A DNA stretch of 38,803 nt, taken from Chromatiales bacterium (GTDB lineage: Bacteria > Pseudomonadota > Gammaproteobacteria > Steroidobacterales > BM003). Position numbers and translations under genes: made by a program. Position 1 is the stretch's first letter, and each line of letters begins with the position of its first letter. The notes under the pieces were generated by a model. The model made no database searches. It was given only the letters and a program-made list of their open reading frames with translations, and was not told the origin of the DNA. The stretch is from positions 1 to 38,803 of the forward strand of contig PKUM01000324.1 in NCBI GenBank assembly GCA_002868855.1, given 5' to 3'. This document shows positions 1-38,803 of this stretch, piece by piece.

Positions 1-334
1 CGAAAATCACGACGCACTGCACGCGCGACTCGACACCCGTCCCCGATCTACTGGCGCCCATGACTCGTGGCCTCGCCTCGGTGAGGGCGGACGGCGCTTA
101 CGACGGGGCGTCCGTCTTTCGCAGTCTGGTCGAAAACGCTATGTCGCGCGTCAAGAACGAATTCGGCGGCGCCCTTAGAAGCCGAACTATTCAAACACAG
201 GATACGGAAGTGCGAATCGCCTGCACAATACTGAACACAATGACGCGGCTCGGAATGGCGGACGGTCACTGTGTTAGCTGAAAAATCTACCGAACGAACC
301 CGCTTGTCTCAAACTCTAGCCATGCAACAAGACC
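1..334 (+). pseudogene. IS5-family transposase 3' remnant with right terminal inverted repeat
   Basis: Protein VRADGAYDGASVF...RSLVENAMSRVKNEFGG.LRSRTIQTQDTEVRIACTILNTMTRLGMADGHCVS aligns by eye to the IS5-like ORF at 6479-7075. Right-end sequence CTAGCCATGCAACAAGACC matches the right end of that copy (CTGGTCATGCAACAAGACC). Confidence 0.8.
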
Positions 335-478
335 ACAGAATAGGCGGGGAGCGGCCGCCTGGGCCGTTGGAGGTACGATTTCCGCTACCGGCCCGTTGCA
401 GCCCTTGGCCTCGAATCACGGGATCTTCCGGATATCCCCATCCGAAGCACGCCGCGCTGCATTTCCCTTGAACAGCGG

Positions 479-2707
479 TTAGAGAGCTTCCCCAATCTGC
501 ATCTGGTCAATGACTTTACGCTGTTCTGCAACGTGGCGGTTTCGTTCGGCCAGGGCGGCCCGATAACGGGGCTCTGAGCGTATCTGGTCGTACAAAGGCA
601 GCTGATCGTAAATCATCCAATTTGCAAGATGGTTATGCACCAGTTGGGTTTCGATGTGGGCCAGTGCTTTTTCGATGTCCCCAGACATCAGATTACAAAA
701 TTGCTCGTTAAAATAATCAGCGTGCTTCACGAGTGTGGGCAGCTCTTCAAAATACGCGAGTGTTTGATCGAGCAAGGCGTTACCCAGCGACTTATCCCCG
801 GTATTGGCCAAGGTCCAGGCAACCAGGCATGCGTCGCCCGGATTGCGATCAATGAGGCTTTCCCAGGCCTCGGGTTCTGTCCACTCGGGGTCTCTGGCCA
901 CAAATATCTCTCGTGCGGATTCAAGGTTGCCAATGGCCAGATGAAGCAAGCCAGCCCAGTCGGAAGCACGTTGGAAAGAGAGCGCGTTGCCGCTGGCCCG
1001 GTTCCACGCGTCACGGACGCCAGCAGCATTCCCCCGAGCGTGGTTGATATGCAAATCCAAAATCTCCAATGCCCAGTGCCGAGCGTTAGTGTCGGCCAGT
1101 TTCTGCCGGTATCGTATTGCGCTCTCCAGATCACCCGCCTCGATCAAATACGTGCCCATGCCCATCAGTTGAACTGCCCCAGCCGGATCAATCAGAAGTG
1201 CTGCACGTAAATTCTGGATTGCAAGATCGAAACGCCCCAGGTACTGCCCATAAACAACCCCGAGACCCTGGTATCCCCTTGAAAAATCCGGGTGTGATTC
1301 AATTATTTCCTTGTATTGTTGCACCGCTCGGGAAAACTGGCCATGGCCTGCATATTGGTCCGCAAGGCTGGAACCTATGATGGCTGAAAGCGGATCCAGT
1401 TCGGCGGCTTTTTGAATAAGAGCGATCTTTTCTTCACCCCGGGAGAGGCCTTGCAGTTGACCACCGAAAAAGTGGTAAGCCGTAGCGTAATTCGGGCTTA
1501 ATTCAATGGCTCTCCTCGACGCCGCTTCCGCTTGATCGAACTTGCCTTCGTCAAAATAGATGCTGGACAGAGAGACATATGCTTCACCCAACTCGGGATC
1601 GATCTTGAGCGCACGGTCGATCGCGTCCTGCCTTATTTCGAGGGCTTCGTCAGGATTGAAACTGCCATAGATGGGGAGCAGAAAATAGGCGTCCGCCAGA
1701 CCAACCCATGCAAGATCGAAGTTTGGATCAAGATCAACCGCCTTGCGAAACTCCAGGGTTGCTTGTCCCAGCTTGGTTGATACCCGGGTAGCCATCAACT
1801 GCTTGCCGCGCATATAAGCGTTGTAGGCTGCCAGATCCTGAGTGGGCATGGCATTGATGCGCCGGATTTCTTGCGGCGTGAGGGTGGCCTGCAACGCGCT
1901 GGCGACCGCCTGGGATATCTCGCTTTGAATAGCGAACAGGTTTTTTGCCGTCAGTTCCCGGTCAAAGGTCTCAGCCCACAGATGTTGGTCGCTCTGTGCG
2001 TCGATGAGCTGTACATTGACGCGCACCTGGGTACCGGAGCGTTGAATGCCGCCTTCCAGGATATTCGCCACGCCGAGTTCCCTGGCAATCTCGGGAATTT
2101 TTTTTGTCGTATCCCGGTACTCCATCACCGACGTGCGCGAGATCACCTTCATAGATCCAATGCGTGCGATTGTGGTCAGAAGGTCATCGTGAATACCGTC
2201 GGTGAAAAATTGGTCCTCCTCACGGTTGCTGCGATTATCGAAAGGCAGCACAGCGATGGATAACCGATCAGCAGAGCTAGCTGCTTTCGCCTCCACGCTC
2301 GACTCAGGTGATCGCGTAGCCTGCTGTCGTGACGTCGATAGCTCGGTCTCCGCCAAATGTGGCGCCAAGTAGAATTTGTCGAAAAGGAGGTAGGTAACCG
2401 CCACGGCCATAAGAACAAAGATCACCCTGTTCAGTTTGCGACCGGTTCGTGCGGTAACAGATCGACGGCGGTCCACTTCTGACTCCTGCTTGATGCCTTC
2501 TGGGGTCAGTTCGAAGGCCCACGCAATGAACAGAGTTACGAAGAATCCGACCATGATGATGGCCAGGATCAGCTTTCCGCCCCATGCCGGCAACTCAAGA
2601 ATCTCGCCAACAACGTCGAGTATCTGGAGTAATACCCAGGCTGCAACCGCATATGCAGCGCCGACGCGGAAGACGTTTCGGCGTTTGAGTTCGTCAAGGA
2701 CCGACAT
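479..2707 (-). CDS. Membrane-anchored TolB-like/TPR protein
   Basis: 742 aa ORF. N-terminal LDELKRRNVFRVGAAYAVAAWVLLQ membrane region, SIAVLPFDNRSNREEDQFFTDGIHDDLLTTIARIGSMKVISRTSV (TolB N-terminal-like domain of adenylate cyclase-type regulators), then TPR-like repeats. Confidence 0.85.
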   Translation of the reverse strand: MSVLDELKRRNVFRVGAAYAVAAWVLLQILDVVGEILELPAWGGKLILAIIMVGFFVTLFIAWAFELTPEGIKQESEVDRRRSVTARTGRKLNRVIFVLMAVAVTYLLFDKFYLAPHLAETELSTSRQQATRSPESSVEAKAASSADRLSIAVLPFDNRSNREEDQFFTDGIHDDLLTTIARIGSMKVISRTSVMEYRDTTKKIPEIARELGVANILEGGIQRSGTQVRVNVQLIDAQSDQHLWAETFDRELTAKNLFAIQSEISQAVASALQATLTPQEIRRINAMPTQDLAAYNAYMRGKQLMATRVSTKLGQATLEFRKAVDLDPNFDLAWVGLADAYFLLPIYGSFNPDEALEIRQDAIDRALKIDPELGEAYVSLSSIYFDEGKFDQAEAASRRAIELSPNYATAYHFFGGQLQGLSRGEEKIALIQKAAELDPLSAIIGSSLADQYAGHGQFSRAVQQYKEIIESHPDFSRGYQGLGVVYGQYLGRFDLAIQNLRAALLIDPAGAVQLMGMGTYLIEAGDLESAIRYRQKLADTNARHWALEILDLHINHARGNAAGVRDAWNRASGNALSFQRASDWAGLLHLAIGNLESAREIFVARDPEWTEPEAWESLIDRNPGDACLVAWTLANTGDKSLGNALLDQTLAYFEELPTLVKHADYFNEQFCNLMSGDIEKALAHIETQLVHNHLANWMIYDQLPLYDQIRSEPRYRAALAERNRHVAEQRKVIDQMQIGEAL

Positions 2708-2777
2708 GCGCGTAATCTAGCAGATAGCTCGCAGGGATGTTCCTCTTCTGGCCATCTTCTGCCCGACTGGTTAAGGG

Positions 2778-2795
2778 CCTTGGTGCATGGCTCCG
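2778..2795 (+). repeat. Isolated IS5-like left terminal repeat remnant
   Basis: CCTTGGTGCATGGCTCCG is identical to the sequence at 25069 and near-identical to CCTTGGCGCATGGCTCTG at 6281, which begin IS5-like remnants. Confidence 0.55.
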
Positions 2796-2887
2796 CGCGG
2801 CGACCTGAATATCGGGTTCTCGGAAGGGTACCGAAAAATTAACGGCGGTTTGGCGACAATCGCGAAATGAATAGATCGGCATCACTG

Positions 2888-3279
2888 TACAAACGCCTGC
2901 TAAAGACACACCATCATGAGCTCAGAAAGATAGTGACGGACAAGTCAGGGAGCTACGGCGTTGCACATCGAGAGCTTATCCCGGATACGATTCACGACCC
3001 ATCTCAATATGCCAATAATCGTGCCGAAGTTTCCCATCAGCCAACGCGAGTGAGAGAACGGGGCATGCGTCGATTCAAATCAGCGCATCAGGCCCAGCGC
3101 TTCCTCGGCGTTCACGCGGCTGTCTGCAGTCTATTCAACCTGGGACGGCATTTGATTTCGGCCAAGCATTATCGATCGACCAGACAGCGCGCCTGTTCGT
3201 CTTGGGAATGGGCAACAGGACCGTGAGAGGCTTCGTTCCCCGGGTTTGAACGAGTTCAATAGTTAACTTGTCAGTACCG
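2888..3279 (+). pseudogene. IS6-family transposase 3' remnant with terminal repeat
   Basis: SYGVAHRELIPDTIHDPSQYANNRAEVSHQPTRVRERGMRRFKSAHQAQRFLGVHAAVCSLFNLGRHL is homologous to the IS6-like ORF at 12027-12569. The end GTTAACTTGTCAGTACCG resembles that copy's end GTTAAGTTGTCAGTACCC. Confidence 0.8.
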
Positions 3280-3282
3280 TCG

Positions 3283-3489
3283 CTTGACTGGGTCGACGCC
3301 GACTAGGTCGGCATCATCGGCGGCTCCTACGGCGGCTACATGGCCGCCGCCGTCCAGGCGAACGAGGTCCCGGTCGAATACGTGGTCTTCGAGGACGAGG
3401 GCCACGGCTTCCGTCGGCGCGAGAACCGCATTACGGCCTCGGAAGCCTATCTCCGCTTCCTCGACACCTACCTGGAAGGCAAAGAATAA
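3283..3489 (+). pseudogene. Prolyl-oligopeptidase-type (S9) peptidase C-terminal relic, internally deleted
   Basis: Frame reads LDWVDAD*VGIIGGSYGGYMAAAVQANEVPVEYVVFEDEGHGFRRRENRITASEAYLRFLDTYLEGKE*. The nucleophile motif GGSYGGYM is fused almost directly to the catalytic-His motif FEDEGHGF. Confidence 0.8.
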
Positions 3490-3647
3490 GTATCGAGCAA
3501 CCGGCAACCGGATGTCAGGGGCGAGTCCGAAAAATATCCGGTGCATGCCCTGCGGGCCGGCTTCAGCACGGGCATCGTTACCGAAACCGGCACAGACTTC
3601 GAGGTGTTCAGCAGGCGCATTTCCACCCCTGGCGCTGACCCGCGGCG

Positions 3648-6206
3648 CTACGGTTGCCCGAGAAAGGCCCGCAGGCCCTCCCCTTCCCGTGCCTTCTTCC
3701 TGATGCAATCCTCGATGGTCTCGGTGGCTTTCTCCAGGGAGGCCGCGTACTTCTCTCCCCGCGGTTCGAAAAACTCGCGCAGCAAGGCCAGGTTCGCGTC
3801 GTTGCAGGCATTCTGCATGCCCAGGGGCAGCAGGGGCGGCACATAGGACGGCAGCTTGGCCTCCAAGGCTGCCAGGTTCTCTTCCAGCCAGGCATAGATG
3901 GGAGCGTGGTCCTGCAGGATGAAGGCCGCCCCGGCCAGGCCCAGCGTGGCATCGCCCGCCGGCACCGCGTCGGTGATGAAAAAGTTCAGGCGCTGGCGCA
4001 CCAGCTCGGAATCACGGAAGTACATCGAGCTTAGCAGGGTGCTCTTCTGGTCCTCTGACTTCGAGGACCGATAGGAAGTGATGTAGCGCTGGTACAGTTT
4101 CGCGTCGCCGTGCAACGCCGAGACCCGCAGCGCCTCCCGCGCCAGGTCCGTGGGCACGTTGGCCGGGTCGGACAGGTAGCGGTCGGTGATTGCGTCGATA
4201 GCCTTCCTGACCACCGGGTCGGAGCCGTACTGGCCCTGCAGGCGCAGCAGCCTGGGACGCATCTGGCGGATAGCCTCGTTGTCATCCTGCCGCGGCTCCA
4301 GTCCCACCCCGTCGATGCGTACACCCAGTGTCCGGTCCACGAAGCCCGCAAAGGCCTCCGAGGTATCGGCGTCCACCAGGCGGTTGCCGACATCCAGCAT
4401 GGCCTCGATAGCCGGCAGCGCCACCATCGGGTGCGGGTCTGCCAGCCCTATCTGCACCGCCGCCAGGTAAGACTGAATATCCAGTTGCCCGGCCTCCAGC
4501 AAGCCCTGGCTATTGTCCAGCAGGGCGATCTTCTCCCGCTCGCTCAGGACATCGCTGTCCTGCAACAGGCGCTGGAACCACTCCGGGTCGGTCTTCCAGC
4601 GGTAGTAGCCGTTGGCGCCAGCGTCGGGAAATACCCACTCGGTATCCCGTGGCAGCTTGAGTTTCCCGTCTTCATCGTCCAGCAGGTAAGTCAGGCGCTT
4701 GACCTGGCCCTGGTGCTTGTACTTGATGTCCAGCGGTATGCGCCATTGCCGGGGCGGCGGAACCCGGTCCAGACTGGCATAGCGGGCCTGGCTGATCCGC
4801 CCATCCCGCTCGATGCTCACCATCGGCAAGCCAGCCTGGTTGATGTAGTCATCGGCGATGTCGACGATCTCCCGGCCCGCGCGGTCCCCGATGGCGTCCC
4901 ACAGCTCCGCAGCCCTGGCATTGCCCCAGGCGTGACGCTTCAGGTAGTCACGGATGGCGTCGCGGAATTCCGCCTCTCCCGCGTAGGCCTCCATCATGCG
5001 CAGGATCGCCTCGCCCTTGCTGTAGTTCAGACCCAGATCCTCGATGGCATCGTCCTCGGTGCGCACCGGCTTGCGAATCGCCTTGGCGCTAAGCAGCTGG
5101 TCGGCGGGGAATGCAGCGGACTGTGGCAGTTGCAGTTCGGTCTCGTACTGTGGGAACACGCTGGCCATGACCTTTCCCCCCATCCAGGAGGCGAATGCCT
5201 CGTTTAGCCACAGATCGTCCCACCACTGCATGGTTACCAGGTCGCCGTACCATTGGTGCGCCAGTTCGTGGGCAATGATGCTGAGCACGGTGGCCGCGGT
5301 CGCACCGGAAACCTCGTCCCCCACCATCAGCAGGTCGGTGCGGTAGGTCACCAACCCGGGATTCTCCATGGCGCCGAAGGCGAACTCCGGCACCGCCACG
5401 AAATCCAACTTGCGGTAGTGATACGGCGCGCCGAAGTAACTCTCCAGCGCCTTGAGGATGGCGGGGGTATACCGCTGCACGAAGCCGACCTCGCCGGCAC
5501 GGCCGCTGGGCGTGTAGATGAAGCCCGGCACCGACATGCCGTCCAGCGGCGCCCGATCCAATGGTCCCACTGCCAGCGCCAACAGGTAACTGGGCAGGGG
5601 TGGGGTCTGCATGAAGCGCACATGCTGCCAGCCCTCCGACTCGCTGCGCTCCTCAACGGGCGTGTTGGAGACCACGGTAAAACCGGCCGGGGCACGGACA
5701 GCCAGGCGATAGGGAATCTTGAAGGCGGGCTCATCGAATACCGGGAAGGCCCGACGGGCATGCATGACCTCGAACTGGGTGAACACGTAATCGCGTTCCT
5801 CGAAGCGCACCCGGTGCATGCCGAGCGAATCGGTGGCAAAAGTCCCTTCGAAATCCAACTCCAACACATAACGGCCGCGTGTGATGGGCTTGCCATCCGC
5901 CAGCCAGGTGTGGTCCCACTCGCCGTCGGCGGCCTGCAACTCCCGCCGCCGGCCATCCGTGCTCAGCAGGATGCGGCCCAGGGTGAGTCCCTGCTGGTAC
6001 AGGCCGATCCGCGGCACGGTCTCCTCCACCACCAGCTCGATGCGGGTGCTGCCCGAGAAAGTCGGTGACGCGGGGTCAATCCGCAGCTCGATGGACTGGC
6101 TCGACGGCGCGATACCCGGCGGCAGGCGGTAGTCGGCCGACTCCTCTGCGTGGACCAACAGCGTCCAGAACAAGGGTGCAATCACCCAGAGTCCGCGATA
6201 AATCAT
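3648..6206 (-). CDS. M1-family metallo-aminopeptidase
   Basis: 852 aa; GAMENPGLVTYR and HELAHQWYGDLVTMQWWDDLWLNEAFASWMG (HExxH...E zinc site); N-terminal signal-like segment. Confidence 0.95.
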   Translation of the reverse strand: MIYRGLWVIAPLFWTLLVHAEESADYRLPPGIAPSSQSIELRIDPASPTFSGSTRIELVVEETVPRIGLYQQGLTLGRILLSTDGRRRELQAADGEWDHTWLADGKPITRGRYVLELDFEGTFATDSLGMHRVRFEERDYVFTQFEVMHARRAFPVFDEPAFKIPYRLAVRAPAGFTVVSNTPVEERSESEGWQHVRFMQTPPLPSYLLALAVGPLDRAPLDGMSVPGFIYTPSGRAGEVGFVQRYTPAILKALESYFGAPYHYRKLDFVAVPEFAFGAMENPGLVTYRTDLLMVGDEVSGATAATVLSIIAHELAHQWYGDLVTMQWWDDLWLNEAFASWMGGKVMASVFPQYETELQLPQSAAFPADQLLSAKAIRKPVRTEDDAIEDLGLNYSKGEAILRMMEAYAGEAEFRDAIRDYLKRHAWGNARAAELWDAIGDRAGREIVDIADDYINQAGLPMVSIERDGRISQARYASLDRVPPPRQWRIPLDIKYKHQGQVKRLTYLLDDEDGKLKLPRDTEWVFPDAGANGYYRWKTDPEWFQRLLQDSDVLSEREKIALLDNSQGLLEAGQLDIQSYLAAVQIGLADPHPMVALPAIEAMLDVGNRLVDADTSEAFAGFVDRTLGVRIDGVGLEPRQDDNEAIRQMRPRLLRLQGQYGSDPVVRKAIDAITDRYLSDPANVPTDLAREALRVSALHGDAKLYQRYITSYRSSKSEDQKSTLLSSMYFRDSELVRQRLNFFITDAVPAGDATLGLAGAAFILQDHAPIYAWLEENLAALEAKLPSYVPPLLPLGMQNACNDANLALLREFFEPRGEKYAASLEKATETIEDCIRKKAREGEGLRAFLGQP

Positions 6207-6278
6207 AATGGTCCCTTCCGTCGTATCGCTTCAGGCACAAGTATAGGGTATGGACAGGCGGGCCTCTGGCATGCCCGC

Positions 6279-7127
6279 GACCTTGGCGCATGGCTCTGCT
6301 GCGAAGCCTTATTATGGCGACATTGGCTCAGCATGGTGACCGGAATGCCTCAAATTTACCCCCAGCGGAATCAACTCAGGCACACCAGGAAGCGGTATCG
6401 GGTCCGAAACTGGAACGAGTATGAAACCGGTTTGCGCCGCCGTGGCACAATATCGGATCTGTCGCTGCGACCGGTCCAATGCAAATCATGATCGATGGCA
6501 CGGGTTTGAAAATGCACCGTGGCTCCGCTCCACCTGAAGACAAACGAAACAGAAGAAGCTGGCGCAAATTGCACTTGGCAGTCGACGCGAAGGCCGCTGA
6601 GATACTCTCTGCGAAGGTCACGACATATGACACCCGGGATTCGACGCCAGTCCCTGATTTACTGGCTCCCGTTGAACGCGCATTCGCCTCGGTCATGGCA
6701 GATGGCGCGTACGATCGCGCCTCTGTCTACAACGCCATAGCTGAAAACGCGCCGCGCAAAAGCCATTCTCCAACCAGAATAGTGATACCACCGGGACGCA
6801 ATTCACGGCTCGCCGAAGACCACGATGTGGTCAACGGCCAAGGTGATGGAAACATTCGCCACATTGCCCGCGTCGGCCGGCGTCAATGGCAGAAAGAAAC
6901 CAAATACAATCAGCGAAGTTTGGTCGAGACTGCCGTGTCCAGGTTCAAGAACGAGTTCACCGATAGCCTTCGAAGTCGAACACTGCGCACACAGGTTTCG
7001 GAAGTGCGAATCGCTTGCAACCTACTGAACACGATGACAAGGCTCGGAATGCCGAACGGTCACTGCGTTGCCTGAAAAGTGCTGAACCAGCCCGCTCGTC
7101 TCAAAATCTGGTCATGCAACAAGACCT
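6279..7127 (+). mobile_element. IS5-family insertion sequence, transposase frameshifted
   Basis: N-terminal part MPQIYPQRNQLRHTRKRYRVRNWNEYETGLRRRG (from about 6344, frame of ORF 6150-6491) and the remainder in ORF 6479-7075 (DGTGLKMHRGSAPPEDKRNRRSWRKLHLAVDAK...). Imperfect terminal repeats CCTTGGCGCATGGCTC (left) and GGTCTTGTTGCATGACC (right, reverse complement). Confidence 0.8.
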
Positions 7128-7227
7128 TAAAGGGGATAGATCACGGCGAGGGGCGCCAAAGGAGGCGCGTCGGAGGCCGGTGAGCTCTGGATCGATCCGG
7201 CGTCCCCGCGGCATGATTCGGGCTAAC

Positions 7228-7634
7228 TCAGGGCGGCGTCTCTTCGACCAGGATTTCGGCGGCGCAGATAATTGTCTGCCAGCAATTGTTTGCCCAGTCC
7301 ATCTCGGTTGACCGCTGGCATATCGGGGGCGAGATGGCCGTGGCGCCCGCCCGGGACGCACGCAGCCGCAGCTGATCCATGGCGTCTTCCTCGCGCGGGT
7401 ACTGTTGGGCGTTCAAGTTCCTCAGGCAGGACAGGCCGCGTATTTCTCCGAGCGAGCGGTAGTGCCCATTTGCCCGTTGCTCGGCACCGACGATCTCAAT
7501 GGCCTTGTATCGCTCCAGTTGGTCATGATCAAGGTCGTAGTGATTCACTGTATCGATATATGTGCAGCCACTGAGGGCAAGAGCGGCCGCCAGCAGCAGA
7601 CTGAGCGCCCGGGCGCCGGGGCAGCGGCTCACGA
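7228..7634 (-). CDS. Small lipoprotein (RcsF/DUF4156-like)
   Basis: Likely GTG start at VSRCPGARALSLLLAAALALSGC (lipobox LSGC), then AIEIVGAEQRANGHYRSLGEIRGLSC...LRLRASRAGATAI. Confidence 0.65.
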
Positions 7635-8921
7635 AGATTTCTTCTTTAAGCAAGGAGTTCGCATCAGGTGGAAATCGGCACGCGGCGGTACCGTGTCGCC
7701 CCTGTCGGCGGCAGCAACGGTCATCCATTCTCCCACGCGCTCACCCTGGGGGAGCCGGTAGCGGGGGCGTACGCTCCAGGTCAGCTTCTGGCAAGAGCCC
7801 AGCGGCTCTTCCACCTGGTGGCGCTGTCCCGCCAGTGAGGTTCGCCGGTATAGCTGCTGACCGTCGGCCAGGATCTGCAGATCCCAGGCAATGTCGTCCT
7901 CGTCGATCTCGGGCGGGGAAGCCAGGTGCCTGTCGTCCCCCAGCAAGGTGAAATCCCAGGCCAGCTCGGGAGTGAGGGTGTTGAGTTTTGCCTGCTTGAA
8001 GTCGGCATAGGATTCAGTGGCGACCGGCTTCAAAACGTGCCGCACCTCAAGCAGCACGAACAGGTTCTGAAAAATGCGTTCGCCGATACGAATCTTGGCA
8101 AGTCGCAGATGCTCGCGCCAGGCCTCGCCGTTGTTGGCCGTCCAACTTCGCATCGAGCGCGTGTCATAGGAACCATAGACCTCGTGGTACAGGGGTTCGC
8201 CTCCGGGCAGGCGCAGAAGCTCGACTTCCACCGATACTCCCAGGCGGCTGTGCTCATTGACCTCGGCGCTTATCTCGAGGATCCGGATATTGAGCAAGGC
8301 ATCGGCGTCGATCTCGGAAAGGGTCGTATCGGCCGCTGGAGTTCGCAGAATTTCACCGGTCACACCGTCAAGCTCGGATAGGTGCTTCTGGATTTCTTCC
8401 GCGAGCAGGACGTTGGCGACCTGCCCGTTGGCGGATGCGATCAGTGCGTCCGCGGCCTCTTTTTTGTTTTCCCGCTGTTCGGCTTCGACCGCGCCGGCGA
8501 CACCGCCAACGGTGGCGGCCACCGGCAGGATGATCGGCAGCATGAGAATATAAACGATGGCCCCTTCGCCGCTTCCGTCCGGGGACAAGGCGGCGTCCAC
8601 GCCGGCGGCAACCCCCTCGGCTACCTCGTCGCCGGTCTTGCCATACTGGCTGCCGCTGGCAATGAATGCTATCCCGGTGTCACCGGGTGCAATGGCCACC
8701 CGTGTAATTGCTGCCCGCTTCTCTTCAGACATGTGGCTGCTGAAATCGCGGTACATGGTGGACGGGTGTGCGGGCTTGACTATCAGCGGTTGGCAGCCGG
8801 ACAGTGCCAGCAAGCAAGCGGTCATGGCCAGCACCAGAGCCTGGCGTAGCCTCGTGATTGCCTTTCCGGACGGGACGCACCCGGGGCAGAGGATTCCTTG
8901 GTTTTGGGAAGGCGTCTGCAT
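7629..8921 (-). CDS. Hypothetical lipoprotein
   Basis: 430 aa ORF with lipobox LLALSGC; no family recognised; overlaps the start of the downstream lipoprotein gene, suggesting coupling. Confidence 0.7.
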   Translation of the reverse strand: MQTPSQNQGILCPGCVPSGKAITRLRQALVLAMTACLLALSGCQPLIVKPAHPSTMYRDFSSHMSEEKRAAITRVAIAPGDTGIAFIASGSQYGKTGDEVAEGVAAGVDAALSPDGSGEGAIVYILMLPIILPVAATVGGVAGAVEAEQRENKKEAADALIASANGQVANVLLAEEIQKHLSELDGVTGEILRTPAADTTLSEIDADALLNIRILEISAEVNEHSRLGVSVEVELLRLPGGEPLYHEVYGSYDTRSMRSWTANNGEAWREHLRLAKIRIGERIFQNLFVLLEVRHVLKPVATESYADFKQAKLNTLTPELAWDFTLLGDDRHLASPPEIDEDDIAWDLQILADGQQLYRRTSLAGQRHQVEEPLGSCQKLTWSVRPRYRLPQGERVGEWMTVAAADRGDTVPPRADFHLMRTPCLKKKSS

Positions 8922-9158
8922 GCCAATCTCCTCGTCCCGGTTTGATACCCGTTTGCGTGGCCAGATTGTTCGACCGGGGCCGGTCGATATTTCTGCTTCT
9001 GGCTAGATGGAGGGGATTTTTGCGGCTAAGGGCCTCCGGGTCAACCAGGCCGGTTTAGCGCAGACCAGGCACGACATCCATATTCTGCGGGCCGTTGATC
9101 CCGAATATGAAGCGCCGATCAACAATCTGCTCGGTTACCTGATCACCACCCGGATCGC

Positions 9159-9250
9159 GACGGGACCGCGCTGACCGACACAGGCCAGGTGCGCTGTGCG
9201 CTGAAGACGCGCTTCCGCTACGGCCCAACGCGCCTGATCTTCGAACCGTG
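9159..9250 (+). pseudogene. IS91-family (Y2) transposase fragment
   Basis: DGTALTDTGQVRCALKTRFRYGPTRLIFEP resembles the conserved C-terminal stretch xxLTPxGxVRYxLKTPYRDGTTHVIFEP of IS91-type transposases. Confidence 0.6.
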
Positions 9251-9369
9251 GGGCTCTGTCGCACGGTCGTCTGGATAGCGCTTGGCGATCGCCTCGCCAT
9301 TAAACACGAGGCAAACGGGCTCGGTCACGATCCGCTTCATCCACAGGAACGACACGCCTTCCTCCACAC

Positions 9370-9453
9370 GTCAGCCGAGTTCGCGTGCCCGGATCATGCT
9401 GCTTCACCGCCGCTACGATCTGCTTCACCGAATACCTCTTGCGCTTCATTTTG
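9370..9453 (-). pseudogene. IS3-family orfA N-terminal fragment
   Basis: Minus strand reads MKRKRYSVKQIVAAVKQHDPG..., typical of IS3-type orfA N-termini (MKRKRFSxEQIxxxLKQ). Confidence 0.5.
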
Positions 9454-9690
9454 ACCTTCTCCTTCCGGGATCAGAGTCTGTCAGAAATCACATCCTCCGT
9501 GGACCAGTTCTCGGGGAGTCGCTCAAAGTCGGACACGCCGTCGAGTGTTTTTCGGCTGCAGCTCAGATTTCGCGGACGATACGAATAGCATGAGGAACGC
9601 AGGATTTGCAGCTGGGCATCATCCGCGTCAAGTTCTAATTGGGATACCGCGGCGCAAAAGCGCCGCGGCGTGTGATGAATGCCCGCAATA

Positions 9691-10077
9691 TTAAGGTTGA
9701 ATTGGGCACTTGAAGTCAGCGTCGCGTACCCGTGTGATAGTTACGAGACCCGAGGCCTCCGCATCCAGGACCATCTGCTCCGAAGTCAACAGGTAGGGCA
9801 CCGCTTCAGCCTGCCACATCACAACATTAACGGCCCACTTGCCACCGTGATAACCCTTGTCGCCGGGGGCCACTGCCGCTACAGGCAACTGCCCCTCGAC
9901 ACCACCCATGATCGGATAAATGGGATCGCGACCCTGCTTGGGTGCCGCCGCCGGCGGGACTACGGTGCGAACCACAGCACCGTCGTAGTACAACTGTCCG
10001 AATGGAGGCTCGGCCTGCAGGGATTGGGCAGTTATCAGGGCAAACAGCGCCCCGGCAATTAACGTAATCGTTTTCAT
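9691..10077 (-). CDS. Hypothetical secreted protein
   Basis: MKTITLIAGALFALITAQSLQA signal peptide; start chosen at 10077; no family recognised. Confidence 0.65.
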   Translation of the reverse strand: MKTITLIAGALFALITAQSLQAEPPFGQLYYDGAVVRTVVPPAAAPKQGRDPIYPIMGGVEGQLPVAAVAPGDKGYHGGKWAVNVVMWQAEAVPYLLTSEQMVLDAEASGLVTITRVRDADFKCPIQP

Positions 10078-10611
10078 TTGGTCTTCCTCGCGTGAGTGTT
10101 GATTGGTTTGAACAGATACCCCTGTCGAAACGAAACAACATGGGCAGCGCATGAACCATCATGAGTGGCAAATATCACGAAAGGATCACGGGTAATTCAC
10201 GTTTGATTCACTTTCGGAATTTGCCAGCTTGCCTTTCTGACAAAGAGACGATGGGGAGACGATCTAAACCGCTCCCAATTGTGGCTTCGATTTGGCGTAC
10301 GGAGAGATTCTGGGACGAGCTTGTTCGCAATCCATAACAGATCCGATTTGTCTGTAAAGGGTTACTAACCTGACCTGCCCCCTGCTGCAGTATCACGTTA
10401 TTCTTAGCAGAGCCGTCATTTTAAGGGCCCCTCAAAAAACAGAATCTACTAGGTTCAACTTGGTACGGAAATCAGGGCGCAGGTCACTTTTGCGTTTACG
10501 TCATCCGTCAGCAATAAGACAAGCATCTTTGACAGTAACGTAAAGTGAATCTCTTGATTTCGCTGGCGCCGCATCAGATTACTGCTAGCATCAAATAATT
10601 GTTGATTCCGC

Positions 10612-11805
10612 ATGGAAAGAGCCACGGTGAACGAATTGGCGGGCCACCTGAATATTCCAATGATCCTTGGCGTGTTGTTCCTTGTCGGGTTAGCCGCCGA
10701 TCTGATCGGCCGATACACGTTCCTGCCTCGCGTAACGCTCCTGCTCCTTGCCGGTCTTTCGCTTGGTTCGTCCGGCTTCTCTATCCTGCCGGAGCTTTTC
10801 ATTGAAACCTGGTTTCCAACACTAACGACCATTGCACTCGCGTTTATTGGATTCTTGCTAGGTCAGCAACTTTCCTCCTCGGCGTTGCGCGAGCATGGCC
10901 TGAAGATTGTGATCATCTCTGTCTGCAAAGTACTGGGAGCATGGTTAGCGGTCGGACTGGCGCTTTGGCTGGTCGACGCGCCAATAGTTATTGCTGCTCT
11001 TCTTGCTGGCGTGGCGCCGGCAACAGACCCGGCTGCCACTTACGATCAGGTTCGAGAAACAGCTGCAAAAGGTGAATTCGCCGAAACGCTGCTCGCAATC
11101 GTTGGTATCGATGACGTGTGGGGGATAGTGATATTTGTTGCGATGCTGGCGCTTGCAAGGCTTGCCGGCGCCGAGCTGGTATCCGATGCGAGCATCCTGT
11201 CGAGCCTTGCTGACCTTGGCAAAAGCATTGCTCTAGGAGCGATTCTGGGGGCGCCGATGGCCTATCTCACGGGCCGGGTCCGCCGTGGAGAGCCGACGAT
11301 GGTAGAGGCGATCGGTTTCGTCCTGCTGGGTGCAGGCCTTGCAGAGTGGTTTGAGCTATTGCCCATTGTGACGTCCATGGCAATGGGCATTACCGTTGCC
11401 AGTCTTGCGTCTCATCACGATCGTCCGTTTCATGCTATTGAGGGCATCGAGTGGCCGTTCCTGGTCTTGTTCTTCGTTCTCGCGGGCGCCTCGCTTGAAC
11501 TGAATGCACTGAGCTCAGTAGCGGGATACACAATTCTTTACGTTGTAGCCCGATGCGCAGGAATATATGCCGGCACTAGAATTGGCAGCATATTTGCGAA
11601 CGCAAATTCGCAGCTTAAATCCTTCCTGGGACTCGCGCTGTTTCCTCAGGCCGGAGTCGCGATAGGAATGGCCTTATTTGCCGCGCAGAGATTTCCCGAA
11701 TATGGAAACGTCGTTCTCACTGTTGCCGTGGCTTCGACAATTATCCTGGAGACGATTGGCCCGATAATTGCTCGCCAAGCGATTCGTGCTGCGGGCACTA
11801 CGTGA
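10612..11805 (+). CDS. Cation:proton antiporter (Na+/H+ exchanger-type membrane protein)
   Basis: 397 aa polytopic protein; PRVTLLLLAGLSLG, ALLAGVAPATDPAAT, TLLAIVGIDDVWGIVIF motifs. Confidence 0.9.
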   Translation: MERATVNELAGHLNIPMILGVLFLVGLAADLIGRYTFLPRVTLLLLAGLSLGSSGFSILPELFIETWFPTLTTIALAFIGFLLGQQLSSSALREHGLKIVIISVCKVLGAWLAVGLALWLVDAPIVIAALLAGVAPATDPAATYDQVRETAAKGEFAETLLAIVGIDDVWGIVIFVAMLALARLAGAELVSDASILSSLADLGKSIALGAILGAPMAYLTGRVRRGEPTMVEAIGFVLLGAGLAEWFELLPIVTSMAMGITVASLASHHDRPFHAIEGIEWPFLVLFFVLAGASLELNALSSVAGYTILYVVARCAGIYAGTRIGSIFANANSQLKSFLGLALFPQAGVAIGMALFAAQRFPEYGNVVLTVAVASTIILETIGPIIARQAIRAAGTT

Positions 11806-11954
11806 AACTTTAGCGCGCCTGCGTAGCTCAATGATGCGTAGGTCGGCGCATTTGAGCAGGAGACATACCAATGACTATCGAGTACAGAGACATCGGCCTC
11901 AAGAAACGCCAAGACCTTGCGCGCGATTGACTCAGTTTCGGAGGCGGAACCAAC

Positions 11955-12735
11955 GAAAAGGTTCTGACAACTTAATGCTCCCCGACCGCAGATTTTCGCA
12001 TTCTCGTTTCACGCCGCAGCCGATGACTAATTCCTGAACGCAGCTTCCCTAAGCGTTCGGTAATGCGAGGCTTTGATCAAGTGACGAGCCAAGTTGAACA
12101 GGTTGTAAACGGTTGCATGGACACTCAAGAATTTGCCGGCCTGTTTTGCCGACTGCAAACTTCGCATCCCACGTTCCCGCACCCTGGTTGGTGCGTGCGA
12201 TTGTTCTACTCGATTGTTGGCATATTGGGTCATAGCGTGAATGGACTCGGGGATCAGTTCACGATGAGCGACGCCGTAACTTCGCAGTTTAACTGTAACG
12301 ATTCGCCTGGGTTCGTCGCCATGGCTTCTCAGAAACCGCTTAAAGAGGCGCTTTGCAGCGGCGCCATCCCTGCGGCTTTGAAGAAACACGTCCACCACGT
12401 CTCCGTCTTGGTCGACCGCGCGCCACAAATAGTACTGCTTGCCGTTGATCTTGACGAAGACTTCATCGATAAAAAATGTATCGCCATATCCTTGATGCTT
12501 GCGCTTCAGTCGCTTGGCGCATTTGGAACCGAAATTGATACACCAGAGCCGAATGGTTTCGCAGGACACGACAATCCCGCGCTAGGCGAGTAGATCTGCT
12601 ATTTCCCGGTGGCTAAGATTGAATCGGAAATACAGCCAAACTGTGTAGCTGATGACCTCTGCCGGAAACCGGTGTCGTTTGTAGGTGTTCATCCGTGAAG
12701 TGGCCACCATGGGAGGTTAAGTTGTCAGTACCCGT
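11955..12735 (-). mobile_element. IS6-family insertion sequence, transposase with in-frame stop
   Basis: MNTYKRHRFPAEVISYTVWLYFRFNLSHREIADLLA*RGIVVSCETIRLWC...DTFFIDEVFVKINGKQYYLWRAVDQDGDVVDVFLQSRRDGAAAKRLFKRFL... Ends GGTTCTGACAACTTAA (left) and TTAAGTTGTCAGTACCC (right) form imperfect terminal inverted repeats. Confidence 0.85.
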
Positions 12736-12848
12736 CCACTCGTAGCGGACGTTTTTTTCCTGATATCGTCACATCTCCAAATTTTCAGTTATTCCCTAGG
12801 AGAATATTTTTCAAAAACCGAGTGGTGAGTTTCGAAGGTCGAGCTCGC

Positions 12849-12868
12849 GCCCAATCTGGGCTTTTTTT
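12849..12868 (+). terminator. Short rho-independent-like hairpin
   Basis: GCCCA-ATC-TGGGC followed by TTTTTTT. Confidence 0.4.
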
Positions 12869-13550
12869 ACGCCCAGCTGATCCGTCACGGCAACCGCTTC
12901 ACGTTCGGAGTCCGCCGATTACATTCTTCTTTTTGGCATGAAGCTCCTTCACGGCCTTTATCGGCCTTTTCGTAGGCACCCGCGATATCTGGGGTTAACT
13001 CCTACAGGAACCCAGTGTCATGGAAGCTTTCTAATTGGCCTGTATCCTCAAACCGCATTGCGCCGTAACTTGACATAACGAAGGGTCGGTCTAGCCTTAG
13101 GGAGTAATAGGAAGAACGCCCCCTAAAGCAGGGAACTCGCACATGAGCGCTGGGCATTACGCTGGATTTCTCCCGCGGTACTTCATTGTCGGTCCTCCGA
13201 GCCAAATTTGTTTGCGCGACCGAGTATTGCGTCGTGTCGCAATGGAACTGCAGACGGCGTTGAATCACTCATATCGAATCCCGAATTTCACTTGCGCACG
13301 ACAATGCCGGGTTACTAACCTGACACGGAGGCCGATATCGCTTGAAGTAGGATTATTGCATTAGAGCTAGCGCGGATTGACGTCAACAGCTATCAGACAT
13401 GTAGAGAGGACTTCCGCGGCTCGGCCAGAGACGTAAAAAAACGTAAATAGTCTGCAGACGACTCCTAAAGCTGGAGGGCCGAGATCGTCCATGAATTTGC
13501 CCAGCACGACGCTATTTAGAACGATACGAGCAGTTTAGAAGGAGTAGATA

Positions 13551-16500
13551 ATGGCAGGCGACAACGAACTGGGCATCCCAAAAGCCATTCGCACCGCGCT
13601 CGCATCGGGCAATACCGAACGCATCCTCGAAACAGTTGGAGATCTCACGGCTGAAGACACTCGACTTCTCGAGTCAGTACTCGGTCGGGATGCCGTCAAG
13701 GGCATCAAGCGAAAGGCTCGACGAGGCCGCGCGCGGGCCCTCGGAAAGGTCGTGGTAACCCATGGTATCACCGGCTCCGAGCTGGCATCAGTAGATACGT
13801 CCGGGGATGAAGACAAGATCTGGGTAAATCTTTTCCGACTGTTCAATGGCCGCATCGATGACTTGCGGATGGATCCGGCGGGCGGCAGTAAGATGGTTGT
13901 GCGCGTCGAGGGAATTCGAGTGGAATATCTTCCACTGATTGTCGAGCTATCGAGTCGCTGGGACGTACTTCCGTTCGCCTACGACTGGCGCGAGAACATT
14001 GACAAATCGGCGGCTCGACTTGATTCGGCAATAGCCGATTGGGCCAAGGGGCAACCTGCACACATCGTGGCCCATTCCATGGGTGGACTCGTCGCCAGAC
14101 GTTTCATTCAGCATTTTGGACAACGCTGGAACTCGATGAATGACAGTGAAGGCAAGGGTACTGGTGGCCGATTGGTGATGCTGGGAACACCGAATCATGG
14201 GTCCTTCGCGGTCACCCTAATGCTCTCAGGCGCAGAGAAGTTATTGAAGTGGCTCGCAGCTCTCGACCGGCGGCACGACGCGAAGAAGCTATGCGAGATC
14301 ATCGATAGCTTTCACGGGTCCTATCAGATGCTCCCGTCGCCCCTCCTGAGTTTCGGCGACGATCGGCACAAGCTTGCAAAAAAAGCTAACTGGGGCGGGT
14401 TACCCGTAACACAGGCGCTGCTCGACCTCGGGCTAGAATTCCAAAAGCAAATTAGCTCTGTAATTGACCGTGAACGCATGATCTACGTCGCGGGTTATGA
14501 TCGAAAGACCCCTTGGCGCATCCAGGTCGATGCGGGGGGTAAATTCAAATACCAATACACCCTGAACGGAGACGGCCGTGTTCCCCATGAATTGGGGCTA
14601 CTCGAAGGCGTCCCGACCTACTGGCTGAACGAAACTCACGGCGCTCTGCCGCGCAATACCCGACTCCATTCAGGCATTCACGAACTTCTCCAGTCTGGCA
14701 CCACAGATGCCCTGGAATCCCGGCGCCCTCGTTCCCGAGCTGCACGTGACGCAGAGGCCACCTGGGAAAATGCCGAAGATTATTATGTCCTTTCGGCGAA
14801 GGAACGGGAGACACTTCGGTCGATTGGCACGCGCAATCGTGCGGCTCGGCCGGATGACATACAAGAAAACTTGGCGCTTTTGGAGAGTGGACTGCTTGGA
14901 GATTACCTCGGGGGCACCCCCTCTCGAACGCACGGCCCCCGTGGACGAGTCACGCCCAGCGCCGGTCGAACCTCCGCATCCGCGAAGGGTGCCTCTCGTA
15001 AGCTGCGCATTGAGGTCCATTGCGGCGATATCACGCGAGTCGAGGCCGATGTGTGCGCCGCAGGTCATTACATCGGCGTTGAGCCGCAGAATGCCGAACT
15101 CGCGCTTGATTGCGTCGTATCCGGCATTAAGCGCAGCGAGCTCAGCGACACTAGCCCGCTTGCTATTACCGGCCTAACGCGACGCGGCGCTATTAAGGGC
15201 GAACTCGGGGAGGTTCATTTCTACCCGTTCGCCGGGGACCACCATCGGAGACGACTGGCTGCGATCGCAGGTATGGGACTCATGGGGTCGTTCGGCCGCC
15301 GCCAGCTGGTGCGTCTCGCCGAGAGCCTTGCTAGCCAAAGCGGATCTCTGCCTGATGCAGAATCTCTCTGTATGGTCGTGATCGGTAGCGGCGTCGGAGG
15401 CTTGCGGACCCGCGTGGCCGTTGAGGCAATTTTGGAAGGGGTCCTGAATGCCATTTGTGACTGCGACGCCACATCCTGCATCAAGACCCTGATCTTCGTG
15501 GAGCTGCATTTCGGCAAGGCGCTCGAGGTGCAGGAGATACTGAAGACACACTCGAAAACGCTCAATGGGCGGACCGATCGCGTTCAACTCGAACTCGGTC
15601 GCCGACCGCGACGCGGCGGAGGAGCGAGACTGGGTCCCGATTTCGCCCTGGCATTGGCACTCTCTGGCCTGAGTCTCGCGACCGGCAAACATGGCCGGCC
15701 CGAAGACCGCCAGGCCGTCGCTACCATCGTCGATTCGCTCGGTCTGCCAGGTCGCTTTAAAGAACAGGTTACTGAGGAGATTGCGAAGCTGAGTGAGGCT
15801 GCAACCGAGGGCGAAAAGCGCATCGCGCCATCCGAGCTCGCACGAAAACTGAGGCTCGAACTTCGCCGCCGTGACCGAGCACCGCGCGACATTCCAACGC
15901 GCTTATCGGTCTCCTGGGACGGCAATAATGTGGTCGTTGCCGCGTTGACGGATGTCGCCGTTGTTCCCGAGCGGGCATCCGGCGTTCAAAAATCGATAGT
16001 AGACGAAGCGGTTCGGCGCATGGTTGACCCGGCTATCGAGACCATCGCGGACCTCGGACGCAGAGTAAATTTTCTTCTCCTACCGCGGGATTTCCGCGAC
16101 ATTGTCCGACTGACTAATGGTCCAGTCGTGTTGGAGGTCGATCGGGAGATGGCGAAGGTGCACTGGGAAATGATCGCCCAGGACGCGACTCGCGGCACGG
16201 ACGGCAAAGCGCTCGGACTGAGCGTACAGGTAGCACGACAGCTTCGAACCGCTTACAGCACGGTTCCAGCCGCGGAACTTCCGCGAAAAGGATCGCTGAC
16301 GGCATTGGTAATTGGCGATCCCGGCGATCCCGCTCTGGGGCATGACTTGCCGGGAGCGCGTCGCGAGGCGATGGAGGTTGCTGCCTTTCTCGAAAGCTGC
16401 GGGGTCAACGTCACCCTGATGATCGGCGCACCCGGGTCCCCTTCCGAGCAATTCAAAGGTGAAGCGGTTCCGAGCGCGTCTATGTTCGATGTTCTTGGTG

Positions 16501-17138
16501 CACTGATGGATGGAGGCTACGATGTCCTGCACTACGCCGGGCACGGCGACTTCGACGCCAAAGACCCTTCCGGAAGAAGCGGATGGCAGTTCAAGGGTGG
16601 GCTGCTAACGGCGCGTGAACTCGAACGGGTGGATCTGGCTCCCCGCCTCGTCGTAGCGAACGCCTGCCTGTCCGGACTCATCTCCAACAAGTTGGCCGGG
16701 GCAAGGGCAACACAGTGCCTGGACGCGGACCTGCTGCCCGGCCTGGCAGACGAGTTTTTCCGTCGCGGCGTGCGCAACTACGTCGGCACAGCCTGGGAGG
16801 TTGACGACCTCGGTGCAATCGAATTCTCCCGCACTCTGTACACGTCCCTGCTTATGCGCGGCGACACGCTGGGTGCAGCAATGCTCGCGGCGCGCCGGGC
16901 GCTGAAGGAGCAGGAGCAGAGATTCGACGCGTTGTGGGCAGCTTATCAGCACTACGGCTCCCCTGGATTTACTCTGCCCAGTTCGTCCAGCGACGCCGCA
17001 AACGCGGCGGCGGCATCCACGAAGCGGCCTTCGACAAAACGGGGCCGCAAGGAAACCACACCGATTGCCACGCCCACCGCACAGCGTCGAAAATCCTCGC
17101 AGCCCAAAAGCAAGCGAACCGCACGGAAGAAAAAATGA
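13551..17138 (+). CDS. Lipase (LCAT/PGAP1-like) + macro/M17N-like + CHAT protease multidomain protein
   Basis: 1195 aa; RBS AAGGAG upstream. HGITGSEL, AHSMGGLVARRF (Ser176) and LGTPNHG in the N-terminal alpha/beta hydrolase; IEVHCGDITRVEADVCAAGHYIGVEP in the middle; C-terminal DVLHYAGHGDF (His998) and LVVANACLSG (Cys1039), the CHAT His/Cys dyad. Confidence 0.9.
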   Translation: MAGDNELGIPKAIRTALASGNTERILETVGDLTAEDTRLLESVLGRDAVKGIKRKARRGRARALGKVVVTHGITGSELASVDTSGDEDKIWVNLFRLFNGRIDDLRMDPAGGSKMVVRVEGIRVEYLPLIVELSSRWDVLPFAYDWRENIDKSAARLDSAIADWAKGQPAHIVAHSMGGLVARRFIQHFGQRWNSMNDSEGKGTGGRLVMLGTPNHGSFAVTLMLSGAEKLLKWLAALDRRHDAKKLCEIIDSFHGSYQMLPSPLLSFGDDRHKLAKKANWGGLPVTQALLDLGLEFQKQISSVIDRERMIYVAGYDRKTPWRIQVDAGGKFKYQYTLNGDGRVPHELGLLEGVPTYWLNETHGALPRNTRLHSGIHELLQSGTTDALESRRPRSRAARDAEATWENAEDYYVLSAKERETLRSIGTRNRAARPDDIQENLALLESGLLGDYLGGTPSRTHGPRGRVTPSAGRTSASAKGASRKLRIEVHCGDITRVEADVCAAGHYIGVEPQNAELALDCVVSGIKRSELSDTSPLAITGLTRRGAIKGELGEVHFYPFAGDHHRRRLAAIAGMGLMGSFGRRQLVRLAESLASQSGSLPDAESLCMVVIGSGVGGLRTRVAVEAILEGVLNAICDCDATSCIKTLIFVELHFGKALEVQEILKTHSKTLNGRTDRVQLELGRRPRRGGGARLGPDFALALALSGLSLATGKHGRPEDRQAVATIVDSLGLPGRFKEQVTEEIAKLSEAATEGEKRIAPSELARKLRLELRRRDRAPRDIPTRLSVSWDGNNVVVAALTDVAVVPERASGVQKSIVDEAVRRMVDPAIETIADLGRRVNFLLLPRDFRDIVRLTNGPVVLEVDREMAKVHWEMIAQDATRGTDGKALGLSVQVARQLRTAYSTVPAAELPRKGSLTALVIGDPGDPALGHDLPGARREAMEVAAFLESCGVNVTLMIGAPGSPSEQFKGEAVPSASMFDVLGALMDGGYDVLHYAGHGDFDAKDPSGRSGWQFKGGLLTARELERVDLAPRLVVANACLSGLISNKLAGARATQCLDADLLPGLADEFFRRGVRNYVGTAWEVDDLGAIEFSRTLYTSLLMRGDTLGAAMLAARRALKEQEQRFDALWAAYQHYGSPGFTLPSSSSDAANAAAASTKRPSTKRGRKETTPIATPTAQRRKSSQPKSKRTARKKK

Positions 17139-17199
17139 AAGTCGTCAAAAGTCTTGTCACATTCTCTGGCGACATCAGGTTTTAAAAGGAGACCACGCC

Positions 17200-18081
17200 A
17201 TGGCCATCATCACCCCTGACATAAACCGACAGCTGATCGAAGCAACGAAGTTGCCACCTCTGCCCCGACGCAGAAAAAGATCACTCGAGGATCAACCACC
17301 TGTCGAATTGAAGGACACCGATGCACAGACTCTTGTGGCGGGATCAGGCCTTATCGTGGCCGCCGAGAACGTACCGGCGCAGACGCGCGCGGACCTTATT
17401 AACTGCACCCTATTCGCGCAACTCGCCGCCACGGGCGATGTTCCCGACAGCAAGAAAATCATGCCTTGGTACGATGCGTACTTCCGTCGTCTCAGGATTT
17501 TGGGGTGGGCTCAGAGCGATTACCAGTTTCAAGACTACAAGTTCAAGGGGAAGCACGCTGAGGCGCATAAGGCGGTCGAGAAGGTACTAGCTGCGCTGCT
17601 TGGTCCACAAGCCGCAGCCATAGTCGTAATCCAGACCACCCTGCAGGCCCTCCAGGAAATGGACGAGAACAGCCCATGGCTGACATTGTTCGACAAACAA
17701 AGCAAGGTTGAAACCGCGGCTAGATTCCAGGTAGCAACTGCGCAGGTAGGGCCGGGCGGCCTCCTTCAGACGGCATTGGTCGCGTTTCATCTGAAGGCAA
17801 GGGCAAAGTTCACACAGGTCCTGTTTTTCAAGTTCTCATCCAGTTCCACCAGCCTAAAATATGCATCCGGCATCGCCACGATTCAGGAGTCTGCCCTGAA
17901 TGAAACTCGGGAGCTGATAGCTGATCAGCTCGCTCGCTACCGCCGGCAGATGGTGGCGGATGTAAAGTTCCCGCCGCTGCGCGTCGCGACGACACAAGCC
18001 GTGCGTATAACTCGGGGGCGCGCTGCGACCAGAAGCGGCGCTCGGGCTTTCAAGCCACGGGATGTGCTCACGACGCTCTGA
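17200..18081 (+). CDS. Uncharacterised 293 aa protein in CHAT/TIR cassette
   Basis: ATG at 17200 preceded by AAAAGGAGA; 61 bp after the CHAT stop, same strand; no family recognised. Confidence 0.8.
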   Translation: MAIITPDINRQLIEATKLPPLPRRRKRSLEDQPPVELKDTDAQTLVAGSGLIVAAENVPAQTRADLINCTLFAQLAATGDVPDSKKIMPWYDAYFRRLRILGWAQSDYQFQDYKFKGKHAEAHKAVEKVLAALLGPQAAAIVVIQTTLQALQEMDENSPWLTLFDKQSKVETAARFQVATAQVGPGGLLQTALVAFHLKARAKFTQVLFFKFSSSSTSLKYASGIATIQESALNETRELIADQLARYRRQMVADVKFPPLRVATTQAVRITRGRAATRSGARAFKPRDVLTTL

Positions 18082-18312
18082 TGGCGAATGGCGTTCTCGC
18101 AAGCCACACAACGAGATGACGATGTTGTCTGTACGTCGTCAGGGGGTTCCCGGTGCAGACGCGATAACATATAAATCCTGCCCCGATACGAGCCCTGGCC
18201 ATCTGACGCGAAGGGAGCCCATCGACTAGAATCGTAACCAGACTATCGGGGCTATCTTCCTACAAAGAGCATTCGTCGAATTCTGGCGGGCCGATTGGAA
18301 AGGACATCTATT

Positions 18313-19680
18313 ATGAGCAAGATTAAAGTTTTTCTGAGTCACAAACACGAATTCAGGGAATCAGCCAAGCGTCTGCAATGGTCTTTAGGAAGACTAGCGC
18401 CCGACCGGTTCGATTTCTTCGCGTCCTCCTCGGACATCAAACCTGGTGACAATTGGCGCGAACGAGTGGAGCGTGAATTGGAAAAAGCGGATTGGCTAAT
18501 CGCTTTGACCACACAATGCGGGGACAAATCTAAGGAATGGATCGGGCATGAAATTTCAACGTTTTCTGCAAACATTCGGACAGATTTGAAGGACGAGTCA
18601 GTAACACCTACGGAGAGGCGATGCATCATCATTCACGACGAAGGGGAGCGTCTACATGTCCATGATAATCTCCAGCAGTTTCCGGCCACAAAAGATGGAT
18701 GCCAGGACTTTCTTCGCCATCTTCTTTCCTCGGACAGAGGATGCTACGGGTTCAACCCCTACGTCGGTAACGACATCTCGGAGCTCAAAAAGGAGGCGGC
18801 AAGGCTGTGGAATATCCTAGCTGCGAGTCCGCCCCCGTACGTGTTGCTACCTCGGGGAAGTTTCTTTTTGACGCCCGAGAACGAGAAGAGGCTCGATGAC
18901 GACGTAATTGATGACGCCATAAGCGTGACGCTAAATCGAATGGCTGCGGCTATGCACAACATCAACTTGCGTGAGGAGTCCAACCGGTGGGAAGGCACGT
19001 TCGGCGATCTGCGGAATTTCATGAGTGAGAACCAGAGAATCTGGATACCTCTGATGGCGTTTCTGCTTCGAAAAGTTCTACGTCAAAAGAAAATTCAGAA
19101 AGCATTCATTCTCTATCCGGATTACAGTGGAACCAATTTCTATAACCCAGTAATTGGCGAGTTGTATGTCTATCCTTCGGGAGACATGTTGTTCGAGCTT
19201 GTATATTTTCCAGTGGAGACGGCATTCGGTACTCGGCATTTAAGCCAGAGAGACCAGCTGTTTCATCTCATTGTCCTTAGCATACGCTCCCAGTGGCGCC
19301 TGATAGATCGGTACACAGAAGAGGTTACGAATCTCGCGGCGAAAGAGCGAAGTCGACTGGTGGATTTGACTGACGAAGATAAAAGTAAGTGGGTTGATCT
19401 AAAAAAACGAATCCGGATCGATGTGATGAAGATTCACAGTGAATCTGCAGCTCGCGGAATTGTGAATCCGGAGAAAATACTGAGCATGTTTAGCGAACCT
19501 GAAAGAGAGGCGGTTGAAGACGAGTTCCACGCTTGGATGAAGGTGATAGGGCAAATAGAGGAAGATGAGGAAAACATCCAGGCAGCAAAGCTTGAAAGAA
19601 ATCTAGAGGAGGCGGCACGAATCGTTACGGGATTACTTAAGAAGTATGCCGCGCTGTTGGCTTCCTCGAAGATTTGGTAG
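18313..19680 (+). CDS. TIR-like domain protein with unrecognised C-terminal region
   Basis: MSKIKVFLSHKHEFRESAKRLQWSLGRLAPDRFDFFASSSDIKPGDNWRERVERELEKADWLIALTTQ...EWIGHEISTF: TIR betaA, BB-loop-like and Glu-containing region. Confidence 0.85.
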   Translation: MSKIKVFLSHKHEFRESAKRLQWSLGRLAPDRFDFFASSSDIKPGDNWRERVERELEKADWLIALTTQCGDKSKEWIGHEISTFSANIRTDLKDESVTPTERRCIIIHDEGERLHVHDNLQQFPATKDGCQDFLRHLLSSDRGCYGFNPYVGNDISELKKEAARLWNILAASPPPYVLLPRGSFFLTPENEKRLDDDVIDDAISVTLNRMAAAMHNINLREESNRWEGTFGDLRNFMSENQRIWIPLMAFLLRKVLRQKKIQKAFILYPDYSGTNFYNPVIGELYVYPSGDMLFELVYFPVETAFGTRHLSQRDQLFHLIVLSIRSQWRLIDRYTEEVTNLAAKERSRLVDLTDEDKSKWVDLKKRIRIDVMKIHSESAARGIVNPEKILSMFSEPEREAVEDEFHAWMKVIGQIEEDEENIQAAKLERNLEEAARIVTGLLKKYAALLASSKIW

Positions 19681-19734
19681 GACCAGTGCGATGTGGCCGT
19701 TGTCCCTCCTATTTATTCATCTGGGTTGATTCTG

Positions 19735-20726
19735 TGGACTTCCCCCCGTATTGATGACACTTCCGGACCATGATCCGAGCATAGGAGGAAGTGATATGAG
19801 CAGTCAATGATACAGTCCCGGGTTCAAAGACGAAGCCGTTCGCCAGATCGTCGATCGGGGATATTCCGTTGCCGATGTATCCGAACGATTGGGTGTCTCC
19901 GCACACAGCTTGTACAAGTTGGTGAAGGCCGTAAAACCAGACAAGTCGGAAGAACAGGCTGCAGCCCTGATCGAAGCCTGTAGCGAAGTCTTAAAGCTTC
20001 GCGCACAGTTGAAGCGTACCGAAGAGGAGCGCGATATCCTAAAAAGGCCGCCAGGTACTTTGCTCAGGAACCCGAGTAAAGTACCGATTCATCAACGATC
20101 AGCGTGGCCAGTACAAGACGATAACGTTGTGCCGAGTACTCGGCGTTTCCCGCAGCGGCTTCTGTCAGTGGTTGAGCAAACTGCTCTTGGACCGCGCGAT
20201 TGAAGATCAACGGTTGCTTGGGTTAATCCGAGCGTCATACACAGCCAGTGGTGGCGTTTACGGCGCGCCGCGCATCTTCCTTGATCTGCGAGAGACGGGT
20301 GAGACCTGTGGCAGGAACCGGGTGGCTCGGATCATGAGGGTCAACAAAATTCAGGCTTTGCGCGGCTACAAGGCGCCCCGCCACATCGTCGGCCGGCCGT
20401 CTATCATCGCTCCCTATCGTCTGCAGCGCGAATTCACCGTCGACTGTCCTGATTAAGCCTGGGTGACTGACATCACCTACATCCGAACCTGGCAGGGCTG
20501 GCTGTATCTCGCCGTCGTCGAGTCTTTCTTTAGTAGCTTGAAGAAAGAGCGGATCAAAAAACGTATCTATAAACGCGAGATCTAGCCCGAGCTGATATCT
20601 TCGATTACATTGAAGTGTTCTAAAAACGACAACGCCGGCACAGTCGTTTTGGCGGTGTCAGCCCTGAGGTGTTTGAGCAAGCCTCATTTTGAGAGCTCGG
20701 GGTGTCGTCAGATCGGGGGAAGTCCA
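19735..20726 (+). mobile_element. IS3-family insertion sequence, degenerate and internally deleted
   Basis: orfA MSSQ*YSPGFKDEAVRQIVDRGYSVADVSERLGVSAHSLYKLVKAVKP; orfB LCRVLGVSRSGFCQWLSK...YGAPRIFLDLRETGE...VDCPD*AWVTDITYIRTWQGWLYLAVV joined directly to ESFFSSLKKERIKKRIYKREI. Ends TGGACTTCCCCC and GGGGGAAGTCCA are inverted repeats. Confidence 0.85.
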
Positions 20727-20729
20727 CTC

Positions 20730-20828
20730 ATGGCCGATGGCGCCTACGATCGTGTGTCTAAGACGCGATAAAGGAATACACCCCGCACCACAGCCGTCCT
20801 CTAATCAGAATAATAATTCCGCCAGGAG
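20730..20828 (+). pseudogene. IS5-family transposase fragment
   Basis: MADGAYDRVS...PLIRIIIPPGG corresponds to MADGAYDRASVYNAIAENAPRKSHSPTRIVIPPGR of the IS5-like copy at 6479-7075. Confidence 0.65.
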
Positions 20829-21022
20829 GGTTAGTCCCGATGTTCCGCAAGCCTAAACGCTAGGTAAATGTCCCGATTGACAATCGGTACCTGTCCATTA
20901 GTAGACTGTAACAAAGACTAGCGCGGGTCCGCGCGACCGGACCCCGGGTGGCACCACGAAAACCAATAATCGCGCCATCGCCATAGTCCCGACGGCGCCC
21001 CGGTTATGAAGGAGTTGGTTCG

Positions 21023-23074
21023 ATGACCAGGAAACGTCGTATACGCAATTCCACCGCATTACCTGGCATTTCCCGCCGGGGATTCCTCAAGGCCGCCGGC
21101 GCCGCCAGCGCCTTCTACTGGCTCGGGCCGAAGCTGATCGTCGGGGACCGGGTCTACGCCCAGATACCCGGCGGCACCCTGCCGCCGGACGAGGTCGCCA
21201 AATATGCGTTGCCCCTCGTCAAGCCGCCGGCGATGCCGCCGAGCGCGGGCAGCAACAAGAACAAGGACAAGTACCGGATCGCCATGCGTCAGTTCACGCA
21301 GCGGATCCTGTCGCCGCCGCATCCCGAGACGGTAGTCTGGAGCTACGGCTCGGTGGACTACCCCGGCACGGTCGCGCAGGGCGGCACGTTCAACTACCCG
21401 GCCTTCACCATCGAGGCGACATGGAACAAGACGACCCAGGTGCAATGGCGCAACGAGTTGGTCGATCAACAGGGCAACTTCCTGCCGCATCTCCTGCCGG
21501 TCGACCCAACCCTGCACTGGGCCAATCCGCCGGGCGGAACGGCGCGGCGCGACACGCGCCCAACCTTCACCTCGACCCCGGGCCCCTACTTCGGCCCGGT
21601 CCCGATGGTGACCCACGTGCACGGCGCCCACGCGGCGGAGCAGAGCGACGGCTACGCCGAGGCCTGGTACCTGCCGGACGCCGCAAACATTCCTGCGGGC
21701 TATGCGACGACCGGCACTTTCTACGACTACTTCAATACCAAGTATGCGGAGGGCTGGACGCCGGGCATGGCTAGCTTCAAGTATCCCAACGACCAGCGGG
21801 CAACGACCCTCTGGTACCACGACCACACGCTGGGAATGACCAGGCTGAACGTCTACGCCGGCCCGGCCGGCTTTTACCTGATCCGTGGCGGGGCGGACGA
21901 CGATGTGACCGACAAGCGTAACGGCACCGCAGCCATCCTGCCCGGCCCCGCGCCGGGCGTGGGCGACGACCCATTCGGGGAATACACCGAGATTCCCATT
22001 GTCGTTCAGGACCGTTCCTTCAACGCCGACGGATCGCTTTTTTATCCGGACACCCGTGCCTTCTTCGACGAGTACGCCGGACCCTATATTCCGTTTACGC
22101 CGATCTCCCCGATCTGGAATCCGGAGGTCTTCGGCAACATGATGGTGGTCAACGGCTTCACCTGGCCCTACCTCGACGTGGAGCCGCGCCGCTATCGCTT
22201 CCGGCTTTTGAACGGCTGTAATTCCCGTTTCCTGATCCTCCGGTTCGACCACCCGGGCGTCCAGGTCTGGCAGATCGGGGCAGACGGTGGCTTTTTGCCC
22301 GCGCCGGTCCAGCTGAATAACGGCAGCGGCGCGTCTCTGCTGATGGCGCCCGCCGAACGGGCGGACGTCATCGTTGATTTCGGCGATGCCGCCGGCACGA
22401 CCTTCCGGCTGCTCAACCTGGGTCCGGACGAGCCTTTCGGCGGCGGCACCGCCGGTGTCGACTTCGATCCGTCAGATCCGGATTCGACCGGTCAGGTGAT
22501 GGAGTTCCGGGTTAGCGCCGTGTCTGTCGAACACGATTCGACCACCCCGCCAGAGTTTCTGCAGCTGCCGGCGATCACGCCGCTGGGCTCCGCGGACGCG
22601 CATCGGGACCTCAGCCTCAACGAGGAAGTCTACGACGACGGCCAAGGCTTCGAAGGGCCGAGCGCGGCCCTGCTGGGCACGGTTATCGAGAACGGCGAGG
22701 ACGAGGGCCAGCCGCTACTGTGGAGCGATCTGATCACGGAGAATCCCGCACTGGGTGCGACCGAGGAATGGGATATCTACAACTTCACCGAGGACGCCCA
22801 TCCGATCCACATCCACCAGGTGCAGTTCCAGGTAGTAGGTCGCGAGGCGGAGGGTGGCGGCACCAGCGTGGCCGGCAGCAACGAACCGCTGGACTGGGAG
22901 ACGGGCTTCAAGGACACCGTGATCGCGTATCCGGACGAAGTCACCCGGGTGAAGATGCGGTTCGACAAGGAGGGGTTCTACGTGTGGCACTGCCATATCG
23001 TCGAGCACGAGGACAACGAGATGATGCGGCCAATGCACGTCGGGCCGATCCCGCCCGATGCCCCGGCGGGGTAG
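21023..23074 (+). CDS. Multicopper oxidase (bilirubin oxidase/CotA-like), Tat signal
   Basis: SRRGFLKAAGAASAFYWLGP Tat-like leader; HVHGAH, WYHDHTLG, HPIHIHQVQF, WHCHIVEHEDNEMM copper-binding motifs. Confidence 0.95.
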   Translation: MTRKRRIRNSTALPGISRRGFLKAAGAASAFYWLGPKLIVGDRVYAQIPGGTLPPDEVAKYALPLVKPPAMPPSAGSNKNKDKYRIAMRQFTQRILSPPHPETVVWSYGSVDYPGTVAQGGTFNYPAFTIEATWNKTTQVQWRNELVDQQGNFLPHLLPVDPTLHWANPPGGTARRDTRPTFTSTPGPYFGPVPMVTHVHGAHAAEQSDGYAEAWYLPDAANIPAGYATTGTFYDYFNTKYAEGWTPGMASFKYPNDQRATTLWYHDHTLGMTRLNVYAGPAGFYLIRGGADDDVTDKRNGTAAILPGPAPGVGDDPFGEYTEIPIVVQDRSFNADGSLFYPDTRAFFDEYAGPYIPFTPISPIWNPEVFGNMMVVNGFTWPYLDVEPRRYRFRLLNGCNSRFLILRFDHPGVQVWQIGADGGFLPAPVQLNNGSGASLLMAPAERADVIVDFGDAAGTTFRLLNLGPDEPFGGGTAGVDFDPSDPDSTGQVMEFRVSAVSVEHDSTTPPEFLQLPAITPLGSADAHRDLSLNEEVYDDGQGFEGPSAALLGTVIENGEDEGQPLLWSDLITENPALGATEEWDIYNFTEDAHPIHIHQVQFQVVGREAEGGGTSVAGSNEPLDWETGFKDTVIAYPDEVTRVKMRFDKEGFYVWHCHIVEHEDNEMMRPMHVGPIPPDAPAG

Positions 23075-23541
23075 CCGGGCGGCAGCGCGCGGTCAAAGGA
23101 GGAATCGTCATCTGACGCGGTAGCAACCGATTTCTATATGCCCCGCGGACGCGGGCTTTTGGGGACGTTCGTTTGGCCCGCTGCCGGTAGCAGCCATCTC
23201 ATTTGATGCCTGTATTCGGGGCATCTCCTGCTGCGTGTCTTGGTCGACAGGGGGTTGACTGGCATCCAAAACTGACCCGGGTGTAACACTTTTCCCCGCT
23301 TCAGAATGGCGGGAGATAATACGGAATTGGCACGCCGGGGCATTACCGTCTGTGCCCGCACCGTCGCCAGGTGCATGCGGCACCCCTGTGATGGAACGCC
23401 CTCCCCGGGTTGGCGACAATTCCTGGCCCAGCATAGCCAGGAAAACTGCGCCTGCAACCTGTTTACGTTTCAGTTTCTGGGGAATACAAGGGGTCTGTAT
23501 ACCGACCAACGCGCCGAGAGCCAACGCCATCGCAGGACCGC

Positions 23542-24246
23542 GGTGAATAGAAAACTTTGTCCAACAGCGTCGAGGCCTTCACACCCGAAGGCGAAAGTGC
23601 TGGGTTCGTTTTCCAGACCGCCAGCCCGTTCGACACCCCTCGCCTGATGGATGAACTGATCGACTGGACTAATATCGCGTTGCGCGACAAGACGCTTCAC
23701 TCCTTACTCGTCATCGCTATTTTCACTGCAGTTTTCCTGGAGATACATCCCTTTCAGGACGGCAATGGTCGATTGTCACGTCTATTAACTACATTGCTGT
23801 TTTTGAAGTCCGGCTACAGTTCTGTGCCGTACAGCTCGCTGGAAAGCGTGATCGAAGCGAACAAGAGAAGTTACTATCTGGCCCTGCGCCAGACGCAAGG
23901 CACCATACGAACCGATGCTCTGGACTGGCAGCCCTGGATCACGTTTTTTCTGAAAGCGCTCAGCGAACAAAAGACCAAACTGAAGAGCAGAATTAAACGC
24001 GACCGGATCATCCTGGGCGACCTGCCCAAGCTCTCCGTGCAAATCCGGGAGATCGCCCGCGAACACGGCCGAGTGACCGACAACGATGCAGTAAGGGCTA
24101 CCGGAGTCAGCCGCAACACGATCAAAGACCATAAAAAAGCCTGCACAAAAATGGTCATATCGAACGTCATGGTGCAGGACGCGGCACCTGGTATTCGCTC
24201 GCATAACTTGCAGCTACCGATAACAACAGAAACGGATAGACACTGA
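23542..24246 (+). pseudogene. Fic-domain protein, N-terminally truncated
   Basis: HPFQDGNGRLSR Fic motif intact; N-terminal inhibitory/adaptor domain missing. Upstream frame reads GE*KTLSNSVEAFTPEGE with TAG at 23548-23550. Confidence 0.75.
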
Positions 24247-24312
24247 TTTACGATTTGTTAATTGACCTGAACGGGGTGGCGCCAGAGAAGATCCCGGATC
24301 TGATCCCGGGCG

Positions 24313-24753
24313 CTATTTCGGGAGTATCTCCCGAATCATATCGACGTAGTCGTAACTTTCGAGCCTTGCGCTGCCGCCACACACACTGACGTCATCGGAC
24401 TCGCGACTGACGAAGAGAATATAGACCCGTCCCAGTTCCAACGGGAGACCGCAACCGGCATCTGGATTGTAAGTGTGAACTTCGATCGTGCCTCGTTTCG
24501 TGCCCTTGAGACTTTCTTCGATCTTGAGCTTTGCGAAGGCGGTATCCGGATTTGCCTCGACGTAGCGTGCCTCGATCAGAGTCGCCACCACGATATTTTC
24601 GGCGAGTTCGATCTTCTCCACAATGCTCAAATCCCTGCAGGTACACGCGAAAGATTGGGGTGCGATGGCGAAGAACAAAATCATCGCCGCGGCCAACAAC
24701 ACTCGTTGCCGCGTTTCAAACAGCGATTTCATTTCCCTTTTTGTCGATTTCAT
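24313..24753 (-). CDS. Secreted protein, possible NTR/TIMP-like fold
   Basis: Signal peptide ending SFACTC; ENIVVATLIEARYVEANPDTAFAKLKIEESLKGTKRGTIEVHTYNPDAGCGLPLELGRVYILF, a Cys-containing beta-rich pattern. Confidence 0.65.
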   Translation of the reverse strand: MKSTKREMKSLFETRQRVLLAAAMILFFAIAPQSFACTCRDLSIVEKIELAENIVVATLIEARYVEANPDTAFAKLKIEESLKGTKRGTIEVHTYNPDAGCGLPLELGRVYILFVSRESDDVSVCGGSARLESYDYVDMIREILPK

Positions 24754-25066
24754 AAGAACTCTCCTCGCTGAATTGGATCAGTGTACTTACTCGCATCCCC
24801 TAATGTTTCGCCTGAACGAGAGTCGTTTTATTTATTGCGTCAATCAACAGGGCTTGTCATTCAGACGCGACTCATTTCCACGACGCTCCCCTCCTCGCCC
24901 GCACTTCCTGCTTGGTCGGGCGCCCGCGGCGGCGCCGCTGAGAATCCCCTGCTGCAGGATCGGTCACGCTAATCGTGAACTGCGCCAGCCACTCATGGAC
25001 TGCCGGGCGGGGCCACAACCGGTTGCGACACCCCGGCGGCTAAATACGCGGCGGCAACGGGCTGCG

Positions 25067-25225
25067 ACCTTGGTGCATGGCTCCGCATTTCTATGCAGCG
25101 TTACCTGCAAATCCTCGAGATGGAGACCGCAATGCCCCGGTTTTACCCTCAACGGCACCAGCTCGAACACACTCGGAAGCAGTATCCAGTCCGGAACTGG
25201 AACAAGAGAACTCAGGCGCGGCGCC
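25067..25225 (+). pseudogene. IS5-family 5' end remnant
   Basis: ACCTTGGTGCATGGCTCCG left repeat followed by MPRFYPQRHQLEHTRKQYPVRNWN, matching MPQIYPQRNQLRHTRKRYRVRNWN at about 6344. Confidence 0.75.
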
Positions 25226-25294
25226 GGAGCCGGTACGCGGTTGTTGGTGCTTGCCATAGCCATGCCATTGCACCAACCTACGGGTGACAAGAAG

Positions 25295-26128
25295 ATGCAT
25301 ACGTTGGACCAAAGCCTGGAATTACACGTCACCGTCGAGGCCAACGGCAGCGATGCCGTGGATTTGTTGCACGAGGCAGCGGGGCTGAGCAAGCAGGCAA
25401 TCAAGTCGGCGATGACCAACGGCGCCGTCTGGCTGACCCGGAAAACCAGTACCCAACGGTTACGGCGCGCCAAACGCATATTGCAGGTTGGCGACCAGCT
25501 ACACCTCTATTACGACCCGAAGGTTCAGGCTGAACTACCGCCCAAACCCACGCTGGTAGCCGATGTCGGTGGCTATTCCGTCTGGCGCAAACCTTACGGT
25601 ATGCGATCGCAGGGCTCCAAATGGGGCGATCACTGCACGATCATGCGCTGGGCGGAACAGCATCTGCAGCCGCAACGCCCGTCCTTTACGGTCCATCGGC
25701 TCGACCGGGCGGCCAACGGCCTGATCCTGGTTGCCCACTCGAAAGCATGCGCCGCTGCGTTGGCCAAACTGTTCCGTGACCGGCAGATCGACAAGCGATA
25801 TCGCGCAGTCGTGCGCGGCGATTTCAGCAGTCAGCCAGCGCCCCTGCGAATCGAGTCACCGATCGACGGCAAAACTGCACTTAGCGAGGTGAGGTTCCTG
25901 AGTCTGAACAGCGATACGCAACGTTCGCTCGTGGAGGTAAAAATAGAGACCGGTCGCAAGCATCAGATTCGCCGGCATTTGGCAGACGCCGGCTTTGCTA
26001 TTGCGGGTGACAGGCTCTACGGGAACGGTGAGCAGGATGGTTGTGACCTGCAGCTAAGCGCTTTTCGACTGGCGTTTGAGTGCCCGGTGAACCATGGGCC
26101 CGTGGTTTACACGTTGCCCACGGAATAG
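25295..26128 (+). CDS. RluA-family RNA pseudouridine synthase
   Basis: S4-like N-terminus, then FTVHRLDRAANGLILVAHSKACAAALAKLFRDRQIDKRYRAVVRG and VEVKIETGRKHQIRRHLADAGFAIAGDRLYG. Confidence 0.92.
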   Translation: MHTLDQSLELHVTVEANGSDAVDLLHEAAGLSKQAIKSAMTNGAVWLTRKTSTQRLRRAKRILQVGDQLHLYYDPKVQAELPPKPTLVADVGGYSVWRKPYGMRSQGSKWGDHCTIMRWAEQHLQPQRPSFTVHRLDRAANGLILVAHSKACAAALAKLFRDRQIDKRYRAVVRGDFSSQPAPLRIESPIDGKTALSEVRFLSLNSDTQRSLVEVKIETGRKHQIRRHLADAGFAIAGDRLYGNGEQDGCDLQLSAFRLAFECPVNHGPVVYTLPTE

Positions 26129-26623
26129 CTGCTGCGGTCTCGCACGGAAGGATTGTCGCCGGCATTCGTGGTGTGGATATCGCCCGCTTTCGGGACGAAC
26201 GATCACGAAAAGTCTTTTCAGCTTCAGCAAGAAAGGACGCGTTGCTGCCTGGCCATGTATTCGAAGTTACCCGCAAGGAATCGGGAATCCAGATATACAA
26301 CCCGGGGCGTGATGTCAATGAGCGCAATGATGCATTGGGCATCGAATACATACTTCTGGGCCAACTGGCCGGACACTGTGAGTTTCTGGAGTAGCCCGTG
26401 CTCGCCTCCAGCGGAAAGTGCGCTACAGTAGTGCTGCTTGCCTTGCACATGGTTTTGTAGATGTGGCGATAAGGACAGGTTTTTGTGAAAGCGCACTTAA
26501 TTCGAGACCGGGTTTAATCAATTCTCCCCGGAACAGCCTTGGCTCGAAATTGCATCATATTAGCTGCCGCGAATAGCAATAATCTGCGCGACCTGAAGAA
26601 GAACCGCCGATGAGGGATAATAA

Positions 26624-27370
26624 GTGCTCCTACGCCGACTGACAGAGCACCTGAAACAACAAAACTGGACCGCGGTAGGGCTTGATTTCCTGATCGTTGT
26701 ACTCGGTGTATTCATGGGTATACAGGTCCAGGCCTGGTACGAGAGCCAGCGGGAGCAGCAACTTGTTAGGAACTACCTGCACCGGCTGAACGAGGATTTC
26801 TCGCTGTCGATTGCCGGTACCGAACGGACCAAGACATTCATCACCTCGAACCTGGACAACCTGGGCATTGTATTGAGCAGCCTGCGTGACTGCGCTGTCG
26901 CCGATGGGCAAAAAGACCGGTTCGCCAACGGCTTGTTTCACATGGGCAAGCTGATTCCGGCTCAATTCGTCGACGGTACGCTCGAGGAACTGCGCGCGTC
27001 GGGACGCCTGCTCCTGGTGCAAAACGACGACCTGCGCACAGCGATTAATGAGACGGTGCGCGAGCATGAATACCAGGCGAGAGTGTGGCCGGCGCTGCAA
27101 CGACGGGCAGCGTCCAGTCGCGCCTATATCACCGATAGTTTTATCTTCTGGATGAACCGCCCGGTCAATGGGTTTAGCAACGCTACCTGGAGTGAGCTGG
27201 AAATTGACCTCATGGAAGCGTGCAAGGACAAAACCTTACTGTCGAGGCTCTCAGACCTGCACCGGGTCAGCTCTACCAGTATCGACTGGCTGGACAGGAA
27301 TCTGAACAATTTCACGAACGTAAAGAAGTTGCTCGATATGGAACTGGAGAATCACAGCCAGGCTCAATAG
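26624..27370 (+). CDS. Uncharacterised membrane-anchored protein
   Basis: 248 aa; WTAVGLDFLIVVLGVFMGIQVQAW N-terminal TM, soluble C-terminal part; pattern similar to small DUF6090-like proteins. Confidence 0.7.
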   Translation: MLLRRLTEHLKQQNWTAVGLDFLIVVLGVFMGIQVQAWYESQREQQLVRNYLHRLNEDFSLSIAGTERTKTFITSNLDNLGIVLSSLRDCAVADGQKDRFANGLFHMGKLIPAQFVDGTLEELRASGRLLLVQNDDLRTAINETVREHEYQARVWPALQRRAASSRAYITDSFIFWMNRPVNGFSNATWSELEIDLMEACKDKTLLSRLSDLHRVSSTSIDWLDRNLNNFTNVKKLLDMELENHSQAQ

Positions 27371-27740
27371 ATTTGGCGGCAGTGTGAACCCTCCCGTAGT
27401 TCGGTAATTCAGGAATCAGGAAAAAACCGCTTGCCCAAAGTAAGCCAGGCAATCCAGCAAACACGAGCCGGAGCAGAATCACACCAGATACGGTTGCCAA
27501 ATGGCTCGAGGGGCTGCGGTAGGCGATGAAAATAACCGTTCTGTCGTGGAAAGGCTGAGCTCCCGGCCGGGACATCGGCTACGGAGAATTTGTGGCGGCG
27601 GATCAGGCGATCAGACACTGATTTGGCAGGCGCTGAACAGCATCGCCATTGAGTCCCCCTGAACGATAGCGGCCACCGTTTGCGCACGGTTAACCCGCCA
27701 CGGCGACGAACGTTCAGGATTCAAGACTGGAAACAAGATA

Positions 27741-27776
27741 AAGGCCGCTTTCTGCAAAAGGAAGCGGCCTTCTCTA
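27741..27776. terminator. Rho-independent-like hairpin
   Basis: AAGGCCGCTT-TCTGCAAAAGG-AAGCGGCCTT perfect 10 bp stem followed by a T/C-rich tail. Confidence 0.7.
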
Positions 27777-27877
27777 TTGATACTCGGGAAAGATCTCAAC
27801 CAGAGCTGCTGCGCTGAAGAATTCTTTCACACCCCGGGACAGCTGCGCCAGACGCAATTGCCCGACGATCCTGCAGG

Positions 27878-28048
27878 TCAGTTGATCATTCCGACTACCG
27901 AACCAACGCTAGCGCCGATTGCGGCGCCTTTGCCGGTATCACCAGCCAACGCGCCTATGCCAGCGCCAACCGCGACACCTTTGGTAATCGCGCAACCGAC
28001 CAGACCGGCCAGCAACAAACCGAGAAAAATCTTTGTAATACGATTCAT
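27878..28048 (-). CDS. Small glycine-zipper lipoprotein
   Basis: MNRITKIFLGLLLAGLVGCAITKGVAVGAGIGALAGDTGKGAAIGASVGSVVGMIN*; lipobox LVGC and Gly-zipper repeats. Confidence 0.75.
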   Translation of the reverse strand: MNRITKIFLGLLLAGLVGCAITKGVAVGAGIGALAGDTGKGAAIGASVGSVVGMIN

Positions 28049-28067
28049 TTTAGCCACCTGCCTGTGA

Positions 28068-28262
28068 TCAACGGCCCTTGACCATTCGTTGCCAGACAAC
28101 GCCAAGCACCGGATCACCTTTGCGTCCGGGGTTGTCCGAGTACCAGTCGTCGATCTGCTCGATCGCACGATCGATGGTGCCGGCATTCAGCCACGCAACG
28201 AAAGCGAGAAAACTGAATGGACAATGTAACGGATAAGGACAAAACCTCGAGGCTCGAGTCAC
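28068..28262 (-). CDS. Small conserved hypothetical protein
   Basis: AFVAWLNAGTIDRAIEQIDDWYSDNPGRKGDPVLGVVWQRMVKGR*; 19 bp upstream of the Gly-zipper gene on the same strand. Confidence 0.5.
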   Translation of the reverse strand: MTRASRFCPYPLHCPFSFLAFVAWLNAGTIDRAIEQIDDWYSDNPGRKGDPVLGVVWQRMVKGR

Positions 28263-28338
28263 CGTTTCGCGGCCATGTCCCGCTCTGTCCGTAGCAACCC
28301 CGATTGACCGGAGGCGCTTTCGGCACTAGCGTCTTGCC

Positions 28339-29610
28339 ATGTCCAGATACCCAACAACGCGAGCGCACGTTCACGCACCCGGGCACTCGGTTCGCCTTGC
28401 CATCCTCACCTGTCTGCTGCTGTCGGCCTGTGCCGCACCGCGGGTCGAGATCATTGAAACGGTTCACGTGCCCGAGGGCACGGTCGATACGACAAGTCGC
28501 GAAATCACGCTGCAACAACATCAGGATTTTTATCTACCGGAACTTGGACTCTGGGTCAGCAACCGATTCGCGGGCGCGCGGATGAACAGCGCCGCGCCAG
28601 GGCCGGATGGCTCATTGGTGATCGATGTCCGGCCCGAGAACTCGCCGATCAACGATTCGGCGTGGTATGGGTTCAGACTCTGGCGCGACAGCGGCGAACG
28701 GCCGGTCGACATCGTGCTGCGGTACACAGGCGGCAACCACCGTTACCCACCCAAGATCAGCAACGACGGCAAGAACTGGCGCACAATCGATCCCGACGCC
28801 GTCACGGCAACCGCGGCAGGCGAGACGCGGTATTCGCTTGATGTCGGCACTACACCCTTGTGGGTTGCGGCACAGGAGGTGGTTACAGGAGAAACGATCG
28901 ATACCTGGCTCCACGGGCTTGCCCGGCAGGGGTGCGCCCGGCTCTCGCGCGGCGGATTCTCCGCACAGGGAGCGCCGATACCCAAAGCCGTCGTCGGCAC
29001 GCCGGGACGCCCGGCAGTGGTGGTGCTCGGGCGCCAGCACCCGCCCGAGGTTACCGGCGTACTCGCGCTGTTTTCGTTCATCGAGACTGTTTGCGACGAC
29101 AGTGATCTGGCGAGACGCTTCCGCGACAACTTCGCGGTCGTTGTCTATCCACTGATGAACCCGGACGGCGTGCGCGAGGGACACTGGCGGCACAACATCA
29201 ATGGTGTGGACACCAATCGCGACTGGCAGCACTTCCGCCAGCCCGAGCCGCGCGCAATTCGCGATGATCTGCTCGCTACCGATCTCGTCGACGTGGTGTT
29301 TGCCCTCGACTTCCATTCAACGCAGAAAGACATCTTCTACGTGCTCGAGGAAAGCGAAGGCCCCGAAGACTACCGGCTCATGATCGAGTGGATTACGGCA
29401 ATTGCCGATAGCGTCGAGGGTTACCATTGCCTGGTACAACCGGTGTCGAGCAAAGTGCCGGGATCCAGTGTATGGATGGGCGAAGCGCTCGATACGCCTT
29501 CCGCCACCTATGAGGTCGGCGACGACACGCCGCGTGAGCGTATCCACACCGTCGCCACGGCCGCCGCACATGCAATGATGGAACTGTTGCTGCGTGACCG
29601 CAGCGACTGA
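28339..29610 (+). CDS. M14-family zinc carboxypeptidase-like lipoprotein
   Basis: LLLSACAA lipobox; GRQHPPEVTG (HxxE), NPDGVREGHWRHNINGVDTNRDW, ALDFHST third zinc ligand, ATYEVGDDTPRE. Confidence 0.85.
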   Translation: MSRYPTTRAHVHAPGHSVRLAILTCLLLSACAAPRVEIIETVHVPEGTVDTTSREITLQQHQDFYLPELGLWVSNRFAGARMNSAAPGPDGSLVIDVRPENSPINDSAWYGFRLWRDSGERPVDIVLRYTGGNHRYPPKISNDGKNWRTIDPDAVTATAAGETRYSLDVGTTPLWVAAQEVVTGETIDTWLHGLARQGCARLSRGGFSAQGAPIPKAVVGTPGRPAVVVLGRQHPPEVTGVLALFSFIETVCDDSDLARRFRDNFAVVVYPLMNPDGVREGHWRHNINGVDTNRDWQHFRQPEPRAIRDDLLATDLVDVVFALDFHSTQKDIFYVLEESEGPEDYRLMIEWITAIADSVEGYHCLVQPVSSKVPGSSVWMGEALDTPSATYEVGDDTPRERIHTVATAAAHAMMELLLRDRSD

Positions 29611-29763
29611 CAGATCATGCCCGGCAGCGTCATTTGTGCAATTGGTATTGGTGCCTCAGGCCGTTCAGATTCCACCTTTCGATGCGCAATCTCGGCCATT
29701 CGCGCCGCGCCGTATCGTTTTGCATGAAATGAATGCCGGTTTAACGGCGCCAACCAATCATGG

Positions 29764-30513
29764 TCATTGTTCGTGAAACGGTAGTTCTTCTGCACCAAGC
29801 GAAGTGATGTGGCTCACCAGACCGGATGCAGCCCCGACAAGCGCGATGTAACCGAGCATGACCACCATTGCCCTGATGCCTGCAACAAGCCGATTCACCT
29901 GGTACACGCGGCGGACGGAAATCACGAAGTTGGACAGCAGAAGAAAGAGCAGCAGCAACTGCAAGGCTAACGGCATCCAGTGCCGGTCGGCCGCCTGCTC
30001 CAGAGGCAACAGGAACGCCAGCAAAATGTAGGCTGCGCTGTGCAGATGCAACGAGTGAATCAGATGATCGAAATACAAACGCTGGCGAAACGCGGCTTTC
30101 AAAAATAGCGCGAAAACCGGCAGCAGTATGAACATCAGACGGGGAAGGTCGTCGCTTACAAAGCGGGCCTGTCCAGCGGCCTCCGCGGCCACGGCTCGGC
30201 CTTCCGTGAGCAGCGCTCCCTGCCCTACCACCCAGCCGGCGACGATAAAAAACAACACGCTGATAACGAGATATAAGCGAAACGGCGGCGTATACAGTTT
30301 GCGCTTGCCAGCCAGGAATTCGCTGGTCAGCACACCGGGTCTGCGAAACAGCGTCCATAGGGTGCGAAACGCGCGCCCGTCGACGTCGAAGGTCTCATGC
30401 AGTACTTCACCAAGCAAGTCGGGGAGCGGGCGTTCCAGATCGAGGTCTTTCTGGCCACAGTTGGGACAGTAGCTGGCCTCGAGCGGCGTGTCGCAGTTTC
30501 TACAGTTTGTCAT
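29764..30513 (-). CDS. DUF3667-like membrane protein with N-terminal zinc ribbon
   Basis: MTNCRNCDTPLEASYCPNCGQKDLDLERPLPDLLGEVLHETFDVDGRAFRTLWTLFRRPGVLTSEFLAGKRKLYTPPFRLYLVIS. Confidence 0.85.
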   Translation of the reverse strand: MTNCRNCDTPLEASYCPNCGQKDLDLERPLPDLLGEVLHETFDVDGRAFRTLWTLFRRPGVLTSEFLAGKRKLYTPPFRLYLVISVLFFIVAGWVVGQGALLTEGRAVAAEAAGQARFVSDDLPRLMFILLPVFALFLKAAFRQRLYFDHLIHSLHLHSAAYILLAFLLPLEQAADRHWMPLALQLLLLFLLLSNFVISVRRVYQVNRLVAGIRAMVVMLGYIALVGAASGLVSHITSLGAEELPFHEQ

Positions 30514-30815
30514 CCGATCGAAGTATAGCCGCCGGAGGTGGGCCTCGAGCGGCAAATTTAATCTGCAGACCTCCGCTCATTCGAAAAATCCGAGACCGCT
30601 TCGCAGCGACAGTATCGCCACGAATACGGTTTCACCAGACCGCGTAATGACACGGAGGCCGAGCGGCAGGTGGCGCCGATCCCGGCAAGCGGAGGATTGG
30701 TGCGGCTCGAGGAGGTAAACTCCGCGTGACATGCCAGATGCCGGTGAGGGGGGCACTACAACGATCGGCCGGTCTGCCCCGAAAATACGACACTGCCCAT
30801 GCAAGGAAGAATCCG

Positions 30816-31403
30816 ATGGCTAAACTCAAGTCTCCACACCGACCCGCGACACCCGAAGATGCCCATGCACTGGCCGAGTTGCTAAACATGGCCGGCGACG
30901 GCATGCCCGAGTACCTGTGGGAGGGAATGGCCGAACCCGGTCAGACTGCCTGGGATGTCGGCCGCTATCGGGCCAGTAACAAGGAAAAGGGCTTTTATCG
31001 CAATGCGACCGTCCGCGAGGAGGATGGCCGCGTTGTCGCCGCCCTGATCGGATACCCTTTGCAACGCGATCCCGAACCGGTCGACTACGTCAGCATGCCT
31101 TCCATGTTCGTGCCACTGCAGCAACTCGAGGAACTCGTCCCCGGCACCTGGTATGTGAACGTGCTCGCCACCTACCCGGAACACCGCGGCAAGGGATACG
31201 GCCAGACCCTGCTGGACATCGCAACGGACAAAGCCCGCACGACCGGCAGATCCGGACTCAGCCTGATAGTCTCGGACAGCAACACGGGCGCGCGCCGGTT
31301 GTATGAGCGGTATGGATTCAGCGAAATTGCCACCAAGCCGATGGTCAAGGAAAACTGGGAGAACGCAGGACAGAACTGGGTGTTGCTGGCCATGGATATC
31401 TGA
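30816..31403 (+). CDS. GNAT-family N-acetyltransferase
   Basis: YVNVLATYPEHRGKGYGQTLLDIATDKARTTGRSGLSLIVSDSNTGARRLYERYGFSE, GNAT acetyl-CoA-binding motif. Confidence 0.93.
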   Translation: MAKLKSPHRPATPEDAHALAELLNMAGDGMPEYLWEGMAEPGQTAWDVGRYRASNKEKGFYRNATVREEDGRVVAALIGYPLQRDPEPVDYVSMPSMFVPLQQLEELVPGTWYVNVLATYPEHRGKGYGQTLLDIATDKARTTGRSGLSLIVSDSNTGARRLYERYGFSEIATKPMVKENWENAGQNWVLLAMDI

Positions 31404-31524
31404 CGGCTTTACGTCCGCGTCCGGCGACCGGCCGCAGGCCAATAATCTAACCCTGGCAGGGTTGCTGCCTGCGGCTGTCACCAGACAACAGCACACTTCG
31501 ATATGCTGCGGTCTTCGCCAACTT

Positions 31525-34290
31525 CTATCGGCGATCGGCGCGAGGACGCAGCAGCAAAACCTGCCCCGGATAAATAAGGTCAGGGTCGGTAATGGTCGCG
31601 CGATTATCCGCGTAGATCTGGCGCCACAGCAGCGGGTCACCGTAAATCCGCTCGGCGATTCGCCACAGGGACTCGCCACGCAACACGTGGTACTCCAGGA
31701 CGGATCGGCCAGCTCCATCGCTGACGGGTGCAAAGATTCTCTGACCCGGGTAAATACGGTCCGGGTTTTCGATAAAGGTCTCGCCTACGCCGATCTCGTA
31801 GGCGGCATTATTCCGCTCCAGCAACACCGGCCAGTTTTCCGGGTCGCCGGTCAGGCGTCGCGAGATGCCCCACAGCGTATCGCCCTGGCGCACGGTATAC
31901 ATCAATGCCGGTTCGCCCGGACCCGCAGCAGCCGGAGCGCCGGTCTCGAGATACGGGCCCAGTCGGTCGATTATTAACGCGTCAATATCCGGATCGAACG
32001 GCCCCATCGCGTTCAACATACCGAGCAGCTCCATGCCGGTTTCGTAGTCGCCACCGTTAAACTTCACCTCGGCGGCCAGTGCCAGCGCTTCTGCCAGGTC
32101 GCTGTGCCGCCCGCCCAGGCTCTCCGCTGACAACGCGGCCGGATTGGTCTCAACGAGTTCGTACAGCTCGGGTATGACTACTTCCGTTTCGCCCCGCTGC
32201 AATCCGGCGATTGCGGCATCGATGACATCTGTTGGCGCCACCGGCGCAACCGGAGTGGGCAATTGCTCTTGATCTATGACCTCTACAGGTAGCCGCACAT
32301 CTTCATCGAGCTCCTTGTCCGGACCGGGGACCACAATGACGGGCGCCTCGACTTCGGGCTCAATGTCCGGAACGGGGCTCACGGTGACGGGTACCTCGCC
32401 CACGTCCCGCGCCCCGCCCATAAATTGCGTGACACCGACCGCAATCGCAACGAGAACAGCTACCGCCACACCTATCCATACTCCTGGTCGGCCGGAACTC
32501 TTCGCAGCGGTTGCCGCGCCGGAGACCGTGGTGCCAGGCGGCGGCCGGGTGGCGGACACCGCTACTGCTTGCGGCTCGGCGGCAATGACCCCCGCGGGCG
32601 GTTGCGGCTTCTCAGCCACCGCAGCGCGCTGCGGCCCAGTCTTGTCTTCCTCCACCGTCGCCGGCGCCATATCGAAAAGACGGCCGTCGGGCGTCCGCAT
32701 ATGCAGCGCCGGTGCGCCCCACTCCACCTCGTAACCGCGCGCATACAGAAATGCGCGCGCCGAGTTCAGCGCGGCGTCCACCGGCTGACCTGATGCGAGA
32801 TAGCGATAGAAATGCCGCGACAGCGCGACCGCCGCTTTGTCAGGTATCGGAAACTGCATCGCCACGACTGCCGGAATGCCGCGCCGGATCAGGCTCTGGG
32901 CCACGCCGCCAAACGGGTCGCTGCGCGACGCAGTCGCACCCATGCAACTGTTCAGGAAAACCAGCCGCAACGAGGTCAGGTGATTCCGCAGCAGCATCGC
33001 GAGCTGGCGTCCGGCAATCACGTCGGACGTACCCGGGACCGCATCCGACTCCAGTACCAGCACACCCTCATCGCCGGAGAAATCGCCATGGCCGATGAAG
33101 TGCAGAGCGTGCGGCCGGTTTTTCAGTAGCGCATTGTCGAGGCTTTCGAGCGTTGCGTGTTGCAGCCGTTCAATACGAACTGCACCGCTCGCGGTGAGTT
33201 CGTCAAGCGCCCTGTCGAGATGGGCAATTTCCTCTCCGACCTCCAGCCCGGGGCGGTCGCCGGGTGCCGCTACCGCGATCAGCAACCGCAATGGGCGCTC
33301 GGCAGCCAGGCTCGGCAACGGTTCGTCCACGTCGAGCCACCGGACCACCGGTTTCATCCGGTCGGAAAACAGGAAGTCGTCCTTGGCCGGGCTGTACAAA
33401 AACTCCCAGGGAAGCCGTGCAAGCTCAGGCGCATCGGTGGTATTAATCACAAACCGCACGCCCTCGCCGCGTTGCGGATCGATGGTGCGCAGGCTGTCGG
33501 CCAGCCGCCCCCCGAGCGCCGAGTCGAACAATGCCGAATACAATGCCTTGCCGGCCTCGCGCACGTCTTCGGGTCGCGGCAACAACGCATCGACATCGAC
33601 ACCACCGGTTGCGCGCCGCGCCGACCCTTCGATCTGCCGCGCGTTTGCCCATAATGCGTTTTCGAGACCCGGGGCATCGAGCGACCAGGCATCCGGGTCA
33701 CCCGCTCCCGCCGGCGACTCGGGCACGGATATCGAATACCCACCTGCACCGCTCCCACCGAACCGCAACTGCACCGAGCGATACCGGACACCGCTGGACT
33801 CTGGTGGCGGTGCATCGACCGGCGCTGACGCAGCTGGCTGGCCTTGCGCTCGGGCCCGGTCCTCTACCTCTATAACGACCTCGGCGACCAGGTTTCCCTC
33901 GGCCTGCATCACGGTCAGCGAACGCAGGTAAGCCGGCACGTCTTCGATGGGCGTGCTGACGAGTTCCACCGGCAGCACATGCCATCCAGGCGTTGGCCAC
34001 TTCCGGCTCGCGAGTTTCAGCTCGGTACGCGAATAACGCCCGTCGGCGACGGATTCCGGCGAGATCAGGAAAACAAAGAGATCGGACTCTTCGATCGCGT
34101 TACGAATGTAATCGTCGAAGCTGCGCCCGGCCGGCAGGTCCTCCCTGTCGAAAAACACTTCATGCCCAAGCGCCTGCAGTCGACAGCAAAGGTCTTCAGC
34201 GGTCGGCCTGTGGTCAGAGGCGTAGGACAGGAATATTTTCAAACCGGGCCTCGCAGTTAGCGGCCATACGGTTCGGAGTATAGCCAACAC
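31525..34290 (-). CDS. TIR-CHAT-transmembrane-LysM(x2) multidomain protein
   Basis: LKIFLSYASDHRPTAEDLCCRLQALGHEVFFDREDLPAGRSFDDYIRNAIEESDLFVFLISPESVADGRYSRTEL (TIR); LHFIGHGDF (His401) and LVFLNSCMGA (Cys449) (CHAT); VWIGVAVAVLVAIAVGVTQF (TM); MYTVRQGDTLWGISRRL and EYHVLRGESLWRIAERIYGDPLLWRQIYADN (LysM). True start may be a few codons downstream of 34290. Confidence 0.92.
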   Translation of the reverse strand: MLAILRTVWPLTARPGLKIFLSYASDHRPTAEDLCCRLQALGHEVFFDREDLPAGRSFDDYIRNAIEESDLFVFLISPESVADGRYSRTELKLASRKWPTPGWHVLPVELVSTPIEDVPAYLRSLTVMQAEGNLVAEVVIEVEDRARAQGQPAASAPVDAPPPESSGVRYRSVQLRFGGSGAGGYSISVPESPAGAGDPDAWSLDAPGLENALWANARQIEGSARRATGGVDVDALLPRPEDVREAGKALYSALFDSALGGRLADSLRTIDPQRGEGVRFVINTTDAPELARLPWEFLYSPAKDDFLFSDRMKPVVRWLDVDEPLPSLAAERPLRLLIAVAAPGDRPGLEVGEEIAHLDRALDELTASGAVRIERLQHATLESLDNALLKNRPHALHFIGHGDFSGDEGVLVLESDAVPGTSDVIAGRQLAMLLRNHLTSLRLVFLNSCMGATASRSDPFGGVAQSLIRRGIPAVVAMQFPIPDKAAVALSRHFYRYLASGQPVDAALNSARAFLYARGYEVEWGAPALHMRTPDGRLFDMAPATVEEDKTGPQRAAVAEKPQPPAGVIAAEPQAVAVSATRPPPGTTVSGAATAAKSSGRPGVWIGVAVAVLVAIAVGVTQFMGGARDVGEVPVTVSPVPDIEPEVEAPVIVVPGPDKELDEDVRLPVEVIDQEQLPTPVAPVAPTDVIDAAIAGLQRGETEVVIPELYELVETNPAALSAESLGGRHSDLAEALALAAEVKFNGGDYETGMELLGMLNAMGPFDPDIDALIIDRLGPYLETGAPAAAGPGEPALMYTVRQGDTLWGISRRLTGDPENWPVLLERNNAAYEIGVGETFIENPDRIYPGQRIFAPVSDGAGRSVLEYHVLRGESLWRIAERIYGDPLLWRQIYADNRATITDPDLIYPGQVLLLRPRADRR

Positions 34291-35082
34291 TCAGCAGGAA
34301 GATCGGAAATGTGGCGTTCCGATCGCAAGCGCACATTGAATTTTCAGTGGTGTCGACCGCCCTGACCGTCACCACGGACGCCGCGACCAGCGCATTGACT
34401 CCGCCATCGACAGATGCGACGCCCGGCCGAAGCCGTCCGCCAAGGACGGATCGCTCGCATTGATCGCAAGCCCCTTGTCGCCGACGAGCAACGCGATGCT
34501 AGTGTCGCGACCGCGGTGGGACAGCACCGACCGGGTGAGTTACCGCAACCTAATCTCGCGAGACGCTTCTCCGAGCAGCCGGTCTGGGTTCAAAATTGGG
34601 GACGGCGATGTGAACATCAGCCCGGTGGCGACGAAGTCAAGGTAGGCCGAGTCGCCTGAAATGCCGCCAGCGAGAACGCGAAAATTACCGCGACGGTTGG
34701 CGGATTGGCGGAGGGTAACGGCCCACTCGCGCTGCCCGGTGACCCACACGCCGCAGGACCGGAATATGCCAGGGATCGCGCCATGATCCCAGACGGATGC
34801 TATTAAAGCCTTAGCAGGAACCGTTGGGACCGCAGACAAAGCCATGTCGCAGATGCCTGTCCAGATCTTTGTCGCTCTGTTCGCCGCGCGCGACCCGATC
34901 CGGATGCTGGCGATCGTTCTCGCTATTTCGGCAGAACCGTGGCCGCCCGACCGGCGCCGCAGATGCGGGAATTGTTCATGGTTCTGATCGGCTGGGCGCG
35001 CGGTGGAAGCGAGGCCACTCAGGGCGTATCCGAGAAGCTGCATTGTCCGACTCTCGGGCACCCGATCAGCTGCGTGATGGTG

Positions 35083-35898
35083 TTAGCCGAGCGGGACGCG
35101 ACCCCAGGTCTGGACGATGCGTGGCAGGCTCATGAGCGTTAGCGGTTGGTCGGCGAGCGCGCGGAGTTCCTCCACCACGCCGTCAATCTCCTCGGCGCTG
35201 GCCAGCCCGTGGGCCAGGACCGGCGTGCGTATGTAGTCCATCGTCAGATGATGGATGGCTTTCACCTCGCCGGCAAGACCCGCAGGCTGGACCACATTCA
35301 CATGCACATCTTCGAATCCTGCGTCGATCAGAAGAGCGGGCAGGCGCGGGCCAATTGTGGGGTCGGCTCCGGCCAGGTGGACCACTTCCGAATAGAGCCC
35401 AATGTAACGCTCGAACGCCGCTGACGGCGGGTAAATGAAATGGCCTGCGAAGTCGATATCCTCGAAAACCACCTGACCACCCGGACGCAGCAATCCCCGG
35501 CACGTGGACACGGCCGCGGCCGGGTCCGGGAGGTGGGTTAGGATGAAACGGCCGTAGATCAGGTCGAACTGCCGGCGCGAGGGCCACTCGCCGATCGTGG
35601 CGACCTCGAACCTGATGTTGGACAGTGCGTTGGCCGCTCTCTCGCGTTCAGCGATGGCAATGGTCTCGGCGTCCATGTCGATGCCGAGCACTCTACCGCC
35701 CGGTCCTACCAGTCGCGAGAGTTCCACGCAGACGTCGCCGCCGCCGCAGCCAAAGTCGAGGCAGGAAGAGCCGGGCGCGACGCCGACCCGGTCGAGCAGT
35801 GACAGGGTCGTCGGTCGTACGATCCGCGACAGGAGGCGTAAACGCTCACGACCGTCGGCACCGCCTTTTATCACGTATCCGGATGAATTATCCGTCAT
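35083..35898 (-). CDS. Class I SAM-dependent methyltransferase
   Basis: GSSCLDFGCGGGDVCVELSRLVGPGGRVLGIDMD and FDLIYGRFILTHLPDPAAAVSTCRGLLRPGGQVVFEDIDF; start at MTDNSSGY. Confidence 0.92.
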   Translation of the reverse strand: MTDNSSGYVIKGGADGRERLRLLSRIVRPTTLSLLDRVGVAPGSSCLDFGCGGGDVCVELSRLVGPGGRVLGIDMDAETIAIAERERAANALSNIRFEVATIGEWPSRRQFDLIYGRFILTHLPDPAAAVSTCRGLLRPGGQVVFEDIDFAGHFIYPPSAAFERYIGLYSEVVHLAGADPTIGPRLPALLIDAGFEDVHVNVVQPAGLAGEVKAIHHLTMDYIRTPVLAHGLASAEEIDGVVEELRALADQPLTLMSLPRIVQTWGRVPLG

Positions 35899-36128
35899 CG
35901 CGCGGCCCTCCATATAAGGTTTCGTATGGTGCCGGCCATCGCTCAACAGCAGCGGCCCGACATTGGCGCGAGGTTATTTCAATTAGCTTACACCCGGGGG
36001 AACGGTCAGCATCGCAGCCTCGGCCACCGGATCCCGATGGAGACCGTGACAGAGGCCGTAAACGGAGGGATCGTTCAAACCCCTCAAAATTCTCACGCCG
36101 GGTGCTCAGGCTGGTGGGGAACAGTCAG

Positions 36129-36578
36129 TTATTCCCGCACGAGCACACCATGGCCGACCAAAGGGTGTTCGCCTCCTTCGGTAGCGACGAAGTCCAAGGT
36201 GTGATTGTTGAGAAGCCGCATCTGAAAGCGGGTTTGGTCGCCGTGCTCAACCAGATGAATAGTGCCATCCTGTGCAATTACTCCCAGCAACGGTTCTGTC
36301 GCTTCGTACGTGTGCTCACTGCCATCATGACTCTGCAAGTTCTTACCAAGTATCTCCCAGGCATGCGTGCCCTTGAGGAAAGCACCATTCTGCTCCGTGA
36401 ATTCGAAGCGGTGATACTGGTCTGTGTGTCCATCCGGAACCATGAAATAGGCCTTGCCCGTCCAAACCCCAACAACGTTCGGATACGGCGCCCAAGCGGG
36501 CTTCTCCTGGGCAGTCACCCGGGGGATGGAGACAGCAAGCGAAAGGGCCAAGCAAAGGAAAACCGCGACCTTTTTCAT
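36129..36578 (-). CDS. Hypothetical secreted protein
   Basis: MKKVAVFLCLALSLAVSIPRVTAQ signal peptide; GVWTGKAYFMVPDGHTDQYHRFEFTEQNGAFLKGTHAWE. Confidence 0.75.
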   Translation of the reverse strand: MKKVAVFLCLALSLAVSIPRVTAQEKPAWAPYPNVVGVWTGKAYFMVPDGHTDQYHRFEFTEQNGAFLKGTHAWEILGKNLQSHDGSEHTYEATEPLLGVIAQDGTIHLVEHGDQTRFQMRLLNNHTLDFVATEGGEHPLVGHGVLVRE

Positions 36579-36677
36579 TACAGCGACCTCAATACAGTGG
36601 CTCCAAAGCCGAAGGTTACCATGACGCTGACCGTACCCTTTTGTTCGAGCATGGTCGAATATGGAAAACTGGGCATA

Positions 36678-37225
36678 TCAGGCCGCCTCCTTGGCCAACA
36701 CCGCAGGCGGTTTCCTGCCTAACGGGCAATGCGGTGTGAGATGGTTGTAATGGTTGCGCCAGCTCTCAATTTCCTCCTTCGCATATTGCAGACCGGCAAA
36801 CCAATGCAGGTTCAGGCAACCGTCGCCGACCTGCCAGCGAGGCTTGCCGCGAATGTGTCTTGGGCCAGCTTTCCGGGCTGGATTAAGTGCAACCTCACCT
36901 TGGTGCGTTTCGATGAGAAGAACATGGCCTCGCTGGTCAGCTCCGGGCCGTCGTCCAAAACAATTCGCGCTGGTAGCCCGCGCTGCTGTGCCAAGCGATT
37001 CAGTTCACGGATCAGGCACTGACCGCTCATCGAGAAACCAACCACTTGCAACAAGCATTCTCGACTCAATTCATCGGCGACGTTGAACATCCTGAACCGG
37101 TGGCCATTCGCCAACTTATCCGAGACGAAGTCAAGCGACCAGCGTTCGTTGATTCGATCTGGTTCAGGTACCGGTTTCCGGGGCCGCGGCAACAACACAT
37201 CGACGTCAATACCGATCGCAAACAC
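36678..37225 (-). pseudogene. IS3-family orfB remnant, frameshifted
   Basis: ERWSLDFVSDKLANGHRFRMFNVADELSRECL...RGLPARIVLDDGPELTSEAMFFSSKRTKVRLHLIQPGKLAQDTFAASLAG, then in another frame NLHWFAGLQYAKEEIESWRNHYNHLTPHCPLGRKPPAVLAKEAA*. Confidence 0.85.
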
Positions 37226-37312
37226 ACATTCAATTTACAACCACCCCGCGCTTGCCGACGGCTGCAAAACCGGCCCGGCGGTACCGCAGACGATGACACC
37301 GTCAGCGCATGA

Positions 37313-38587
37313 TCAAATTCGGAAATGCGCAAACCGTGCTGGCGAATACTCACCGATATCGAACCCGGGCGGTTGACCCATGATCTTGTCCGCAAGCGCC
37401 TTCGCCGACCCGGCCGCGAGGGTCCAGCCAAGCGGTCCGTGGCCGGTATTTAGAAACAGACTCCCGATTGACGTTACCCCGATCAACGGCACACCGTCGG
37501 CGGACATCGGGCGCAGCCCTGTCCACGCCTGTACCGGCGCTGCATCGAGCGATGCCGCGATTTCCGGATAGGTTTGCCGCAACAGATAGCGCAGGTTATC
37601 GATACGCTGTGGACGGAGTGTCCGGTCGAAACCGGCAAATTCCGCAGTACCCGCCACCCGCAGCCGGTGTCCCAGCGGCACCACCACTGCGTGCAACGCA
37701 TCGTCAACAACCGGCAGACGCGGACGCTGCTGCAAACCTTCCACCGGTAGCGTAATCGAATATCCCTTTGCCGGCCTCACCGGAAGTCGAAGCCCCAATG
37801 GCCGCAACAACTGTGTGCTGTAACTCCCGGCAGCCACGACATAAACATCGGCCTCGAGCACGCCCTGCGCCGTTACCACGCCGGTCATCCGACCGCCCTG
37901 CTTGCGCAGCGATTCGACCTCAAGGCCAAAACGCAGAGTTACGCCCAAGCGTCGCAACACTTCAGCCACCGCACAACAAAACCTGTGGGCATCACCGGAT
38001 TCGTCATCAGGAAAAAACAGGCTGCCCGCAACCTCATCCGCAACTGGAGCAAGAGCCGGCTCAAGCGCCACGGTCGCGGCACGATCCAGCGATTGAAACC
38101 TGACGCCATGCGACACAAGCGACTCGGCCATGGCAGTCGCCTGTTCCAGCGCAACGGTATCGCGGAGCAGTTTCAGCGAGCCTGAACATGCACCGTCATA
38201 GGCGAATTCGTATTCATCGCGCAATCCGGCCATTACAGACAAGGAGTAATTTGCCAGCCGGACGTTGCGCAACAGGTTTTCGCGGAAGCGCTGCGGCCGC
38301 GACTGGCGCAGAAAAGCAATACCCCAGGCTCCCAACGCAGGCAATGCGTGCGGCCGCAACAGTACGGGCGCGGATTCATGACCTATCCAGCGCAACATCT
38401 TGCCGAGTATGCCGGGCGCGTTCCACGGGTCGGCCATGCTCGGCGTCAATAATCCGCCGTTGGCAAAGCTGGTCTCGGCACCGGGGCCATCTGCCCTGTC
38501 GACAACGACCACTTCAGCGCCATGGCGGCGCAAAAACAACGCCGTGGTCAGGCCAATCAATCCCGCCCCGATGACTACCGCACGCAT
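37313..38587 (-). CDS. dadA: D-amino acid dehydrogenase-like FAD-dependent oxidoreductase
   Basis: MRAVVIGAGLIGLTTALFLRRHGAEVVVVDRADGPGAETSFANGG and GLRPMSADGVPLIGVTSIGSLFLNTGHGPLGWTLAAGSAKALADKI. Confidence 0.88.
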   Translation of the reverse strand: MRAVVIGAGLIGLTTALFLRRHGAEVVVVDRADGPGAETSFANGGLLTPSMADPWNAPGILGKMLRWIGHESAPVLLRPHALPALGAWGIAFLRQSRPQRFRENLLRNVRLANYSLSVMAGLRDEYEFAYDGACSGSLKLLRDTVALEQATAMAESLVSHGVRFQSLDRAATVALEPALAPVADEVAGSLFFPDDESGDAHRFCCAVAEVLRRLGVTLRFGLEVESLRKQGGRMTGVVTAQGVLEADVYVVAAGSYSTQLLRPLGLRLPVRPAKGYSITLPVEGLQQRPRLPVVDDALHAVVVPLGHRLRVAGTAEFAGFDRTLRPQRIDNLRYLLRQTYPEIAASLDAAPVQAWTGLRPMSADGVPLIGVTSIGSLFLNTGHGPLGWTLAAGSAKALADKIMGQPPGFDIGEYSPARFAHFRI

Positions 38588-38632
38588 GCGCCACCCCTCA
38601 CGCACCGACGATTCCAGCATGGTCCGGACGCA

Positions 38633-38662
38633 AAAAAAGACCCCGCCGCGGCGGGGCCCGTA
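38633..38662 (-). terminator. Rho-independent terminator for the truncated minus-strand gene at the window end
   Basis: Minus strand reads GGGCCCCGCCGCGGCGGGGTCTTTTTTTG: GC-rich palindrome followed by a T run. Confidence 0.7.
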
Positions 38663-38692
38663 TTACAGCCAAAAAACATGGTTACGGCCGCG

Positions 38693-38803
38693 TTACTTCA
38701 GGGTGATTTCCCGCATGTAGTACATGCCGGTAATCTCTCGCATCGCAGGATAGTTCTTCTGCGCAAACTCGGTCGTCTCCTGATTACGCTTCTCGCCCCA
38801 CTC
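38693..38803 (-). CDS. C-terminus of a CDS truncated by the window edge, product unknown
   Basis: Open frame EWGEKRNQETTEFAQKNYPAMREITGMYYMREITLK* followed by the terminator. Confidence 0.6.
   Translation of the reverse strand, partial: EWGEKRNQETTEFAQKNYPAMREITGMYYMREITLK

What the first reader, a model, noticed from the sequence alone, without database searches (positions are those of the whole stretch)
13551..19680. Three-gene lipase-CHAT / unknown / TIR cassette: candidate uncharacterised immune system
Seen: three co-directional genes (CHAT multidomain protein, 293 aa unknown, TIR-like protein) with good RBSs for the first two, bounded by an IS6-family element (11955-12735) and an IS3-family element (19735-20726). 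Established: CHAT proteases act as cell-death or signalling proteases (for example TPR-CHAT with the gRAMP/Cas7-11 effector, and CHAT-type proteases encoded next to bacterial gasdermins), and bacterial TIR domains are common NADase effectors in antiphage systems. Inference: this cassette combines three possible lethal activities (lipase, protease, NAD-cleaving TIR) and may be an abortive-infection-type system not matching a named type that I recognise.
Basis: partly seen in the sequence, partly recalled or inferred. Interest (0 to 1): 0.9.

Follow-up and report, generated by a model that had tools for sequence, protein, structure and literature searches.

The report
Caspase-like protease paired with Cyt-fold pore-former
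A bacterium carries, side by side, a lipase/caspase-like protease gene and a gene for a protein predicted to fold like the membrane-damaging Cyt toxins; the pair recurs in unrelated bacteria and looks like a cell-suicide switch that works like gasdermins but is built from a different pore-former.

Summary
The three genes are real. Gene 1 (13551-17138) is a lipase-type hydrolase + macro-fold + CHAT (caspase-like) protein with invariant catalytic residues. Gene 3 (18313-19680) is TIR + unknown C-terminus. The 'unknown' gene 2 (17200-18081) is the surprise: it has no Pfam model, but its AlphaFold model (pLDDT 81) confidently matches only Cyt delta-endotoxins, Evf and volvatoxin A2 in the PDB (Foldseek E down to 1e-6, probability 1.00), a cytolysin fold. 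Searches blind to neighbours show genes 1 and 2 adjacent in four lineages (here, a gammaproteobacterial MAG, Ramlibacter, a Burkholderiales MAG); Sinorhizobium relatives sit beside a trypsin-like protease instead. Gene-1 relatives elsewhere have TIR, SIR2 or caspase genes as close partners. Best explanation: a protease-gated pore-forming death module, gasdermin-like in logic but with a Cyt-type executioner. The TIR may supply an ADP-ribose-type signal to the macro module, or may be independent (its closest relative is stand-alone). PADLOC and Pfam name no such system. Function is inferred; nothing was tested at the bench.

The parts
13551..17138 (+). Gene 1: hydrolase (lipase-like) + macro-fold + CHAT protein, 1195 aa, short form without the DUF7379 and TPR-S ends seen in relatives
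13746..14750 (+). Lipase-type alpha/beta-hydrolase part (about residues 66-400; Ser176, Asp341, His363 invariant)
14988..15620 (+). Macro-fold / Peptidase_M17_N-like module (residues 480-690, GDIT motif)
16122..16961 (+). CHAT protease domain (residues 858-1137; His998, Cys1039)
17200..18081 (+). Gene 2: Cyt/Evf/volvatoxin-like fold protein, 293 aa, predicted pore-former
17245..17325 (+). Arg/Pro-rich linker of gene 2 (residues 16-42), candidate protease site
   Evidence: role inferred
18313..19680 (+). Gene 3: TIR + unknown C-terminal region, 455 aa; Glu80 is the likely catalytic residue; membership in the system unproven
11960..12732 (-). IS6/IS240-type element on the left, transposase ORF 12027-12569
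19734..20727 (+). IS3-like element on the right, with 13-bp inverted repeats and only short ORFs

Best explanation
Genes 1 and 2 form a protease-gated, pore-forming cell-death (abortive-infection type) module. The CHAT protease of gene 1, probably silent until its macro-like module or another part receives an infection signal, cuts the Arg-rich N-terminal linker of the Cyt-fold protein (gene 2). The processed protein then inserts into the membrane and kills or stalls the cell; the lipase-like domain may prepare or damage the membrane. The neighbouring TIR protein is a plausible NAD-cleaving signal source that would feed an ADP-ribose-type ligand to the macro module. Shown here: domain content, intact catalytic residues, Cyt-like and macro-like folds of the models, recurrent pairing of genes 1 and 2. 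Inferred: cleavage, pore formation, signalling and antiphage role.
For: Gene 2's model matches Cyt1A, Evf, volvatoxin A2 and Cyt2Ba as its 13 best PDB hits. The pair recurs in L053, L087 and L055, found without regard to neighbours, and Sinorhizobium relatives pair with a trypsin-like protease; 6 of 7 clade members are protease-adjacent. Two more distant relatives sit beside CHAT or Peptidase_C14 genes. Catalytic residues are invariant. The macro fold is supported. Gene-1 relatives have TIR, SIR2 or caspase partners within 0-90 bp. Cyt1Aa is itself a protoxin cut at its propeptides (PMC7052140); proteolytic release of effectors is established in bacterial immunity (PMC12799240).
Against: No experiment. 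The Cyt relation is structural only: PF01338 does not hit and TM-scores are modest. Most of the broad gene-2 family is not protease-linked. Most gene-1 relatives lack a gene-2 partner. L055 has the pair in divergent orientation and L054 has no protease. The TIR's relative is stand-alone.
Confidence: 0.45

Rival explanations
1. Two neighbouring, independent units: a lipase-CHAT + Cyt-like pair, and a stand-alone TIR NADase that merely shares the IS-flanked site.
For: The only full-length relative of the TIR protein is stand-alone; the 231-bp gap before gene 3 and its lower GC; L053, L087 and L055 have the pair without an adjacent TIR.
Against: TIR or SIR2 genes abut gene-1 relatives in L048, L130, L133 and L007; the three genes are co-directional with good RBSs.
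Confidence: 0.5
2. Gene 2 is a lipid-binding, Evf-like adaptor or sensor, not a pore-former: it reports membrane damage or recruits gene 1 to the membrane, where the lipase and CHAT domains are the effectors.
For: Evf shares the fold and binds a palmitate in its hydrophobic pocket (PMC5390079); gene 1 carries two potential effector activities of its own; gene 2 also occurs without proteases.
Against: The best structural hits are pore-forming cytolysins; the CHAT-linked copies share an Arg/Pro-rich linker that looks like a cleavable propeptide.
Confidence: 0.2
3. An outward-acting toxin: gene 2 is released against competitors, predators or hosts, and gene 1 is its processing or self-protection partner.
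For: Characterised Cyt and Evf proteins are toxins or virulence factors (PMC5390079); many distant gene-2 relatives lie in contexts without recognised defence genes.
Against: No signal peptide is apparent by eye in gene 1 or gene 2; CHAT, macro, TIR and SIR2 domains are typical of intracellular conflict systems; L004 and L010 lie near ABC-three-component and restriction-modification genes.
Confidence: 0.15

Closest known systems
Bacterial gasdermins with their partner proteases (Johnson et al. 2022, cited in PMC12881547)
   Same: A small pore-forming protein encoded next to a CHAT, caspase-like or trypsin-like protease (the protease partners are from my own knowledge of that work).
   Different: Gene 2 is Cyt-like in fold; no gasdermin is among the 50 best PDB matches; the protease here is fused to a hydrolase and a macro module.
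Cyt delta-endotoxins / Evf / volvatoxin A2 cytolysin-fold family
   Same: Predicted fold and element order; an N-terminal propeptide-like segment.
   Different: No detectable sequence-profile match to PF01338; gene context is a caspase-like protease rather than a toxin cluster.
Type II and type IV Thoeris
   Same: TIR gene beside an effector with a macro-type module (type II) or a caspase-like protease (type IV).
   Different: TIR scores far below Thoeris cut-offs (20 against 220 bits); the effector is a hydrolase-macro-CHAT fusion with a separate Cyt-like protein.
Nuclease-protease and caspase-nuclease (canu) pairs (PMC12799240)
   Same: A separate pro-effector gene recurrently beside different protease families.
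   Different: The effector there is a nuclease; here it is a predicted membrane-active protein.
Caspase + alpha/beta-hydrolase pairings in MoxR-vWA ternary systems (PMC7159879)
   Same: Caspase-fold peptidase working with an alpha/beta-hydrolase.
   Different: Here both are fused in one protein with a macro module; no MoxR, vWA or VMAP domain was seen in the locus.

Membership tests
CHAT proteases (PF12770) | CHAT domain above cut-off with His/Cys dyad | tested here: met
   98.8 bits against a cut-off of 24; His998 and Cys1039 invariant
CHAT proteases (PF12770) | Proteolytic activity | not testable with these tools
   needs biochemistry
Cyt/Evf/volvatoxin cytolysin fold | Cytolysin fold | tested here: met
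   13 best PDB hits, E 1.1e-6 to 2.6e-3, probability 1.00; predicted model only
Cyt/Evf/volvatoxin cytolysin fold | Sequence-profile match (PF01338) | tested here: not met
   no hit at E<=10 in the window's genome or three others with relatives
Cyt/Evf/volvatoxin cytolysin fold | Membrane insertion or pore formation | not testable with these tools
   needs liposome or cell assays
Bacterial gasdermin system | Gasdermin fold of the pore-former | tested here: not met
   best hits are Cyt-type; no gasdermin among the 50 listed; no PADLOC or Pfam hit
Bacterial gasdermin system | Adjacent protease gene | tested here: met
   CHAT in the window, L053, L087, L055; trypsin in L004
Thoeris | ThsB/ThcB-type TIR above curated cut-off | tested here: not met
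   ThcB4 20 bits against 220; PADLOC ThsB 15.7 bits
Thoeris | Effector with a macro, SLOG or caspase-like module in the same locus | tested here: inconclusive
   macro fold and CHAT are present; ligand binding unknown
Thoeris | TIR-made nucleotide signal activates the partner | not testable with these tools
   needs biochemistry

The most novel reading that the evidence does not exclude
A previously undescribed bacterial cell-death pathway in which a TIR- or SIR2-type enzyme makes an ADP-ribose-derived signal, a macro-fold/lipase/CHAT protein senses it, and its protease converts a Cyt-fold protoxin into a membrane pore: pyroptosis-like logic with an unrelated executioner, and an intracellular, self-directed role for the fold known from Cyt toxins.
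Probability: 0.25. Interest if true: 0.93.

Novelty: new variant of a known kind. Interest (0 to 1): 0.78.

Why it matters
Gasdermins are the best-known protease-released pore-formers of immune cell death. A second, structurally unrelated pore-forming fold wired to caspase-like and trypsin-like proteases would show that this logic was invented more than once, would suggest a bacterial immune reuse of the Cyt fold, and would add a system that Pfam and PADLOC do not recognise. Cleavage, liposome leakage and phage plaque assays could test it directly.

Tried and rejected
Divergent gasdermin: considered from the gene neighbourhood, rejected by the fold search. Thoeris membership: rejected on scores. 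A conserved trio: not found. Protease association for the whole gene-2 family: rejected; it holds mainly for one clade. Searches for gene 2 and gene 3 in viral contigs, and for gene 3 in phages and plasmids, found no relatives. A five-sequence alignment was too divergent for the pattern search. The viral structure library gave only weak matches to gene 2 with low TM-scores. No paper linking Cyt toxins with antiphage defence was among the results listed.

Full report
1. Observation. The window holds three co-directional genes: 13551-17138 (gene 1, 1195 aa), 17200-18081 (gene 2, 293 aa) and 18313-19680 (gene 3, 455 aa). Each is preceded by a plausible RBS. The gap between genes 1 and 2 is 61 bp and between genes 2 and 3 it is 231 bp. 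IS-like elements with terminal inverted repeats bound the segment at 11960-12732 and 19734-20727; the first carries an IS240/IS6-type DDE ORF, the second only short ORFs, and it is single-copy in the genome.

2. Gene 1. Pfam gives CHAT (E=5e-28, residues 858-1137) and sub-cut-off lipase-type hits. An 11-member alignment shows invariant Ser176, Asp341 and His363 (hydrolase) and His998 and Cys1039 (CHAT). Residues 480-690, with a GDIT motif, were modelled (pLDDT 71, pTM 0.77, only four sequences). The best PDB matches are leucyl-aminopeptidase N-domains and genuine macro domains such as macroH2A, PARP9 macro 2 and YmdB (E about 1e-6 to 1e-5, probability 1.00). A longer form (about 1750-2000 aa) adds an N-terminal DUF7379 hydrolase and, where scanned, a C-terminal TPR-S or TPR region. 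In the same class, 12 of 369 sampled genomes carry a relative with hydrolase and CHAT parts in one frame (my count).

3. Gene 2. No Pfam family matches it or its relatives convincingly. A 33-sequence alignment gave a good model (pLDDT 81, pTM 0.77; the last 40 residues are low-confidence). Foldseek against the PDB: the 13 best matches are all Cyt1A, Cyt2Ba, Evf or volvatoxin A2 (E 1.1e-6 to 2.6e-3, probability 1.00); the next is at E=0.046, probability 0.51. TM-scores are modest (0.26-0.48), so this is distant kinship or a shared fold. The published description of Cyt1Aa (N-terminal propeptide, two helix hairpins around a central sheet, C-terminal helix; PMC7052140) fits the element order of the model. 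The PF01338 profile does not hit.

4. Is the pair real? Gene-2 relatives were found without regard to neighbours, by tblastn on plasmids and by a pattern scan of GTDB genomes. The seven members of the clade that holds the window (support 100/100) are: window, L053, L087 and L055, all next to a gene-1 relative (co-directional in the first three, with gaps of 61, about 130 and 13 bp; divergent in L055); Sinorhizobium L004 and L011 (90% identical to each other; L004 lies beside a GDSL-amidase-M15 protein and a Trypsin_2 protein); and L054, with no protease. Such gene-1 relatives occur in about 3% of genomes of the class sampled, so three further adjacencies among proteins only 43-53% identical are far beyond chance (inference). 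On the tree the protease-adjacent label needs 5 changes against 8.3 in shuffles, with 2 of 500 shuffles as low, a value helped by the Sinorhizobium near-copies. Outside this clade the family, often in tandem pairs, shows no general protease link, apart from single cases: CHAT in L051, Peptidase_C14 in L088 and a subtilase in L065.

5. Partners of gene-1 relatives elsewhere. Close downstream genes: TIR in L048 (4-bp overlap), L130 (37 bp) and L133 (4-bp overlap), and SIR2-pYEATS in L007 (4-bp overlap). Close upstream genes: Peptidase_C14 in L053, L126 and L128 (7-86 bp). Several relatives have unrelated neighbours (LigB, GNAT, M20). The TIR proteins differ from gene 3; only L091, stand-alone, matches gene 3 in both the TIR and C-terminal regions. 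Hence a TIR next to gene 1 is a recurring theme, but this TIR's membership is unproven.

6. Mechanism (inference). The CHAT-linked gene-2 proteins have an Arg/Pro-rich linker between the first helix and the core of the fold (in the window, L053 and L055; weaker in L087; fewer Arg in Sinorhizobium). Cleavage there by the adjacent protease would mirror Cyt1Aa propeptide removal. The macro module is a plausible receiver of a TIR- or SIR2-derived ligand, since type II Thoeris uses a macro-domain effector and type IV a caspase-like protease. I judge the Cyt-like fold about 0.9 likely, a functional gene 1-gene 2 unit about 0.9, an intracellular conflict role about 0.7, protease release of gene 2 about 0.5, and TIR participation about 0.45.

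7. Known or new. PADLOC has no model for gene 1 or gene 2, although relatives weakly match SAVED_CHAT or BovA models through their CHAT domain, and partner genes match ThsA, ThsB or caspase models. The literature searches listed no paper that joins Cyt-fold proteins with bacterial immunity, but the library is incomplete. I call it a new variant of a known kind: protease-gated effector release with a different executioner fold.

8. Limits.

Noticed in passing
window 31525-34290 (-): A 921-aa protein combining TIR_2, CHAT, a probable transmembrane segment and two LysM domains: a second TIR/CHAT-type gene 12 kb away, an unusual fusion.
   Followed up: no
L053 2213-9744 (+): Three-gene row in a gammaproteobacterial MAG: Peptidase_C14 caspase, long-form gene-1 relative, gene-2 relative; a TIR-FGE gene lies about 4.5 kb downstream on the other strand.
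   Followed up: partly
L004 7908-13949 (+): Sinorhizobium fredii plasmid: gene-2 relative followed by a GDSL-Amidase_3-M15 protein and a Trypsin_2 protein, near ABC-three-component and DUF4231 genes.
   Followed up: partly
L007 6722-12184 (+): R. leguminosarum: gene-1 relative, SIR2-pYEATS and Endonuclease_NS in a row; the SIR2 protein matches ThsA models in PADLOC.
   Followed up: partly
L062 5274-9699; L070 4864-10518: nSTAND1 genes with a Trans_reg_C domain next to gene-2 family genes in two unrelated genomes.
   Followed up: no
L059, L060, L061, L067-L070, L072, L074, L075, L079-L081: The broad gene-2 family often occurs as tandem pairs of divergent paralogues, in Streptomyces, cyanobacteria, Burkholderia and others, with no Pfam model.
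   Followed up: partly
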